From positions 1 through 53,075 of IMG/VR virus record IMGVR_UViG_3300042350_002696: 53,075 bases of DNA; one strand, written 5' to 3'. Origin of the DNA: a virus. A program made the translations under genes and the position numbers. The stretch's first letter is position 1. Each line of letters opens with the position of its first letter. This document shows, in pieces, positions 1-53,075 of this stretch. Under the pieces are notes generated by a model. It saw nothing but the letters and a program-made list of their open reading frames with translations. It had not been told where the DNA came from and did not search any database.

Positions 1-56
1 TTTCGATATATCCATCTGTAAACCTTTTGACTAACTATTAATCTATATATCTTATT

Positions 57-395
57 CTACTTAGAGTTCTGTAATTCTATACCAAAGACGATGCCAACAT
101 TATTGTTTTCAAATCCTGGTGTGATGTAACCTATTACATTATCATTAAAATCGTATGTTGTTCTGATAAAAGGAAGCACTTCGTAATTGCCGTATCCAGA
201 CACTACGCCAAATTCATGGTTCCACTTGGATCGTGTTATTTGAACACCGGCGTACGCGCTTAAAGCATCTTCGCTGTTATAATAAGCGCCGGCGATAAAA
301 CTATCGTCTTGTAAACGGATATGAGGATGAATGCTATTGTAATGTTGTTCAAAGTCTAAATGAAAACTCAATGCTATTCCGTATATTAAATCCAT
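57..395 (-). CDS. Small beta-strand-rich phage protein, copy A
   Basis: 112 aa, ATG with an upstream GAGGAAA ribosome site; stop is TAG. I do not recognise a named function. The sequence alternates hydrophobic and polar residues in short strands ending in aromatic or glycine residues (GYGNYEVLPFIRTTYDF, GIVFGIEL), as in small outer-membrane-like beta proteins. It is a clear paralogue of the protein at 44962-45288: both open with MDL and share an N-x-IHP motif, a GAY-x-NSE motif and a GY-x-x-x-EVLP motif. It lies just downstream of the curli adhesin gene and may be co-transcribed with it. Function unknown. Confidence 0.8.
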   Translation of the reverse strand: MDLIYGIALSFHLDFEQHYNSIHPHIRLQDDSFIAGAYYNSEDALSAYAGVQITRSKWNHEFGVVSGYGNYEVLPFIRTTYDFNDNVIGYITPGFENNNVGIVFGIELQNSK

Positions 396-408
396 TTTAA
401 TTTCCTCG

Positions 409-2091
409 CTACTGATTCACTGTTAAGTTACACCCCGCAGAAACATTACATACTCCGGATACAGTACTTCCATCGCTCATACTATGTGGCAAACTGTATG
501 TCTTAGAAGTTGATCCGGACTGGTTTAGAATAAAATTCCATGCTCCGCCACCGTTCTCTAACTGAACAGTCGCAGCATGACTGCCGCTTCCATCCTGAAT
601 TACGCTAGCATTATGATCGTTCCCAATTAACGTTAGATTTAAATAATGGTTCCCAGTTCCTTTTTGGTTCACGGACAGATCATTGCTGTTTCCGTTAACG
701 TTTAAGAACATGTTTTTTCCAGTTTCTCTTTGCTGTAGTATTAGGCTGTTTCCATTGCCGATGATGTCAGCCTCTAGATAGTGTCTAGATGATGTAGTTG
801 TTGTCTGTAAAATATCTGTGCTATTGTTATCACCATCGATATTTAAGATAGCATAATGGCTTCCACCAATCTGTTGGATCTGAACATCATTGTCGTTTCC
901 AACAATATTTACATTTGCATTATGACCGTTCGTCAAAGCAAGGTTGGCCGCTCTTCTCATCGCCTGTGAAGGATTGATACCTGACGAGTAAACCGGGGTT
1001 GGAGCAGATCCTGGGTTTGATACAGATCCTGAACCAGTCGCCGTTGATGTTGTTGTGTTGCCTGAATTGTAGTAGAATGTAATTTCTGCAATCTGCATAC
1101 TGTCACAGTTCAAACCACAGCCGTCTCCGGATTTAGTCGTGGGAAAGAATATGTAATAGTAGACATACGCATTGCTGTTTGTGACTGGAATTTTAGGACT
1201 GGTCCAGAATCTATCGTTACTAAGTGATAAAGCACCTTCTTGAATCAACGTCCAGTTTACACCGTCGTTACTTGCGTATAGCTTATAACTCGTCGGGTCT
1301 CTTCCTGAGAAGTCATTCGCAGTGGTAAGTGTAAACTCGTTTACCACTCGCCCAGCGTTTAGTTTAATAGTAACACCAGCGTTTTTCTTATCAAAGTTTA
1401 GATACTTTGTGTTTGGATTATTATCAAACGCTTGCGAAGCACCTTCACCCGATGGGCTGTTATTACTCGTAGGATAGTGATTGGTTATGTTAACATTCGA
1501 GCTGTTATTATAGATTGGAGTTGCGACAGCAGGTGGTGGCGCAGTCTGTCCCGCAGCCAACGGCGTTGAGCTTGGTGGAACATACGCTTGAAGTTGACTA
1601 TTCGTTGGGTTATCTTGAGTGACAGACCACGAACCGCTTTGACCAAGACTATATCCTTGACCGGTAGTGATGAGAGTTCCCCACATACCGTTGCCGTTAT
1701 AGAAGATCGCTCCGTTGGCTAATGCTCGAAACGAGCCTGTGTTGTTAATTATTTTGTATCTTGTGCCGTCGCTATTGAACACGGCCATACCGTAGGTGCC
1801 AGGATTGGTTGTACTATTAAAGAACCCAATGTATCTGCCATTACTGTTTGCGTCTGCAGTTTGTGCAGCTGTCCATCTAGCAGCCGAATTAGTCTGAGTA
1901 GCATAGTTCACGCTCGCAAAGATATAGTTAAATCCGCTCGCATGCAGTGTTCCGCCGGAAATATACCACTGCACGTCGAATATCTGCGCAGTGCTGAGCT
2001 TTAAGTCAGTGATAGCCGCAGCGGCAATACTAACGAACATAAGGTAAACGAGTATCGCGCTACTGAGTCTGGATAGTAGTGATAGAAACAT
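409..2091 (-). CDS. Large curlin-repeat adhesin with discoidin-like domain
   Basis: 560 aa from the ATG at 2091, chosen because GGAGGAACG sits just upstream; an ATG four codons earlier has no such site. Residues 1-26 form a signal peptide (hydrophobic core ending AAAA). Roughly residues 220-345 resemble an F5/8 type C (discoidin) carbohydrate-binding domain (SYKLYASNDGVNWTLI, then a C-terminal strand pattern). Residues about 390-555 carry curlin-like repeats with the N-G-N/D-N spacing and alternating Ile/Gln/Asn (IVGNDNDVQIQQ, IGNGNSLILQQ, VNGNSNDLSVNQ). Its start lies 32 nt inside the FecR-domain gene. By context it is the likely cargo of the phage CsgG/CsgF exporter: a secreted amyloid-forming adhesin. 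Stop is TAG. Confidence 0.8.
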   Translation of the reverse strand: MFLSLLSRLSSAILVYLMFVSIAAAAITDLKLSTAQIFDVQWYISGGTLHASGFNYIFASVNYATQTNSAARWTAAQTADANSNGRYIGFFNSTTNPGTYGMAVFNSDGTRYKIINNTGSFRALANGAIFYNGNGMWGTLITTGQGYSLGQSGSWSVTQDNPTNSQLQAYVPPSSTPLAAGQTAPPPAVATPIYNNSSNVNITNHYPTSNNSPSGEGASQAFDNNPNTKYLNFDKKNAGVTIKLNAGRVVNEFTLTTANDFSGRDPTSYKLYASNDGVNWTLIQEGALSLSNDRFWTSPKIPVTNSNAYVYYYIFFPTTKSGDGCGLNCDSMQIAEITFYYNSGNTTTSTATGSGSVSNPGSAPTPVYSSGINPSQAMRRAANLALTNGHNANVNIVGNDNDVQIQQIGGSHYAILNIDGDNNSTDILQTTTTSSRHYLEADIIGNGNSLILQQRETGKNMFLNVNGNSNDLSVNQKGTGNHYLNLTLIGNDHNASVIQDGSGSHAATVQLENGGGAWNFILNQSGSTSKTYSLPHSMSDGSTVSGVCNVSAGCNLTVNQ

Positions 2092-3157
2092 TCGTTCCTC
2101 CATCGTTTATTTGTACAACCGCAAATACTCCATCCTGAGTTACGTTATACGTTCCGTTCGTATCTAAACTTGTTGTCAGCATTGATATATGCGGTGAACG
2201 ATCAGAATCTAATAACATGAACTCTTCATTCACGACTGCGCGTATCCATGGAAAGTTCTTAATGTTAGGTAGTACTTCGCTTTCTTCCTCTTCTAGCATA
2301 CTCTCAAGAGATGCCACGTTGATTTCTAGAAGATTATCCAAATAAGTGTTATTCACTCTGTTTACGTCAAGCGAGTTGGTCGTTAATTCTTCATCTTCAG
2401 CAAGCAAGTCTTCAGAGAGTTCTTCATTCTCTAAGAGATCAACATCAAGTTCGGTTCGTATCTCTTCCTCTTCTTCATCGTTAGAAAATCCGCCTGGAAA
2501 TTCTGATGGAGGAACTATGATAAGATTGTTATTGATGTTTGATTGATCTAAAAGAAGTTTACGAGGATCCGCCGGAGATAGCCCGCTGTGAGACACCATA
2601 GTTGCTTGATAAGATTCATTTAGCATCACGGTTCCGCCATCAGTACTCACTGAGATGGATCCGACTGGGCATTCGTCTTCATTGAGAGTTTCGTCTGGGC
2701 AGCTAGGTAGGAGAATGATTAGACTGCGACCAAGCTCGTCAACCGTCATAGAGAAGTCTGTTCCTCTGACCGTAATGCTTGCCGTTGGCGTGCGGATGTC
2801 GACGTTCTCTCTGCTAGTTTTGGCTAGCAGACCAGATGTCATCTGAACTGTTCCAAGAGCAACCTCCATCGACATCTTACCAGCGCTCGTGTTTGGATCG
2901 TACACAAAATCATCAATCACTAGCTCACTCTGCTCTGTAATTTCAACTCGCGTGCCATCTTCAAATGTTAGGCCGAGCCGAGTATTAGCAGTAATTAATT
3001 GATCTAACATTTCAACACCAAAGCCCATCTCAACAGTGAGTTTATCACTGTCTCTTCTGGCTTCAGCTGCATTTCCTTTGAAATCAGTCACGGTCCCAAC
3101 TTCGGCAATCGCGAAGTTGGGAATGATCATCATTACGATGAATAAGATTCTCCACAT
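2060..3157 (-). CDS. FecR-domain secreted protein of the curli operon
   Basis: 365 aa from the ATG at 3157, which follows the stop of the upstream curlin gene by one base. Starting here exposes a signal peptide (MWRILFIVMMIIPNFAIA). Residues about 25-170 match a FecR domain: an early GTV motif, FEDGTRVEI, then TPTASITVRGTDFSM, which is characteristic of the family. The C-terminal half has an acidic Glu/Asp-rich stretch. FecR domains occur in periplasmic or surface proteins that bind or sense ligands. Position between two curlin-type genes suggests a role in export or fibre anchoring; that role is inferred from neighbourhood only. Confidence 0.85.
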   Translation of the reverse strand: MWRILFIVMMIIPNFAIAEVGTVTDFKGNAAEARRDSDKLTVEMGFGVEMLDQLITANTRLGLTFEDGTRVEITEQSELVIDDFVYDPNTSAGKMSMEVALGTVQMTSGLLAKTSRENVDIRTPTASITVRGTDFSMTVDELGRSLIILLPSCPDETLNEDECPVGSISVSTDGGTVMLNESYQATMVSHSGLSPADPRKLLLDQSNINNNLIIVPPSEFPGGFSNDEEEEEIRTELDVDLLENEELSEDLLAEDEELTTNSLDVNRVNNTYLDNLLEINVASLESMLEEEESEVLPNIKNFPWIRAVVNEEFMLLDSDRSPHISMLTTSLDTNGTYNVTQDGVFAVVQINDGGTNVSITTIQTQ

Positions 3158-3158
3158 A

Positions 3159-3776
3159 TTAGTGCTGAACGATATCCACGGTGTTAGTATCTCCATCTAT
3201 GTCAACATTTACGATATGTCCTGTAGATGTAGTCTGAGTAAGATTAATCACGTTGAAATCACTTGGTGTTGTCTGGCCGACGTTGAACACGTTGGTTGCA
3301 TCAGGAGCATTCAATGCAAAGTTGATTTCGTTATTATTACCAGTAAGATTGAGTGTAGTATCTGTGAGGTTGACTTGAATACCGCTGCAGTTACCGTTAA
3401 TGTAATCTTTACATAGAGTGATCACGTTATCGTTACCTATGACGGCTGCGACGAAATTATTGTCGACTCCGCCACTGATATTTGAAAGCACTTCGTTTAG
3501 ATCACCTTCAACACGATATTCATAGTTCGTGTCGTTAGCACTTACTTGAATAAAGATGTCAGCAATGTTTCCGTCACCATCTTGAACAATCTCGACGTTG
3601 ATGTCGTTACCGTTCACGATCATAGGAGCCGCATCGGTGTTGATTCTGTTGTTTCCATTTTGCTGAAGTACGTTTACGTTAGTACTATTTCCAGCCTGGT
3701 CGATATAAACTTCGCTTGCGAATGATGGAACCGCGATTCCTATCATAAGAGCAGAAGTTAATAATAGGTTTTTCAT
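3159..3776 (-). CDS. Curlin-repeat (CsgA/CsgB-like) secreted protein
   Basis: 205 aa with a signal peptide (MKNLLLTSALMIGIAVPSFA). The mature part is made of curlin-like units: Q-x-G-N-S-x-x-V-x-V-x-Q-x-G-N-x-N and repeated G(N/D)xNxV/I patterns, spaced about 20-40 residues, with high Asn/Asp/Thr. This is the composition of functional amyloid subunits exported by CsgG. Two cysteines (in a DYINGNCSG segment and before it) are unusual for CsgA. An AAGGAAATAA ribosome site precedes the ATG. It sits between csgG and the FecR gene in one tightly packed operon. Confidence 0.8.
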   Translation of the reverse strand: MKNLLLTSALMIGIAVPSFASEVYIDQAGNSTNVNVLQQNGNNRINTDAAPMIVNGNDINVEIVQDGDGNIADIFIQVSANDTNYEYRVEGDLNEVLSNISGGVDNNFVAAVIGNDNVITLCKDYINGNCSGIQVNLTDTTLNLTGNNNEINFALNAPDATNVFNVGQTTPSDFNVINLTQTTSTGHIVNVDIDGDTNTVDIVQH

Positions 3777-3794
3777 TTGAGTTATTTCCTTTTG

Positions 3795-4568
3795 TTATTG
3801 TTTGAAAGCCCAGTAGCCGTTCTCGGCACCTTCTTTGATCATTTCAACAACTGCGGCCTGAATCGCGAGTCTTACTGCATGGTTCACAGGTTCGTTCTGT
3901 GAATTACCAATTTCAAGTTCGACGTTCTCAGTACCTGCCTCTATAAACTTGAAAACACCTAAATTTGTACTTGTACTTAATACGGTTTTTGATACTGCTG
4001 TACTTGTTAAAACTTCACCAGATTTTACAGAAACAGCTCGCATTGAGACAGTGATCACATCTTCAGTGTAACGAGTGCTAGGTCCTATGCCAAGGTATCT
4101 TGCACCTGCGCCACCGGTTAATGTATTTGAATCGTAGCCAACGATTGCTCCCTCAACGATTACTCCTGCGAATAGCATAGGTGATAAAGGAGTTTCGTCA
4201 CCAACTTCTTCTCTCGTCTGACGTATAATCTGACGTTCGCGTGCTAGGTTCTCTAACCCTACACGTTCTACAACTCGGAACCAAGTTCCGTTTCCAGCAT
4301 CACGCAATGCTTTGATCACGTATTGTTCTGCACCCTGTGTAACTGCAGTCGAGATGTTAGCAAGTTTTTCGCTCGGTAGTCTCTGACCTGTCTTATCTTC
4401 GAACGAATACACCGCAACGACCATCGCACCCTGTGCTGGTGGCGGAAGATTAATGAAATCTTTCTCTGTCACGACGGCCTTTGGTGATTCAATTGGTATT
4501 CGATTCACTGTGGTAGAGCAGCCAGCAACGAGACCTGCGAATAAGAGTGATAATACTATCTTTTTCAT
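3795..4568 (-). CDS. csgG: CsgG-like outer-membrane curli secretion channel
   Basis: 257 aa, close to the usual CsgG length (about 260-280). The N terminus is a lipoprotein signal with lipobox LVAGC (Cys17). CsgG hallmarks are visible: PPPAQGAMVVAVYSFEDKTGQ, GTWFRVVERVGLENLARERQ near residue 100, and the C-terminal helix with AVRLAIQAAVVEMI. Known role: a nonameric outer-membrane pore exporting curli subunits. The ATG overlaps the stop of csgF, so the two are translationally coupled. No csgE, csgC or csgD is present in the window; the phage may borrow them or not need them. Confidence 0.93.
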   Translation of the reverse strand: MKKIVLSLLFAGLVAGCSTTVNRIPIESPKAVVTEKDFINLPPPAQGAMVVAVYSFEDKTGQRLPSEKLANISTAVTQGAEQYVIKALRDAGNGTWFRVVERVGLENLARERQIIRQTREEVGDETPLSPMLFAGVIVEGAIVGYDSNTLTGGAGARYLGIGPSTRYTEDVITVSMRAVSVKSGEVLTSTAVSKTVLSTSTNLGVFKFIEAGTENVELEIGNSQNEPVNHAVRLAIQAAVVEMIKEGAENGYWAFKQ

Positions 4569-5023
4569 TAGAATGCAAACTCCCCTACTGGTACATCAAA
4601 GCTGGATGCTAAGTCTCCGTTTGAGTCGTAGACTTCTATGTATATTCTATCGTCTGTTCCACGCATCCACTTTATTCTGTCACCAAATGGTGTCTCGACT
4701 TCTGTCCATTCTCCAACGACAGCACCACCGCCTTCGCCAAATAGGTTATCCGCTATCTGACGCGAGAGCTGTGCGTATATTCTTGATTCAAGGTTGTTTT
4801 GAAATTTGTAGACGTTGCTATTGCGATACTCGCGCTCAGCGCGCTCGATAGCAGCGAGTTCATCAGCGATTATCTTGTCTTTTCTTTGTTGCTCTAACTG
4901 ATGAATTGTAAGTACGTGTGTACTATATCCGTTTCCGCTAAACGCTGGGCTATTGAATTCAAAAACTTCAGCGTATGCAGGCGTACTTAAACATAAAGAT
5001 GTTATAAGCAGTCTCTTTATCAT
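4568..5023 (-). CDS. csgF: CsgF-like curli assembly factor
   Basis: 151 aa with a signal peptide (MIKRLLITSLCLSTPAYA). The mature N terminus carries the CsgF motif that plugs into the CsgG pore: FEFNSPAFSGNGYST, comparable to the family F-x-N-P-x-F-G-G-N. A second CsgF block follows (LESRIYAQLSRQIADNLFGE). Known role: docks in the CsgG constriction and helps anchor the nucleator at the cell surface. First gene of the curli operon. No strong sigma-70-like promoter was recognised directly upstream; a late-type promoter at 5698 could serve the whole block. Confidence 0.9.
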   Translation of the reverse strand: MIKRLLITSLCLSTPAYAEVFEFNSPAFSGNGYSTHVLTIHQLEQQRKDKIIADELAAIERAEREYRNSNVYKFQNNLESRIYAQLSRQIADNLFGEGGGAVVGEWTEVETPFGDRIKWMRGTDDRIYIEVYDSNGDLASSFDVPVGEFAF

Positions 5024-5084
5024 GCTTTCTTTCCTCTGTTATCATAACAAAATCAAGAATGGCATTATAAAGAGTCGATGGTTG

Positions 5085-5381
5085 TTATTTCTTTTCTAAC
5101 TTAGGAGTTTCTTTTTCAGGTAGAACTTCTATCGTATCTTTGGAAATTCTGAGTTCTTCTTGTCTCTCAAGAATCATGTCAAGCTTCGTTCTCAATCTTA
5201 TCAGATCATTGTCTAACATTCTTATTCTATCAATAAGAGCGATGAGAGTCATATGGGATTCACCGACAACTGGATCTACCTCTTCGGTCACCCACGTCCA
5301 AATATAATAAATGAAATAGCCTAAGCCGAAGGCGGCTATGATGGGAAAACCATACTGACTTATTGCTGCTGCGATATCCAA
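5085..5381 (-). CDS. Small membrane protein with coiled coil, copy 1
   Basis: 98 aa. The start codon is TTG (5379-5381), as in the neighbouring paralogue; there is no better ATG. One N-terminal membrane segment (about residues 8-30, FPIIAAFGLGYFIYYIWTW) is followed by a predicted coiled coil (LIDRIRMLDNDLIRLRTKLDMILERQEEL) and a charged tail. It resembles the protein encoded just upstream (5399-5677). Topology fits a small holin-like or Rz-like lysis accessory protein, but nothing in the sequence proves that. Confidence 0.75.
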   Translation of the reverse strand: MDIAAAISQYGFPIIAAFGLGYFIYYIWTWVTEEVDPVVGESHMTLIALIDRIRMLDNDLIRLRTKLDMILERQEELRISKDTIEVLPEKETPKLEKK

Positions 5382-5398
5382 ATTCTAATCCGCTCTCT

Positions 5399-5677
5399 TT
5401 AGTCTTTTCTTGCGTCTTTTTGCCCGTCGGCTCTTGCAATTCTGTCTAAATCTGGCTTTACACCAAAGGCATTACACATTTGAACATCGATACGAACGAG
5501 TTCATTGTTCATGGTCTTTACTCTATTGTCCAAAGCCATAACAAACCCGCGTTGTGTCTTTATACTATCTAGAACTCCAGCAAGTATAAATCGTAGCGTG
5601 AGGAACACAAAGAAGCCTCCTGCTAAAGAAGCTGCAATTGGAAACCCTACGTCTGATACTAAACTTAAAAAATCCAA
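5399..5677 (-). CDS. Small membrane protein with coiled coil, copy 2
   Basis: 92 aa, TTG start at 5675-5677 preceded by a strong AGGAGG eight bases upstream. One membrane helix (about residues 10-36) then a short coiled coil (MALDNRVKTMNNELVRIDVQM). It shares with the protein at 5085-5381 the MD-x(5)-GFPI N terminus and the helix-plus-coiled-coil plan, so this is probably a tandem duplication. A T4-type late octamer TATAAATA lies about 20 bp upstream, so late expression is likely. Function unknown. Confidence 0.75.
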   Translation of the reverse strand: MDFLSLVSDVGFPIAASLAGGFFVFLTLRFILAGVLDSIKTQRGFVMALDNRVKTMNNELVRIDVQMCNAFGVKPDLDRIARADGQKDARKD

Positions 5678-5697
5678 TTAGGGATCCTCCTCGTCAG

Positions 5698-5705
5698 TAT
5701 TTATA
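5698..5705 (-). promoter_or_regulatory. T4-type late promoter (TATAAATA)
   Basis: Exact TATAAATA on the minus strand, about 20 bp before the TTG start at 5677 and its AGGAGG site. Confidence 0.65.
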
Positions 5706-5709
5706 AAAA

Positions 5710-5732
5710 AAGGAGGGCGCGAAACCCTCCTT
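5710..5732 (-). terminator. Rho-independent terminator
   Basis: AAGGAGGG / CCCTCCTT stem with a GCGCGAA-type loop, followed on the minus strand by a run of T. It lies just after the stop of the gene at 5760-6149 and separates it from the 5677-start genes. Confidence 0.8.
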
Positions 5733-5759
5733 TTTACTTTTTGCTATAATTCTTTTGGA

Positions 5760-6149
5760 TTAGAAGCTAAGAGAAACGCCGACGACGCTGTCAATGTACT
5801 CGAAGCTGCCATCGAAGTTATTCTCGAGGTATGCTTCTGCGCTTACTTTACCAAGGTTAATGCTTGGGACGTAGGTTGCACCAAGAACTGCACCTTCAAA
5901 TGCGGAGCTATTGAACTGAATGAAGTCGTCGCCATCATAGATAGCAAGATCGGTTTCAGCCCAGATGCCAAGACCTTCGATAGGTGCATAAGCAAGACGT
6001 GGAGTTAGAACAGAAGTGAAGACGGTGGTGTCGGTGTTATATTCAGTAACAAGTTCAGTGTCAAGAGCGAGACCATTGCCGAAATCCATGGCGGAAGCTA
6101 CAGAAGTCATCGAGAGAACAGCTGCAGTTGCAAGAAGAAACTTTTTCAT
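5760..6149 (-). CDS. Small predicted outer-membrane beta-barrel protein
   Basis: 129 aa from the ATG at 6149 (AAGGAATACAAA ribosome site); a 12-codon longer reading has none. Signal peptide MKKFLLATAAVLSMTSVASA. The mature chain shows amphipathic beta-strands (ALDTELVTEYNTDT, LGIWAETDLAIYDG, SAEAYLENNFDG) and ends in aromatic Phe after VVGVSLSF, the usual end of an outer-membrane strand. At about 110 mature residues it is short for a complete barrel. It starts about 30 bp after the coding piece of the tmRNA and is probably on the same transcript; a terminator follows its stop. Confidence 0.75.
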   Translation of the reverse strand: MKKFLLATAAVLSMTSVASAMDFGNGLALDTELVTEYNTDTTVFTSVLTPRLAYAPIEGLGIWAETDLAIYDGDDFIQFNSSAFEGAVLGATYVPSINLGKVSAEAYLENNFDGSFEYIDSVVGVSLSF

Positions 6150-6164
6150 TTTGTATTCCTTTGA

Positions 6165-6349
6165 GTTGGTTGGTGTGAGTGTCACCAGTTCTGTTTCGAG
6201 GTCGGTGACCCACCCAAGTAGATTATGCTGCGAGAGCGTAAGCTACAGGAGCTGCGTTTGTGTTTGCAGTTGTAATTTTGGCTGAATAACGTAGGCCAAC
6301 ACGGTAATCTCCACTTGCTTTCAACACCTGTCGATCCCTAGTCAGCCCC
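6165..6349 (-). ncRNA. ssrA: tmRNA coding piece (5' part of permuted ssrA)
   Basis: The minus strand begins GGGGCTGAC at 6349, then GGGATCGACAGG, matching the conserved 5' end of tmRNA. A TTGGC/GCCAA hairpin precedes the tag frame at the position of pseudoknot 1. The tag runs from a GCA resume codon (6265-6267) to TAA (6223-6225) and encodes ANTNAAPVAYALAA, with the ALAA end recognised by ClpXP/ClpAP-type proteases. A GTCACC/GGTGAC hairpin (6181-6209) follows. The 3' boundary is approximate. GGGGCTG pairs with CAGCTCC of the acceptor piece, which lies upstream in the transcript, so the gene is circularly permuted. Confidence 0.88.
6223..6267 (-). other. tmRNA tag-peptide reading frame
   Basis: Fourteen codons plus TAA: A-N-T-N-A-A-P-V-A-Y-A-L-A-A. 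The first Ala is the resume codon. This is longer than the common 10-residue tag of gamma-proteobacteria and similar in length to alphaproteobacterial tags. Confidence 0.85.
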
Positions 6350-6708
6350 GCCAAAAGTAAATTAAAGGTTATGAAGATTGTGATGGTCGTTGTCATATGT
6401 GTGAATTGCATGACAGTTATGACATAAAATTCTACACTTACTGATTTCTTCCATCAACATTTCCATACCCCAACGAGTAAGTTGTTTAGCAGAATATTTT
6501 GGATGCTTTGTGCTAGGATCCAAATGATCAAATGCTAATGCTTGTGGATGTTTATTAAAACCACAAATTTCGCATCCTCTGCTTATTTTATACTCATTTA
6601 GAAACGCGCGCCTTTCCAGACCCTTGTCTTTCTTATACTGCTTAAAAACTTCTTTATCTGCAAACATAGATTCCTCCTTTGTTTCGCAAACATCGTTTAA
6701 TTTACTTT
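6350..6708 (-). other. Intervening sequence of permuted tmRNA
   Basis: Segment between the CCA end of the acceptor piece and the GGGG start of the coding piece. Its two ends form a perfect 16-bp inverted repeat (6351-6366 with 6696-6711) that would extend the acceptor stem in the precursor. The loop is unusually long because it carries a complete HNH endonuclease gene. The stop codon of that gene lies inside the left arm of the repeat. Confidence 0.82.
6362..6667 (-). CDS. HNH homing-type endonuclease inside tmRNA intervening sequence
   Basis: 101 aa from the ATG at 6667, preceded by AAAGGAGGAATCT; a longer frame would run through the tmRNA acceptor domain and is rejected. Typical small HNH nuclease: a zinc-binding pair CEICGF, the catalytic block LAFDHLDP, then CRILCHNCHA. 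Known role: metal-dependent double-strand or nicking endonuclease that often acts as a homing element. It lies wholly between the acceptor and coding pieces of the phage tmRNA, so the pre-tmRNA would also be its message. Probably a selfish insertion tolerated because the intervening loop is discarded during processing. Confidence 0.88.
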   Translation of the reverse strand: MFADKEVFKQYKKDKGLERRAFLNEYKISRGCEICGFNKHPQALAFDHLDPSTKHPKYSAKQLTRWGMEMLMEEISKCRILCHNCHAIHTYDNDHHNLHNL

Positions 6709-6768
6709 TGGTGGAGCTGCGGGGATTTGAACCCCGGTCCAGAATGTCTATCGTCTGCTTCAACGATT
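6709..6768 (-). ncRNA. ssrA: tmRNA acceptor piece (3' part of permuted ssrA)
   Basis: On the minus strand a T arm CGGGG-TTCAAAT-CCCCG (6720-6736) is followed by CAGCTCC, A, and CCA (6709-6711): exactly the 3' end of tmRNA. CAGCTCC pairs with GGGGCTG of the coding piece about 360 bp further downstream. The 5' boundary is set near the predicted start site of the promoter at 6775-6804 and is approximate. Ala identity is expected from the conserved G-U pair at position 3-70 of the joined acceptor stem. Confidence 0.88.
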
Positions 6769-6774
6769 ACTAGT

Positions 6775-6804
6775 TATATATAAACCAATTTGAGAAAATG
6801 TCAA
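6775..6804 (-). promoter_or_regulatory. sigma-70-like promoter of tmRNA
   Basis: TTGACA (-35, 6799-6804) and TATATA (-10, 6775-6780), 18-bp spacing. Start site predicted just at the acceptor piece. Confidence 0.7.
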
Positions 6805-6814
6805 CTATTAAAAT

Positions 6815-6973
6815 TTAGTTCGGTTTATCTGTTGCATTTTTGTTACTATTGAAATCTTGGATCTTTTCGTAGTTGTTGATTGCATATTGGTTCAACAGAT
6901 ACGGAATGCTCGATACTAAGAACCAAGCGGGCCAGAACAATAGGTTACCGATAACGACGCTCATGTCTACCAT
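6815..6973 (-). CDS. Small single-helix membrane protein
   Basis: 52 aa from the ATG at 6973, with TTAGGAAATAAA upstream. Starts further upstream would overlap the kdsA end and lack a ribosome site. One membrane helix (SVVIGNLLFWPAWFLVSSI), then a short polar tail. It is the last gene of the kdsA/cupin group and overlaps the kdsA stop region by its ribosome site only. No function recognised. Confidence 0.65.
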   Translation of the reverse strand: MVDMSVVIGNLLFWPAWFLVSSIPYLLNQYAINNYEKIQDFNSNKNATDKPN

Positions 6974-6974
6974 T

Positions 6975-7742
6975 TTATTTCCTAACATAATGAAAGTTGA
7001 CAATTTGTTCAACGACTTCTTCAAAGTCATTCAGATATAGCATATTCGCGCTATCAGACGGAGAACTATCCGGATCCGGATGAACTTCTAAAAAGAAATT
7101 AGATACACCAAGAGCACTAGCTGCACGACATAAACCAGGAACATAATTCCTATTACCGCCACTACTCGACCCCATGCCGCCAGGCTTTTGAACAGAGTGT
7201 GTTGCATCAAATACAAACGGAACATCGTAATTATCCATAATGTACTGGATACCAGTGTAATCGACCACAAGAGTGTTATACCCAAAGCTCGTTCCCCTTT
7301 CAGTTAGCCAGACTTCTTTTGCTCCTTCGGTTTTCGAGAGAATACCTTTGACATCCCACGGCGCAAGAAACTGTCCTTTTTTAATATTGACGATTTTGCC
7401 AGTCTCTACGGCAGCTCGGATAAGATCCGTTTGGCGGCAAAGAAAAGCAGGGATTTGAATAACATCTACATAATCCTTTACGAACTCTACCTGCCAAGTT
7501 TCGTGAACGTCGGTTACGATGTTCAGTTCCAACATATGACTACGAAGAACGTCAAAGTCATGCATAGTCTTTTCAATGCCAAGACCGCGTTTTCCTAGTG
7601 AGCTTGTTCGATTTGCTTTATCAAAACTAGCTTTAAAGAAGTATTCAACTCCATACTTCTTACATACCAGTTCGCAATGCTTTGCGATTTCAAGAGATTG
7701 CTCTAGACTCTCGTGTTGACATGGGCCAGCAATGATCCTCAT
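6975..7742 (-). CDS. kdsA: 3-deoxy-8-phosphooctulonate (Kdo-8-P) synthase, metal-dependent type
   Basis: 255 aa. Condenses phosphoenolpyruvate and arabinose-5-phosphate to Kdo-8-P for the LPS inner core. Family blocks in order: IAGPC (residues 4-8), KASFDKANR, VIQIPAFLCRQTD, NIKKGQFLAPW, ERGTSFGYN, FDATHSVQKPGG, FFLEVHPDPDSSPSDSANM. The Cys of GPC with the later His, Glu and Asp are the ligands of the metal-dependent class; the E. coli metal-free class has Asn there. A little shorter than cellular enzymes (about 280), missing the N-terminal beta-hairpin. Its ATG overlaps the stop of the upstream cupin gene. A phage copy suggests remodelling or boosting host LPS synthesis. Confidence 0.93.
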   Translation of the reverse strand: MRIIAGPCQHESLEQSLEIAKHCELVCKKYGVEYFFKASFDKANRTSSLGKRGLGIEKTMHDFDVLRSHMLELNIVTDVHETWQVEFVKDYVDVIQIPAFLCRQTDLIRAAVETGKIVNIKKGQFLAPWDVKGILSKTEGAKEVWLTERGTSFGYNTLVVDYTGIQYIMDNYDVPFVFDATHSVQKPGGMGSSSGGNRNYVPGLCRAASALGVSNFFLEVHPDPDSSPSDSANMLYLNDFEEVVEQIVNFHYVRK

Positions 7743-8095
7743 GCCTTTTTTCCAACAGTCTTACGAACAATATCATCGTGATTAAACTCTGCCCAGTAGA
7801 GTTCAAACGCAACGCCATCTTCGAGACCTTCGAACTGATGAACGAGTCCTGGCCTGACTTGAGTGAATTGACCAGCAGACAACACAGTCTCGTCAACAAT
7901 ACCTTCTTGATCTGCAGTCTGCCATACACGGATCAACATCTTACCGGATTCAACAAAGAAGCCGTTCCATTTAAATCGATGAAGATGCTCCGAACACTTA
8001 AATCCTGCATTGAATTCAATTCGATGAAACTCAAATACGCCATTCGCGTGAATGAGCTCTGTGCCTCCCCAGATCTTTCCTGCTTTAATACCCAT
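7739..8095 (-). CDS. Cupin-fold sugar-enzyme-like protein
   Basis: 118 aa from the ATG at 8095; AAGGA lies six bases upstream, while the alternative TTG two codons earlier touches the AAGGA. Single cupin barrel with motif 1 FKCSEHLHRFKWNGFFVESG (metal-type His residues and a Glu) and motif 2 QVRPGLVHQFEG. Resembles small mannose-6-phosphate-isomerase-like or dTDP-sugar epimerase-like cupins. It overlaps kdsA by four bases and is likely translated with it. A role in supplying or modifying the sugar used with KdsA is inferred from this coupling; the substrate is unknown. Confidence 0.8.
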   Translation of the reverse strand: MGIKAGKIWGGTELIHANGVFEFHRIEFNAGFKCSEHLHRFKWNGFFVESGKMLIRVWQTADQEGIVDETVLSAGQFTQVRPGLVHQFEGLEDGVAFELYWAEFNHDDIVRKTVGKKA

Positions 8096-8113
8096 ATCCA
8101 ATCCTTTATTAAT

Positions 8114-8617
8114 TTACTTCAACGCGGGCTGAACGCTCACGCGTTGACCAAGCGTATACTTATGTACAGTTTCTTGAGAGTACTCATACCCATTATAGGT
8201 ATAAGAGATACGATAGTGTGATACGATCGGATCGTTAACAGTCGTTCTTACGCTTTCGCACTGAGGTTCGTAACGATATCCAACGACTGCATCACGAGAA
8301 GCATTAGCACCCTTATTGGCACCAACGATTGCGCCAAGAACGGTCATTGCGTCCTTGCCGCTTCCACCACCAAATTGATTGCCAATCGCTCCGCCAATCA
8401 ACGCTCCGACAAGAACATCGGCATCTGAGCCACCATGAACACGACCGTAAACAGGCACCTGTACATCATAGCATACGTTCTCGTAGGTATCTACATATCG
8501 ATCCGTGTAGACCGGATGGACCGCAGTAATCACTGCGTACTGAGCATTAGAAAGGCCGTCCGCTGAAACAACGGCCGGCACAAGTGATACTGCAATTGCT
8601 AGAAGTGTCTTGTTCAT
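8114..8617 (-). CDS. Glycine-zipper (17-kDa-antigen-like) envelope protein, copy A
   Basis: 167 aa with signal peptide MNKTLLAIAVSLVPAVVSA. The centre is a glycine zipper (VLVGALIGGAIGNQFGGGSG then VLGAIVGANKGANA), the pattern of outer-membrane 17-kDa antigen-like proteins. It is preceded by VPVYG with a nearby Cys and followed by VGYRYEPQC. The protein at 30828-31295 has the same plan (signal, Cys, VPVY, glycine zipper, VGYR, Cys). Promoter at 8641-8669. Possibly an envelope-associating protein made during infection; function unknown. Confidence 0.8.
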   Translation of the reverse strand: MNKTLLAIAVSLVPAVVSADGLSNAQYAVITAVHPVYTDRYVDTYENVCYDVQVPVYGRVHGGSDADVLVGALIGGAIGNQFGGGSGKDAMTVLGAIVGANKGANASRDAVVGYRYEPQCESVRTTVNDPIVSHYRISYTYNGYEYSQETVHKYTLGQRVSVQPALK

Positions 8618-8640
8618 TTTGATTCTCCGTTTCTAACTAC

Positions 8641-8669
8641 AATATAATTCATAACGTTGTGAATGTCAA
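8641..8669 (-). promoter_or_regulatory. sigma-70-like promoter
   Basis: TTGACA / 17 bp / TATATT on the minus strand, ahead of the glycine-zipper gene that starts at 8617. Confidence 0.75.
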
Positions 8670-9145
8670 CTAAAATTATTTGCGTAGTGATCTGCGCCGA
8701 AGCTAGCTGCAAAGGCGTGAGGCTTGAGCTTCACGTGATTTTCAGCAAGACCAGTTACACCAAGAACATAACCAGCAGCCTGAGATGCGACACAGTTTGA
8801 ACCGTGCTTTGGATCGATGTTGACGTCGCAGTGAATCTCAACGTCGAAATCGTCGATGAACGGAGCGAGCTGAGTGTACAGTTCGCAAGACTTCATGACT
8901 TCATTCATAAGACGCATTGACGGACGATTCTTTTTTAGATCGTAGTCAGTTTCAACCGTCTTGTGTCGAAACACTCTGCAGCCGTTCTGACCATTCATGT
9001 GAACGACGCAGACCGTCGCATACTTAGCGTACCATCTATCGTTTTCTCTAAAACGAACTGAGTCCGTTCCTATGTAGATCTTCGTAGATTCATTAAGATC
9101 GCAAAGAAGATCTACGAGTTCTTCGATCTGTTTTTGCGTAAACAT
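8666..9145 (-). CDS. Predicted RNase H-like nuclease (YkuK/DUF458 type)
   Basis: 159 aa from the ATG at 9145 (AGGAG eight bases upstream). N-terminal strand motif IYIGTDSVRF, then YATVCVVH, the RNase H-fold start with the first acidic residue in GTDS. Further acidic residues in ETDYDLKKNRPSMRL, then IHCDVNIDPKHGSN and the C-terminal GVTGLAENHVKLKPHAFAAS. These are the blocks of the YkuK/DUF458 family of predicted RNase H-like proteins. Common in T4-like marine phages. Substrate unknown. Confidence 0.75.
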   Translation of the reverse strand: MFTQKQIEELVDLLCDLNESTKIYIGTDSVRFRENDRWYAKYATVCVVHMNGQNGCRVFRHKTVETDYDLKKNRPSMRLMNEVMKSCELYTQLAPFIDDFDVEIHCDVNIDPKHGSNCVASQAAGYVLGVTGLAENHVKLKPHAFAASFGADHYANNFS

Positions 9146-9172
9146 AATTATCACTCCTGTATGTTGTTCACG

Positions 9173-9394
9173 TTATCGTAATATGTAAGAACCTTCCGGT
9201 TTCTTTAAAGCTTGAAGAAACTCTTCAAACATTCTATGAGACATCGCTATGAGTTCGCACTGTCCTCTTGTTTCGTTCCACTGTCTTATGTATACTTCGT
9301 TATCATCGATGAAGAATTGAACATCTTCATATTGACCGCAGTCATCTAAGATTGTTGTGATAGTTTCGTCAAATTCAATTTCGTTGGTAAACAT
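9173..9394 (-). CDS. Small conserved-looking phage protein
   Basis: 73 aa acidic protein, good coding composition, ATG start, between the YkuK-like gene and the SDR gene in the same direction. No motif recognised. Confidence 0.65.
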   Translation of the reverse strand: MFTNEIEFDETITTILDDCGQYEDVQFFIDDNEVYIRQWNETRGQCELIAMSHRMFEEFLQALKKPEGSYILR

Positions 9395-9436
9395 ATAATA
9401 CCTATCCTGTGAATTCAGTACTATCTTATTTATCTG

Positions 9437-9940
9437 TTAATATCTAGAGCTCTTAAGTTTTTGAACTTCTTTATAGTTTGCAGCGTTCTGTAGAAATATC
9501 CTTGGTATCTCTAGATGTTTCGGCAAAGAAAGAACATATTGTATTAAATCACAGACTTCTGAGTAAGTTACAGAAGGAAGGGAGTCTTCTAGCATTCCAA
9601 GATTGATCGTAGTGATCCTACATTTCTTATGGCTGTTATAAGTAATGTTATCCGCAATGTGATCGAGAGACGCTTTTTGAGCCGCATACATGTAACCCTT
9701 TGAAAGATTTGGTAGACCTGCTCTCGACGATATGTTGATGATGAGCTTACTACTATCTTCGTACCAAGCATGGCACCATTCTTCGAGTAAGAGTGTTTGC
9801 TGAAATCCAACGTGAGCATTATTAATGAAGACATCATAGTCTGATTTCTCTATCCTATCTTCAACTCGATAAGAGTCTGCGCCAAACCTATCTATGATGG
9901 CACCAGCGAGTTTACTGCTTCCAGTGACTGCGATTCTCAT
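9437..9940 (-). CDS. Short-chain dehydrogenase/epimerase-like protein (SDR)
   Basis: 167 aa, shorter than most SDRs (about 250). N-terminal nucleotide-binding motif MRIAVTGSSKLAGAIIDRF (TGxxxLA variant), then FINNAHVG, the NNA motif, a Ser in LIINISSRAG and the catalytic pair YMYAAQKAS (Tyr-x3-Lys). Probably NAD(P)-linked modification of a nucleotide sugar, judged from neighbours: its start overlaps by 29 bp the end of a radical SAM gene. The shortened C terminus may limit substrate binding. The exact reaction cannot be told. Confidence 0.8.
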   Translation of the reverse strand: MRIAVTGSSKLAGAIIDRFGADSYRVEDRIEKSDYDVFINNAHVGFQQTLLLEEWCHAWYEDSSKLIINISSRAGLPNLSKGYMYAAQKASLDHIADNITYNSHKKCRITTINLGMLEDSLPSVTYSEVCDLIQYVLSLPKHLEIPRIFLQNAANYKEVQKLKSSRY

Positions 9941-10817
9941 TATAATGCTCCATTAAAATATCATAGCTCTTTTCTCCTACGAGTGTACCTATGACGCTGC
10001 ACTTATTACAGGGACTAAAGTTTCTATTTGCTCTCGAGAGTCTCATTCTTACCTTCTGCATTTCCTTACTCATCCAAACTTCGGAGATAGGTTGCTGCAT
10101 TAGGTTACCAACGACTCGTTCTCTACCCCAATCGTTTGCGCAGAACAGAACGTCACCATTCCAATCAACGTATAGTTTATAGAAGGGATAGAAGCACTTA
10201 TTGTTCTTCACGTTCTCAAGAGTATCAGTATCATCCATCCATTTGATAAGACCGGAACGATTATTGAATATGATCCCATGATCCTTTGGATCCCAATGAA
10301 CTCTATACTTATAGTTCTTTTCTGGTATACCCTCGAGGATCTCGTCAAAGTATTGAATCTGTTCTGGGCCGTCGTACATATTGATATTAAGTACATCAAG
10401 ACCAGCTTCAATCAGATCCTTGATAAGAGTCGTGTTAAGAGGATCTCCATTTGTATTGCACTCAATGTACGCTTTACTATTGTGCGTTCTTAAGGCTCTA
10501 ATGATATTTACAATGTCAGGGTTTAGAAGGTTTTCACCGAAGCCAGAGATGGCGATTGTTCCGGTGTATTGTATATCAGCCAATCTCTTGGCTATGATCT
10601 CTGCGCCACTCGTCGTCATTCGAAGATTTCGATTTGGATAGACTCGAGGATCGTGTCGAGGACAGAACACGCAGGAACGATTGCATAAATCAATCGTAGT
10701 GATATCAACAGACGAAATTGATTTCAGAATGTTCTGAGAGTCAAGAGTCTCGAAGTATTTCGTTTCTATGTCTTGACGTCTTTGAATAAACGTATGTTGG
10801 TTATCAGTTTCTTTCAT
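9912..10817 (-). CDS. Radical SAM/SPASM protein, copy A
   Basis: 301 aa. Radical SAM cluster motif CNRSCVFC (Cys-x3-Cys-x2-Cys) near residue 46, GFGENLLNP, then a C-terminal SPASM-like region with YVDWNGDVLFCANDWGRE and CNKC. Family chemistry is radical generation from S-adenosylmethionine; SPASM members often modify peptides or sugars. Its ATG overlaps by four bases the stop of the heptosyltransferase-like gene. The same pairing recurs at 38157-39970, so the two genes probably act together on one glycan pathway. Confidence 0.88.
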   Translation of the reverse strand: MKETDNQHTFIQRRQDIETKYFETLDSQNILKSISSVDITTIDLCNRSCVFCPRHDPRVYPNRNLRMTTSGAEIIAKRLADIQYTGTIAISGFGENLLNPDIVNIIRALRTHNSKAYIECNTNGDPLNTTLIKDLIEAGLDVLNINMYDGPEQIQYFDEILEGIPEKNYKYRVHWDPKDHGIIFNNRSGLIKWMDDTDTLENVKNNKCFYPFYKLYVDWNGDVLFCANDWGRERVVGNLMQQPISEVWMSKEMQKVRMRLSRANRNFSPCNKCSVIGTLVGEKSYDILMEHYNENRSHWKQ

Positions 10818-11602
10818 GTTTCCATACCGTATAACTTGTGTTTCGTTGGATCCTGTACGTCGTTCATATATTCTTGATGAGCAATCAGAAGTCTTTGGAT
10901 ATTCTTTTTACTCTGTTTCACGTATTTGGAAATATGATTGTGTAGGAGTTGATCTGGTGAAGTTATGATTGCGCCTTGAGGAGCAAGAAGAGTCGCGAGT
11001 TCTACTCTCTTCGATGCAATCACGATAGGCCGCCATGTAAACTTAAACAGCTGATGTACCATACCCTCGTAGCCGACTCCAAACTCACATGTCGTGATTA
11101 CGTCCATGACTTCACGAATAGGAGTTCTATAAGTTAACTCAACTACTTCGTATCCTTCCATCTTAAGGTTATTTACAACGGTATCCCAATGATCGTATAA
11201 TGGGTCTTTATGATAACCAGGAAACGTAAGGTTATGTTTCGAAGACCAAAACGCGACGAGTCCAGGCTTTATCTTTGGTTCTTCTTTTAGATACCAGAGA
11301 CCATGCAGGTGATTGAATTCTTCAAGCTCGTTGACGAATCTAAACTTTGGATTAGACGAATATTCATGTGATATCGTTAGACCATCTACCGGCCTTAAGT
11401 AATCTTTAATGTAATTAAAACGATAGAGGATTGACTCTTGGTCCTTTTCACTGAGCAAGTAATCCTTTGCATTTGGCCAATGAAACTTTATGTGGACTGG
11501 TCTCTGATACTTTAACACAGATGAATGTGCATAGCAAAGGCCGGTGATAAAGTCACCGTATCCTTCTTGCGATCTAAACTCCATGTTCAAAGTATTATTC
11601 AT
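10814..11602 (-). CDS. Heptosyltransferase-like (GT9-type) glycosyltransferase, copy A
   Basis: 262 aa. Opens with a GYGDFITGLCYA motif like the GDxxxxTP start of ADP-heptose transferases and ends with a donor-side block TYRTPIREV then CEFGVGYEGMVHQLFK. The protein at 39113-39970 shares both blocks (DYRTPISEV, CLCYEGMWH). Start ATG at 11602 coincides with the expected start site of the late octamer at 11608, so the message may be almost leaderless, or the internal ATG at 11584 is used. Role: probable sugar transfer to a phage- or host-surface glycan. Confidence 0.75.
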   Translation of the reverse strand: MNNTLNMEFRSQEGYGDFITGLCYAHSSVLKYQRPVHIKFHWPNAKDYLLSEKDQESILYRFNYIKDYLRPVDGLTISHEYSSNPKFRFVNELEEFNHLHGLWYLKEEPKIKPGLVAFWSSKHNLTFPGYHKDPLYDHWDTVVNNLKMEGYEVVELTYRTPIREVMDVITTCEFGVGYEGMVHQLFKFTWRPIVIASKRVELATLLAPQGAIITSPDQLLHNHISKYVKQSKKNIQRLLIAHQEYMNDVQDPTKHKLYGMET

Positions 11603-11607
11603 TATAG

Positions 11608-11615
11608 TATTTATA
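11608..11615 (-). promoter_or_regulatory. T4-type late promoter (TATAAATA)
   Basis: Exact octamer immediately before the glycosyltransferase start at 11602. Confidence 0.6.
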
Positions 11616-11618
11616 TGT

Positions 11619-11692
11619 TGGATGCCCGTCGAGGATTCGAACCGCGATTACTAGGGTCAGAGCCTAGCGTCCTACCGTTAGACGAACGGGCA
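11619..11692 (-). tRNA. tRNA-Gln(CTG)
   Basis: Seven-bp acceptor TGCCCGT/ACGGGCA, anticodon loop CTCTGAC on a 5-bp stem, T loop TTCGAAT, encoded CCA. The discriminator is T, unusual for Gln. Confidence 0.85.
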
Positions 11693-11693
11693 A

Positions 11694-11770
11694 TGGTGTC
11701 CCTGAGAGGACTCGAACCTCCAACACCTAGCACCTCAAGCTAGTGACTCTACCAGTTGGCCTACAGGGAC
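11694..11770 (-). tRNA. tRNA-Leu(GAG), class I shape
   Basis: Acceptor GTCCCTG/CAGGGAC, A73, encoded CCA. Anticodon loop TTGAGGT. The variable loop has only five bases, whereas bacterial tRNA-Leu normally has a long arm. Confidence 0.8.
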
Positions 11771-11775
11771 ATATT

Positions 11776-11850
11776 TGGAGCGGAGAATGGGACTCGAACC
11801 CACGGCCATCTGCTTGGCAAGCAGAAGCTCTACCACTGAGCTACCTCCGC
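11776..11850 (-). tRNA. tRNA-Gly(GCC)
   Basis: Acceptor GCGGAGG/TCTCCGC, loop TTGCCAA, T loop TTCGAGT, T73, encoded CCA. Confidence 0.93.
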
Positions 11851-11855
11851 ATTAT

Positions 11856-11931
11856 TGGTACCGTGCATGGGCTTCGATCCCATTCCATCTCAGTCACAGT
11901 GAGATATGCTTCCACTTACACTTGTCACGGC
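11856..11931 (-). tRNA. tRNA-His(GTG) with A73 and G1:U72
   Basis: Loop CTGTGAC on a TCTCA/TGAGA stem. The 3' end is G66-C-A-C-G-G-U72-A73-CCA. The encoded base before G1 is T, so no G-1 is present. This lack of G-1 with A73 is the alphaproteobacterial form of tRNA-His. Confidence 0.88.
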
Positions 11932-11937
11932 ATTATC

Positions 11938-12120
11938 TTATTTCTTTTCGAGTTCTAGAATTCTATCTTGAATACAACTCATAATAGCTTGAGGTCCTAC
12001 TGGTTTATTTACGTCGTAGTCTTTATGTTTACCATACTGAATCTCATATGCAGTTTTGTAGTTTTCGATAAAGATTCTAAGACCGGTCAGTTCAGCGTAT
12101 TCAAGACTCGTTTTAGCCAT
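11938..12120 (-). CDS. Small phage protein, copy A
   Basis: 60 aa. Begins MAKTSLEYAE and ends with an amphipathic helix; resembles the 50-aa product at 30492-30644 (MAKSSLDYTE), also inside a tRNA cluster. Function unknown. It starts one base after the stop of the gene at 12122-12370. Confidence 0.65.
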   Translation of the reverse strand: MAKTSLEYAELTGLRIFIENYKTAYEIQYGKHKDYDVNKPVGPQAIMSCIQDRILELEKK

Positions 12121-12121
12121 A

Positions 12122-12370
12122 TTAGTTCAGCCTTTCGTTCCAAAATGCTTGATACATTTCTTTGTCAGTTTTCCAACGAGGGCGAGTAGATGTTGGGTGT
12201 TCATACAGGCCAACACGTTCAACAAACTTAGTAATCTCTCGTTCAATCGCAGACTCAAACTCAGATTTCACTGGAGTTGCATAGAGCTTTTTCCATTCAT
12301 CTACGAGTGGAGCATTCTCGGCTTGAACGCGTCGCTGTGTCTGGAACCATTCTGTATCGTCAAGAATCAT
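12122..12370 (-). CDS. Small helical phage protein
   Basis: 82 aa, charged and tryptophan-containing (WFQTQRRVQAE, PRWKTDKEMYQAFWNERL). ATG start; sits between a tRNA-Leu and the 60-aa gene. No family recognised. Confidence 0.65.
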   Translation of the reverse strand: MILDDTEWFQTQRRVQAENAPLVDEWKKLYATPVKSEFESAIEREITKFVERVGLYEHPTSTRPRWKTDKEMYQAFWNERLN

Positions 12371-12395
12371 ATTTCACTCTCTCCATATGTTATAG

Positions 12396-12472
12396 TGGTA
12401 CGGGCGGTGGGAATCGAACCCACAAAACTCAGATTTTAAGTCTGATACGGTTACCTGTTACGTCACGCCCGC
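12396..12472 (-). tRNA. tRNA-Leu(TAA), class I shape, copy 1
   Basis: Acceptor GCGGGCG/CGCCCGT, A73, encoded CCA; loop CTTAAAA on TCAGA/TCTGA; variable loop of five bases instead of a long arm. Confidence 0.82.
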
Positions 12473-12490
12473 AGAATCTCTTGTATGGAT

Positions 12491-12520
12491 ATATATTAAC
12501 ACGAATTACATTAATGTCAA
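12491..12520 (-). promoter_or_regulatory. sigma-70-like promoter of tRNA group
   Basis: TTGACA at 12515-12520 with TAATAT at 12491-12496 (18-bp spacing), firing into the tRNA-Leu(TAA). Confidence 0.6.
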
Positions 12521-12561
12521 TAGGTGAACTACATTATTATCAACGAAGAGAGGAAAAGGTC

Positions 12562-13008
12562 ATGCAAATCAAGAAATTTTTCGAAATCTACATGTATCTT
12601 CCAATACTCGCTTTACTAGTAGGTAGTTACATTGTCTTCTTTGCAGAAGATAAGTATCGTTACGAGTGCCAAAATCCAGACTTTTGGAGCGCACCTGAAT
12701 GTAACCCACCTATCTGTCTAGCTACTGGAACATGTACATCTGATCTAATATCGCTAGACGGAAACTACTCGAACAGATACGAGGAACAAGTCAACAAATT
12801 TATGAGTCTGCCAGCAGAAGAAACTCCATCGGAAGAAGCAGCTGCGTCTGAAGAATATACCGGAAAAGTTGACGAGATTATTCAAACTGAAGAAGCAAGT
12901 ACTGAAGAGATGATAGATGAAAATAGCAGCGTGTTTGAACTTGAAGAAAGTCCAAATATAGTCGACGGTATCAACCAAACAATAGAAGAGACCAACGCAA
13001 ATGAGTAA
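12562..13008 (+). CDS. Membrane-anchored acidic protein (plus strand)
   Basis: 148 aa, start ATG at 12562 with AGAGGAAAAGG upstream; the frame extends further upstream only through a tRNA. One N-terminal membrane helix (YLPILALLVGSYIVFFA), a Cys-containing segment (YECQNPDFWSAPECNPPIC) and a very Glu-rich C-terminal half. It overlaps the next gene by eight bases. Similar pairs of small membrane genes are common in T4-like marine phages as I remember them; function unknown. One of only two plus-strand islands in the window. Confidence 0.8.
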   Translation: MQIKKFFEIYMYLPILALLVGSYIVFFAEDKYRYECQNPDFWSAPECNPPICLATGTCTSDLISLDGNYSNRYEEQVNKFMSLPAEETPSEEAAASEEYTGKVDEIIQTEEASTEEMIDENSSVFELEESPNIVDGINQTIEETNANE

Positions 13009-13267
13009 TAGTCAAGATAAAATTGAAGAACTAAACGCAAAACTAAGATTTATTGTTGGCGTATGCCTTGCATTTACGTTAACCGGTACAATCTTTGCTG
13101 TATTGTATAGCCTAATACACGTGACACAACCTATGTTCGTGTCACCTAACGATCAAAAGTTTTTTGAACTCATTCAACCAATCGCTACATTTTTAACTGG
13201 TACACTATCAGGTATAATGCTCAGCGGATCTGGATCAAGTAAGAGCAAGAAGAACGAAGAAGAGTAA
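13001..13267 (+). CDS. Two-helix membrane protein (plus strand)
   Basis: 88 aa. Helix 1 FIVGVCLAFTLTGTIFAVLYSLI, helix 2 IATFLTGTLSGIMLSGSG, basic tail. Start ATG lies inside the end of the previous gene, so the two are coupled. Topology is compatible with a holin-like or accessory membrane protein, not proof of one. Confidence 0.8.
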   Translation: MSNSQDKIEELNAKLRFIVGVCLAFTLTGTIFAVLYSLIHVTQPMFVSPNDQKFFELIQPIATFLTGTLSGIMLSGSGSSKSKKNEEE

Positions 13268-13274
13268 TAAAGAT

Positions 13275-13326
13275 ATCTCGAACGTAAATTAGTCTTACTC
13301 CGGGTTGCTAACTTTACGTTCGAGAT
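13275..13326. terminator. Inverted repeat at convergent gene ends
   Basis: Perfect 14-bp inverted repeat (13275-13288 with 13313-13326) with a 24-base loop, between the plus-strand gene ending at 13267 and the minus-strand gene ending at 13295. Probably a bidirectional terminator or stabiliser; it extends into the last codons of the minus-strand gene. Confidence 0.55.
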
Positions 13327-13516
13327 TCCCTATGCGCTTCTGCCACGCTTCCTCAAAACCATCCTCATGAACTACGTTCTCGTGGTTACCCCATAGTCTA
13401 ACGAAGTAACCATCAAGAACTGAACGAACATCTTTGTCTTGCCAGGTCTCTGGTATTAAGTGACCTTTGACAATCCAATAATACCGATTGGCTTCCTTGC
13501 GTTCGGCTGGTGTCAT
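13295..13516 (-). CDS. Small conserved phage protein, paralogue pair member A
   Basis: 73 aa. Shares with the protein at 47091-47306 the blocks KEANR(Y/F)YWIVKG, LIPE(T/S)W, KDV, and RLWGNHE followed by VH and GFE-x-AW. Two intact copies more than 30 kb apart suggest distinct selected roles. The stop lies in an inverted repeat. Function unknown. Confidence 0.8.
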   Translation of the reverse strand: MTPAERKEANRYYWIVKGHLIPETWQDKDVRSVLDGYFVRLWGNHENVVHEDGFEEAWQKRIGNLERKVSNPE

Positions 13517-13879
13517 TTACCCAGCAGAACGAGTAATGAAGTTAAGACGGATCTTTTTCGGATTGAAGTACTTAACGATCAATTCTTCTGCGATCTTTAC
13601 GTCAACAGTCTTACAAGAGAAGATGTCGATGTAAGCATCCCCATTTGAATCGACCAAGTGACCGGAAATGTTGCTCGTCTCGATCATTTGAAGAAAACTA
13701 ATGCCTGCTTTGTCGGGTGCATGAGTAGCAAAATGCTCAATCATAGGTTCGCCAAACGCAATCATTTCGATAGCAGGTACTAATTCTTTAATGAAATTGT
13801 GTACGTTTTCTTTACTAGTAATCTTATCAATATCACAAGATGCGCAATCAAACATTGCGTGGTAACCCCAATAAGCCAT
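13517..13879 (-). CDS. Phage SpeD-like pyruvoyl (AdoMet decarboxylase-family) protein
   Basis: 120 aa, the usual size of bacterial and phage S-adenosylmethionine decarboxylase proenzymes. Family features: N-terminal YWGYHAMFDCASCD, a central ETSNISGH block where the family self-cleaves at Ser to make the pyruvoyl group, and YIDIFSC with the acidic and Cys residues near the active site. Known role: decarboxylation in spermidine synthesis. Some phage homologues are reported to act on other amino acids, so the substrate is uncertain. Directly abuts the 73-aa gene downstream. Confidence 0.8.
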   Translation of the reverse strand: MAYWGYHAMFDCASCDIDKITSKENVHNFIKELVPAIEMIAFGEPMIEHFATHAPDKAGISFLQMIETSNISGHLVDSNGDAYIDIFSCKTVDVKIAEELIVKYFNPKKIRLNFITRSAG

Positions 13880-13900
13880 TCATTTTCTCCTATAATAAAA

Positions 13901-13976
<76 letters not shown>

Positions 13977-13983
13977 AAATTCT

Positions 13984-14056
13984 TGGAGCGGGTGGCCGGA
14001 ATCGAACCGGTCTCCTATAGCTTGGAAGGCTAGTTGGCTACCTTAGCCTCACCCGC
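13984..14056 (-). tRNA. tRNA-Gly(TCC)
   Basis: Acceptor GCGGGTG/CACCCGC, T73, CCA; loop CTTCCAA; T loop TTCGATT. Confidence 0.92.
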
Positions 14057-14066
14057 ATTAAATTAT

Positions 14067-14816
14067 TTATCCGTTATTTCTTTCTGCATAGATATCTACT
14101 AAAAATACATCAGATTCATACGGATGTAAATGTTCTGTATTCGTTATTTCTTTATTCAAAAAAGCTCTACAAAGTTTTTCTAAAACTGATATCTGCCATG
14201 TAATATTACTATAGTTATGCTTTACTATATTATCTAACCAAAATGCAGAATTCTTTTTGTATTCTTGTAACGGCAAAATGTTAAATGATTTAATTTCAAA
14301 TCCATTTTCATTGAACATATTTTTCCAATTATCTATTGTTCTAATTTTCATAACCCAGTTTTCATTTAAATAAAAGTCACTTTTATTTGTTTGTACAAAA
14401 TCATTTATGAAAATTCTATCAGTAGTTTTTGCCAAGTTTGAAAACGCCGTATCTTTCATATGTGTAATACTTTGAATGAATGATACGATTTCGTATTTAG
14501 AATTTGTAGTGTATTCATTAGCGTTTGCAAGAATAACATTGAATTCGTCTCCAATGTATTCTGCCTGCTGTTTTGATTCGGTTAAACCTGTTATGTGAGC
14601 ATTTGGAGATATTGACTTAATACGATGTAGCGAGCCACCCCACCCACAGCCAACATCTAGAACCGTAGCTACATTTTCAAAAATTTTTCTATTATTTAAT
14701 ATTGACTCGCCAAACGCATAATGCATTTGTGTTTCTTTAGATAATATATTTTTCCAAACTTCTATTGAAGTTTCATCGAAAAACTTTTTTGAATTATCTA
14801 AATACTCTTCACTCAT
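14067..14816 (-). CDS. Class I SAM-dependent methyltransferase
   Basis: 249 aa. Motif I VLDVGCGWGGSLHRI near residue 52, then a second strand HITGLTESKQQAEY and FIQSITHM, as in cyclopropane-synthase/ubiquinone-type methyltransferases. Clearly AT-rich compared with flanking genes, suggesting recent acquisition. Upstream lies a 190-base non-coding structured region with a late octamer. Substrate unknown. Confidence 0.82.
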   Translation of the reverse strand: MSEEYLDNSKKFFDETSIEVWKNILSKETQMHYAFGESILNNRKIFENVATVLDVGCGWGGSLHRIKSISPNAHITGLTESKQQAEYIGDEFNVILANANEYTTNSKYEIVSFIQSITHMKDTAFSNLAKTTDRIFINDFVQTNKSDFYLNENWVMKIRTIDNWKNMFNENGFEIKSFNILPLQEYKKNSAFWLDNIVKHNYSNITWQISVLEKLCRAFLNKEITNTEHLHPYESDVFLVDIYAERNNG

Positions 14817-14833
14817 TAATATACCTTTTAATT

Positions 14834-15025
14834 AAGTACTCGTCTCTCCGAGCTGTCATGTTTCGCCGGCTAATACGCCAGGCCTTCATCTTACATTTCG
14901 ATGGGTTAGCTTCGTTATCGCTTACTATCCACAAATTAAAAACTGGATGGTCTGTGGACCTCGTCGATACTATCTAACCATATGATAGCGGTTGTTACCC
15001 CGCAGATTGGTTGCAGTATCCATCC
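14834..15025 (-). ncRNA. Candidate structured RNA or leader ahead of methyltransferase gene
   Basis: No convincing gene. On the minus strand GGATGG pairs with CCATCC around an arm GATACT/AGTATC containing AACC/GGTT and GCGG/CCGC; a GGTC-CACA-GACC hairpin follows; then TTTTAATT pairs with AATTAAAA around further hairpins. A short open frame ending in a TGA that overlaps the methyltransferase ATG also runs through the second half (about 48 codons, no clear start), so part may be coding. The late octamer at 15032 predicts transcription starting at the first stem. Confidence 0.45.
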
Positions 15026-15031
15026 AAATAG

Positions 15032-15039
15032 TATTTATA
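15032..15039 (-). promoter_or_regulatory. T4-type late promoter (TATAAATA)
   Basis: Exact octamer; predicted start about six bases downstream, at the edge of the structured region 14834-15025. Confidence 0.6.
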
Positions 15040-15501
15040 TCAACTTTCAGTCCAAGCCTTTACTTTATCACAGTGAGCTTTCCAAGGTTCTGCATCATAC
15101 TCATAACGCATACGCTCTCTGTTCCACTTCTTACTCAGCTTATCAGCAACTGGGCCATACTTATTAACCATCTCACAAACACGAGGAAGGATGCGAGTAC
15201 GAAGCACAGATGTATCATTGCACTTATTCTCAACAGACTTATATGGTTTGCCAGTGAGATAAGCACGAGCAAGGAAGGTAGCACGGTTCTCGTTACGCAC
15301 TTCCCATTTGCGGTGTTGGCTGATAGATTTGTATTCGTTAAATGCTTTATCATGCCAACGTGGATAGATGTCGTTGTGTCCAGCTTCTCTGTATTTGTTT
15401 AGAGACCACTGATACTGTTTGAGTAACTTACGTTCTTCAAAACGAATGATACGAGCTTCTTCTGAAAGGTGTTTAGATTTAATTTTAAGTTCTATAGACA
15501 T
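15040..15501 (-). CDS. Uncharacterised basic phage protein
   Basis: 153 aa from the ATG at 15501 with TTTAGGAGAAC upstream; a nine-codon longer reading has no ribosome site. Rich in Arg, Lys and Trp, mostly helical by eye (EARIIRFEERKLLKQYQWSL). The ribosome site is part of an 11-bp inverted repeat in the leader, so translation may be controlled. No family recognised. Confidence 0.75.
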   Translation of the reverse strand: MSIELKIKSKHLSEEARIIRFEERKLLKQYQWSLNKYREAGHNDIYPRWHDKAFNEYKSISQHRKWEVRNENRATFLARAYLTGKPYKSVENKCNDTSVLRTRILPRVCEMVNKYGPVADKLSKKWNRERMRYEYDAEPWKAHCDKVKAWTES

Positions 15502-15511
15502 TGTTAGTTCT

Positions 15512-15559
15512 CCTAAATTGGGTTTCATTTTTACTTCATGATGTATGCCCCAATTTAGG
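15512..15559 (-). promoter_or_regulatory. Hairpin that can hide the ribosome-binding site
   Basis: Perfect 11-bp inverted repeat CCTAAATTGGG/CCCAATTTAGG (15549-15559 with 15512-15522). The second arm on the minus strand contains the AGG of the AGGAG site for the gene starting at 15501. Confidence 0.55.
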
Positions 15560-15609
15560 GCGGTCTAGTAATCTACAAGTGATATCTCTTCATTTGTATT
15601 TCTCCTTTA

Positions 15610-16236
15610 TTAACTTTCTGTAATGTTGTAAATGTAATGGTCAGAGGTCTCAAAAGTTCTCTTATTCTCTACTGAATAACAAGTCATATCAATTTCATAC
15701 CCGGGATTGGCTGAGATACGATTAGATGTAAATGCGCTATCATACCATATAATTCTATTATTTGGATAAGCGTAGTAATTTCCAGTTTCTACTTTGAACA
15801 GATGAGCACACTTATGCTCAGGTGTTTCTGCAAAGTTAAAATCGGCCATTGCTTTGTTTTCAAAGCCCCAATCAAGAGTGAACATGTAATCACCACGTAC
15901 TTTTGTATTATCAGGACGAATTAGTTCAGCGCTTAACCCAGCCAAGCGATGTCTACGTTGAACGTCAATGTACGTGGAAAAACAATCCCAATACATGATT
16001 TGATTTAGTGGTTCTATTTCTGCTTCCGGATCCCAACAAAGCGCGTGCAGAGGTCTACGAGTCCAGTTTACACCATTTTCTAAAAAGCATTCAAATAATG
16101 GCGTTCTTTTCTCCATGCTTGCGACTGAGTGAACATTACATTTGGAAACTTCGCCATGTCCTTTTGTGTGATTGTACAAAAACTCATTGCGAATGTAGCA
16201 AGGCCAATCTGGTAGGTTGTGATTTAGATACGACAT
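15610..16236 (-). CDS. Uncharacterised phage protein
   Basis: 208 aa, ATG start, strongly codon-like with many aromatic residues and eight or so cysteines/histidines (CNVHSVASMEKRTP, HKCAHLFKVETGNYYA). No signal peptide or membrane helix. I do not recognise a family. Stands alone between two non-coding structured regions. Confidence 0.75.
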   Translation of the reverse strand: MSYLNHNLPDWPCYIRNEFLYNHTKGHGEVSKCNVHSVASMEKRTPLFECFLENGVNWTRRPLHALCWDPEAEIEPLNQIMYWDCFSTYIDVQRRHRLAGLSAELIRPDNTKVRGDYMFTLDWGFENKAMADFNFAETPEHKCAHLFKVETGNYYAYPNNRIIWYDSAFTSNRISANPGYEIDMTCYSVENKRTFETSDHYIYNITES

Positions 16237-16256
16237 TTATTTACACTTTCCTTAAT

Positions 16257-16385
16257 ATAGTTATCCGGCTCTAACATATGCACGACCTGAGAAGGTTTTT
16301 ATCGGCTTTGCCAGCATATACAGCGCTAGTTAATGTAAGCGGTACATAAGTTGTCTCGGTTACTCTTATGCCATTTCTTACAAAG
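16257..16385 (-). other. Intergenic segment with strong local pairing
   Basis: No gene supported. Contains ACCT-GAGA-AGGT (a GNRA-type hairpin) and a nested GTAAG/CTTAC with CATAAG/CTTATG. An open frame crosses it but has no start except within the adjacent tRNA. Candidate structured RNA, weak. Confidence 0.35.
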
Positions 16386-16394
16386 TCGGATTCG

Positions 16395-16472
16395 TGGTGG
16401 TCCAAGCGGGATTTGAACCCGCGGCCGTGAGTTTTAGAGACTCGCGCTCTAACCAAGCTGAGCTATAGGACC
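16395..16472 (-). tRNA. tRNA with CTA anticodon (predicted amber suppressor)
   Basis: Acceptor GGTCCTA/TTGGACC, A73, encoded CCA, normal D and T arms. Stem GAGT/ACTC holds loop CTCTAAA, so the anticodon is CTA, which reads UAG. The loop differs by one base from that of the tRNA-Trp at 16635-16709 (CTCCAAA). The fifth stem pair is a C-A mismatch. Confidence 0.82.
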
Positions 16473-16478
16473 ATATTT

Positions 16479-16549
16479 AACAGGATCGTTTTGTCCGCTA
16501 AGACATCCAATACGATTTAGCGTTTTTGTTTGCTGAACCGATCCTAAAT
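16479..16549 (-). repeat. 71-bp repeated hairpin element, copy 1
   Basis: Same length and almost the same sequence as 19020-19090. Minus strand: AGGATCG/CGATCCT outer stem, CGCTAA/TTAGCG inner stem; differences cluster in the apical loop. Between tRNA genes. Confidence 0.75.
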
Positions 16550-16551
16550 TT

Positions 16552-16628
16552 TGGTCCGAGTAGCAGGATTTGAACCCACGACATCTTGCTCCCAAAGCAA
16601 GCGCTCTACCAAACTGAGCTATACTCGG
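16552..16628 (-). tRNA. tRNA-Pro(TGG), copy 1
   Basis: Acceptor CCGAGTA/TACTCGG, A73, CCA; loop TTTGGGA on CTTGC/GCAAG. Confidence 0.92.
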
Positions 16629-16634
16629 ATATAT

Positions 16635-16709
16635 TGGCACCGGTGGTAGGAATCGAACCCACTGCGCGAGGTTTTGGAGACCTCCGCTCTACCATTGAGC
16701 TACACCGAT
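16635..16709 (-). tRNA. tRNA-Trp(CCA)
   Basis: Acceptor ATCGGTG/CACCGGT, G73, CCA; loop CTCCAAA on GAGGT/ACCTC. Confidence 0.93.
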
Positions 16710-16717
16710 ATAAATTT

Positions 16718-16793
16718 TGGCTCCCTGACCAGGGCTCGAACCTGGGACATTCTGATTAACAGTCAGACGCTCTACCAACTGAGCTATCAGGAA
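16718..16793 (-). tRNA. tRNA-Asn(GTT), copy 1
   Basis: Acceptor TTCCTGA/TCAGGGA, G73, CCA; loop CTGTTAA on TCTGA/TCAGA. Confidence 0.93.
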
Positions 16794-16798
16794 ACTAT

Positions 16799-16888
16799 CT
16801 CTGTTTTCCGCTATACCCCAGCGCATTGCGTGTTTCAGTAAAGTTTGGGTGGCCGACCCTCATTTACGGGATATAGCGGGAAACAGAG
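16799..16888 (-). ncRNA. Candidate small structured RNA with 17-bp closing stem
   Basis: Minus strand CTCTGTTTCCCGCTATA pairs with TATAGCGGAAAACAGAG (one C-A mismatch). Inside are GTAAA/TTTAC and GGGT-CGGCC-ACCC hairpins. A late octamer at 16904 lies directly in front. A 22-codon open frame inside has no ribosome site. Reminiscent of the stable RNAs of unknown function in the T4 tRNA cluster. Confidence 0.55.
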
Positions 16889-16903
16889 CACTCGTTACAA
16901 TAC

Positions 16904-16911
16904 TATTTATA
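16904..16911 (-). promoter_or_regulatory. T4-type late promoter (TATAAATA)
   Basis: Exact octamer; predicted start is a few bases before the structured element 16799-16888. Confidence 0.6.
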
Positions 16912-17305
16912 CAACTTCAGCACGAAAGAAGTTGATCGCGTTGTCAAACATTGCTGCCATGCGATAAGGCAGACCCTTAAGGAAGCAGATGTAGCTGCCA
17001 CCGTACATCATGTCGATATCGCTAAGCTCCAAACCTTGGACGATCCAACGAACTGCGTCTTCACGCGAACGAGCACCAACATCAAGAGCGTTTGCAATCT
17101 CAAGCTCGAAAGCATTGATCGCAGCGATCTGTTCTTGAGCTTCCCGCTCACGCGCTTGCTCAAGTTCTACAAGCAGGTTATCCCACATGGCTTGACGAGT
17201 GTCGTCGCCGCACTGAGTCCACTCTTCCCAGAAGTATGCATCTGGGCGATAGCCGTAAGCATCCTTGTGGAGGTCGGAGACGATCGTTTCATCGAAGGTA
17301 TACAT
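16907..17305 (-). CDS. Uncharacterised acidic phage protein
   Basis: 132 aa. Acidic N-terminal half with a long helix (LLVELEQAREREAQEQIAAI), then VGARSREDAVRWIVQGLEL. No recognised domain. Own promoter at 17332-17360; first of three small genes each with its own similar promoter (17305, 17561, 17787). Confidence 0.75.
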   Translation of the reverse strand: MYTFDETIVSDLHKDAYGYRPDAYFWEEWTQCGDDTRQAMWDNLLVELEQAREREAQEQIAAINAFELEIANALDVGARSREDAVRWIVQGLELSDIDMMYGGSYICFLKGLPYRMAAMFDNAINFFRAEVV

Positions 17306-17331
17306 GATCAGTTCCTCTTCTGTATATTCTC

Positions 17332-17360
17332 AATCTACACTGATTCGACAGAAATGTCAA
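17332..17360 (-). promoter_or_regulatory. sigma-70-like promoter
   Basis: TTGACA / 17 bp / TAGATT ahead of the gene starting at 17305. Confidence 0.7.
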
Positions 17361-17363
17361 CTA

Positions 17364-17561
17364 TTATTTGTTAGCGAGGTAGTAACGAACCAACATCATA
17401 TCAGTTTCATCGAGCGGTTTACCTGCCCAGTTTGCACCTTGGACGGCGACCTTTTCCGAAACGCGAGCGAGGTTGTTTGCAATCACGTCGTTCTTGTGAG
17501 TGCGAGCCATCTCGGACATACCGTAGGCAATCTCAGCAAGTTTGGAGCTAGCGATATTCAT
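17364..17561 (-). CDS. Small helical phage protein
   Basis: 65 aa from the ATG at 17561 (GGAAACC upstream); an in-frame TTG one codon earlier is less likely. Helical, Ala-rich (ASSKLAEIAYGMSEMARTHK). Function unknown. Own promoter. Confidence 0.7.
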   Translation of the reverse strand: MNIASSKLAEIAYGMSEMARTHKNDVIANNLARVSEKVAVQGANWAGKPLDETDMMLVRYYLANK

Positions 17562-17590
17562 CAAGGTTTCCTTTCGTTCCTTACATTATT

Positions 17591-17619
17591 AGAATACACT
17601 GATTCGACATGAATGTCAA
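17591..17619 (-). promoter_or_regulatory. sigma-70-like promoter
   Basis: TTGACA / 17 bp / TATTCT ahead of the gene starting at 17561. Confidence 0.75.
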
Positions 17620-17622
17620 TAG

Positions 17623-17787
17623 TTATTTGTATGTACCATTTTTAATTTGGGCATACACATAACGTGCATCAGCATCGAAATCTTCCCTAGTGCATTCGCT
17701 CAGGTCAAGATCCATCCAAGCAAACACTTTAGTCGCGACTTCTTTATCAACTTGAAGAAGCTCCATGATATCACGAATGTAAAGCAT
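17623..17787 (-). CDS. Small acidic phage protein (54 aa)
   Basis: 54 aa, ATG at 17787 with AAGGAAAC upstream; good codon pattern (MLYIRDIMELLQVDKEV start). Has its own promoter at 17819-17847. Function unknown; typical of the small early genes of T4-like phages. Confidence 0.7.
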   Translation of the reverse strand: MLYIRDIMELLQVDKEVATKVFAWMDLDLSECTREDFDADARYVYAQIKNGTYK

Positions 17788-17818
17788 AACGTTGTTTCCT
17801 TTCGTTACTTACATTATC

Positions 17819-17847
17819 AATATAAACTGATTCTATGTGAATGTCAA
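17819..17847 (-). promoter_or_regulatory. sigma-70-like promoter
   Basis: TTGACA / 17 bp / TATATT ahead of the gene starting at 17787. Confidence 0.75.
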
Positions 17848-17859
17848 CCATTATTTTTT

Positions 17860-17948
17860 TGGCGGGTGGCACAGAAATCGAATCTGACAGACTTGCGCCT
17901 GCGCATCGCTTTCCAGGCGAGCCCTAGTCCCAACTAGGATTACCACCC
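17860..17948 (-). tRNA. tRNA-Ser(GGA)
   Basis: Class II with a long variable arm; acceptor GGGTGGT/GCCACCC, G73, CCA; loop CTGGAAA. Confidence 0.92.
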
Positions 17949-17952
17949 GTAT

Positions 17953-18040
17953 TGGCGGACCGTCTGGGAGTCGAACCCAGTGAACGATTGCTCGTTCTAC
18001 AGATTAGCAATCTGCTGCATTACCGTCCTGCCCACGATCC
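17953..18040 (-). tRNA. tRNA-Ser(GCT)
   Basis: Class II with a GAACGA/TCGTTC variable arm; acceptor GGATCGT/ACGGTCC, G73, CCA; loop TTGCTAA. Confidence 0.92.
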
Positions 18041-18041
18041 A

Positions 18042-18275
18042 TTAGTCTTCATCAGTTGCTTTATAAAAGTCTTCCATCTTCTTTTCTTGAAGAGTCTTTT
18101 GATCCCACCACTTGCGTGGATTACCACATAAGTAGCAGGAACACAGATGCGGTGTATGAGAATAGACTCCAACATCAGCATCGGTTAGATCACGAGCTCG
18201 ATGTTTTGAGAAAAACTTTCGAACCCACTGCTTCTTCTTAAGTTCTTGAAATCGTCGAAAAGCTCTATCGCGCAT
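18042..18275 (-). CDS. Small basic protein with Cys cluster
   Basis: 77 aa, ATG with GGAGAGCAC upstream. Basic helical N terminus (MRDRAFRRFQELKKKQWVRKF), then HTPHLCSCYLCGNPRKW with three cysteines and a His that could bind zinc. Such C-x-C-x2-CGNPRK proteins are frequent in phages and bacteria; the function is not established to my knowledge. Confidence 0.78.
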   Translation of the reverse strand: MRDRAFRRFQELKKKQWVRKFFSKHRARDLTDADVGVYSHTPHLCSCYLCGNPRKWWDQKTLQEKKMEDFYKATDED

Positions 18276-18294
18276 TGTGCTCTCCTATACTATA

Positions 18295-18489
18295 TAACAG
18301 AATGTTTGGGGAAAGCTAAGATTGCTCTTAGCGGCACCTTGCCATACTCCCCATCAAAGATACACTGTTTGGATTCAAACCTTGTTCTAGTCTTGTCGAT
18401 CTGCGCTTCTCACAGTGCTGACAGTGTATCCATGGTGGGGAGTACTGGAATCGAACCAGTAGTTTTGTTTTGTTGCTGTAAACATTCTA
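18295..18489 (-). ncRNA. Candidate circularly permuted tRNA-like gene
   Basis: Transcript order on the minus strand: AGAATGTTT, linker, T arm ACTGG-TTCGATT-CCAGT, ACTCCCC, A, CCA; then a loop closed by GATACACTGT/ACAGTGTATC; then GGGGAGT, AT, a D-like arm GGC-AAGGT-GCC, a hairpin GCTAAG-AGCAAT-CTTAGC, and AAACATTCT. GGGGAGT pairs perfectly with ACTCCCC, and AAACATTCT with AGAATGTTT. The two halves are thus in reversed order, as in the permuted tmRNA. The hairpin loop contains GCA (Cys anticodon), but the base before it is A, not U. Two-piece tRNA or a tRNA-like regulatory RNA; unproven. Confidence 0.6.
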
Positions 18490-18494
18490 AATTT

Positions 18495-18571
18495 TGGTGC
18501 CCATGGAGGGACTCGAACCCCCAACATACGCGTTCTAAGCGCGCCGACTCTACCAATTGGCCTACATGGGC
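18495..18571 (-). tRNA. tRNA-Leu(TAG), class I shape
   Basis: Acceptor GCCCATG/CATGGGC, A73, CCA; loop CTTAGAA. D arm (AGGCCAATTGGTAGAGTC) is almost the same as in the tRNA-Leu(GAG) and the second tRNA-Leu(TAA). Short variable loop. Confidence 0.82.
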
Positions 18572-18578
18572 ATGTAGT

Positions 18579-18653
18579 TGGTGCGGAATGAGAGGGTCGA
18601 ACTCCCGACAACCTCGGTGTAAACGAGGGGCTCTACCACTGAGCTAATTCCGC
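18579..18653 (-). tRNA. tRNA-Val(TAC)
   Basis: Acceptor GCGGAAT/ATTCCGC, A73, CCA; loop TTTACAC on CCTCG/CGAGG. Confidence 0.93.
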
Positions 18654-18662
18654 ATTATTGAA

Positions 18663-18750
18663 TACGATGGAATAGTGAGCGACGGTAGCGACCCGTACCT
18701 CTTTCTAGTTTATGTGTTAAGACAACCAAGACTCTAACACAACCATCGTA
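18663..18750 (-). ncRNA. Candidate small structured RNA
   Basis: Closing stem TACGATGG/CCATCGTA (perfect), hairpins TGTGTTA/TAACACA and ACGG-GTCGCTA-CCGT. No usable open frame. Lies between tRNA-Val and tRNA-Asp. Confidence 0.5.
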
Positions 18751-18753
18751 AGT

Positions 18754-18827
18754 TGGCGACCTATGAGGGACTTGAACCCTCTTTATCCGGTGGACAGCCG
18801 AATGTAATACCCATATACGAATAGGCC
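18754..18827 (-). tRNA. tRNA-Asp(GTC)
   Basis: Acceptor GGCCTAT/ATAGGTC, G73, CCA; loop CTGTCCA on TTCGG/CCGGA; T loop TTCAAGT. Confidence 0.9.
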
Positions 18828-18834
18828 AATTCTA

Positions 18835-18918
18835 TTACCAGCGATTTGATCCTGGTCCATCTGAAATCCAGAGAATTGCAACTATAACCACTGCCATAAA
18901 GATAAGAAATGCAGCCAT
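18835..18918 (-). CDS. Tiny membrane peptide (27 aa)
   Basis: ATG at 18918 with GGAGA eight bases upstream. One hydrophobic helix, MAAFLIFMAVVIVAILWI, then SDGPGSNRW. Lies between two tRNAs. Size and composition fit a phage small membrane peptide; an expression test is lacking. Confidence 0.5.
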   Translation of the reverse strand: MAAFLIFMAVVIVAILWISDGPGSNRW

Positions 18919-18937
18919 TAGATGTTCTCCGTTATAT

Positions 18938-19013
18938 TGGTGGACCCTAGGAGGATCGAACTCCTGACCTCCTGCTTGCAAGGCAGGCGCTCTCCCAGCT
19001 GAGCTAAGAGCCC
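18938..19013 (-). tRNA. tRNA-Ala(TGC)
   Basis: Acceptor GGGCTCT/AGGGTCC with the G3-U70 pair, A73, CCA; loop CTTGCAA on CCTGC/GCAGG. Confidence 0.93.
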
Positions 19014-19019
19014 AAATTA

Positions 19020-19090
19020 AACAGGATCGTTTTGTCCGCTAAGACTATCATAACATTTTAGCGTTTTGGTTTGCTGAACCGATCCTAAAT
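19020..19090 (-). repeat. 71-bp repeated hairpin element, copy 2
   Basis: Second copy of the element at 16479-16549; identical stems, altered apical loop. Confidence 0.75.
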
Positions 19091-19092
19091 CA

Positions 19093-19180
19093 TGGCGGAA
19101 GCGGTGAGATTCGAACTCACGGAACGTTTCCGTTCGGCAGTTTTCAAGACTGCAGGCATAAACCTCTCGCCCACGCTTCC
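19093..19180 (-). tRNA. tRNA-Ser(TGA)
   Basis: Class II; acceptor GGAAGCG/CGCTTCC, G73, CCA; loop CTTGAAA on GCAGT/ACTGC; variable arm GAACG/CGTTC. Confidence 0.93.
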
Positions 19181-19181
19181 T

Positions 19182-19847
19182 TTATTTTTGCGCTTCTGTA
19201 TTTCTATATACAAACAGACCTTTGTCTATCGTATAGTTATGTTGTCTGATACCACCAAAAGTCCACAGTTCTCTTTCTTGTTCGATACTCTGTAAGTTGT
19301 TTGGTGGTTCAATTCTAGCTGTTTTCTTAATCGAAGAAATGTTTGAATTCTCTCCGTTTGATGCTTTAATATTAAATTGAACGCTTTCGATTTGAAAAAG
19401 TTTATTGCGAATTACGTTCATCATACTATCAATATATGATATTCTCTTTGTGTCGTGAAACATCATCTCTCCGCCGTTCTTTAACAGATACCATGTCTTA
19501 CGCGCAAAGTCTTCTCTAAATGTTTTCTCACCATCAACAAATATGAGATCAAAGCTTTCTTCTCTAATTTCTTTATTCATGAAATCTTTATACCGATAGA
19601 ACTCATAATTATTAGACTTATGTTCAATAAGATCTAATCTATTCTGTAGTTCTTCAATCCATTGCTGTCGAGTCTCAACGCAAGTAACTGATGCGTTAGA
19701 ATCAATACTCTGAAGAAATATCATTGTCGAGCCACCAGGGCCAAATTCTAATATCTTTAGAGCAGTCTTTGACTTCTGAGCTAGTACGTCTGCGTCTTCA
19801 AGACTAAGAGCGCCAACCCATTGCATATTTTGAATATGAGTTAACAT
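19182..19847 (-). CDS. Class I methyltransferase-like protein
   Basis: 221 aa from the ATG at 19847 (AAAGG seven bases upstream); an upstream extension would run through tRNA-Arg. SAM-binding motif LKILEFGPGGSTMIF, next strand VTCVETRQQW, then FDLIFVDGEKTFREDF, as in sugar or small-molecule O-methyltransferases. AT-rich. Sits between tRNA-Ser and tRNA-Arg, a common site for acquired genes. Substrate unknown. Confidence 0.78.
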   Translation of the reverse strand: MLTHIQNMQWVGALSLEDADVLAQKSKTALKILEFGPGGSTMIFLQSIDSNASVTCVETRQQWIEELQNRLDLIEHKSNNYEFYRYKDFMNKEIREESFDLIFVDGEKTFREDFARKTWYLLKNGGEMMFHDTKRISYIDSMMNVIRNKLFQIESVQFNIKASNGENSNISSIKKTARIEPPNNLQSIEQERELWTFGGIRQHNYTIDKGLFVYRNTEAQK

Positions 19848-19870
19848 AGGAAACCTTTCAATAGAAAGTA

Positions 19871-19946
<76 letters not shown>

Positions 19947-19952
19947 AATGTT

Positions 19953-20024
19953 TTTGGCTCTAGCACCTCCTCGTGCCGACTTAGCTGCCCTATCCCAGCA
20001 GTACCGATTATAATAAGACCAAGA
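19953..20024 (-). ncRNA. Candidate small structured RNA
   Basis: TTGG-CT/AG-CCAA ends, hairpins CTGC-TGGGATAGG-GCAG and GCAC-GAGGAG-GTGC. No tRNA T loop and no open frame. Between two tRNAs. Confidence 0.42.
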
Positions 20025-20032
20025 AATAATTT

Positions 20033-20109
20033 TGGTAGGCCCGCACGGACTCGAACCGCGATCAGCAATCTTATGAGGATTGTGACTTAACCAATTAGTC
20101 GACAAGCCC
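20033..20109 (-). tRNA. tRNA with CAT anticodon (Met or lysidine-modified Ile)
   Basis: Acceptor GGGCTTG/CGGGCCT, A73, CCA; loop CTCATAA on CAATC/GATTG. Whether C34 is modified to read AUA cannot be told from sequence. Confidence 0.88.
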
Positions 20110-20116
20110 ACTAAAA

Positions 20117-20680
20117 TTATTTCTTTCTATTTCTTGCGCTTTCAGTCATTTTCTTTTTTGTTTCTTCTGAAAATGTTTGTCTTGCCCGCGCTTCTTTTAT
20201 CTTATTTTTTGTTTCTTCTGAAAGTTTTCTTCCACTCATTGTTTTTGATATTTTATCTTTTTGATTTGATGATATTGTTTGACCTTTGTTCCAAGCAGCG
20301 TTATCTTTATAGTGTTCTTTAAGACCTTCACTTATTTTTTTACGATGATCTACAGAGCTACTTATTTCTTTCATGTAAGAGCCGTGCTTTTTCCCTTTGA
20401 AATGAGGTCCTCCTTCTCCGCCAATTCCGGCGTTGTAAGTATCTTTTCTGGATACAAACTCTTCTGTTATCAACTCTTTCTCTTTTGTATTCATTTCTTC
20501 TTCAGTATCGAAGACAAATAGTATCTCTTTAGTAAAGTTCTCTTTACCATATTTCTTCATGGCAGACCTTATGAACTTTCCAGAGCCATAATATCTATCA
20601 TTGAGATTGGTAGTTTGATGCTTTCCTATGTATATTTTTCCGTTAAGCTCATTAGTTATTTGGTATATTGTGTAAAGCAT
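20117..20680 (-). CDS. GIY-YIG homing endonuclease
   Basis: 187 aa from the ATG at 20680 (AAAAGGAGATTATA upstream). N-terminal GIY-YIG domain: LYTIYQITNELNGKIYIGKH, then RYYGSGKFI and KEILFVF with a catalytic Glu. The C-terminal half has NUMOD3-like DNA-binding repeats (SEETKNKIKEARARQ, SEETKKKMTESAR). A truncated 5' half of a tRNA lies directly upstream (20722-20755), suggesting the element inserted into or destroyed that tRNA. Late octamer at 20698. AT-rich, mobile. Confidence 0.92.
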   Translation of the reverse strand: MLYTIYQITNELNGKIYIGKHQTTNLNDRYYGSGKFIRSAMKKYGKENFTKEILFVFDTEEEMNTKEKELITEEFVSRKDTYNAGIGGEGGPHFKGKKHGSYMKEISSSVDHRKKISEGLKEHYKDNAAWNKGQTISSNQKDKISKTMSGRKLSEETKNKIKEARARQTFSEETKKKMTESARNRKK

Positions 20681-20697
20681 TATAATCTCCTTTTGTC

Positions 20698-20705
20698 TAT
20701 TTATA
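20698..20705 (-). promoter_or_regulatory. T4-type late promoter (TATAAATA)
   Basis: Exact octamer 18 bp before the GIY-YIG start codon. Confidence 0.6.
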
Positions 20706-20721
20706 CAAAAAGATATTTCAT

Positions 20722-20755
20722 AGCGGGCAACTCTAACCAATTGAGCTAATCCCCC
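20722..20755 (-). pseudogene. Truncated tRNA (5' half only)
   Basis: GGGGGAT, TA, D arm GCTC-AATTGGTTA-GAG, then the start of an anticodon stem (GCCCGC), where homology to a tRNA stops. No matching ATCCCCC 3' half was found in the window. Adjacent to the GIY-YIG gene. Confidence 0.7.
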
Positions 20756-20760
20756 GATTT

Positions 20761-20851
20761 GTTTTAGACTGGGCTGTTTGCAGCTTTGACCTGCCGGCGA
20801 TGACGGATCAGGGACACCTTCACAAGAGGTGATTAATTCTACAGTCTAAAC
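20761..20851 (-). ncRNA. Candidate cloverleaf-like structured RNA
   Basis: Closing stem GTTTAGACTG/CAGTCTAAAC; hairpins CACCT-CTTGTGA-AGGTG and GCTG-CAAA-CAGC, and a smaller CCG/CGG arm between. Four-way plan like a tRNA but without T loop or CCA. Confidence 0.5.
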
Positions 20852-20852
20852 T

Positions 20853-20930
20853 TGGTTGCGGTGGGTAGGAATCGAACCTACGTCTTCGGCTTATGAGACC
20901 GTGCTGGAACCACCTCCAGTCTACCCCGCA
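20853..20930 (-). tRNA. tRNA-fMet-like initiator (CAT)
   Basis: Ends CACCGCA-A-CCA and begins TGCGGGGTAGA like initiator tRNAs; loop CTCATAA. Unlike E. coli, base 1 (U) could pair with A72, and one extra base lies between T arm and acceptor. The D arm is long (CTGGA/TCCAG). Confidence 0.8.
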
Positions 20931-20934
20931 AAAC

Positions 20935-21083
20935 TTCTGTTTTCAACTATGACTGTGAAAGCTTCGAACTTTCGAGCGCTCAGGGGCACGCTGGCCCTTT
21001 TGGCATTGTAAATCACGGTCAGCCAGACCACCTATGGATTCGAACCATAGTACTCCCATTTACAGTCATATGTGAAAACAGAA
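20935..21083 (-). ncRNA. Candidate large structured RNA with tRNA-like hairpins
   Basis: Closing stems TTCTGTTTTCA/TGAAAACAGAA (11 bp) and ATGACTGT/ACAGTCAT. Inside: two TTCGAA-loop hairpins (ACTATGG-TTCGAAT-CCATAG and GAAAG-TTCGAAG-CTTTC), GGTC-TGGCT-GACC and GGGC-CAGCGT-GCCC. TGTAAAT/ATTTACA offers an alternative pairing. It follows a promoter and a boxA-like site. No gene lies between 20931 and 21398; this, the boxA, the promoter and the next element fill it. Confidence 0.55.
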
Positions 21084-21102
21084 TTTCTTCTGTTTCCTTT
21101 TC

Positions 21103-21118
21103 TAAATTGTCAAAGAGC
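21103..21118 (-). promoter_or_regulatory. boxA-like antitermination site
   Basis: Minus strand GCTCTTTGACAATTTA, one base from the E. coli rRNA boxA region GCTCTTTAACAATTTA. About 20 bases downstream of the promoter at 21143. Confidence 0.6.
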
Positions 21119-21142
21119 TAGTTAGTTTCTTCTTATATTGTT

Positions 21143-21171
21143 AGTATAATCTGATTCTAACGTTTTGTCAA
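21143..21171 (-). promoter_or_regulatory. sigma-70-like promoter of tRNA/RNA group
   Basis: TTGACA / 17 bp / TATACT, firing into the boxA, the structured RNA and tRNA-fMet. Confidence 0.75.
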
Positions 21172-21180
21172 CCATTAAAT

Positions 21181-21329
21181 GAAGAAACCCAGGATTTTCA
21201 TCCTGGGCTACTTTGAGATAGATTTGATCTTGTATCTATGTCAAAGTAGCCCGTCTCCATCAGTCCATACGCCTGGGAGATTTATCGCCTGTCTTGATAT
21301 GCTCGAATGTGTAGAAAGCATGTTTCTTC
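21181..21329 (-). ncRNA. Candidate structured RNA with competing stems
   Basis: Ends GAAGAAAC/GTTTCTTC pair. Inside, CCCAGGA/TCCTGGG competes with a 12-bp GGGCTACTTTGA/TCAAAGTAGCCC stem, since the GGG is shared; ATAGAT/ATCTAT, TCTCC/GGAGA and ATGC/GCAT add hairpins. Late octamer at 21349 lies just in front. No gene in it. Confidence 0.5.
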
Positions 21330-21348
21330 TCTGTTGGTTATACAATAG

Positions 21349-21356
21349 TATTTATA
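21349..21356 (-). promoter_or_regulatory. T4-type late promoter (TATAAATA)
   Basis: Exact octamer 20 bp before the structured element 21181-21329. Confidence 0.6.
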
Positions 21357-21398
21357 TCATTTGTATGAGATGTCAATGGTCGCAGACATTTTTTACAA

Positions 21399-21863
21399 TT
21401 ATTTTTTCATTTTACTCGAATCATACGTGATAGCATGAACTGGTGTTGTTTTTGATCCGTGATGGGTGTTCATTGTGAGTCGAGTGTTTCCAGCTAAAAG
21501 ATGCGTATGGCCGGTATGAGTATCATGAAGAACTATCGGCTTAGTCATTGGCTTTCCACTCTTCATCTGTTTTGTGACACGTTCTCTTTTGTCTTGTCTA
21601 AACGTGTCACGCGTTGGTTTGTATCCAGCGTCTGTGTTAGAGATCTTTTTAGCAGACGAAGGAGTCACAACCATGTGTTTCCCACTCTTCATTGCAGAGT
21701 GGTAGTTGTCTTTATCTTTCAAATGTTGCAACATTTTATGAACGTGGTCTGGATATTCGCCATGAGGAACTTCAGACTGGACGTGAACTTCGTCGTGTTC
21801 ATCAGTATGATGCGGCTTCACCCACTTAGATTGTTCTAACAAAAAATTTTTAAAAGACTGCAT
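21399..21863 (-). CDS. ParB/Srx-fold-like phage protein
   Basis: 154 aa. The start MQSFKNFLLEQ is a pattern I associate with T4-like marine phage proteins. The C-terminal part KPIVLHDTHTGHTHLLAGNTRLTM then PVHAITYD matches the ParB/sulfiredoxin-fold nuclease pattern (I-x-hydrophobic ... GN-x-R). Very His-rich in the middle. A late octamer at 21887 suggests late expression. Biochemical function not known. Confidence 0.65.
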   Translation of the reverse strand: MQSFKNFLLEQSKWVKPHHTDEHDEVHVQSEVPHGEYPDHVHKMLQHLKDKDNYHSAMKSGKHMVVTPSSAKKISNTDAGYKPTRDTFRQDKRERVTKQMKSGKPMTKPIVLHDTHTGHTHLLAGNTRLTMNTHHGSKTTPVHAITYDSSKMKK

Positions 21864-21878
21864 GTATAAATCTCCTCT

Positions 21879-22262
21879 TTACGAGGTATTTATAATTTTT
21901 ACAAATTTTTCTACTAAAGGAACTGCATTTTCATAAGCTTCTTTTTCCCACCAACGATCTTCGTATGGAACGTGACTCTGTTCATCTAGAAGTCTACCAA
22001 GTTCCTGTGTCATGTATTGTTTAACATGGATCATCTCGTGAGCAATCGTAGTAAGTACTTGACCAACACTACGACCACTCTCTTTCACGAGAATAAGAAA
22101 TGAGTCGGGATCGACATCGATACAGAGACCGACTCCACCTTCTACGTCTTCGCTCACGATAGTGACTTCACGAGGAAGAACTGAGAGTTCATTGCATAGG
22201 AACTTCACAAATGGATTTACGAGATGATCGTACGAATCATGAAGCTGCGTTTTCAGGATCAT
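21879..22262 (-). CDS. Small zinc metalloprotease-like protein, copy A
   Basis: 127 aa. Zinc-binding helix TTIAHEMIHVKQYMT (HExxH) near residue 90 and a later Glu in RWWEKEAYENAVP. Similar to the protein at 22530-22937 (HEMVHARQ, WEIEAYE). SprT-like or minimal gluzincin-like fold. Known roles of such phage proteins are unclear. The two copies flank a 70-aa gene in one early operon. Confidence 0.78.
   Translation of the reverse strand: MILKTQLHDSYDHLVNPFVKFLCNELSVLPREVTIVSEDVEGGVGLCIDVDPDSFLILVKESGRSVGQVLTTIAHEMIHVKQYMTQELGRLLDEQSHVPYEDRWWEKEAYENAVPLVEKFVKIINTS
21887..21894 (-). promoter_or_regulatory. T4-type late promoter (TATAAATA)
   Basis: Exact octamer 24 bp before the ATG at 21863, overlapping the end of the upstream gene. 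Confidence 0.55.
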
Positions 22263-22265
22263 CGA

Positions 22266-22478
22266 TTATGATCCTAGAGGTTCGAGATAGAAGTACCAAG
22301 TCTTCATGTTTTCAGAAAAACCGCAATCAGCACGGTGGCCGCAGTGGCGATATGCTCTGACCAAACGTAGGCAAGCGAGCTCTGAGCCGAACGCGTAGAG
22401 TGCGCCACCCATGTATTCAACATTGAGAGTTTCCTTCGCATGAGTTTCAAACTCCTGTTTTGCTTTGTGCATATTCAC
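22266..22478 (-). CDS. Small phage protein (70 aa)
   Basis: GTG at 22478 is favoured by GGAAACTGTC spacing; an ATG two codons later is also possible. Contains CGHRADCGFSENMKTWYFYL. Function unknown. First gene after the promoter at 22505. Confidence 0.65.
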   Translation of the reverse strand: MNMHKAKQEFETHAKETLNVEYMGGALYAFGSELACLRLVRAYRHCGHRADCGFSENMKTWYFYLEPLGS

Positions 22479-22504
22479 GACAGTTTCCTTCTCGGTATAT
22501 TATG

Positions 22505-22533
22505 AATATACACTGATTCTAAACGAATGTCAA
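22505..22533 (-). promoter_or_regulatory. sigma-70-like promoter
   Basis: TTGACA / 17 bp / TATATT; the -35 lies at the very end of the metalloprotease gene upstream. Confidence 0.75.
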
Positions 22534-22937
22534 CTGTTTCTTTCGTTAAAGATATCCCACATAACGAGCTCGAGTTCATATGCCTCGATCTCCCAAGGTG
22601 ACTCGAAGTATGGTACATCGTACTCCTTTCCGAACCACCTGGCAGGAAGACTACTTTTGTCCGGTATCTCGAGCCATCCTCTCATGAATTGTCGAGCATG
22701 GACCATCTCATGAAACAGAGTCACAATGATCTTGCTCAGTTTCATCTTTGGATTGATGAAGATCGTGGCTCCTTCTTCATCGTAGTCGCAGTATCCGCAC
22801 TTATCTTTTTCAAACTTGTCACCAAAGTCGATCTCAATTGAACCATCGAGATTTAAAAACTCAGCCGCAAACTGAACTGCAGAATCGATGAGTTCATCAG
22901 AGATCGACTTTGGCTTATCATATGTAACGTAGTACAT
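22530..22937 (-). CDS. Small zinc metalloprotease-like protein, copy B
   Basis: 135 aa. HExxH helix VTLFHEMVHARQFM near residue 82, third-ligand candidate Glu in SPWEIEAYELE, and a Cys pair CGYCDY. Paralogue of 21879-22262. Its start touches the stop of the topoisomerase medium-subunit gene, so it is translated in the same operon. Substrate unknown. Confidence 0.78.
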   Translation of the reverse strand: MYYVTYDKPKSISDELIDSAVQFAAEFLNLDGSIEIDFGDKFEKDKCGYCDYDEEGATIFINPKMKLSKIIVTLFHEMVHARQFMRGWLEIPDKSSLPARWFGKEYDVPYFESPWEIEAYELELVMWDIFNERNS

Positions 22938-24325
22938 TACTTGATCTCATCAAGATCATTGATGAACTGCTGCTCTGCAGTCGTGGTCGACCAATACTTA
23001 TGTTCTTTCTTTGCGTCTTTGATTTCCTGCTCGAGTTGTTTCACCATCTCGTCAGTAAGGCTGAGCATATTGATACGAAGCAGCTTATTGATATCTTCTT
23101 CAGAGATGACGTCGGTGTGAGCAGTGATTTGCTTTGCGACGTCGTCTTTCTTTTTGTTTTTGAACTCGATCTTATTGTCGAGAACAGCCTGGATGAACTG
23201 CATCTTTACGTTCAGCCAACGCATGAGTTCAGAGATCTCGCTCTTACGTAGGTTAATACGCTTGGTAAGAATACCAACGCGATACTTACAGAAGTCCTTG
23301 ATGAGCGTACGCTCGTCGGTGTATTCACGAAGTTTACCGTCATAGTCGATAACGGTTAGGTTCTCTGTGAACGGCTTGCTGAGTTTAAACTGTTTGACGA
23401 TCTTCTCGTCAGTCCAATTGGCAGAAGTGTTTTGCTTCAGCTTGACTTCGAATTTAAAACCAGTCTTATCACAGAGGTCGTCATAGCCAACGATCTCGTC
23501 CTTCTCTTCCAGATCGTCGAGGACCTTTACATAGCTTTCACGATCGTATCCATACGGCACTTCGGTGATGAGCAGAACGGTTTTGCCTTTCTTCTCATAG
23601 ACTCCGTTGCAGTAGTAACGATTCTCTTCTTCGTTGTACTCGACGGTGCCAGAAAAATCTGGAAACTTCACCAGAACCTTCTTCGTTATATTACCATACA
23701 TAAGGTAATCACGACAAGCACTAGAAAGTGAGTCCGGATCACGAGGTAGAATATTCGTCGCGAAACCAGTAGCAATTCCCTTCGACCCATTCGTCAGAAC
23801 CAAAGGAATGACCGGAAGATAGAAGGCAGGCGGCTCGTGTTCAGGATCTGAGTGCTGCGGTGACAGCTCAAGATCCTTGATATACTTGTTAAAGTTCTTA
23901 TGAAGGCGAGTGTACACGTATCGAGGAGCACCAGCTTCCTGCACAAGTCGAGTTCCAAACGAACCTCGACCTTCAATAAGACAGATGTTGTTGTTCCAGG
24001 TAGCAGCCATCAGCTGACCGGAACCAGCAGCGCTAGCCTCACCGTGGTTATAGCCATAGTCAGAGATGATACCTGAGATGGCACTGACCTTCTTAAAGTC
24101 GGTCTTCGAGTTTACGATTGACGAGTAGAGGTAGTAACGCTGAACGGGTTTAAGACCGTCAATCATGTTAGGAATGGCTCGAGCTTCGACCGTATACATA
24201 GCGAATGATTTCCATTCGTTTTTTGCAACGGCTGAGATAGGATAGTCTTTCTTACTCACAGGTGATTCCTTTTCTGCATTCTTTTTGATTATATCATCAA
24301 CCATGAAATCTGTCAACTGTGTCAT
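22937..24325 (-). CDS. 52: DNA topoisomerase II medium subunit (T4 gp52-like)
   Basis: 462 aa, near the T4 gp52 length. Breakage-reunion subunit related to GyrA/ParC. Visible blocks: ARAIPNMIDGLKPVQRY, SDYGYNHGEASAAG, IEGRGSFGTR, and the catalytic tyrosine in APRYVYTRL (about residue 137); then LVLTNGSKGIATGFATNILPR and the tower/coiled-coil region ending in long helices. It makes the transient DNA break while the large subunit supplies ATP. The ATG overlaps by four bases the stop of the large-subunit gene. Confidence 0.96.
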   Translation of the reverse strand: MTQLTDFMVDDIIKKNAEKESPVSKKDYPISAVAKNEWKSFAMYTVEARAIPNMIDGLKPVQRYYLYSSIVNSKTDFKKVSAISGIISDYGYNHGEASAAGSGQLMAATWNNNICLIEGRGSFGTRLVQEAGAPRYVYTRLHKNFNKYIKDLELSPQHSDPEHEPPAFYLPVIPLVLTNGSKGIATGFATNILPRDPDSLSSACRDYLMYGNITKKVLVKFPDFSGTVEYNEEENRYYCNGVYEKKGKTVLLITEVPYGYDRESYVKVLDDLEEKDEIVGYDDLCDKTGFKFEVKLKQNTSANWTDEKIVKQFKLSKPFTENLTVIDYDGKLREYTDERTLIKDFCKYRVGILTKRINLRKSEISELMRWLNVKMQFIQAVLDNKIEFKNKKKDDVAKQITAHTDVISEEDINKLLRINMLSLTDEMVKQLEQEIKDAKKEHKYWSTTTAEQQFINDLDEIK

Positions 24326-26154
24326 TGAAACATAAACTCCTTACGAGGCGTAGAGTCGTCGCCAAACATCATCTGGAAATACGAGGCATCGTCGACAGTC
24401 ACGACATCATAGGTAGGATTATTGATGATTACATCGTACTCTTCTTCTGTCAAACTACCAAGACCCTTGATGTAGCGGTGTTTCCACCCGGTCTCTTTCG
24501 TTTTGAAGTTGGCTGCCTCTTCGTATGTATAGAACCACTTCGTTTCTTTTCCGTTCGTCGAGATCATGATTGGAGTACGAGTAATGTACACTCGCTTCTC
24601 TTTCAGGAGTCGAGGCCAGAACTTGTAGAAGAAAGCAATCAGCAACGGAGAGATATGACCGATGCCGTCGTGGTCTGCGTCTGTCAGCGAAGCGATCTGA
24701 CCATAGGTCATATTGTCGACACTGTTCGGATCGTTGATGTCGAGACCAAGGACTGCAATCAGTTCGCCAAGTTCTTTGTTCTTGAGAACTTCAGATGGTT
24801 TCATATCCCACGTGTTCATGATAACACCACGCAGAGGATAAGCACCGACTTTATCTGGATCTCTAACCTTGAGAAGGAAGCCCATTGCCGAGTCACCTTC
24901 GACGATCTTCAGGACGGCGCCATCTTTGTTGGCGGCGATATGTTTTGCGACCTTGACCTTCTTGAGCTTCTTCTGAGCAAGAGCGGCATCTCGTCTGTCG
25001 GCAGCCTGCTTCTTTGCGATCTGAGCTTCGATGATAGGGTCGATGATGTCATTGGAAGCAAAGATCTTCTTGGCAAGATACAAGAAGTCTTTGATGTTTG
25101 CTCCGTCGTAGTGTTCCTTTACGTTACTGACTGGGTTCGTAAGACGTTCTTTCGTCTGACTATCGAACTTGGGGTTTGTAAAGTTACGAGCGAACATGAC
25201 AAAGGTAAGACCACCTTTGATTGTGCTCTTTGCGACTTCGATCTTATGTCGACGTTTAATCAGAGTCACGAGTTCGTCGACAACTCCATTCACGATGTAG
25301 TCCACATACGAACCACCCTGACGAGTGTTAACACCGTTCACGAAACTGTTCGACCTAAATCCGTCCTCGGACGAAGAAAAGAAGAACGTAAGGTCACAAG
25401 AAATTTCAGAGATCACCGATGCGTTCTCAGGAACGAACATAGAAGAATACTTCTTGATGTTTGCTGTCTGAGTACGCTTCTTATTGAATGAGAATGAAAT
25501 CTCGGGAAATGCCATCTGAAGACTTACAAGACGATCCTCGACCAACTGAATCGTATCGAGTTCTTGGATCGAGTTTACTTCGAACAAACTGAAGTCTGGT
25601 TTGAACGACACTTCAGTACCAGATCCGGCTCGAGTCTTCTGTTTTACTTTCGTCTTGAGACCACCCTCTGTACAGGTAACCTCAAGGAGATTGCCGTTCT
25701 GCCAAGTGCGTCCAATGAACTCAGTCGAAAGAAAGTTGGTCGCCGATGATCCAACGCCGTTCGTACCAATCGTAACACGTTCATTATCAAACGAAGTACC
25801 TGCATTCACTCGAGTCCATGCAGCAACAGGACGAAGAATGTTTTCTTGAGTTACGGAATCGAAGATCTCGTCCTGTGGAATACCACGGCCGTTATCAGAG
25901 ACAATCACACAGTCGCCGTCTACTGATACGTCGATCTTATTTGCAAACCTAAAGTTGGTACGAATAGCTTCGTCAATCGAGTTGTCGAGGATCTCATCGA
26001 TCATCTTCGACAAAGCAGGGATATAGACGGTGGTTTTCCATTTACCGAGCACAAAACGATCGACCTCTTCTCGAGCAGCCGACCCCATGTACATACCGAT
26101 TCTTTCTCGCACGTGTTCACGTGGAGTGAGAATCTTAAACTGTTCTTTTGACAT
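24322..26154 (-). CDS. 39: DNA topoisomerase II large subunit (T4 gp39/gp60-like, fused)
   Basis: 610 aa. GHKL ATPase domain: EILDNSIDEAIRTN, SDNGRGIP, IGTNGVGSSATNF; transducer, then TOPRIM: LKIVEGDSAMGF, DADHDGIGH with the metal-binding acidic residues. In T4 itself this protein is split into gp39 and gp60; here both parts are one chain. First gene of the topoisomerase operon, with its own promoter (26182-26210). Ribosome site AAGGAG lies upstream of the ATG. Confidence 0.97.
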   Translation of the reverse strand: MSKEQFKILTPREHVRERIGMYMGSAAREEVDRFVLGKWKTTVYIPALSKMIDEILDNSIDEAIRTNFRFANKIDVSVDGDCVIVSDNGRGIPQDEIFDSVTQENILRPVAAWTRVNAGTSFDNERVTIGTNGVGSSATNFLSTEFIGRTWQNGNLLEVTCTEGGLKTKVKQKTRAGSGTEVSFKPDFSLFEVNSIQELDTIQLVEDRLVSLQMAFPEISFSFNKKRTQTANIKKYSSMFVPENASVISEISCDLTFFFSSSEDGFRSNSFVNGVNTRQGGSYVDYIVNGVVDELVTLIKRRHKIEVAKSTIKGGLTFVMFARNFTNPKFDSQTKERLTNPVSNVKEHYDGANIKDFLYLAKKIFASNDIIDPIIEAQIAKKQAADRRDAALAQKKLKKVKVAKHIAANKDGAVLKIVEGDSAMGFLLKVRDPDKVGAYPLRGVIMNTWDMKPSEVLKNKELGELIAVLGLDINDPNSVDNMTYGQIASLTDADHDGIGHISPLLIAFFYKFWPRLLKEKRVYITRTPIMISTNGKETKWFYTYEEAANFKTKETGWKHRYIKGLGSLTEEEYDVIINNPTYDVVTVDDASYFQMMFGDDSTPRKEFMFQ

Positions 26155-26181
26155 AGTGTACTCCTTACGGTGGTCAATATC

Positions 26182-26210
26182 AATATATACTGATTCTATT
26201 CAAATGTAAA
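26182..26210 (-). promoter_or_regulatory. sigma-70-like promoter of topoisomerase operon
   Basis: TTTACA / 17 bp / TATATT between a terminator and the large-subunit gene. Confidence 0.72.
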
Positions 26211-26216
26211 CAAAAA

Positions 26217-26239
26217 AAGGGCTGCATGATGCAGCCCTT
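26217..26239 (-). terminator. Rho-independent terminator
   Basis: AAGGGCTGCA/TGCAGCCCTT stem followed on the minus strand by seven T, just after the stop of the gene at 26254. Confidence 0.88.
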
Positions 26240-26253
26240 GAATGTTTTAGATA

Positions 26254-26583
26254 TTACTTGCCTTTTGATACGTATGCCTGTGTTCCGTAGAACGCAGATA
26301 CAATAGCAGCAACTGATACGAAGTATATGCTTGCCATATTACCAATGATAGTCGCTGCCTGATACAATCCTAGCGCATCGGCCAAGACGACCGTGAATGG
26401 ATACAATAACATTCCGAACAGAGCGAACCATGCCATGCTACGTTGAGCATCTTGTTTCTTATCTTCGTTCTCAATACGAAGTTTGCGGTCTTGCAGTTCA
26501 ATCATCGTCTCAGTATTTTTTATTTCAGCGTCATCAACATGACAACTACTTTCTTCTAATTCTTTTTTGATCTTAACAGGCAT
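26254..26583 (-). CDS. Two-helix membrane protein
   Basis: 109 aa. N-terminal coiled coil (IKNTETMIELQDRKLRIEN), then two membrane helices (WFALFGMLLYPFTVVLA and IYFVSVAAIVSAFYG) and a short polar tail. Holin-like topology but no diagnostic motif. ATG start; monocistronic, ended by a strong terminator. Confidence 0.75.
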   Translation of the reverse strand: MPVKIKKELEESSCHVDDAEIKNTETMIELQDRKLRIENEDKKQDAQRSMAWFALFGMLLYPFTVVLADALGLYQAATIIGNMASIYFVSVAAIVSAFYGTQAYVSKGK

Positions 26584-26648
26584 ACGCGCCTCCTATGTGT
26601 AAGACCAGTTATAGTCATCATATAGTTAGGTTCGCAAACTCGATCTTT

Positions 26649-26900
26649 TTATGGTAGGTATGATAGTAGAACAGTCTTAGCGAGATTAATCTGATTTTCT
26701 GGTATAGAAACAACATTTCTGGCAGTAGATCCTATTCTTTCTAGAAGTTCTATTGCCTGAGTATCTGCGTTAATCTTTCCTACGTGATACTCGTATTTTG
26801 ATGTAACTTGATCAGACTCATCTATTCTTCTAGTAATTACATAGTTACCGTGTAACTTTTGAACTACATCAAAGTCTAGGATTGTATACACTTCTTCCAT
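26649..26900 (-). CDS. Small phage protein
   Basis: 83 aa, mixed alpha/beta by eye (MEEVYTILDFDVVQKLHG start). Late octamer at 26949 in front. Function unknown. Confidence 0.65.
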   Translation of the reverse strand: MEEVYTILDFDVVQKLHGNYVITRRIDESDQVTSKYEYHVGKINADTQAIELLERIGSTARNVVSIPENQINLAKTVLLSYLP

Positions 26901-26948
26901 GAAATTACTCCTTTTCTAATCCGTGCAAATTCATAATTTAGATATATG

Positions 26949-26956
26949 TATTTATA
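26949..26956 (-). promoter_or_regulatory. T4-type late promoter (TATAAATA)
   Basis: Exact octamer 49 bp before the gene starting at 26900. Confidence 0.55.
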
Positions 26957-26980
26957 AAGATTAGTCTTTGACGAGTAGTT

Positions 26981-27055
26981 TGGTGCCCCTAGAGAGATTC
27001 GAACTCCCGACCCTTGGTTTCGAAGACCAGTACTCTTCCGCTGAGCTATAGAGGC
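26981..27055 (-). tRNA. tRNA-Arg(TCG)
   Basis: Acceptor GCCTCTA/TAGGGGC, A73, CCA; loop CTTCGAA. Confidence 0.9.
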
Positions 27056-27060
27056 GTTAT

Positions 27061-27133
27061 TGGCGCTCCTGGAATGAGTTGAACATTCGTAAGCAGGCTT
27101 CGTAGACCCGCCACCGGTTCCGCCGGCAGAAGC
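27061..27133 (-). tRNA. tRNA-Arg(ACG), divergent D arm
   Basis: Acceptor GCTTCTG/CAGGAGC, G73, CCA; loop CTACGAA on CGGGT/GCCTG; T loop TTCAACT. The D arm (CCGG-CGGAA-CCGG) directly follows the acceptor, so positions 8-9 are missing. A34 needs TadA editing to inosine. Confidence 0.75.
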
Positions 27134-27134
27134 A

Positions 27135-27440
27135 TTAAGGCATATACAAACCTTCGATTTCCTGATCAACAATCATCTCAGGCATATCGTCGATCCATAC
27201 ATCGATGTCAATCTTATGAACATGATGCATAAAGTGACGTTTAGGACGAAGACCAGTACCAAAGCAATTCTCTGCACCGATCACTCGACCGATTGTCATC
27301 TTTGGATCATCCATGTGTTGGGTTCCACGAGCAGATACACAGTAGACCTTATGTCCACGGTTCAACGCTTCTTGTGCGAACCAATTCCACAGAAGAGGAT
27401 CTTTGGTGTAAGTATCATCATAGTCGATTGAGATGTTCAT
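27135..27440 (-). CDS. HAD-like phosphatase or nucleotidase
   Basis: 101 aa from the ATG at 27440 with AAAGGAGACAGCT upstream. Motif I MNISIDYDDTYTKD (DxDxT), then HKVYCVSARG with a Ser/Thr-like motif II, and VWIDDMPEMIVD resembling motif IV. Minimal HAD core, as often found in T4-like phages. Substrate unknown; a larger HAD protein occurs at 41409-41981. Confidence 0.8.
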   Translation of the reverse strand: MNISIDYDDTYTKDPLLWNWFAQEALNRGHKVYCVSARGTQHMDDPKMTIGRVIGAENCFGTGLRPKRHFMHHVHKIDIDVWIDDMPEMIVDQEIEGLYMP

Positions 27441-27458
27441 AGCTGTCTCCTTTACACC

Positions 27459-27487
27459 ATCATAGTCTAAACTGTTCCACATGTCAA
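27459..27487 (-). promoter_or_regulatory. sigma-70-like promoter
   Basis: TTGACA / 17 bp / TATGAT ahead of the HAD-like gene at 27440. Confidence 0.72.
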
Positions 27488-27495
27488 CCTCTAAA

Positions 27496-27569
27496 TGGTG
27501 CTGCTAGGAGGTAACGATCCTCCGTCTCATCCTTACCAAAGATGCATAATACCTTTATACTATAGCAGC
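27496..27569 (-). tRNA. tRNA-Thr(GGT), divergent T loop
   Basis: Perfect acceptor GCTGCTA/TAGCAGC, A73, CCA; loop TTGGTAA on CATCT/GGATG. The T loop is ATCGTTA rather than TTCRANN. Confidence 0.78.
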
Positions 27570-27574
27570 GTTGT

Positions 27575-27648
27575 TGGTACTCCTGGAAGGAATCGAGCCT
27601 TCTCATCTGTCGAGTCAGGACAGCGCACTGCCATTATGCTACAGGAGT
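27575..27648 (-). tRNA. tRNA-Val(GAC)
   Basis: Acceptor ACTCCTG/CAGGAGT, A73, CCA; loop CTGACTC on CTGTC/GACAG; T loop CTCGATT. Confidence 0.85.
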
Positions 27649-27653
27649 GTGAT

Positions 27654-27730
27654 TGGTATCCCCAGCGGGTGTCGATCCCGCTTCTTCGCCTTGAAAGGGC
27701 GATGATCTAGCCAACGTAATCTATAGGGAC
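27654..27730 (-). tRNA. tRNA-Glu(TTC)
   Basis: Acceptor GTCCCTA/TGGGGAT, A73, CCA; loop CTTTCAA on TCGCC/GGCGA; T loop ATCGACA. Confidence 0.88.
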
Positions 27731-27737
27731 GTTATAT

Positions 27738-27821
27738 TGGTGGGAGTGAAGGGAATCGAACCCAACATGAGTTTCCTCGACGGAGTTACAGTCCGCTGCC
27801 TCACCTTGAGGCGGCACTCCC
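27738..27821 (-). tRNA. tRNA-Tyr(GTA)
   Basis: Class II as in bacteria; acceptor GGGAGTG/CACTCCC, A73, CCA; loop CTGTAAC. Confidence 0.93.
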
Positions 27822-27826
27822 AATAT

Positions 27827-27901
27827 TGGTTGTAGTGGGTGGGATTGAACCACCGACCTATCCCTTATCAGGGGATTGCTCTACCACTGAGCTACACCAC
27901 A
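27827..27901 (-). tRNA. tRNA-Ile(GAT)
   Basis: Acceptor TGTGGTG/CACTACA, A73, CCA; loop CTGATAA on ATCCC/GGGAT. Confidence 0.92.
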
Positions 27902-27951
27902 AAATTTCAGCCGGAAATTCTTTTAATGTGCAGCCGGATCTGTCACAAACT

Positions 27952-28027
<76 letters not shown>

Positions 28028-28031
28028 ATAT

Positions 28032-28109
28032 TGGCTGTCCTAAGAGGACTCGAACCTCTCTCCATCCTGGTTAACAGCCAGGTGCCGTCACCTGGACGAC
28101 TCTAGGACA
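28032..28109 (-). tRNA. tRNA-Asn(GTT), copy 2
   Basis: Acceptor TGTCCTA/TAGGACA, G73, CCA; loop CTGTTAA on CCTGG/CCAGG. Body differs from the copy at 16718. Confidence 0.88.
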
Positions 28110-28113
28110 AAAT

Positions 28114-28235
28114 TGCACCGAGCACTATCGCAGTTCGGCAGCGGATGGTTATTTAGACGTTTCCCATTGATCCTGCAGGATAGGAAAGAATCATTCGCCA
28201 TCACCCTAGTTTGTTTCAACGTCAAAGGGCACGTT
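28114..28235 (-). other. Intergenic segment with strong pairing or a short gene
   Basis: Contains GACGTT/AACGTC around TTCC/GGAA and a TCCTGCAGGA palindrome, plus CCGA/TCGG. A 37-codon open frame (start near 28199) also crosses it into tRNA-Asn, with a ribosome site too close to the ATG. Neither reading is secure. Confidence 0.35.
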
Positions 28236-28236
28236 T

Positions 28237-28312
28237 TGGTGTACCGGATGGGAATCGAACCCATGTTGTCGCGGATTAAGAGCCCGCCGCTAAGCCTCTC
28301 AGCTACCGGTGC
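28237..28312 (-). tRNA. tRNA-Lys(CTT)
   Basis: Loop CTCTTAA on GCGGG/TCCGC, A73, CCA; one C-A mismatch in the acceptor (GCACCGG/CCGGTAC). Confidence 0.88.
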
Positions 28313-28313
28313 A

Positions 28314-28466
28314 TTATTGATAATTGGCTTTGATTTCAAAGTGGATTGGATTTTTGTTACTACCTGACATCAAACGAGCAACTTCGATTTTATGTCGAAA
28401 CGCAGGGTCTTCCATAAGAATTTCAATAATTGCTTCTAGTTTTGCCAATCTTTCTTCTACAGTCAT
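28314..28466 (-). CDS. Small helical phage protein (50 aa)
   Basis: ATG at 28466 overlaps by four bases the stop of the SGNH hydrolase gene, so it is coupled to it. N-terminal coiled-coil-like helix MTVEERLAKLEAIIEILME. Ends one base before tRNA-Lys(CTT). Function unknown. Confidence 0.68.
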   Translation of the reverse strand: MTVEERLAKLEAIIEILMEDPAFRHKIEVARLMSGSNKNPIHFEIKANYQ

Positions 28467-28855
28467 TTAAATACCTTTGCTAGTGCTTCATAGCTTTTTG
28501 TAGTAGGGTGAACACCATCTTTGCTTAACGGCAGTTGTCTAATATCAGCAACTTTATCGTTATGAATACTTGCAATAGTTAGTATATTGCTTCTCGCTTC
28601 GTCATTGTTAGCTGGCAATATCCAAAGCACAGTGCCTTTAATTTCGCTACGTAAGTTATACAACACAGTATATTGATTGCTCATACCTAGATCGTTACTA
28701 CCAAGGCTAATCACTGTTAACTTCGACTCAGGCAATGCATAAGTCTTAACATAGTTACGACTGTTAATACCTACCTTAGCTTCTACTACACAATCCAGTC
28801 TATATTGCCCTATTCCTACTGCAATACTATCACCAATGATTAAACACTCTAACAT
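28463..28855 (-). CDS. SGNH/GDSL-type hydrolase
   Basis: 130 aa, small for the family (about 200). Block I LIIGDSIAVGIG with the nucleophile Ser, block III LGSNDLG, block V KDGVHPTTKSYE with the Asp-His pair. Known activities are esterase or acetyl transfer on sugars or lipids. Common in marine T4-like phages by my recollection; here a surface-glycan esterase role is plausible given other phage glycan genes. Confidence 0.88.
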   Translation of the reverse strand: MLECLIIGDSIAVGIGQYRLDCVVEAKVGINSRNYVKTYALPESKLTVISLGSNDLGMSNQYTVLYNLRSEIKGTVLWILPANNDEARSNILTIASIHNDKVADIRQLPLSKDGVHPTTKSYEALAKVFK

Positions 28856-28876
28856 CTTTACTCCTATTACTTAGAA

Positions 28877-28968
28877 GATACACCGTGGAGGTATCGAAAC
28901 TCTCCCACCCACCTCAACGGCAGGCTTCCACCAAGGAAAGGGCTGGTACCAATCGCCCTCGGTGCATC
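28877..28968 (-). ncRNA. Candidate cloverleaf-like structured RNA
   Basis: Closing stem GATGCACCG/CGGTGTATC (9 bp), then AGGGC/GCCCT with a D-loop-like GATTGGTACCA, TTCC-TTGGT-GGAA, and GAGGT/ACCTC holding a TTTCGAT. Resembles a tRNA outline but has no CCA or proper T arm. Confidence 0.5.
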
Positions 28969-28978
28969 ATCAAAGTAA

Positions 28979-29055
28979 TGGTGAACGGTCAGGGATTCGA
29001 ACCCTGGTTGACGCGGATTAAAAGCCCGCCGCTAAACCAACTCAGCTAACCGTCC
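28979..29055 (-). tRNA. tRNA-Lys(TTT)
   Basis: Acceptor GGACGGT/ACCGTTC, A73, CCA; loop CTTTTAA on GCGGG/TCCGC. Its first 14 bases are also the end of a 49-aa gene. Confidence 0.92.
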
Positions 29056-29191
29056 ATTCCTGCTTCAACGCCATCTTATCACTACGGCGTTCCGCTTTTT
29101 TAGTCTTTCCGTGTGCGCCCGAAAGACGTTTGGAAAGATGAAGGACGAATGGGTTTCGTGCCTTCGGTAGGTCCTTATGTTTTCGTTTCAT
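29042..29191 (-). CDS. Small very basic phage protein (49 aa)
   Basis: ATG at 29191; begins MKRKHKDLPKARNPFVLHL and contains KRLSGAHGKTKKAERR. This short basic protein looks like a family seen in several phages, function unknown, possibly nucleic-acid binding. Own promoter at 29215. Its TGA stop lies inside tRNA-Lys(TTT), an overlap of protein gene and tRNA. Confidence 0.72.
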   Translation of the reverse strand: MKRKHKDLPKARNPFVLHLSKRLSGAHGKTKKAERRSDKMALKQEWTVS

Positions 29192-29214
29192 TTCTTTTTC
29201 CTTTTCGTATTATC

Positions 29215-29243
29215 AGAATATACTGATTCTAAATGAATGTCAA
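29215..29243 (-). promoter_or_regulatory. sigma-70-like promoter
   Basis: TTGACA / 17 bp / TATTCT ahead of the 49-aa gene and tRNA-Lys(TTT). Confidence 0.75.
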
Positions 29244-29253
29244 CAGGTATTTT

Positions 29254-29331
29254 TGGTCTGGATGACTGGATTCGAACCAGCGACTTCTTGCTTCCAAGGC
29301 AAGCACTCTACGCAGACTGAGCTACACCCAG
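29254..29331 (-). tRNA. tRNA-Pro(TGG), copy 2
   Basis: Acceptor CTGGGTG/CATCCAG, A73, CCA; loop CTTGGAA on CTTGC/GCAAG. Confidence 0.9.
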
Positions 29332-29339
29332 ATGATTAT

Positions 29340-29414
29340 TGGTTGGGAAGGGTGGATTCGAACCACCGGCCTGCTGATTCAAAGTCAGTTATTCTGCCGC
29401 TGAACTACTTCCCA
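29340..29414 (-). tRNA. tRNA-Gln(TTG)
   Basis: Acceptor TGGGAAG/CTTCCCA, A73, CCA; loop CTTTGAA on CTGA/TCAG. Confidence 0.92.
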
Positions 29415-29474
29415 ACAGTAGCAGTAATCTGCTACATATTTTACTTTATCTCTTTTATTCTCATAAATAAAATT

Positions 29475-29972
29475 ATGAAAAAGTTACTCCTATGTTTTTT
29501 GTTATGTGGAGGTTGCGCTAGTCAAGATGTTCAAGACTCTTATTCAGTAGGTACTACATTATCTACTGCCAGTGCAATGGTAGGTCTTCATGAGAAAAGG
29601 GACCGAGTTGAACTAACAAGATTGATCGGGGTTGACCCAGTACGTACTGAATGGTGCGCAGCCTTCGTGAATTCCATTTTAAATCTAAATGGCATACCTG
29701 GTTCAGAAGTTGTAAGTAGGCATCCACTTACCGCTAAGAGTTTTATCTATTGGGGTAGCTTTGCTATAACTCCTGAGTTCGGTGATGTTGTTGTATTTCC
29801 AAGAGGTAATCAAGGTTGGCAAGGACATGTGGGATTCTACATCACTACAGTAAAGCAGGATGGAATCGACCATTATGTTATCCTTGGTGGTAACCAAGAT
29901 AACCGTGTTTCATATGATCTTTATCCAGCGTCCAAAGCGATTGCTATCAGACGCTGGATAATAGATCCATAA
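29475..29972 (+). CDS. CHAP/NlpC-P60-like lipoprotein (possible peptidoglycan hydrolase), plus strand
   Basis: 165 aa from the ATG at 29475; the upstream extension runs antisense through two tRNAs. Lipoprotein-like signal LLCFLLCGGCASQ. Cysteine-peptidase pattern: RTEWCAAFVNSIL (Cys), FGDVVVFPRG, WQGHVGFYITT (His) and VILGGNQDNRV, as in small CHAP/TIGR02594-type amidases. Probable endolysin-like or envelope-acting enzyme. CATAAATA just before the ATG resembles a late octamer. Gene faces against all neighbours. Confidence 0.8.
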   Translation: MKKLLLCFLLCGGCASQDVQDSYSVGTTLSTASAMVGLHEKRDRVELTRLIGVDPVRTEWCAAFVNSILNLNGIPGSEVVSRHPLTAKSFIYWGSFAITPEFGDVVVFPRGNQGWQGHVGFYITTVKQDGIDHYVILGGNQDNRVSYDLYPASKAIAIRRWIIDP

Positions 29973-30005
29973 TGGGGTCATCGGACGAATCCTATCCCAT
30001 ACAGA

Positions 30006-30021
30006 TAAATTGTCAAAGAGC
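30006..30021 (-). promoter_or_regulatory. Second boxA-like sequence
   Basis: Minus strand GCTCTTTGACAATTTA, followed by TCTGT as in rRNA leaders. It lies downstream of the terminator at 30062-30088, where its use is unclear. Confidence 0.45.
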
Positions 30022-30061
30022 GTGGGAGATTGATGTAATCGCTTCGTCCCGAAATAAAAAA

Positions 30062-30088
30062 ACCCTCCAGATCTTTCGATCGGAGGGT
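30062..30088 (-). terminator. Rho-independent terminator with GAAA loop
   Basis: ACCCTCC/GGAGGGT with an inner GATC-GAAA-GATC, then seven T on the minus strand. Confidence 0.85.
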
Positions 30089-30112
30089 CTTGGAATTCGA
30101 TGTTAACTTGCG

Positions 30113-30226
30113 TTAACCGTTTCCGTAACCCTCCATGTATCCCATAATCCATTCACCACACACATGGAGTCGATTGCATGGGAATGCATTCGAAATCTGG
30201 CGTTGATATGTAAACGGTTTATTCAT
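30113..30226 (-). CDS. Possible 37-aa protein in an isolated transcription unit
   Basis: ATG at 30226 (TAGGAATAAC upstream, spacing long), TAA at 30113. Contains FPCNRLHVCGEWIMGYM. It is the only frame between the promoter at 30259 and the terminator at 30062. The same segment has AACCGTTT/AAACGGTT, CTCCATGT/ACATGGAG and GCAT/ATGC pairings, so it could instead be a small RNA. Confidence 0.45.
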   Translation of the reverse strand: MNKPFTYQRQISNAFPCNRLHVCGEWIMGYMEGYGNG

Positions 30227-30258
30227 GGAAGTTTGTTATTCCTAGTTGGTGTTCTATT

Positions 30259-30288
30259 AGTATATATCATTCTAGGTTGCTTTGTAAA
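30259..30288 (-). promoter_or_regulatory. sigma-70-like promoter
   Basis: TTTACA at 30283-30288 and TATACT at 30259-30264 (18 bp), for the isolated unit ending at 30062. Confidence 0.65.
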
Positions 30289-30319
30289 CCCCCAAAATGA
30301 ACTTTTTTCAAAAAAGATT

Positions 30320-30395
30320 TGGTGCTCCCAGTAGGACTCGAACCTACGATCAAGACGTTATGAGCGTCCGGCTTTAGCCGCTAAGCTATAGGAGC
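30320..30395 (-). tRNA. tRNA with CAT anticodon (Met or lysidine-modified Ile)
   Basis: Acceptor GCTCCTA/TGGGAGC, A73, CCA; loop CTCATAA on GGACG/CGTCT. Third CAT tRNA of the window. Confidence 0.87.
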
Positions 30396-30399
30396 AAAT

Positions 30400-30490
30400 T
30401 GGTAGAAGTGGGTGGATTCGAACCACCTCAAAGGCGCTAATCTGGCGCAAAGAGTTTATAAGACTCCTCTGACTACCAAGTCTCACTTCC
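30400..30490 (-). tRNA. Class II tRNA with TAT anticodon
   Basis: Acceptor GGAAGTG/CACTTCT, A73, CCA; D arm GACT-TGGT-AGTC; stem GGAGT/ACTCT with loop CTTATAA; long variable arm GCGC-CAGATTA-GCGC. TAT normally means Ile, whose tRNAs lack a long arm; Leu-like body. Confidence 0.75.
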
Positions 30491-30491
30491 A

Positions 30492-30644
30492 TTATTTGTT
30501 ATTCAAGGTTTTGATTCTGTCTTTGATCCAGTTTACAACCGTTAGCCATTCTTCATCTTGATATGTAATATCTACTGTTTCAAGATTACTTAATGCAATC
30601 GTTAATCCCATTTGTTCGGTATAGTCAAGACTGGATTTAGCCAT
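30492..30644 (-). CDS. Small phage protein, copy B (50 aa)
   Basis: ATG at 30644, TAA at 30492. Starts MAKSSLDYTEQMGLTIALS; resembles the 60-aa protein at 11938-12120 in the other tRNA cluster. Function unknown. Confidence 0.65.
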   Translation of the reverse strand: MAKSSLDYTEQMGLTIALSNLETVDITYQDEEWLTVVNWIKDRIKTLNNK

Positions 30645-30660
30645 TGCAACCTCTATATTC

Positions 30661-30737
30661 TGGTGTCCCCGGTCGGACTCGAACCGACACTACGCAGATT
30701 TTAAGTCTGCTGACTCTACCTATTGGCCTACGAGGAC
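30661..30737 (-). tRNA. tRNA-Leu(TAA), class I shape, copy 2
   Basis: Acceptor GTCCTCG/CGGGGAC, A73, CCA; loop CTTAAAA on GCAGA/TCTGC; five-base variable loop. Confidence 0.82.
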
Positions 30738-30743
30738 TTATAT

Positions 30744-30819
30744 TGGCGGTCCCGGAAGGATTCGAACCCTCGACCTACCGCTTAGAAGGCGGATGCTCTA
30801 TCCACTGAGCTACGGAACC
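30744..30819 (-). tRNA. tRNA-Arg(TCT), copy 2
   Basis: Acceptor GGTTCCG/CGGGACC, G73, CCA; loop CTTCTAA. Near duplicate of 19871-19946. Confidence 0.93.
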
Positions 30820-30827
30820 ATTATCTC

Positions 30828-31295
30828 TTATTTGACAAAATCTACTTTATACTCTTTTCCATCGATTGTAAACATCAAAGTGGAGTGTGAGTAAATTTTT
30901 CTTGGTTCATCTATATATGTGACTTTATCGTAACAGCTTTTTTCTTCACGGTAACCAACGATCACTTGCTCGGTCTTCGGTTTGCTACCTTGATCTGCTC
31001 CAATAATACCACCTACAATAGCACCAGCAGCTGCACCATTATCTTTGTCAGTAATTGCTTTACCAGCTACACCACCGATGATCATACCAAGAAGCGCACC
31101 ACCAGCAGCATTTCCGGAGCGGGAGCGGGTTTCATATACAGGTACTTCGATCACTTCACAGTAAAGATCGACTACTTCCTTTGTTACATACTCAGTAACA
31201 TAGTTGTCTTTTACTTTTGCGTTTACCTTCTCAGCATTAGCCGGCAAGGAAAAGCTGATCAAGATAGTCGTCGCTATAGTAAGGGTCTTCTTCAT
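30828..31295 (-). CDS. Glycine-zipper envelope protein, copy B
   Basis: 155 aa, signal peptide ending LPANA. Cys then VPVYE, glycine zipper GGALLGMIIGGVAGKAITD and GAIVGGIIGADQGS, VGYREEKSC. Paralogue of 8114-8617. Starts inside the end of the upstream 79-aa gene (59-base overlap), with GGAGATGCCCC as ribosome site. Probably inserted in the outer envelope; function unknown. Confidence 0.8.
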   Translation of the reverse strand: MKKTLTIATTILISFSLPANAEKVNAKVKDNYVTEYVTKEVVDLYCEVIEVPVYETRSRSGNAAGGALLGMIIGGVAGKAITDKDNGAAAGAIVGGIIGADQGSKPKTEQVIVGYREEKSCYDKVTYIDEPRKIYSHSTLMFTIDGKEYKVDFVK

Positions 31296-31476
31296 GGGGC
31301 ATCTCCAAGCCAGTTTCGGGTGTCTTCATTTCACATGAATTGAAGTACTCTTCCCAGTACGTATTTACCATTTTTTCTGTGGTGATATCTTCGATCGAAC
31401 TAAATTTGCCAAAGGCAAACTTCATGATTTCACCTGCAACTTCCATCTCGAAGTCAGACATGATAGAGTTGGTCAT
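31237..31476 (-). CDS. Small acidic phage protein
   Basis: 79 aa from the ATG at 31476 (a second ATG at 31461 is possible). Acidic C terminus (MPHEEDPYYSDDYLDQLF). Long overlap with the glycine-zipper gene. Own promoter at 31510. Function unknown. Confidence 0.68.
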   Translation of the reverse strand: MTNSIMSDFEMEVAGEIMKFAFGKFSSIEDITTEKMVNTYWEEYFNSCEMKTPETGLEMPHEEDPYYSDDYLDQLFLAG

Positions 31477-31509
31477 AGTATTGTATCCCGTCCTTTGAAT
31501 CACTCTAAT

Positions 31510-31538
31510 ATTATACACACGAGGTAGCGGGTTGTAAA
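31510..31538 (-). promoter_or_regulatory. sigma-70-like promoter
   Basis: TTTACA / 17 bp / TATAAT ahead of the gene at 31476. Confidence 0.78.
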
Positions 31539-31542
31539 CCCC

Positions 31543-32748
31543 CTATTTCAAAGAATCTAGTAAAAGTTCTTCTAAATACTCGAAATATTCCTCATCGGCA
31601 TTTAATGGGGCTGTTATTCTAAGTACTGAAAGGTCACTATATTTTCCACTAGCTCCATATGTTCTTTTTTTAAGATTTGTAAATTCTTCATTATTGATAT
31701 TTGGATCGATATCATATGCAATATTAAGACCGAAAGCTCTATAGGATTTAATCAATCCAGTTTTTATAAGCCGATCCCCAATTTCCGATAATTTATTCTC
31801 AGTGATTTGAGACTTTTCTAATAAATTTTCTTCTAAGATAATATCAGTAGTAGTTTTCATAGCAGCAATTCCAGCCATATAAGGTTGAAACGTATGTCCG
31901 TAATAAACTCTATTTTTTACAACAGTTTTTACTTTGTTATTAACTACAGTTACTGACAATGGGGCATATCCTGCGGTTATAGCTTTGCCTAGACACGATA
32001 TATCCGGTTTAATCCCGACTGGAAAAATTGTAGTATGACTATGAAATGCTTTAGACCTTCCCCAGCATGAAGCAATATCATCTGATATTAATAAAAATTT
32101 AAATTTTTTTCTTAACTGATCTAATTCTTTTAAAAAATAATGCGACCAAACATTAACACCATTAAACCAGGGGCTTGGATTAATTAATACTATTCCTACT
32201 TTTTTATTTTTATATAGATTGTTTCTAAGATCTTTTAAGGTCTGTTTTTCTTTTTCCTCTTGATCTCTATAATCTGTCCATATAGGGGAATCAATTAGAA
32301 TTGTTCTATTACCAACTTCGCTATTTAAACCACTAAGTGTTTTAGTCAATGAACTAGTACCATGCCACCCTTTTCTAAAAGCTATTATATAAGTTTTATT
32401 TTCACCTAATAATTTCCAATATTCATCTGCTATAGATATGGCAGCTTCTACGGCGCCTGTTCCGGTTATCGACCAGATGAATCCAGACCATCCACCGGAT
32501 TTACAAATAAAATCCGAAACTTCATCTATTAAATTGTGTTTATAGCCAAGGGGTGAATGACACCTTGTTACTGAAATCAATGAATCGTATACGGATTTAG
32601 CAATTCTTTTATTTCCATAACCAAGAGTAAAAGTAGATCCGCCAGAGGTAATATCTAGATATTTTTTACCATCTTCATCATAAATCCAATATCCTTCTGT
32701 TTTGGATATTTTTATGTTATTTGTAGTTTTAAGGGTCAGGTCAATCAT
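31543..32748 (-). CDS. Class III PLP-dependent aminotransferase
   Basis: 401 aa. Fold-type I class III features: SITGTGAVEAAISIA (phosphate-binding), LLISDDIASCWGR (the Asp pairing with the PLP ring), DISCLGKAITAGYAPLS (catalytic Lys), YYGHTFQ. Similar to glutamate-1-semialdehyde, BioA or amino-sugar aminotransferases. It ends the large glycan operon and overlaps the next upstream gene by four bases. Strongly AT-rich. Likely makes an amino sugar or an amine for surface-glycan decoration; substrate inferred from context only. Confidence 0.85.
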   Translation of the reverse strand: MIDLTLKTTNNIKISKTEGYWIYDEDGKKYLDITSGGSTFTLGYGNKRIAKSVYDSLISVTRCHSPLGYKHNLIDEVSDFICKSGGWSGFIWSITGTGAVEAAISIADEYWKLLGENKTYIIAFRKGWHGTSSLTKTLSGLNSEVGNRTILIDSPIWTDYRDQEEKEKQTLKDLRNNLYKNKKVGIVLINPSPWFNGVNVWSHYFLKELDQLRKKFKFLLISDDIASCWGRSKAFHSHTTIFPVGIKPDISCLGKAITAGYAPLSVTVVNNKVKTVVKNRVYYGHTFQPYMAGIAAMKTTTDIILEENLLEKSQITENKLSEIGDRLIKTGLIKSYRAFGLNIAYDIDPNINNEEFTNLKKRTYGASGKYSDLSVLRITAPLNADEEYFEYLEELLLDSLK

Positions 32749-33341
32749 TTCGTAACAATCCCTACATTTTCCGGAACCGCAAACTTAATATTATTATGGC
32801 GGTGGTGTAGAACGAACTGAGTATTCGGAAACTCTTTAAAAAGTTCCTGCCAAACAGGTCTCCAATTATTTGCGAGTCGAAGATTGTTTGTATCACCTCT
32901 ATCTGACACAAGATAAAAGTCTGTACAACTTCTTAAATTAAAATCGAACATAGAGTCGAATCCATACATATGGACTTCAGAACCTTTTAGTTTATTTGCT
33001 GCATAGTGAACAGCCATATGTCCACAATTAAAATTCGTATAGTTTTCAGCATAACTTGGTAATGTAAGATATACATCCCTTACATTATGCATCCACTTTA
33101 TACGAAGATTTGGATTCATCTCAAGATATTTACTAGGTCTAAATCCTAAAATCCAATCACCGGGAACAGTTACGCTTCCCTCATGCATTGCTCTCATCAT
33201 CTTAAAATCTACTATACAAGTGCCATATACCCCATCAACGGAAAATGGTGGTAAATTACAAGTTAGTTTCATCCCAGGAGAACCCTGCTTGTACATATGA
33301 GAATTATCACCATTGCCAATTACATGTATAACTTTAGCCAT
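32745..33341 (-). CDS. Putative glycan-pathway protein (GT29/MptE-like pattern)
   Basis: 198 aa. Begins with a nucleotide-binding-like VIHVIGNGDNSHMY, middle NFNCGHMAVHYA and VHMYGFDSMFD. This pattern recalls sialyltransferase (GT29) or DUF115/MptE-like proteins, but I cannot assign it firmly. Overlaps both neighbours by a few bases in the operon. Confidence 0.6.
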   Translation of the reverse strand: MAKVIHVIGNGDNSHMYKQGSPGMKLTCNLPPFSVDGVYGTCIVDFKMMRAMHEGSVTVPGDWILGFRPSKYLEMNPNLRIKWMHNVRDVYLTLPSYAENYTNFNCGHMAVHYAANKLKGSEVHMYGFDSMFDFNLRSCTDFYLVSDRGDTNNLRLANNWRPVWQELFKEFPNTQFVLHHRHNNIKFAVPENVGIVTK

Positions 33342-33972
33342 TCATAAGTTTCCTAATATGATCTTTACCTTTCTGACCGGTCCAATGATATACGAGTGGA
33401 TCGGCTGGGACTGTTTTATCTATGTGTTGAATACGGAGGACGTTGTACTTGTTTGGTAGATCTTCTATAAACGTCATTCTTTTTAGAGGATTGTCCATCA
33501 TCATATGCAAAACTTCTTGGTCACCTTGCACCGGTTGCGTAGCACAAGATAGTTCCCAGTCAGTTAAAACGCTTGGAACACCGTGGTAAGCAACTACACC
33601 AGAGTTATGCCATTTCTCTCCGCGCCTTTGTGTCCACGGCTTATCTACTGTCATGGACAATTTGTTTGGTTGAATATAATCGAATATCTTAGAGATATTA
33701 CCCAGTATCTCGCAATCTGTATCTAGCCAGCACACATTCTCTGCGTATTCTGCAGCGATCCTCATAGCTTTGGGCTTCTTAAACCACCCGTGCTCGTGCC
33801 CGCGTACGCTCTTGAGAATATCGGAAAACTGACTGCTTGTCATACCGAAATCCATAATCATAAGAGGTATGTCATTATGCTTCGTCAGATTATCAACGAA
33901 CCATGGAAGCATCCATTCACTAGATGCATCGCACCCTGTAATAAACAGTTTAGATAATTTTGTATTTGCCAT
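33334..33972 (-). CDS. Glycosyltransferase with DxD motif
   Basis: 212 aa. GT-A type: LFITGCDASSEWMLPWF at the N terminus, metal-binding CWLDTDCEIL (DxD) near residue 85, then HNSGVVAYHG and YHWTGQKG at the C terminus, as in GT8-like enzymes. Transfers a sugar from a nucleotide donor. Overlaps the next gene by 23 bases. Confidence 0.75.
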   Translation of the reverse strand: MANTKLSKLFITGCDASSEWMLPWFVDNLTKHNDIPLMIMDFGMTSSQFSDILKSVRGHEHGWFKKPKAMRIAAEYAENVCWLDTDCEILGNISKIFDYIQPNKLSMTVDKPWTQRRGEKWHNSGVVAYHGVPSVLTDWELSCATQPVQGDQEVLHMMMDNPLKRMTFIEDLPNKYNVLRIQHIDKTVPADPLVYHWTGQKGKDHIRKLMNG

Positions 33973-34594
33973 TATAATTATGCTTCGCTAAGCATCCCTC
34001 AGTTTTCTGAATAGTAGTAAAAGAATCATGAGCTTCTGCAGGCCATGGATAGTATTCTTCCATCCATGGGAAGTTCTTTAAGTTCATGAACACATCTGTA
34101 GGTCCAGCAACGGTCTTAGCTTTTTCCATAAGAGCTTTTGCTCCAGATGGTTTAATCATATAGGCGTGTGCACCTGGCATATAAGGCTTAGAGGTTAATG
34201 GATTCACACCGAGTAATACTGGTGTATTAAATTTCCCATAACTCGGTTTACCAATATTCATTACATGAGAAAATGAACTAAACATCGGTATATTATCTTT
34301 CAATATAGCATCATGCTCGAAGATAGTATATGGAACATCGTCGCCTTCGCACAATTTCCATAGTGTATAATGGGACAAGAATGCTGCTACACAATTTTCA
34401 AGCCGAGAATACTTCTCTTGAAACCCGTCAACTGGTATACCCCAGTCCTTTGCCATTCTCAGTGGATTATCTGCAGGGGTAACAGCAGCAAAAATCTCAA
34501 CGTCTAAGCCAAACTTTTTACCAGATTCAATACATCTATTTGCAACACGACAAGACTCGTCATTATCCATTATTGTTATTACATAAGCTTTCAT
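33950..34594 (-). CDS. GT25-like LPS glycosyltransferase, copy 1
   Basis: 214 aa from the ATG at 34594 (GGAG five bases upstream; the GTG at 34600 is less likely). GT25 pattern: MKAYVITIMDNDES, LSHYTLWKLC, YTIFEHDAILKDN (acidic donor motif), GAHAYMIKPSGAKALME. Such enzymes add sugars to LPS. Two more GT25-like genes occur in the same operon (34597, 37553). Confidence 0.82.
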   Translation of the reverse strand: MKAYVITIMDNDESCRVANRCIESGKKFGLDVEIFAAVTPADNPLRMAKDWGIPVDGFQEKYSRLENCVAAFLSHYTLWKLCEGDDVPYTIFEHDAILKDNIPMFSSFSHVMNIGKPSYGKFNTPVLLGVNPLTSKPYMPGAHAYMIKPSGAKALMEKAKTVAGPTDVFMNLKNFPWMEEYYPWPAEAHDSFTTIQKTEGCLAKHNYNGKYKII

Positions 34595-34596
34595 AA

Positions 34597-35451
34597 TCAC
34601 TCCGATGTAGTAGATTTCATTCCAGTAACTTTAGTATAATAAGGATATGCAACTTGTAATTTTCCGGGCATGAGCTGCTTACACATTATCGCATCATTTG
34701 GCCATAAACCATTCTCTGCAGTTAAAGCGATCAGCGCTGCAGCACCTTCTGGTTTTAATATGTATGCTGAATTTCCAGCCAGCCCTTGCGGAATCATTTG
34801 GTTGTCGATCCACGGGGTTTCCATAACATCCACAATAGGATATTTTTTTAACTTGTCCCATCGGTCAGAATATTTTTTCCTTACGACCTCATCGAACTTA
34901 GACGATCTTCTAGTCGCCCCCATTGGGTTATTTAACCCAATAATATGTCCAGTAAATTTTCCCTGAAGTTTACTGTAATCAAATTCTTTAATAAAGACTG
35001 CATCATGTTCTAAGATCATAATCGGTTCATCTATCTGATAGCAATGTAACCAAAGTGAATAGTGGCTTAGGGTACAAGCAATTCTTTTCCTTATATCCTT
35101 CGTGGGATAGAAAGAAAGTTGTAACCCCGTTCTTAGATCATAACGATTCTCAGATTCTTTTGTAGGATATGTCCAACTGATATTCGGAACCGCCGATTTC
35201 CCGAATAGTTGATTATGAGTTTCGTCTAGGGTGTCGGGAGTGACAGCTGGGAATATGAATGGCTGTATCTTTGACTTCGTTAAGTTAATCGACTGAATGA
35301 CTTTTCTTGAAGCAACAGTAGAATCGTGATTGTTTACCATCGATATCACATAGGCTTTCATTCTATATTTCGTCCTTTCAGTCACAGTTTCTAGAGTAGG
35401 TGGTTCAGTCTGAAACGGCATCCACTCCTTTATAACTTCTAATTTGTTCAT
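34597..35451 (-). CDS. GT25-like LPS glycosyltransferase, copy 2
   Basis: 284 aa. MKAYVISMVNN begins at residue 31, where the family normally starts; an AGGA lies ten bases before that ATG (35361), so a shorter start is possible. Blocks: TLSHYSLWLHC, IMILEHDAVFI, GNSAYILKPEGAAAL. The first ATG overlaps the stop of the methyltransferase gene (ATGA), which favours the longer form. Confidence 0.8.
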   Translation of the reverse strand: MNKLEVIKEWMPFQTEPPTLETVTERTKYRMKAYVISMVNNHDSTVASRKVIQSINLTKSKIQPFIFPAVTPDTLDETHNQLFGKSAVPNISWTYPTKESENRYDLRTGLQLSFYPTKDIRKRIACTLSHYSLWLHCYQIDEPIMILEHDAVFIKEFDYSKLQGKFTGHIIGLNNPMGATRRSSKFDEVVRKKYSDRWDKLKKYPIVDVMETPWIDNQMIPQGLAGNSAYILKPEGAAALIALTAENGLWPNDAIMCKQLMPGKLQVAYPYYTKVTGMKSTTSE

Positions 35452-36101
35452 TTCTTTATAAGCATAATTGTACTATCAGGGATGTACTCTCTTGAAGTTT
35501 TGCTAGGGGTCCAATCGGTTTTCATCCTAACATCATAGAGTTGATGTTTATATGGTGAAATTTCTGCTAAAAATTTATTATAAGCTGTTGGATTTAACTT
35601 ATCAGCTGCACTAATAACCCATGGATGATTATAATCCGAAAAGTCCATAATATTAAATGGCCAAACATCTTCGACAAAATATTTGCCGCCTTCTTTTAGA
35701 AACTGAATCAGATGCTTGAATGTTAGTCTATTTGCTTCTGGCCAATGTGCACCATCATCAATAATAAGGTCAAATTGAACGCCAGGCCAAGTTTCTTCCA
35801 CTAGTTTTATAATGGACGGATCTAATGAATCACCCTTTAACCATTTCACCCGTTCTTCTTTTAGAATTTCAATCTCTTCGACAGGAACTCGAGAAAAGAT
35901 ATCAATGCCATAAATGGTTGCATTCGGAAAATATTCATGAAATGCTGTCGTACTAGCGCCTTTAAAGACACCAATCTCTAAGATATTAATCTTATCATTT
36001 CGAATAGGTTCAAAGTGCTGCTCATACACATGATGATAAAAATGTTTTTTCGAACCTTTGTCGGTCTTATGCTTATCAAAAATGGCAAGAAGTTCGCTCA
36101 T
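35448..36101 (-). CDS. Class I methyltransferase (sugar/cephalosporin-hydroxylase-like)
   Basis: 217 aa. INILEIGVFKGASTTAFHE (SAM motif I), ATIYGIDIFSR, FDLIIDDGAHWPEANR, and YFVEDVWPFNI. Resembles macrocin- or rhamnosyl-O-methyltransferases with a catalytic DD-H. Coupled to the sulfotransferase gene by a four-base overlap; likely methylates a glycan. Confidence 0.82.
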   Translation of the reverse strand: MSELLAIFDKHKTDKGSKKHFYHHVYEQHFEPIRNDKINILEIGVFKGASTTAFHEYFPNATIYGIDIFSRVPVEEIEILKEERVKWLKGDSLDPSIIKLVEETWPGVQFDLIIDDGAHWPEANRLTFKHLIQFLKEGGKYFVEDVWPFNIMDFSDYNHPWVISAADKLNPTAYNKFLAEISPYKHQLYDVRMKTDWTPSKTSREYIPDSTIMLIKK

Positions 36102-36787
36102 TTAATAATTCCCCATATGTTTTTCGTCGGGCCTGTATCAAAGTCATAGCCAAACATATCTATATCAGATTTATACCAGTCGGCTACTATTGCTATTGTG
36201 TTGTCGTCGTACAGATCTTTATACGATCCTTCGTTCATTCCTGTGATGTTTCTTGCTTGTGGTGGTGTATCCAAATCAAAATAATCGCAGATATCCTTAT
36301 CAAAATTTTCAAATGATAGTATATCACATCTTAAATTTCCGTCTAGATCAGTCACATGATCTACCGCGGGATACCAACCGCGAATGGCCCGGTGCCACAT
36401 GTAATCTACATTTCCCCATTTATATCTCTCATCCAGGAAAGCCTCAAATGAACTTACATCTGCATAAGTTGGCGGGGATTTATATTCTACTTCAATGATC
36501 TTCTTTGCAAAAAGATATCGAGAAACAACTCTATCCCATGGGTTTCTTACTACCGCGAACGATTTATATTTATTTGTAATGTCAGGATTTAAATCCCTCC
36601 ACCTTGCATGCTCAAACCCATGATGATCGCCTAGAAATTCCATTTTCTTTCTTACTGTGTCGGAATACTCTTTCGATTTATGAATCTCTGGACCAGCTGG
36701 AATAATTAGATTCTGTAAGATTGGATTCAATCGGATCGTAGTTCCAGCATTCTTTGGAATGTGAATAAAGATTTTCTTATCAGACAT
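36098..36787 (-). CDS. Sulfotransferase, copy A
   Basis: 229 aa. PAPS-binding 5' loop FIHIPKNAGTTIR at the N terminus and 3' phosphate motif FAVVRNPWDRVVSRYLF, as in the carbohydrate sulfotransferase (Sulfotransfer_2) family. Transfers sulfate from PAPS to a sugar. Paralogue at 40543-41217 has the same two motifs. Two sulfotransferases in one operon suggest a sulfated surface glycan. Confidence 0.88.
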   Translation of the reverse strand: MSDKKIFIHIPKNAGTTIRLNPILQNLIIPAGPEIHKSKEYSDTVRKKMEFLGDHHGFEHARWRDLNPDITNKYKSFAVVRNPWDRVVSRYLFAKKIIEVEYKSPPTYADVSSFEAFLDERYKWGNVDYMWHRAIRGWYPAVDHVTDLDGNLRCDILSFENFDKDICDYFDLDTPPQARNITGMNEGSYKDLYDDNTIAIVADWYKSDIDMFGYDFDTGPTKNIWGIIK

Positions 36788-37556
36788 TCTTGATTAGTTC
36801 CTGAATATTCTCCCCACCCATAGGAAGTTTATCTTTTAAGAAGAAATGCACGAAGTGACATTCTTGAATTCTAGTGTTTGCGGTGTAAAGACCGTTCCAC
36901 TTCCAATCCATATTCTTTATACTCATCTTCTCTTTCCGAATCCAATAGTTTAACAGAGTCTGATCTGTAGACCATTTCCATGGACCAATACCATCAATGA
37001 AAGCTTTAAACTCGGGTCTTCTTAGGAACTGTAACGGGGTTTCACCTTTCAGATATTTGTACACGGACTTATTCATTACAATAACCCCCATGTTCATAAA
37101 CTCCCCGCCTTTGTCGTCCCATTTCCAATCGACGTCCCTGATAGAACCATATTGCATCTTAGAATAGTTAATGATCTTCTGAACATACTGATCCGAGAGT
37201 GGCATTTCTCTTTCTACCACAGCACCAAAATCATAATCCCCAGGTAGATCATCAAATATATTAGCAGCATTATCACGAATATAAACATCCGCATCGATAA
37301 TAGCCACTTGATCATAGCTTTTAAGATACGCAAACGCATTCTCCTTTTCATAGATCGGCAGGAATCCACCATACTTTTCATAACTTTCTTTACTTCTATT
37401 CGTTAGAAAAATGTCTGGTTTTATCATAAGAATAGGCGTATCTTGGCGAATATAATCAGCCCCGATAGTTTTCGCATACTGTTTAACACTAGCAGTACAA
37501 AGATCATATAACTTAGATCTTTTACCGGTATAAACTTGATATATTAATTTTTTCAA
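36780..37556 (-). CDS. Glycosyltransferase with DxD motif
   Basis: 258 aa. MKKLIYQVYTGKRSKLYD, then QVAIIDADVYIRD (DxD) near residue 92, GGEFMNMGVIVMNKSVY and a Trp-rich acceptor region. GT-A fold, GT8-like. Overlaps the sulfotransferase start by eight bases. Confidence 0.78.
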   Translation of the reverse strand: MKKLIYQVYTGKRSKLYDLCTASVKQYAKTIGADYIRQDTPILMIKPDIFLTNRSKESYEKYGGFLPIYEKENAFAYLKSYDQVAIIDADVYIRDNAANIFDDLPGDYDFGAVVEREMPLSDQYVQKIINYSKMQYGSIRDVDWKWDDKGGEFMNMGVIVMNKSVYKYLKGETPLQFLRRPEFKAFIDGIGPWKWSTDQTLLNYWIRKEKMSIKNMDWKWNGLYTANTRIQECHFVHFFLKDKLPMGGENIQELIKNV

Positions 37557-38170
37557 TTTCTTTCACCAATTCTTTCTTTATTGGTACCAACTTGGCTATG
37601 AATAAAATGTCTTGCAAAGATATTATTCTTAATCCAGTCTTTTTCCAATACACCGTAAGGATACCAGGGTTCTTTCGAATGAATAAAACCGTCTACGGGA
37701 ACAATTACCTCTTGCGTTAAAATATCATTTAACATACTATTTGCGCGTTCCGGTTTTATATAATATCCTACGGCGGCTAAAGAATGATTTCTTGTGGAGC
37801 ACGCAAAACTAAAAAGAGGAAATTTAGTTATAGATTTAGATATCTTTTTAGTTAATATACAATCATGCTCTATAATAATACTTGGCTGACCACTTTCAAT
37901 AATTCTTTTCCACGCCTCAGTATGGGAATACCAAATAGCCTTTTCAGTAGCATTCCAACCGCGTTTTCTTTTACTACTATAGATTCTATTCTCTGCAAAA
38001 TTTAAATAATTAGATTCTGGTATGGTATCTGGTAATGTTGCTTCGTGGTGGATAAGATTACTATAACCTCTTTTTAAAAAAGACTCATCAGCAATTTTTC
38101 TATAAAATTGCGAAATTTCGTTGTTTGATATAGAAATAACATAGATGGGTATATTCTTATCGATAGTCAT
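37553..38170 (-). CDS. GT25-like glycosyltransferase, copy 3
   Basis: 205 aa. IPIYVISISNNE, IWYSHTEAWKRI, PSIIIEHDCILT (donor motif), VGYYIKPERANSML. Most AT-rich of the three GT25-like genes, possibly a later arrival. Start lies within the end of the radical SAM gene. Confidence 0.78.
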   Translation of the reverse strand: MTIDKNIPIYVISISNNEISQFYRKIADESFLKRGYSNLIHHEATLPDTIPESNYLNFAENRIYSSKRKRGWNATEKAIWYSHTEAWKRIIESGQPSIIIEHDCILTKKISKSITKFPLFSFACSTRNHSLAAVGYYIKPERANSMLNDILTQEVIVPVDGFIHSKEPWYPYGVLEKDWIKNNIFARHFIHSQVGTNKERIGERN

Positions 38171-39116
38171 TTAAACTAAACTCCGTACCATGCATTTTAT
38201 AATTCTCTCTACCGTGGTTAGAGTAAACTAGAACTTCAGGATCGTCAATTAAGAAATCGCATCCCTTACAGAAATCTGGATAGTCGCCGGTTTCATGTTG
38301 TTTACGAAGGGTATTGTAAGCTTCCCCATACCAGATTTCTTCCAGTCTCTGATCACTCATGTGACCTAGAACAGCTTCATCATCCCTACCCAATACTTGA
38401 CAGCATGGGTGGACAGCTCCTCTGCTATCGCCGAGACCACCTGCGCGAATAACAACATCAGGGCTAAAAGGACGACCACAAGTCTTAATGGCACCATCAC
38501 GGCCATAGTCAGGCTTATAAACACCAGACCAATTATGCATCTTCCAAATCTCAGTTTTAACACCAGCTGAATTAACGATTTTAAGATACTCATCTCTTTC
38601 GTAATCGACTCGATTATTATCAAGAATGAGGTGATAGGTTGCAACAGTGCACGACGAATTCGTTTTGGTAACATATTCTTGCATCTCATGTAGATTTTTT
38701 ACAACAGGGTTAAAGAATGGGCTGTTCATCCATTCTCTATAGGTTTCTTCGTTATAACCAACAATGCTAAATCTGAAGAAGTCACAACCAGCGTCAACGA
38801 CTTCTTTCATGAAGTCGCCTTTCATTCTTTGACCATTTGAGAACATAAAGGCCTTTGCACCATACTTCTTTACAATAGAAACGTATTCAGCAAGGTTGCG
38901 ATTCAAAGTTACTTCACCAGAACCATCCAGATTTACCACACGTAATCCAGCCTCAGCACACTGGGCAACATAATCTTCGAATTCATCAAGTGGCATTTTT
39001 TTCAGCCAGTTTTTTCCACGAGCGCCGTGCGTACCATCTGGAAAAGTTTGTGGACACATTTTGCATGTGTAATTGCATCCACCATTAATCTCAATAACCG
39101 CTCGATCAATCTTCAC
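38157..39116 (-). CDS. Radical SAM/SPASM protein, copy B
   Basis: 319 aa. Cluster motif CNYTCKMC near residue 14, NLDGSGEVTLN, FMFSNGQR, and a Cys-rich C terminus (HPCCQVLG, FCKGCDFL) for auxiliary clusters. Same family and same gene order (next to a heptosyltransferase-like gene with a four-base overlap) as 9912-10817. Probably modifies a sugar or lipid in the glycan pathway. Confidence 0.87.
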   Translation of the reverse strand: MKIDRAVIEINGGCNYTCKMCPQTFPDGTHGARGKNWLKKMPLDEFEDYVAQCAEAGLRVVNLDGSGEVTLNRNLAEYVSIVKKYGAKAFMFSNGQRMKGDFMKEVVDAGCDFFRFSIVGYNEETYREWMNSPFFNPVVKNLHEMQEYVTKTNSSCTVATYHLILDNNRVDYERDEYLKIVNSAGVKTEIWKMHNWSGVYKPDYGRDGAIKTCGRPFSPDVVIRAGGLGDSRGAVHPCCQVLGRDDEAVLGHMSDQRLEEIWYGEAYNTLRKQHETGDYPDFCKGCDFLIDDPEVLVYSNHGRENYKMHGTEFSLNDYR

Positions 39117-39970
39117 TTATGAATTCCTCTTAATCTTTTCTTCTGTAGATTAGCAAACTCTGTAGCTCTTTCAATTCTTCTTTCAAAGTTATGGAAATAA
39201 TTTAGGGAGTGTGTATCTGCTTTTCTTACTTTATATATTAAGGCGTCTGGGGTATGATAATTGGTAATTAAGTCTTTAGTAAGAACTATAGTAGGCTTAC
39301 CCATATTCTTAGCAACATAGTGCCACATCCCTTCATAACATAGACAAGCTTCGGCGGTTTTGATATGATAAAACACTTCTGAGATAGGCGTTCTATAATC
39401 TATTTCTGTTACACTATAACCTTGCATCTCTATAATATCAATTACTTTATTCCATTGATTACGATCAAAGGGTCTTTTAAATGGTCTCGGTTCTTGAGCG
39501 TTATTTACTTGTGTCCAGATTACTACTTTTTTCTTTATAGGATTGGCATCCATCTTTCGAAAATACCAATCATTATATCTCATCCTAGATCTTTTCTGGA
39601 TATGGCCGTCTAGTTTAAGCATCCTACTATATCCAAAAAATCGATTATGATGGAGAGCAAGATTATCTGAATTAAAAACGTGTTGTATATTAACGTCTGT
39701 ATCTTTCTTAGCATAAAAGTTGTTTATATAATGGAATCGTTCTAAAATAGTTTCCGGATCCTCAAAATGATATAAGAAATCTTCATCATGGTACCAATGT
39801 AAAACTAGATTTATTTTTTTCTGCGCATAAAAAGATCTATAATAAGCTACATTTAAAATGCACATTAGATCACCGATTCCCGGCGTCATTTTAGCTTCTA
39901 TTACAGAAGAAAAATTTATACGAGGAACAAATGGAAGATACTTTTTAAAATATTCTTCATTAATAGGCAT
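39113..39970 (-). CDS. Heptosyltransferase-like (GT9-type) glycosyltransferase, copy B
   Basis: 285 aa. EAKMTPGIGDLMCILN matches the GT9 opening glycine-rich loop; C-terminal EIDYRTPISEVFYHIKTAE and CLCYEGMWHYVAKN. Paralogue of 10814-11602. Overlaps the methyltransferase gene by 11 bases. Confidence 0.75.
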   Translation of the reverse strand: MPINEEYFKKYLPFVPRINFSSVIEAKMTPGIGDLMCILNVAYYRSFYAQKKINLVLHWYHDEDFLYHFEDPETILERFHYINNFYAKKDTDVNIQHVFNSDNLALHHNRFFGYSRMLKLDGHIQKRSRMRYNDWYFRKMDANPIKKKVVIWTQVNNAQEPRPFKRPFDRNQWNKVIDIIEMQGYSVTEIDYRTPISEVFYHIKTAEACLCYEGMWHYVAKNMGKPTIVLTKDLITNYHTPDALIYKVRKADTHSLNYFHNFERRIERATEFANLQKKRLRGIHK

Positions 39971-40565
39971 ACGTTTCCATATCTAAAAACATTATAATAC
40001 CAGGTGTGGTATTTTCTTTATGGGTAATCACATAAAACCAATACTTAGGAAAGAGAGATTTATTAAACAAATCATATTCTTTTATGGCTTGCCTTACCCC
40101 TGGTAGTTCTACATTATCAAATAATATGTATCTTGGTTTTATTTCGAAAGTTTTTTTAATATCTTTTACTACAGATTCATAGGAATGGTTACCATCAATA
40201 AAGACCAGGTCGGGGGTTTCTACTTCGGTTTTAGGTAAAGTACTAGGAATAAAAGTAAATCTATCCCCGTATCTTTCTTTAATAGGAATATGGGAAATCT
40301 CTGAGAATTTTCCTGGGTCTAGACTAGTAACCTTAGCTTCTGGAAAATGCTCAAGTAAACAGACTGTAGAGTGTCCAGCGAACATCCCCACCTCTATAAT
40401 ATTCGTAACATTCTTTGTAAGAGAACTTACTTCTTCCCACATGGTTCGAACATCTAAAAGGCTAGGATCTAGATATCCCCATCCTTGCCCGTTAAACTTT
40501 TCACCTTTCTTTTCTGGTTCTGGTCTTACAAGGAAAGATGTATCAATTTGTTTTAGCATTTTCAC
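39960..40565 (-). CDS. Class I methyltransferase-like protein
   Basis: 201 aa. NIIEVGMFAGHSTVCLLEHF (SAM motif I), VTSLDPGKFSE, PDLVFIDGNHSYESVVKDI, as in Methyltransf_24 proteins. AT-rich. Likely glycan methylation by context; overlaps the sulfotransferase gene by 23 bases. Confidence 0.8.
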   Translation of the reverse strand: MKMLKQIDTSFLVRPEPEKKGEKFNGQGWGYLDPSLLDVRTMWEEVSSLTKNVTNIIEVGMFAGHSTVCLLEHFPEAKVTSLDPGKFSEISHIPIKERYGDRFTFIPSTLPKTEVETPDLVFIDGNHSYESVVKDIKKTFEIKPRYILFDNVELPGVRQAIKEYDLFNKSLFPKYWFYVITHKENTTPGIIMFLDMETYAY

Positions 40566-41217
40566 CCCAATAATTTTTAGTAGCTGATGTATCGAAAGAA
40601 AAACCCCAGCGGTCTATGTCTTTCTGAAACCACTTTTTTACTCTGTCTCTTTGTTCATTCGTATAGTAAGATTTATAATCTACTTTTTTGGTGGTATTGA
40701 CCATCTCCAATCGGATACTCTTACCCAAATATCTATTTAAATCATAATTAAGATATTCGTACCTTAAAACATCAACTTTTAATCCTAGCCACTTTTCCTG
40801 ACACGCCCATTGGTCATATGGATGATTACAGAAGAAATTTAAATCCTCTATATAACTATCCATACGATCTAGGAATTCATCCCAGAATAGGAAGTCTTGG
40901 AAATAGCTTGTTCCTATAGAAGACTTCATCCTTTCAGAGAAAGTGTAATTATATAATGAAACCAATCTTGACCAAGGATTTCTTACTACAGAGAAAATCT
41001 TATCATAAGACTGTATTATATTACTATCCATATAACTATATGGTATGTGCTTAGCGAAGCTATTATACCAAGGGAATTTAACATATTGGGATTTGTTAAA
41101 TTCCTTTAGAATGATTTTATCCATATGATCCCAAGTTGCTTTCGCCATAGGTAAAGACCGGAGGATGCTAGTCCCTCCGGTCTTAGGTATATGAATAAAC
41201 AATATATTGTTAGACAT
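40543..41217 (-). CDS. Sulfotransferase, copy B
   Basis: 224 aa. LFIHIPKTGGTSILR (PAPS 5' loop) and FSVVRNPWSRLVSLYNY (3' phosphate site). Paralogue of 36098-36787. An 11-bp perfect hairpin (41154-41184) lies in the codons of the PAPS loop. First enzyme gene of the glycan operon after the 72-aa gene. Confidence 0.87.
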   Translation of the reverse strand: MSNNILFIHIPKTGGTSILRSLPMAKATWDHMDKIILKEFNKSQYVKFPWYNSFAKHIPYSYMDSNIIQSYDKIFSVVRNPWSRLVSLYNYTFSERMKSSIGTSYFQDFLFWDEFLDRMDSYIEDLNFFCNHPYDQWACQEKWLGLKVDVLRYEYLNYDLNRYLGKSIRLEMVNTTKKVDYKSYYTNEQRDRVKKWFQKDIDRWGFSFDTSATKNYWGENAKTN

Positions 41218-41428
41218 TCGCTAGGATGGATCTCGCAAGATCCTGTGACTCTTCATAGCCCGAGCGAAAACGATTACCAGTAGCACCATTGTCGATATAC
41301 CACTGAAGGTTATCTACAATTCCGGCCTTACGCTTATCGTCCATTTTATAGTCTCGAACAATCTCTTCCCACTGAAAGCGAAGGTCAAGAAGTTCAAAGA
41401 CGTTTACTTTAGCCTGTGACATATTCAT
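41210..41428 (-). CDS. Small phage protein
   Basis: 72 aa, ATG at 41428 with AAGGACG upstream. Helical (VFELLDLRFQWEEIVRDY). Overlaps the HAD gene end by 20 bases and the sulfotransferase start by eight. Function unknown. Confidence 0.7.
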   Translation of the reverse strand: MNMSQAKVNVFELLDLRFQWEEIVRDYKMDDKRKAGIVDNLQWYIDNGATGNRFRSGYEESQDLARSILANV

Positions 41429-41981
41429 AAACGTCCTTCCAGTTTCTCATCATAGGAAAAGTATTAGGGGTATTCATATTGAAGCCGTGTTCAATTAGAA
41501 TAGAATTCAATCCAAGATCACGACCAAGTACGGCATTCTCTACCTTATCTTCGATCCAGATATCACCAGAGTTCTCGTAAGGAAGCAATGCTTCATCCTT
41601 ATCTGCACCAGTATCAAGGAAGACGAACTTCTCGAATACGGTAGAACCAAACAGCTTATTCAGGTTCTGAATACGCAGTTGTTGAGCAGTAGGCTCGAGC
41701 GAGAGCGAAGTAATGACGTGGAACACTACGCCATGTTTGCGGTGGAGCTTATCCACATAGTGCATAGCATCACGGAGGGGAGGAAGGAAACCAATCGCAG
41801 AGCTCTCGTTGAAGTGTTTCACGAGACGCTGTTTCTCTTCTTTGCTGATGCCATATCGATCACCTACATCGTAGTATTCCCACGAGTCTGGTTTTTCTAC
41901 ATACCCATGACGTTGCATCCAGACATTAAAGGCATATTCCCAGTTCAGTAGAACCCCATCACAGTCGGTTAGAATTCTCAT
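41409..41981 (-). CDS. HAD-family 5'(3')-nucleotidase-like phosphatase
   Basis: 190 aa. Motif I MRILTDCDGVLLNW (DxDGV), motif II VITSLS, motif IV DIWIEDKVENA. Similar to deoxyribonucleotidases of phages, which dephosphorylate nucleoside monophosphates and recycle host DNA. Promoter at 42010. Confidence 0.83.
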   Translation of the reverse strand: MRILTDCDGVLLNWEYAFNVWMQRHGYVEKPDSWEYYDVGDRYGISKEEKQRLVKHFNESSAIGFLPPLRDAMHYVDKLHRKHGVVFHVITSLSLEPTAQQLRIQNLNKLFGSTVFEKFVFLDTGADKDEALLPYENSGDIWIEDKVENAVLGRDLGLNSILIEHGFNMNTPNTFPMMRNWKDVYEYVTG

Positions 41982-42009
41982 AACGATTCCTTTCGTTGGT
42001 TACATTAGC

Positions 42010-42038
42010 ACTATAACCCATTCACTTTCAAATGTAAA
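42010..42038 (-). promoter_or_regulatory. sigma-70-like promoter
   Basis: TTTACA / 17 bp / TATAGT ahead of the HAD gene and the glycan operon. Confidence 0.68.
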
Positions 42039-42046
42039 TCCCCTAT

Positions 42047-42235
42047 TTAAGAAACAGAGTTATCTTCCTCAACGTCATCTGGCAAAATCCAGTTGATTTT
42101 CGTCCCCTTGTAACGGTGTACATCCTTATGTTCTTCTGTCATTCGGATCTTCTTCTTGAAATCACTCCCGAGAGTCTTCGATTTGTTACGACCGTTCTTT
42201 TTGTTACGCGGGTCGAAGCGAGTATACTTAGCCAT
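42047..42235 (-). CDS. Small basic phage protein
   Basis: 62 aa. Lys/Arg-rich N-terminal half (FDPRNKKNGRNKSKTLGSDF), acidic end. One base after the 2OG oxygenase gene stops. Function unknown. Confidence 0.68.
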   Translation of the reverse strand: MAKYTRFDPRNKKNGRNKSKTLGSDFKKKIRMTEEHKDVHRYKGTKINWILPDDVEEDNSVS

Positions 42236-42236
42236 T

Positions 42237-42800
42237 TTACCTTTCCATTTTTGTTTTAGTGCAAACGAAGACCAGTCTATGGCCTTTTTCTATTTTCGAA
42301 ACCCCATGAACTGTTTTTTCATTCCAGACAATAGAGTCCCCAGGATTTTTTAGAAATTTAGTAATTAATCGTTCCCGAATATTTTCTTTCTTATTGGGAT
42401 TTTTGTAATCAGGTTCTATAGAATCCCCAGCAATTACAATAATACCCCCAATTATATCCTCAGATTGATCAATCAATATAACATTAGTATATTGATTTTT
42501 CCCTACACTAATATCGACATTTTCAGTATGTAATCCCGAAAATGATCCGAGAGGATAATATTTCATCCAAGATTTATCTAGGATATATTCCGGATCTTGG
42601 GGGTAAGTTTTTTCATTTAGATAATAAAAAAGTTCTTTATGATTCTCCCAAAAAGATCCTTTTTTTATCGTTCCAAGATATTTTTCGTAATTCTGTTTAC
42701 CTCTATTAGGATGAAAATCTTTTTTATGATCATAGAATTCTTTTTTCAAGATTTCTATTAATTCAATATTTTCCACCTTATATGTAAAACCAGGTTCCAT
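42237..42800 (-). CDS. 2-oxoglutarate/Fe(II) oxygenase-like protein
   Basis: 187 aa. Double-stranded beta-helix pattern of prolyl-4-hydroxylase-like enzymes: metal ligands in GLHTENVD (His-x-Glu), distal His in TVHGVSKI and the 2OG-binding Arg in GHRLVF. Such genes are common in marine T4-like phages; substrates are unknown. AT-rich relative to flanking phoH. Confidence 0.8.
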   Translation of the reverse strand: MEPGFTYKVENIELIEILKKEFYDHKKDFHPNRGKQNYEKYLGTIKKGSFWENHKELFYYLNEKTYPQDPEYILDKSWMKYYPLGSFSGLHTENVDISVGKNQYTNVILIDQSEDIIGGIIVIAGDSIEPDYKNPNKKENIRERLITKFLKNPGDSIVWNEKTVHGVSKIEKGHRLVFVCTKTKMER

Positions 42801-42802
42801 AA

Positions 42803-43495
42803 TTATCCCTTAATACCCAACATCTCTTTTGTCATAATATAGTCACGAACGAAGTCGGATCTTACGATATCTTTCCAAGTAAACTCAATAGTCTCGAATT
42901 GGTTCAATTGTGTCACAATGTTCATGAATTGTAAAATCCCTTTTTTATCATTCTCTTTTGTAAAGTCAGACTGATAATAATCACCACACATAATGAACTT
43001 ACATTGGTGACCAACACGGGTAATGACAGAATCAAGTTCGTGGAAACTTAGGTTCTGCATTTCATCTACAACGATGATGGCATTGTTCCATGTATTACCC
43101 CGGATGAATGAGGTAGACTCGAATCTGGCCTTGTTCTGATTCTTTAATTTAGACCAGGCTTCGCCATCACCAAAGATTTCAGTGCATAGACCAATATATG
43201 GAGATTCATAGGCAAGTTTCTTTTCTGCTTCATCCCCAGGAAGAAATCCAATGTCGCGCGTGGGCACGATCGAGCGAATGACAATGAGTTCGTCAAACTC
43301 TGTTTCTTTATCCAGTACTTTTTCAAGAGCAAGACGTAGTCCAAGATAGGTCTTACCCGTACCAGCAGAACCATTCAATACAAGATTGTAGCCGTCTTTC
43401 CAGGCTTCTCTTGCGTTCATTTGGTTTTGGGTTTTAGGTTCGAAAGAGCGGAGATTTTCAAGTTTAATCGTATTAGAGGTATAAGACCTAGACAT
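42803..43495 (-). CDS. phoH: PhoH-like ATPase
   Basis: 230 aa. Walker A LNGSAGTGKTYL near residue 42, RSIVPTRDIGFLPGD (PhoH-specific), Walker B AIIVVDEMQNLS, and a sensor block FIMCGDYYQSD. P-loop ATPase related to helicases; frequent in marine phages, often treated as a signature gene; role in infection not settled. Overlaps the next upstream gene by eight bases. Confidence 0.95.
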   Translation of the reverse strand: MSRSYTSNTIKLENLRSFEPKTQNQMNAREAWKDGYNLVLNGSAGTGKTYLGLRLALEKVLDKETEFDELIVIRSIVPTRDIGFLPGDEAEKKLAYESPYIGLCTEIFGDGEAWSKLKNQNKARFESTSFIRGNTWNNAIIVVDEMQNLSFHELDSVITRVGHQCKFIMCGDYYQSDFTKENDKKGILQFMNIVTQLNQFETIEFTWKDIVRSDFVRDYIMTKEMLGIKG

Positions 43496-43727
43496 TAATG
43501 GTATTGCCCTTTCCTGAGCCTTTTTTAATTTTATTTTTTAGAAGATCTTTAAATCCATCGGGAACTTTCATATCAGAATTTCCCATCCGACCGCTGATGA
43601 TCTTAAGCGGCTTAAGTACTTGTTGGAGATTTGAATCCTCTTCTAGTGTGGACTTCAATTCATCCCAACTGCAAACTACATCCCATTCCTCTTCGGTCTG
43701 TAGATTTTTCAAAGTGTATACTGGCAT
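43488..43727 (-). CDS. Small FmdB-like phage protein
   Basis: 79 aa from the ATG at 43727 (AGGAAATAC upstream). MPVYTLKNLQTEEEW resembles the start of FmdB zinc-ribbon proteins, but the zinc cysteines are missing. Function unknown. Confidence 0.7.
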   Translation of the reverse strand: MPVYTLKNLQTEEEWDVVCSWDELKSTLEEDSNLQQVLKPLKIISGRMGNSDMKVPDGFKDLLKNKIKKGSGKGNTINV

Positions 43728-43741
43728 GTATTTCCTACGTG

Positions 43742-44338
43742 TTATTTTACCCAAGCACCAATCCGGCCGTGTATCTCCGGATCATGAATATATCTATATC
43801 CATCTTTCGAAAGGTCTGGACTGTTTAAACTAAACACTGGGATGTATTCTTTTATATCCGCTTGGAAATCTGGATTCCATCTCAGATGAACTTCGATTAA
43901 CTTGTCACCAATATATTCACAGTTAATTTCTTTGTAGTTAACTGCAATGCCAGAGAGTCTATATGGTAGTGGAATCTTATCGTCCACCTTCACCCACTTA
44001 TCCCAGCGAGTGAAGGTGTCGTTACTTTTAAACCCTTCAACAGCTAATACCTGACTTCCACAATAGTAGTCTACAGAGAGATGACGTCCTTCGAAGAACT
44101 CGCACCAGAAATAGCCATGAGGAAGATGATCTGTGTTACCATCTAACCATTTCTTTTCTGCTCCAAGACCAAGACCTTTCATATTGACGCACGGCCGGAC
44201 CATATACCAACCTGGTTTAGGAACATCCATTCCTACCGGTCCACATACGTACCCTCTCATCTTCGATAGAATAAGTTTATCTAAAACCCACATATCATAA
44301 GGTGATACGATGTTCCATGCGTCTTCTTCTGTTCTCAT
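43742..44338 (-). CDS. Uncharacterised phage protein
   Basis: 198 aa, aromatic-rich (GYFWCEFFEGRHLSVDYY), no signal or membrane helix. Coupled (four-base overlap) to the gene at 44335. I recognise no fold; may be an ATP-grasp-like small enzyme but this is a guess. Confidence 0.7.
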   Translation of the reverse strand: MRTEEDAWNIVSPYDMWVLDKLILSKMRGYVCGPVGMDVPKPGWYMVRPCVNMKGLGLGAEKKWLDGNTDHLPHGYFWCEFFEGRHLSVDYYCGSQVLAVEGFKSNDTFTRWDKWVKVDDKIPLPYRLSGIAVNYKEINCEYIGDKLIEVHLRWNPDFQADIKEYIPVFSLNSPDLSKDGYRYIHDPEIHGRIGAWVK

Positions 44339-44892
44339 GCTGCTACTTTAAACCATTCTGGAATACTACGTTTCGTCCAATCCATGGAGAAACGTTCTTG
44401 TTTTGTTTGATAGAATGCACGATACGAACCGACTGGATCGTGCGGATTAATACACTCTGGTGCTGCACCCATAGCAAGCTTGAACGGGGTAAGCGGTTCC
44501 ATAGGAATGTTCCTAGGAGGAATAGACAGAGCTTCTTCCAGATCTACCCAAGACTTATGCTTTTTCTCATAACGATACTCAAACTCAGTTGCAAGAGCTT
44601 GGAAGTGATCGTAGTGCCATATATAATTCTGTACAGATTCCATAGTCCAGACAGTGCAAGGATGACCGACGTGAACTGCTTTATATAGTACTGCATCGCG
44701 TTTGTCAGGAAGGATCCAGCCCTTTACGCTAGTCTTACCAGACTTAGATGGAATCTTCGTAAGCTTACCATCTAGCACACGGTGTGCAGTAGATAGCATC
44801 TGTGCTGACTCTAGAACCATTTTTACTACATGTTTATCGCACTGAAGTTGTGCAGCTTTGATTGGGTTCTTATCCAAGATGAAGATATTCAT
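44335..44892 (-). CDS. Conserved phage protein of unknown function
   Basis: 185 aa. N terminus MNIFILDKNPIKAAQLQCDK followed by HVVKMVLESAQMLSTAHR, a strongly patterned block I associate with a family widespread in phages; no activity known to me. Promoter at 44930 directly upstream. Forms an operon with the next gene. Confidence 0.75.
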   Translation of the reverse strand: MNIFILDKNPIKAAQLQCDKHVVKMVLESAQMLSTAHRVLDGKLTKIPSKSGKTSVKGWILPDKRDAVLYKAVHVGHPCTVWTMESVQNYIWHYDHFQALATEFEYRYEKKHKSWVDLEEALSIPPRNIPMEPLTPFKLAMGAAPECINPHDPVGSYRAFYQTKQERFSMDWTKRSIPEWFKVAA

Positions 44893-44929
44893 GGTGTGTA
44901 TTCTATCCCGTCCTATTAATCACTTTAAT

Positions 44930-44958
44930 ATTATATCAGCGGACTATGGATCTGTAAA
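44930..44958 (-). promoter_or_regulatory. sigma-70-like promoter
   Basis: TTTACA / 17 bp / TATAAT ahead of the gene at 44892. Confidence 0.8.
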
Positions 44959-44961
44959 CCC

Positions 44962-45288
44962 CTAAAATTGCAAACCAACAACAACCCCGTATCTTTTTTC
45001 ATTATTATCCGTTTCTTGTACCGGAGCTATGAAGAAGTAGTTTTTCCTCAGTCTTACCATAGGTAACACCTCTGCATCCGAATATCCTGTTACTGCACCC
45101 ATTTCTAGCTCATATCCATTACCCAATCCAAATGTCTTGGAAAGATAACCTGATACTTTTGTTTCACTATTTATGTAAGCTCCAATTGCCCATTTGCTTT
45201 CTTCTAGCTCGACGTATGGATGTATCGCGTTATAATTCCCTTCTAGAAACAGGTGCAGGGTCAATGCTAACCCTGCACCTAAATCCAT
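44962..45288 (-). CDS. Small beta-strand-rich phage protein, copy B
   Basis: 108 aa, paralogue of 57-395: starts MDLGAGLALTLHLF, shares NAIHPYVEL, GAYINSE and VTGYSDAEVLPMVR. Ends with aromatic Phe (VVVGLQF). Possibly a small outer-membrane-like protein without signal peptide. Function unknown. Confidence 0.8.
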   Translation of the reverse strand: MDLGAGLALTLHLFLEGNYNAIHPYVELEESKWAIGAYINSETKVSGYLSKTFGLGNGYELEMGAVTGYSDAEVLPMVRLRKNYFFIAPVQETDNNEKRYGVVVGLQF

Positions 45289-45289
45289 A

Positions 45290-45463
45290 TTACCCTGCCT
45301 TTACTATTGATTCTTCGATTTCAGCTATGTGGTCGTCTAGATATGCTTTTTTAGTTAATACTTTGTGCATTCGATCCGTTCTCCCTTGTTTTAAGTATCT
45401 ATCTGCATACCAGCCCAATTGTCTTGAATCTTTTTTTAAACGCTCGATAGTTGCTGAAACCAT
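45290..45463 (-). CDS. Small helical phage protein
   Basis: 57 aa from the ATG at 45463 (TTTAGGAGAAC upstream); longer reading would begin in the terminator hairpin. Basic helices (IERLKKDSRQLGWYADRY). Function unknown. Confidence 0.68.
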   Translation of the reverse strand: MVSATIERLKKDSRQLGWYADRYLKQGRTDRMHKVLTKKAYLDDHIAEIEESIVKAG

Positions 45464-45480
45464 GTGTAGTTCTCCTAAAG

Positions 45481-45515
45481 AAAAAGGTGCATCGTCCAAA
45501 GACGTGCACCTTTTT
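45481..45515 (-). terminator. Rho-independent terminator
   Basis: AAAAAGGTGCA/TGCACCTTTTT with an inner CGTC-CAAA-GACG, just after the gene at 45544-45963. Confidence 0.85.
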
Positions 45516-45543
45516 GATTACTGTTATGTTTTTCTATCTAACA

Positions 45544-45963
45544 TCATAATAGACCTGGAAATGCTTCCCTCACTATTTCTGGTGTTAGGTCTTTTACTGG
45601 TAGGTGCTTGTTAATCATTGCACATACCAATTCCGCATCCTTTGGATGAATCGATTCAACAATTCCAAGGAATACCTTTTCGCGTTTAAAGCCCTGCATC
45701 TGACTGCCAGGTCCACCTTTTACGCAATATTTGAAATCTACATTCTTTCTAAGAAGAGTCGATGGAGCACTATGTGCTTCGCATGCAGTATATGGAACTT
45801 CACCTTTTGGAAGTAGCCATTCAATCCTAGGATCAAGTGCACCTTTTAGTAGATCCTTTAATGCCCATGACTCATTTTGTTTTAGTACTTTAATTTTTTC
45901 TTCGTGGGTACTTGCTTTTTCAAATTTATCAAATACTTCATGAATGTCTAATTGTCTTACCAT
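45544..45963 (-). CDS. T4-like conserved protein (DUF6433-like)
   Basis: 139 aa. Helical N-terminal part (HEEKIKVLKQNESWALKDLL), then PRIEWLLPKGEVPYT and a C-terminal GFKREKVFLGIVESIHPKDA. Pattern of the T4-like DUF6433 family. Lies just after RNase H and before a terminator. Function unknown. Confidence 0.72.
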   Translation of the reverse strand: MVRQLDIHEVFDKFEKASTHEEKIKVLKQNESWALKDLLKGALDPRIEWLLPKGEVPYTACEAHSAPSTLLRKNVDFKYCVKGGPGSQMQGFKREKVFLGIVESIHPKDAELVCAMINKHLPVKDLTPEIVREAFPGLL

Positions 45964-45964
45964 A

Positions 45965-46816
45965 TTAAAAAAATTCCTCTACTACTTCAACCAGGAGGCG
46001 GCATTGCTTGGAAATAAGATAGGGTAGAACCTTATTACGGGCAGGAACCTTCTGCGTTACGAATTTATTTATGATTTCTTGCTTTACAGAATCAGGACAT
46101 TCTGACTCTTCTGTAAGAACAATCATCTTTTTGTTACGGATATAGTTCCGATACACTTGTTCGCCAAGTGCTTTCGGATCTTCGAGCAAAGCCGCTTTCT
46201 TCTTAGCAGACAGTGTATTCTGACGCTTACCTTCCACGAGGAACGTATCATCGTCAGAAAGAACGTTTGGCACACCGTCACCAGAACAACCACCAAGGAT
46301 CTGTTCTGCTTGATACAAGCGGGGGTTTGGGTCCTTGACGAACTTCTTAGTGACTGGGGAGAACTGCTGTACGTTATCATACTTCTGCAGTTGGATAAAG
46401 TCATGATCTGACGAGACGATCATAACCTTTTCATAGTTACCAAACTCTTGAGTCCACTTAGCAATCTCTGCAATAGAATCATCCGCCTCGCATCCCCATT
46501 GGTGAATAACCTTCCAAGGCATATTCTCTTTAATCTCATCGAGAACAGTAGTGATGTTCTTAAATGCCAGATCCCAATCGATCTTAGACTCATCACGATT
46601 TTGTTTACGTTTACCTTTGTACTCAGGATAAACTTCTTTACGCCAATTACCACCAGCATCGGCGACAATAACCATTTCACCATAGTCTTTAAACTTCTGG
46701 CGATACATTCGTACAGAGTTTAGGATAATGTGACGGATAAGGTTCACATCATCATATTTGGCTTGACCCATTACGATTGGTGCAATGGCAATGCCGGAGA
46801 AGTCAAGTAAAATCAT
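45965..46816 (-). CDS. rnh: RNase H (T4 Rnh-like flap/5'-nuclease)
   Basis: 283 aa. FEN-1-type 5'-nuclease, unrelated to bacterial RNase HI. Acidic metal sites: LLDFSG at the N terminus, VIVADAGGNWRKEVYPEYKGKR (bridge region), CEADDSIAEIA, VSSDHDFIQLQ. Known role in T4: removes RNA primers and short DNA from Okazaki fragments. Starts at the stop of the SWIM gene (one-base overlap). Confidence 0.93.
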   Translation of the reverse strand: MILLDFSGIAIAPIVMGQAKYDDVNLIRHIILNSVRMYRQKFKDYGEMVIVADAGGNWRKEVYPEYKGKRKQNRDESKIDWDLAFKNITTVLDEIKENMPWKVIHQWGCEADDSIAEIAKWTQEFGNYEKVMIVSSDHDFIQLQKYDNVQQFSPVTKKFVKDPNPRLYQAEQILGGCSGDGVPNVLSDDDTFLVEGKRQNTLSAKKKAALLEDPKALGEQVYRNYIRNKKMIVLTEESECPDSVKQEIINKFVTQKVPARNKVLPYLISKQCRLLVEVVEEFF

Positions 46817-47028
46817 CAGTTAATCCATTTCTCAGCTATAGTGTATGTATGTTTACATTTGCCATGCATCTTCATGCCCCAGCAATCGCAGCTTAGCCCT
46901 TTGTCGGTAAATTCAATGGTATAGACATTTCCCTTACTGCCAGGGATTTCCCACCGGCTACCGTTGGCCCAGTGGCGAATGAAGTTAATTTCTTCGGGTT
47001 TGTAGAAACGGGGGCTAAACTTGCGCAT
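46816..47028 (-). CDS. Small SWIM zinc-finger protein
   Basis: 70 aa. SWIM motif CDCWGMKMHGKCKH (Cys-x-Cys-x8-Cys-x-His). SWIM fingers bind DNA or proteins. Own promoter at 47052; co-transcribed with rnh. Confidence 0.82.
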   Translation of the reverse strand: MRKFSPRFYKPEEINFIRHWANGSRWEIPGSKGNVYTIEFTDKGLSCDCWGMKMHGKCKHTYTIAEKWIN

Positions 47029-47051
47029 GGCTATCTCCTATTCGTAATATG

Positions 47052-47080
47052 AATATATGCTATCCAGCGCTGTTTGTAAA
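47052..47080 (-). promoter_or_regulatory. sigma-70-like promoter
   Basis: TTTACA / 17 bp / TATATT ahead of the SWIM-finger/rnh genes. Confidence 0.75.
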
Positions 47081-47090
47081 TCCCCTATTT

Positions 47091-47306
47091 CTATTTTTTA
47101 GAATTGTTTATTCGGTTTGCCTGTCGAGTTGCCCAAGCTGCTTCGAAGCCAATATCGTGAACGCCAGCTTCATGGTTTCCCCACAGGCGTTCCATATAAG
47201 AATGATAAGTCTTCTCCACGTCCTTCTCAGACCAAGATTCTGGTATGAGCATCCCCTTTACAATCCAGTAAAATCTATTTGCTTCTTTTATCTGGTAGTC
47301 TGTCAT
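47091..47306 (-). CDS. Small conserved phage protein, paralogue pair member B
   Basis: 71 aa. Shares KEANRFYWIVKG, LIPESW and RLWGNHE with 13295-13516. Start overlaps the stop of the GIY-YIG gene. Function unknown. Confidence 0.8.
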   Translation of the reverse strand: MTDYQIKEANRFYWIVKGMLIPESWSEKDVEKTYHSYMERLWGNHEAGVHDIGFEAAWATRQANRINNSKK

Positions 47307-47719
47307 TTTAGACTTTGGACATGGCTTCTATGAACTCTACAGTTGATGATGCCATTATAGTAACGATCATCTAACAGAACGTTTCTAGCGAACTGTTCTT
47401 TTGCCTCGAGGAATCCCATCTCGCCCTTTGATCGACAGAAGTATAATATCTCGCGATGGAAGTTCTGTTCCCCGTGTTCGACAAGTAGCTGTTTAACAAG
47501 ATCACTGGATCCGTAATAGCTTCTCCAATCGGACTCGACAACACTTCTGCGCTTTCTGGTCTTACCTTTAAGCGGGGGTAATGTCTTTCTTGACCAAAAC
47601 ATCTTCTTTCCAACGTACATCTTGTCGTTGGATTTATCGGTAATAACATAGACGAAACCAACCCACTGCTTTAATTCTTCTTCACTGGGCTCGTAAGCCT
47701 CGCCTTTATAATACCACAT
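47303..47719 (-). CDS. GIY-YIG-type nuclease-like protein
   Basis: 138 aa. VGFVYVITDKSNDKMYVGKK is a GIY-YIG core (Y-V-I ... Y-V-G), then SDWRSYYGSS and EILYFCRSKGEMGFLEAKEQ with the catalytic Glu region. No DNA-binding repeats, so a resident enzyme rather than a clear homing element. Coupled to the zinc-ribbon gene (TAATG). Confidence 0.82.
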   Translation of the reverse strand: MWYYKGEAYEPSEEELKQWVGFVYVITDKSNDKMYVGKKMFWSRKTLPPLKGKTRKRRSVVESDWRSYYGSSDLVKQLLVEHGEQNFHREILYFCRSKGEMGFLEAKEQFARNVLLDDRYYNGIINCRVHRSHVQSLK

Positions 47720-47874
47720 TAATCATCACTGTCTTCTTCTTCGTCCATCAAAGAGGTGTATGATTCGTAACCACACATCGGGCAATGATAGGGTTCTTTT
47801 CTACTATTGATCACTGTGACTCGGGTTTCCAAGCCACAGTGATCGCACTCTAACAAGTACTCAGCTAATCTCAA
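47719..47874 (-). CDS. Small zinc-ribbon protein (51 aa)
   Basis: TTG start at 47874 with GAGG in the end of nrdA upstream; TAA overlaps the next ATG. Two Cys pairs, CDHC and CPMC, separated by about 22 residues form a zinc ribbon; acidic tail. Sits between nrdA and the GIY-YIG gene. Function unknown. Confidence 0.72.
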   Translation of the reverse strand: MRLAEYLLECDHCGLETRVTVINSRKEPYHCPMCGYESYTSLMDEEEDSDD

Positions 47875-49518
47875 TTAAGCCTCGCAGGACACGCATGTCA
47901 TGATATCACGAACAAGCTCTTGTGCTGGGTTTGAGGAACGTTGGTAATAGAATGTTTTCACTCCGAGTCTCCATCCTTCGATAATTAATGCGTTAACATC
48001 TTTTGCCGGAGCATCTGGTGGAATCATGAGATTTAAGCTCTGGCTCTGATCTATATATGATTGTCGAGCAGCAGCTTGTTGGACAACGTTCAACGGAGAG
48101 ATTTCAGAGAAGGTCTTGAATACATCTCTTTCCTTCTGTGTAAGGAAATTAAGATGCTGTACTGAACCTTTGCGCATAAGGATAGAATCCCATGTCTCGT
48201 CATCGTTCTTACCATGTGCTTCAAGTACTTCTACAAGGTAAGGATTCTTGTAGGTAAATACGCCCTTAGCAAGATCTTTTACGAAGTAATTCGATGCAAG
48301 AGGTTCAATAGACGGCGAGACCTGACCAAGAATAAAACTGCTACTAGTTGTAGGAGCGATAGCACAACGAGTGAGATTACGAATTCCATATCCGAGTAGT
48401 CCTTCTGGTTCACCATAGATTTCTGCCATTTCTTTCGATGCAGCAAGTGACCGTTCATCGATGAACTTGCTAATCTCTTCAGTAAGTTCAAGCGCTTCAA
48501 ATGATTCGAATGGAATCATCTTGAGCTGTAGCAACGAATGCCAACCGAGCTGGCCAATACCAAGTGCCCGCCAATGTTTAGCAAATTTGTATGCAGTTTC
48601 CATGAACTTGATGTTCTTGGTCTTACGGATATACTCCTCCATAACTGCATCAAGGAAGTAAGTCATAATCTCAACTGCATCAGTCTCTTTCCACTCGTCC
48701 CAGGTAACTAGGTTCATAGAGGAAAGGTTACAGACAAACGTCCAGTCTTTGCTTGATGGTAGTGCAATCTCAGAGCAAAGATTCGACGCATAGATTGGAT
48801 AGTTATGATCCTTTAGCACCTTCGGCTTATTGTTGTTCACCGTGTCGGTAAAGAACAGGTAAGGATAACCAGTTTCTTTACGCTTACGAAGAACCTTAGC
48901 CCAGACTTCGCGCTTTGCTTTATCTCCGGTAATCATACTCTCCATCCACTCATCGCTGATAGTAACACCAATAGAGATGTTCTGGATAGTAGCTCCTGGT
49001 TCACGAATCTCTAGGAATTCATTAATATCAGGATGATCGATATTGAGATAAGCAGCAAATGCGCCTCGTCGTACTGATCCCTGACTAATAACATCAGTGC
49101 CAGTATCATAGAGCCGAAGATAATGAATAGGTCCATCTGCTTTGCCGCCTCCTCGAATAGAGCTCCCGCGCGGGCGAAGGTCACCGAAGTAACCAGAAGT
49201 CCCAGCACCAAGCTTCGTTTGCATACCAACTTCAGCAGTCTTTTGCAGGATCTGCTCAATAGAATCTTCTACATATACACCATTACAGGAGATAGGTAGA
49301 CCACGATCTACACCAAAGTTCGACCAGACTGGTGACGACAGACTATAGTAACCTGCAATCATGTACTTGTAAAACTTCTTAGCAAAGCCTGGTTTATTTA
49401 AAATCTTTTCTGCAGCCTGGGCAATCTCTTCGATACGATCTTCAGCAGACATACCCTCTTGTAAATAACCACGAGACAAGAATAGTCTCGAATCTTCGTT
49501 TAGCCAATCAAATGCCAT
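47875..49518 (-). CDS. nrdA: Ribonucleotide reductase, class I large subunit
   Basis: 547 aa. Catalytic blocks: PISCNGVYV (first redox Cys), SNLCSEIALP (N-x-C-x-E radical and acid residues), PTTSSSFILGQVSPSIEP, and the C-terminal Cys pair CVSC. Makes deoxynucleotides with NrdB. Shorter than T4 NrdA (about 750 aa); the N-terminal ATP-cone region is absent, so the usual dATP inhibition is probably lost. Twelve bases after nrdB. Confidence 0.95.
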   Translation of the reverse strand: MAFDWLNEDSRLFLSRGYLQEGMSAEDRIEEIAQAAEKILNKPGFAKKFYKYMIAGYYSLSSPVWSNFGVDRGLPISCNGVYVEDSIEQILQKTAEVGMQTKLGAGTSGYFGDLRPRGSSIRGGGKADGPIHYLRLYDTGTDVISQGSVRRGAFAAYLNIDHPDINEFLEIREPGATIQNISIGVTISDEWMESMITGDKAKREVWAKVLRKRKETGYPYLFFTDTVNNNKPKVLKDHNYPIYASNLCSEIALPSSKDWTFVCNLSSMNLVTWDEWKETDAVEIMTYFLDAVMEEYIRKTKNIKFMETAYKFAKHWRALGIGQLGWHSLLQLKMIPFESFEALELTEEISKFIDERSLAASKEMAEIYGEPEGLLGYGIRNLTRCAIAPTTSSSFILGQVSPSIEPLASNYFVKDLAKGVFTYKNPYLVEVLEAHGKNDDETWDSILMRKGSVQHLNFLTQKERDVFKTFSEISPLNVVQQAAARQSYIDQSQSLNLMIPPDAPAKDVNALIIEGWRLGVKTFYYQRSSNPAQELVRDIMTCVSCEA

Positions 49519-49530
49519 TATATACTCCTA

Positions 49531-50499
49531 TTAAAATAAATCATCTGCTGAAATTCCTTGACCACGGGCGTAATCTACCGGACGGCCATGGAAAAAGTCA
49601 ACCATATTTGAACCATAAAGTCCTTCATCAAACCATTTTGTTAGCTTAATTAATTCTTTATCATAAGTTACATTGTGTGCAAATCCAATTTGCTCTAGAC
49701 TATCTACCATACGCTTTTTAATGAATTCAATAAGAATCTCACTGGAAAGACCCAGCTCTTCATAGTCACCCATGATCCAACGGATAACATCTGATTCGTA
49801 TCCGATAGCTGCTTCAATCTCTTCTGCAATACGTGCTTCAAGTTCTGCATCAAACAGTTCAGGATATTCCTGACGCATTGTGTTAATCAGTTTAATACCA
49901 CACTGTGCATGAAGCATCTCTTCGTTGCGAGTGTACTTCACTTGCTGTGCAGTGTCTTTTAGAATAGCTTTATTCTTATTCATATGTAAAATAATATAGA
50001 ATTGGGAGAAGAGTGAAACATTCTCCACGAACAAAGTAAACAGAGTAATAGCGTAAATATACTGCTTTCTGTCGTCTTTGTAAACCTTCTTGCTGTACTT
50101 ACGAAGATATTCTACACGGCCAGCAATAATAGGATTTTCTAGATTGCGTTCAAAGATATCGGTTAGACCAAGAACATCAAGAAGCTTTTCATATGCCATG
50201 TTGTGAATAACTTCAGAGTTACCCATTGCATAGCCAAGATCACGAATAGATGGATGCGGTAGATTATCCCCAAGATTTGCCCAAAAGGTTTTAACGGCTA
50301 CCTCGATCTGACCAATAGCCGAAAGCGCGCGCACGAGCACTTCGCGCTCGAGAGGGGTCATTTCGCTTTTAAACTGGGAGTAGTCAGAGGTAAAGTTAAA
50401 TTCTTCAGGCGTCCAAAATCCGCTCCAGATAGCATCGATGAATTCTTTGGTCCAGGGATAAAGATCTGGTTTTCTTGATATTTGTTCTTGAAATAACAT
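49531..50499 (-). CDS. nrdB: Ribonucleotide reductase, class I small subunit
   Basis: 322 aa. Di-iron site ligands: Glu in GQIEVAVK, NSEVIHNMAYEKLL (Glu-x2-His and radical Tyr four residues on), VENVSLFSQF, and NEEMLHAQ. Ends ISADDLF, the tail that docks on NrdA. The promoter at 50591 and a folded leader (50516-50559) lie upstream. Confidence 0.95.
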   Translation of the reverse strand: MLFQEQISRKPDLYPWTKEFIDAIWSGFWTPEEFNFTSDYSQFKSEMTPLEREVLVRALSAIGQIEVAVKTFWANLGDNLPHPSIRDLGYAMGNSEVIHNMAYEKLLDVLGLTDIFERNLENPIIAGRVEYLRKYSKKVYKDDRKQYIYAITLFTLFVENVSLFSQFYIILHMNKNKAILKDTAQQVKYTRNEEMLHAQCGIKLINTMRQEYPELFDAELEARIAEEIEAAIGYESDVIRWIMGDYEELGLSSEILIEFIKKRMVDSLEQIGFAHNVTYDKELIKLTKWFDEGLYGSNMVDFFHGRPVDYARGQGISADDLF

Positions 50500-50515
50500 T
50501 TAACTCTCCGCATGC

Positions 50516-50559
50516 GAACAACACAAGCCTACTGTCCCGTGGACCAGGCTTTATTGTTC
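50516..50559 (-). promoter_or_regulatory. Hairpin leader of nrdB
   Basis: Minus strand GAACAA, AAGCCT, GTCC, loop ACG, GGAC, AGGCTT, TTGTTC: three nested stems in the untranslated leader between promoter and nrdB ribosome site. Possible RNA-level control. Confidence 0.5.
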
Positions 50560-50590
50560 TAGGTTATTGTGATGGTTTCTTAGTAATGAT

Positions 50591-50619
50591 ATTATATATG
50601 AAATACCGAAGCTTGTAAA
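50591..50619 (-). promoter_or_regulatory. sigma-70-like promoter of nrdB-nrdA
   Basis: TTTACA / 17 bp / TATAAT. Confidence 0.8.
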
Positions 50620-50668
50620 CCACTATATGTAGTATTATCGTAATAATTTTTTACTACATATGTAAAAT

Positions 50669-51052
50669 TTACTGGGTATTTTCTACGGGCTCTGGTTCGC
50701 CCTGTATCGCCTTTTCATAATAGGCAATGATCTGCTTTTGTTGGAGAACGTATCTTCTTAGCTCAGCCATGCCTACTGAAAGGTTCTCATATCCCTTTGG
50801 GGTAATAGCCATGAAGGCAACTGATCCACCAGCTGCTTCAATCTTCTTCAGAGACTCTTCCAGATTGTCCCGGTTTACCACGAACCATTCCACTGCAGGA
50901 AAGTCTACAGGGCTAGGTGCTTGCTGAAGCATGATGTTCTGCTTCACATATTCTTTTTGTACAACGACTTCTTTGTCTGGGATTTTAAATTGGCCGCAAC
51001 TACTCAGTAACAGGAGCGACAGGAATAGGATCGACAGGTGCAGTAGTTTCAT
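50669..51052 (-). CDS. Outer-membrane lipoprotein, predicted o-spanin
   Basis: 127 aa. Lipoprotein signal with lipobox LLSSC (Cys19). Short, helical mature part. Its start lies 53 bases inside the preceding gene, which encodes a single-helix coiled-coil protein: the overlapping arrangement of Rz/Rz1-type spanins that fuse inner and outer membranes at lysis. It is longer than most Rz1 proteins. Confidence 0.72.
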   Translation of the reverse strand: MKLLHLSILFLSLLLLSSCGQFKIPDKEVVVQKEYVKQNIMLQQAPSPVDFPAVEWFVVNRDNLEESLKKIEAAGGSVAFMAITPKGYENLSVGMAELRRYVLQQKQIIAYYEKAIQGEPEPVENTQ

Positions 51053-51413
51053 TCTTTAATTCCTCTCTGAGTCTATTAACAGCTCGATTGATACGTGCTT
51101 CTAGGTCAGCCGCATTTATCATTGCTTCCTTATTCAGGTCAATCTCACTGAATCTTTTTCTCAGTCTATTTAGGTTGCTTTCAGCCTGTTGTAGGGCAAC
51201 AGTAAGCTCTTTATTTAATTTTGCTGTTCTTGTAGCATCAGCTTCCATGGAGTTAATAGTATTTTCCATAGTCTCTGCGGCTATCTGTAGCTTTGTATTG
51301 TTCTCACGGAGTAATGCAATTGTAGCTTGGGTGCTATTATAATAGGCATAAGCACTGTACACTACTGTACCGAATGTAGCTACAATAAACAGTAAAAGAT
51401 ATACTCTAATCAT
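51000..51413 (-). CDS. Coiled-coil membrane protein, predicted i-spanin
   Basis: 137 aa. N-terminal membrane helix (VYLLLFIVATFGTVVYSA), then a long coiled coil (about residues 30-120) and a Pro-rich end, the Rz plan. Overlaps the lipoprotein gene. Confidence 0.75.
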   Translation of the reverse strand: MIRVYLLLFIVATFGTVVYSAYAYYNSTQATIALLRENNTKLQIAAETMENTINSMEADATRTAKLNKELTVALQQAESNLNRLRKRFSEIDLNKEAMINAADLEARINRAVNRLREELKNETTAPVDPIPVAPVTE

Positions 51414-51606
51414 TTTCTTCCATATACTTTCTAAATCGTTTTAGAAGAATTGGTTGTTTCTTTTTTCTTTTGTCAACAGCAACACGAGGACCCATATTCT
51501 TTGTGTCCTGTGGAATACCTGCATCGGCTGTTGTCATCATCTCATCAACTTGATTGCATTCACCGCAGCAATCTGGGGTTCCGCAGTTAGTATGTTTTTC
51601 TTTCAT
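51406..51606 (-). CDS. Small Cys-rich protein
   Basis: 66 aa. CGTPDCCGEC N-terminal cluster (could bind metal or form disulfides), basic C terminus (RKKKQPILLKRFRKY). Overlaps both neighbours. Function unknown. Confidence 0.7.
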   Translation of the reverse strand: MKEKHTNCGTPDCCGECNQVDEMMTTADAGIPQDTKNMGPRVAVDKRKKKQPILLKRFRKYMEEND

Positions 51607-52193
51607 CTGAGTAACTCCAGAGAGGTAACGTAAATCTTCTGTCTCGATCTTATATGAATCGCTTCGTAAATATTTATACCAAACATCTGTCCAACTGGCA
51701 TCGCATCGTCTTCAATACGAATCTTATCATGTGGAATCATATCCACAGCTTCTGACACTTTTTCATATCTTAATTTATATACGCCAGGACTAAGCTGACC
51801 ATTCGATAGAACAAACCAGTTACTTTCCTCGACCAAGAAATCTGTGGAATCAATCCCTATTTGGGATAATCCTTTTAAAATTCTCTTCTCGGAGACTGAG
51901 TATTTTTCTTTGATGAGATATAATGCAGCTGCATAAGAGGCTAATGTGCTACCACCCCCAGGAACCTTTGCCATGAGTCTTTTTATATTAAAAACTAAAC
52001 GGTGGAACGGTGTATAGTAGTCTCTGTAGTTGTCACGCGCCTCAATCGTATTCATGGAATAGTCTCTATTGCGCTTTCCGTCTTTGTCGATAATACCGAC
52101 TTCATATGCTTTTGTCTTGTCGAATGGGGTGACAAGTAAAGTGAGGAATCTGAATGTATAGACTAAATCGCCTGCTTGTTTGATTAATCCCAT
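51603..52193 (-). CDS. Conserved-looking T4-like phage protein
   Basis: 196 aa. LVYTFRFLTLLVTPFDKTKAY start, KVPGGGSTLASYAAALYLIK centre; I believe similar proteins lie near structural genes in marine T4-like phages. No enzyme motif. One-base overlap with the next gene. An octamer TATAAATA occurs inside it (51671-51678) and might drive the downstream genes. Confidence 0.72.
   Translation of the reverse strand: MGLIKQAGDLVYTFRFLTLLVTPFDKTKAYEVGIIDKDGKRNRDYSMNTIEARDNYRDYYTPFHRLVFNIKRLMAKVPGGGSTLASYAAALYLIKEKYSVSEKRILKGLSQIGIDSTDFLVEESNWFVLSNGQLSPGVYKLRYEKVSEAVDMIPHDKIRIEDDAMPVGQMFGINIYEAIHIRSRQKIYVTSLELLR
51671..51678 (-). promoter_or_regulatory. Possible internal late promoter (TATAAATA)
   Basis: Exact octamer inside a gene, 65 bp before the start at 51606. 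Could be chance. Confidence 0.35.
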
Positions 52194-52558
52194 TATATCC
52201 TCTTTAATTTCTCAATAACTTCCGGATCAGATTCTATTTCTTTTAGCTGATTCGGGCGAACATGATTTAAATATTCTAAGAAAGGCTTTATTACCTTCCA
52301 GTGTTTAGGTTCTAATCTTAAGCCTAATAGACGTAAGGCTGCATAGTTACCAAATACATTAAAAATTACAATTGTATGATTCAGTATCAAGCGTTCGGAT
52401 AGAATACCTGTTTCGATATATCTATTCACCAAACGCTTGATATATTTAAACCGCTTTAGATCATCATAAAATTCTTCAGGATCAATTTTACCCTTTGGAG
52501 AGTAATAGTGCTTCGCTGCAAATTTTACTAGATCTTCTTCTAGTAAATCATCATCCAT
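52193..52558 (-). CDS. T4-like conserved helical protein (DUF7207-like)
   Basis: 121 aa, fully helical by eye (EEFYDDLKRFKYIKRLVNRY, NVFGNYAALRLLGLRLEP). Pattern matches a small T4-like family without known function. Start ATG after the partial gene's stop by eight bases. Confidence 0.72.
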   Translation of the reverse strand: MDDDLLEEDLVKFAAKHYYSPKGKIDPEEFYDDLKRFKYIKRLVNRYIETGILSERLILNHTIVIFNVFGNYAALRLLGLRLEPKHWKVIKPFLEYLNHVRPNQLKEIESDPEVIEKLKRI

Positions 52559-52566
52559 GAATTATC

Positions 52567-53075
52567 TTATGCGTCCTTGAAGCCGTCGTCTTCTTTCTTT
52601 GAAGCTCTTGCGGTAATGTCAAGTGGTTTATTAATGATATTCTTATCGCCAGGGGCTTTGTATGGAGCAGTTGGACCAGACTTACGCATTGCATCATAAG
52701 ACTTTTTATCGATCTTTGGCTCGTTTACGAAATCAGGCATAGGAGTCGTGCGAGCAAGCTCTTTCTTTGCACTCGGAGAAAGACCTTCACCGCGTGGAGA
52801 AGCTACACCTGGACGACCGCTAATTGATGCAGTTGCTGCTTCAGTTTGTACTGATTCTTTCTTCATATCCCAAGGAGCTTTTGCTAGGCTGACTTTATCC
52901 TTAGGCTTAGCCTTAGCAGAACCAAGAGCAGCTTTAATCTCTTTTGGGGTTAGCTTCTTTTCATCAAGATCTGCTTCTTCTTTTGTAAGTCTATCGGTAG
53001 CTTTAGCAATACCCGACATACGATTACCCATTCTTTTTCTAGCACGATCGGTTTCAGAATCGTTCTTATTCGCTA
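52567..53075 (-). CDS. Uncharacterised phage protein, 5' end cut by window edge
   Basis: At least 169 codons; the frame stays open to the window edge (residues before the internal ATG at 53031 read NDSETDRARKR). Lys/Ala/Pro-rich and probably disordered (KLTPKEIKAALGSAKAKPK). Possibly a neck or head-associated protein by place in T4-like genomes, but unproven. Partial. Confidence 0.65.
   Translation of the reverse strand, partial: ANKNDSETDRARKRMGNRMSGIAKATDRLTKEEADLDEKKLTPKEIKAALGSAKAKPKDKVSLAKAPWDMKKESVQTEAATASISGRPGVASPRGEGLSPSAKKELARTTPMPDFVNEPKIDKKSYDAMRKSGPTAPYKAPGDKNIINKPLDITARASKKEDDGFKDA

Follow-up and report, generated by a model that had tools for sequence, protein, structure and literature searches.

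Free-standing, intronless homing endonucleases of the HNH and GIY-YIG types are found in T4-like phages, where their genes sit between other genes and spread by cutting alleles that lack them. Homing endonuclease genes also occur within tmRNA genes: in the intron passages of a survey of 97,179 unique tmRNA sequences, 79 of which come from phages, such genes are reported from group I introns only, they are few, and they encode LAGLIDADG enzymes (PMC11915505). Ten phage tmRNAs are described in a further report (PMC4131195), and two-piece tmRNAs, which mature by tRNA-type processing (PMC11915505), are already known from phages, mostly marine and aquatic ones (PMC9004378). The passages of the survey on permuted genes give one nominally archaeal case, unique there, in which a tRNA-Ala gene lies in the intervening sequence, and also mention a permuted gene that contains a repeat element and measures 1,152 bp; long spacers are hence not restricted to phages (PMC11915505).

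In case of the Methylophilales phage Melnitz, the annotated tmRNA is 453 nt long with a spacer of 142 nt, and a comparison with named phages matched only four Melnitz isolates, in which it is identical. The Melnitz spacer exhibits a Shine-Dalgarno-like GGAG and an ATG-initiated reading frame that runs into the coding piece; this frame is unannotated and does not encode an HNH protein. The permuted tmRNA of phage HTVC008M has a spacer that is short (49 nt by count of the printed sequence) and contains no gene. Our searches of the open-access PMC literature did not turn up any protein gene described within the spacer of a permuted tmRNA. The locus described here was originally predicted to be a novel combination of a phage-encoded permuted tmRNA and an HNH gene nested in its loop: the first element is known from other phages (PMC9004378), whilst for the nested HNH gene no open-access PMC report was found.

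Results

The stretch of DNA that was analysed, referred to here as the window, is a virus record of 53,075 bases. Using cmscan, the RF04321 model (tmRNA_permuted) was aligned over its full length (1-213 of 213) to positions 6771-6223 on the minus strand with 104.6 bits (E 2e-19), and the RF01849 model (alpha_tmRNA, 1-355 of 355) to positions 6817-6178 of the same strand with 50.5 bits, just over its cut-off of 50; the check with alpha-tmRNA covariance models that had accompanied the original prediction hence gave matches over the cut-off for both families. The acceptor (tRNA-like 3') piece, as delimited by the RF04321 match and the sequence, occupies 6709..6771 (-) and contains the T arm (6736-6720) followed by CAGCTCC (6719-6713), A (6712) and CCA (6711-6709). 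The coding piece (tRNA-like 5' and mRNA-like parts) lies downstream at 6178..6349 (-), starting with GGGGCTG at 6349 and with an approximate 3' end taken from RF01849, so that the predicted arrangement, acceptor piece first and GGGGCTG piece second, is seen both in the sequence and in the RF04321 alignment. Pairing of the two pieces affords an acceptor stem of 7 bp with G3:U70, the pair that confers alanine identity, and the CCA end is encoded. The tag frame at 6223..6267 (-) reads ANTNAAPVAYALAA over 6267-6226, exactly the tag that had been predicted, and terminates in the proteolysis signal ALAA followed by TAA (6225-6223). Directly upstream of the acceptor piece lies a sigma-70-like promoter (6777..6804, minus strand) with TTGACA at 6804-6799, a 16-nt gap and TATATA at 6782-6777; the site scores 10/12 in locus L017, where it is identical to that of the window, and is not listed by a generic promoter scan of the window, which requires T as the last -10 base. 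ARAGORN reported 33 tRNAs and no tmRNA in the window, presumably because the insert is long.

With the piece order, G3:U70, CCA, the T arm and a tag with its stop all present, the circularly permuted tmRNA gene in this phage window is confirmed as real, and chance is a very unlikely origin given the covariance match, the selection pattern of the nested HNH frame and the recurrence in other contigs. The RF01849 score, barely at the cut-off (50.5 vs 50), could be taken to mean that the tmRNA is a decaying relic and that the HNH gene merely lies in intergenic space, but the RF04321 score of 104.6 bits, the intact acceptor stem, G3:U70, CCA, tag frame and promoter-like site, and the recurrence of the same arrangement with tmRNAs that pass the model are at odds with decay: on the covariance score and the intact parts we rejected this explanation, which we regard as highly improbable.

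The neighbourhood of the tmRNA gene contains a DAHP-synthase-family (KdsA-like) gene at 6975-7742 (-), relatives of which were found in 177 viral-contig stretches, and the curli genes csgG and csgF together with a curlin-repeat protein at 409-5023 (-). The closest named-phage relatives of the window's csgG are those of Melnitz and HTVC008M, and its CsgG is 45% identical to Melnitz CsgG. A GIY-YIG homing endonuclease (SegE/phrog_314-like) lies amid the tRNA array at 20117-20740 (-), and the 33 tRNAs include one with anticodon CTA at 16395-16472 (-), which is called Pyl by ARAGORN and is a possible amber suppressor.

Between the two pieces lies an intervening segment (spacer) of 359 nt (6350..6708, -), which is expected to be cut out. 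A perfect 16-bp helix joins a 5' arm at 6696..6711 (-), the first 3 nt of which are the CCA, to a 3' arm at 6351..6366 (-), which includes the HNH stop codon; both arms were identified as an inverted repeat and in the predicted fold. This helix (6711-6696 / 6366-6351) continues the acceptor stem, and stem and acceptor stem together have arms of 24 nt that are 92% complementary. The perfect 16-bp stem proposed for the loop ends is real, although only 13 bp lie within the spacer and the other 3 use the CCA tail. The predicted fold of the precursor includes the closing helix and has a z score of -5.8, with 0/100 shuffles equally stable. A group I intron around the HNH gene was also considered and rejected: the 34 Rfam matches at gathering level in the window include no intron family.

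The HNH gene (6362..6667, minus strand; ATG at 6667, TAA at 6364-6362) encodes 101 aa and lies entirely within the spacer, with a Shine-Dalgarno AGGAGG at 6673..6678 (-), 5 nt ahead of the start, and so the prediction of a complete HNH gene with its own ribosome site in the loop stands. Against PHROGs the protein matched HNH endonuclease family phrog_2255 (E 1.5e-22); Pfam gave no match up to E 1, and the nested relative L556 scored 21.3 bits against Pfam HNH, for which the cut-off is 21.4. In an alignment of 23 rows, C32, C35, H48, C82, C85 and H86 are invariant and N84 is nearly so. With regard to the beta-beta-alpha-metal fold of HNH enzymes, an AlphaFold2 model of the protein (pLDDT 87.4) retrieved no solved structure with Foldseek at E 0.001, and a sequence search of solved structures from the HNH alignment gave nothing at E 0.01. 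The top VIA match of the model was the Gme HNH nicking endonuclease with a weak Z of 4.5, T4 endonuclease VII appeared with Z 3.5, and HNH enzymes or related nucleases make up many of the leading VIA entries, all at Z 4.5 or below. Comparison of the window with its relative L008 reveals 17 synonymous differences over 54 sites and 12 nonsynonymous differences over 249 sites, corresponding to a dN/dS of 0.12. A conserved nuclease signature and a low dN/dS would also be expected if the enzyme acted on host or rival DNA, such as the host ssrA or a competing phage, with the tmRNA location serving to couple expression; as we identified no target site and no tie to host DNA, we consider this distinctly improbable.

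A search of viral contigs with the HNH protein of the window gave 6 loci, 5 at 100% identity and 1 (L008) at 90%: the protein is identical in all five contigs that carry the window's HNH type, and L008 lies on a 14.45-kb contig that is also the source of locus L033. By rough identity figures, the window and L033 share 303 of 333 aligned bases in the spacer (91%), 110 of 151 in the coding piece (73%) and 61-64% in the 1-kb flanks, the latter being in our judgement about what a gapped alignment of unrelated DNA affords. The 36 nt ahead of the spacer, T arm included, are identical between the window and L033/L008. The L008/L033 spacer is 26 nt shorter and has no Shine-Dalgarno site; at 6694-6667 of the window, a ATGTTTGC repeat and 26 extra nt, which are missing in L008, bring this site. 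The L008 contig, which is short, was absent from the 54 CsgG loci found and from the best 80 KdsA-like loci.

Locus L040 on the other hand is a relative of the window, with a KdsA-like protein of 91% and a CsgG of 87% identity. Its tmRNA differs in the T arm, and the spacer, 63 nt long, has a AAAAGTAGTGC/GCACTACTTTT stem and contains no HNH gene. The identity figures for L040 (61% upstream, 75% downstream, 116/152 or 76% in the coding piece) show how rough such values are, as this true relative also reaches just 61% upstream and its coding piece is close to the 73% of L033; the contrast between the two loci hence sits in the spacer and T arm and not in the coding piece. The comparison of phage relatives with and without the HNH gene, suggested along with the original prediction, was in this way carried out: L040 provides an HNH-less loop with an equivalent stem, and an HNH-less allele with nearly identical flanks was not present among the loci compared. 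Spacer and adjoining arm seem to have a history unlike that of their neighbourhood, a pattern that either homing accompanied by co-conversion or local recombination would be expected to leave.

An alignment-based scan of viral contigs identified 278 relatives of the HNH protein, and the analysis covered the best 80. Ten of these 80 have an identity of at least 55% and all ten are located in permuted tmRNA spacers, namely the 6 window-type loci and L556-L559 (55% identity), in which the tmRNA has a different T arm and a spacer of 327 nt; RF04321 confirmed the tmRNA of L556 with 85.3 bits (E 4.8e-15). For the other 70 of the best 80, no permuted tmRNA was detected alongside in flanks of up to 1.5 kb with corrected and relaxed finders. 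Nested HNH genes were found in three distinct types only, and in a tree of 55 distinct rows a branch supported at 99/96 leaves all three on the same side, a grouping that would suit a lineage of homing enzymes dedicated to this slot. Amongst named phages, the same HNH-tmRNA was not found at the nucleotide level; tblastn identified HNH relatives in 219 named phage records, each below 60% identity, and in three such records (S-RIP1, Lyrsu03 and EFA-2) no tmRNA is annotated near the HNH relative in the stretch shown.

We surveyed phage permuted-tmRNA spacers by scanning viral contigs with three DNA patterns for tmRNA pieces, ignoring spacer content; the first pattern was built from the window's own acceptor piece, and the HNH spacers L017 and L033 are for that reason in the set by design. 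Among the matches listed, 183 of 260 loci exhibited a permuted tmRNA, 170 of them unique, and the unique spacers had a median length of 75.5 nt, with 66 of at least 90 nt and 33 of at least 140 nt. The longest sense reading frame of each spacer was compared with those of 300 dinucleotide shuffles, a stop being allowed up to 24 nt into the coding piece. Among the matches listed, sense frames with p <=0.05 were obtained for 25 of the 33 spacers of at least 140 nt and for 31 of the 66 of at least 90 nt, and antisense frames for 1/33 and 1/66, counts that are not independent since the unique spacer sequences are related to one another. The 1,349-nt spacer of L301 is a false pairing and hence an artefact within the 33; after removal of L301, L017 and L033, the values for the matches listed are 22/30 (at least 140 nt) and 28/63 (at least 90 nt) in sense and 1/30 (at least 140 nt) in antisense. 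Eight of the 33 spacers of at least 140 nt listed had no significant frame, and in the length range of 90-110 nt only 1 of the 20 listed had one.

In an earlier set, produced with a finder that missed overlapping GGGG starts, GGAG, GAGG or AGGA was present within a 14-nt stretch that ends 3 nt upstream of the start for 19 of 28 significant frames, compared with a background of 10% of positions in the same spacers. Groups for dN/dS were taken from this earlier set as well, and homologous nested frames of different tmRNAs gave values, some unsure because of large dS, of 0.07-0.31 in a 41-aa family, 0-0.09 in a 63-aa family, 0.10 for another 45-aa pair, as well as 0.25 and 0.34, so that dN/dS is low in several unrelated families; the pair L303-L289 (saturated) and the family of L382, L355 and L356 (no differences) were uninformative. 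All 17 nested loci that were scanned passed the RF04321 cut-off. Ten nested proteins gave two weak PHROGs matches only (E 0.019 and 0.032), and four nested families gave no match to named phages. Nested small-frame families are represented by L242, L376, L387, L386, L341, L231, L317, L343, L303, L289, L205, L405, L268 and L284, among other loci, and several of the products are, judged by eye, likely membrane proteins. As a bacterial control, one of the three patterns was applied to genome contigs (mostly Alphaproteobacteria among the 80 titles shown): 113 of the 117 loci listed gave 113 unique spacers with a median of 27 nt and a maximum of 71 nt. The HNH gene is therefore no lone oddity: many phage tmRNA loops hold small reading frames that look selected, and from these sequence patterns the phage tmRNA spacer looks like a cargo slot for small protein genes.

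The phage permuted tmRNAs also have a common anatomy. Stems of at least 8 bp close 110 of the 152 phage spacers that measure at least 25 nt, and 106 of these 110 stems are in one register with ends offset by 4 nt: the stem begins at or beside the base after CCA, and approximately 4 nt are left free before GGGG. The nested gene starts 11-24 nt after CCA in 26/30 cases, and in 15 of 26 nested cases with a stem a Shine-Dalgarno-like motif (from a broader motif set) begins within the 5' arm of the stem. Of the significant nested frames among the matches listed, 11/30 use the UAG of the conserved coding piece as stop. A promoter score of at least 10/12, calculated over a 110-nt stretch that stops 60 nt upstream of the CCA end, was reached by 103 of 169 phage permuted tmRNAs compared with 35 of 743 random windows from the same loci, which suggests that tmRNA and nested gene most likely share one promoter.

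One nested family, the 45-aa HWISW protein, was searched for by its own sequence in viral contigs. This search gave 59 loci, in at least 48 of which the gene lies in a permuted-tmRNA spacer, with 15 different T arms. The script did not place the remaining 11 copies in a spacer: L647 is spanned by RF04321, inspection by eye showed that L682 and L686 are cut by contig ends, and the others have no intact tmRNA around them, some retaining pieces of one. Cmscan was applied to 19 HWISW loci (18 unplaced by the first finder and L684, the spacer of which was implausibly long); RF04321 spans the gene in 13 of these 19, a separate tmRNA lies near the gene in L642, L684 and L687, and no tmRNA was detected in L658, L662 and L688. 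The copies outside an intact tmRNA (L673, L662, L683, L658, L642, L684, L687 and L688) include some with spacer-arm or acceptor-piece remnants, such as L673, which keeps the spacer arms, and some beside a second full tmRNA; they look like a cassette moving out or a tmRNA that was replaced. In 23 of 28 distinct HWISW tmRNAs, the nested gene terminates at the coding-piece UAG in position +13; for two no start was found, and three have the stop elsewhere. The dN/dS was 0-0.22 in 9 of 10 pairs and 0.51 in L210-L213. Of the 378 pairs formed by the 28 tmRNAs, 89% have a higher identity in the spacer than in the coding piece, with medians of 0.91 and 0.75, respectively.

This sharing of HWISW spacers implies that cassette exchange may not need an HNH enzyme, and it raises the alternative of passive hitchhiking, in which the spacer is a safe and strongly transcribed site, genes are kept for expression from the tmRNA promoter, and ordinary recombination between the conserved tmRNA arms, with no homing, transfers the cassette. 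Many unrelated small genes without signs of a nuclease occupy the same slot, and the HWISW family occurs under 15 T arms with spacers that resemble each other more than the coding pieces do, which speaks for this alternative; the nested HNH proteins however group together, which fits target specialisation, and HNH proteins of phages are classical homing enzymes. We hold hitchhiking to be a serious possibility, albeit one that we would not expect to apply here.

Discussion

The reading that we prefer, with a probability of about 0.72, is that of a working phage permuted tmRNA whose spacer acts as a slot for nested genes and holds, in the window, an HNH gene from a lineage specialised on this slot. 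The anatomy of the locus, the selection pattern of the HNH gene, its recurrence in three tmRNA types and a spacer common to unlike phages are its observed basis, and from these, together with the known tRNA-type maturation of two-piece tmRNAs (PMC11915505), we infer processing, translation, cutting and homing. A single promoter would generate a precursor containing the acceptor piece, the spacer with the HNH gene and the coding piece. The helix of the spacer ends would extend the acceptor stem and so bring the cleavage site behind CCA face to face with the one ahead of GGGG. Host tRNA-processing enzymes would release the two tmRNA pieces, provided that a 359-nt spacer is processed in this way. 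Translation of the HNH protein would take place on the precursor or, after its release, on the stem-closed spacer, which retains the stop codon of the gene. Host SmpB and alanyl-tRNA synthetase would serve the phage tmRNA; smpB was not found in 8 records, the window included, several of which are fragmentary. An intron is dispensable for the endonuclease gene, as it is inserted into RNA that would be removed in any case. Judged from the transfer patterns, the HNH gene most likely spreads by intronless homing: the enzyme would cut HNH-less tmRNA genes of co-infecting phages, and repair would copy the spacer together with adjoining acceptor and coding-arm DNA.

A broader interpretation, which we consider unlikely, is that many phage permuted tmRNA genes are dual transcripts, acting as tmRNA precursor and mRNA, with a mobile-slot spacer, a nested gene that senses its own tmRNA and the HNH enzyme as the homing element by which the slot was opened or is being spread. 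Each molecule would then be contested between ribosomes and the tRNA-type processing machinery: for nested frames that end at the UAG in the coding piece, RNase P cleavage would remove this stop and convert the nested message into a non-stop mRNA, the product of which would be tagged by the mature tmRNA, and the nested gene could in this manner sense the supply of tmRNA, as arfA does.

In many phages, a part of a fragmented RNA gene that had been taken for waste seems to harbour conserved protein genes, and this cargo may help to explain why phages keep the permuted form of tmRNA. The locus would represent a natural case of one transcript that has to be translated and also processed by tRNA-maturation enzymes, and it illustrates a way in which an endonuclease gene could reside within a structural RNA gene with no need of an intron. 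There is also a gap in annotation, with ARAGORN silent on the tmRNA of the window and the nested Melnitz frame unannotated.

Comparison with known systems places the window beside Melnitz and the pelagimyophages, in which a permuted tmRNA likewise occurs in curli-bearing, T4-like aquatic phages (PMC9004378); the tmRNA section of that report contains no mention of genes inside the loop, whereas the loop of the window holds an HNH gene. As in the intron-bearing tmRNAs described in the survey, a homing endonuclease gene resides in a tmRNA gene and does not destroy the tmRNA (PMC11915505). Those introns are however self-splicing and located in the T loop, whilst the window exhibits no intron family and an HNH enzyme; the segment hosting the gene is the spacer of a permuted gene, and its flanks are not rejoined. 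The permuted tmRNA with a tRNA-Ala gene resembles the window in carrying a gene inside the intervening sequence, but this is an RNA gene in a case that the survey does not list as phage, and the gene in the window encodes a protein (PMC11915505). The arfA gene, the non-stop mRNA of which is repressed by trans-translation (PMC10107115), is an analogy only: it suits nested genes with their stop in the coding piece and excludes the HNH gene of the window, which has its own stop codon. In comparison with the free-standing endonucleases of T4-like phages, the HNH gene of the window is again a small, intronless nuclease gene, yet one that lies inside a structural RNA gene.
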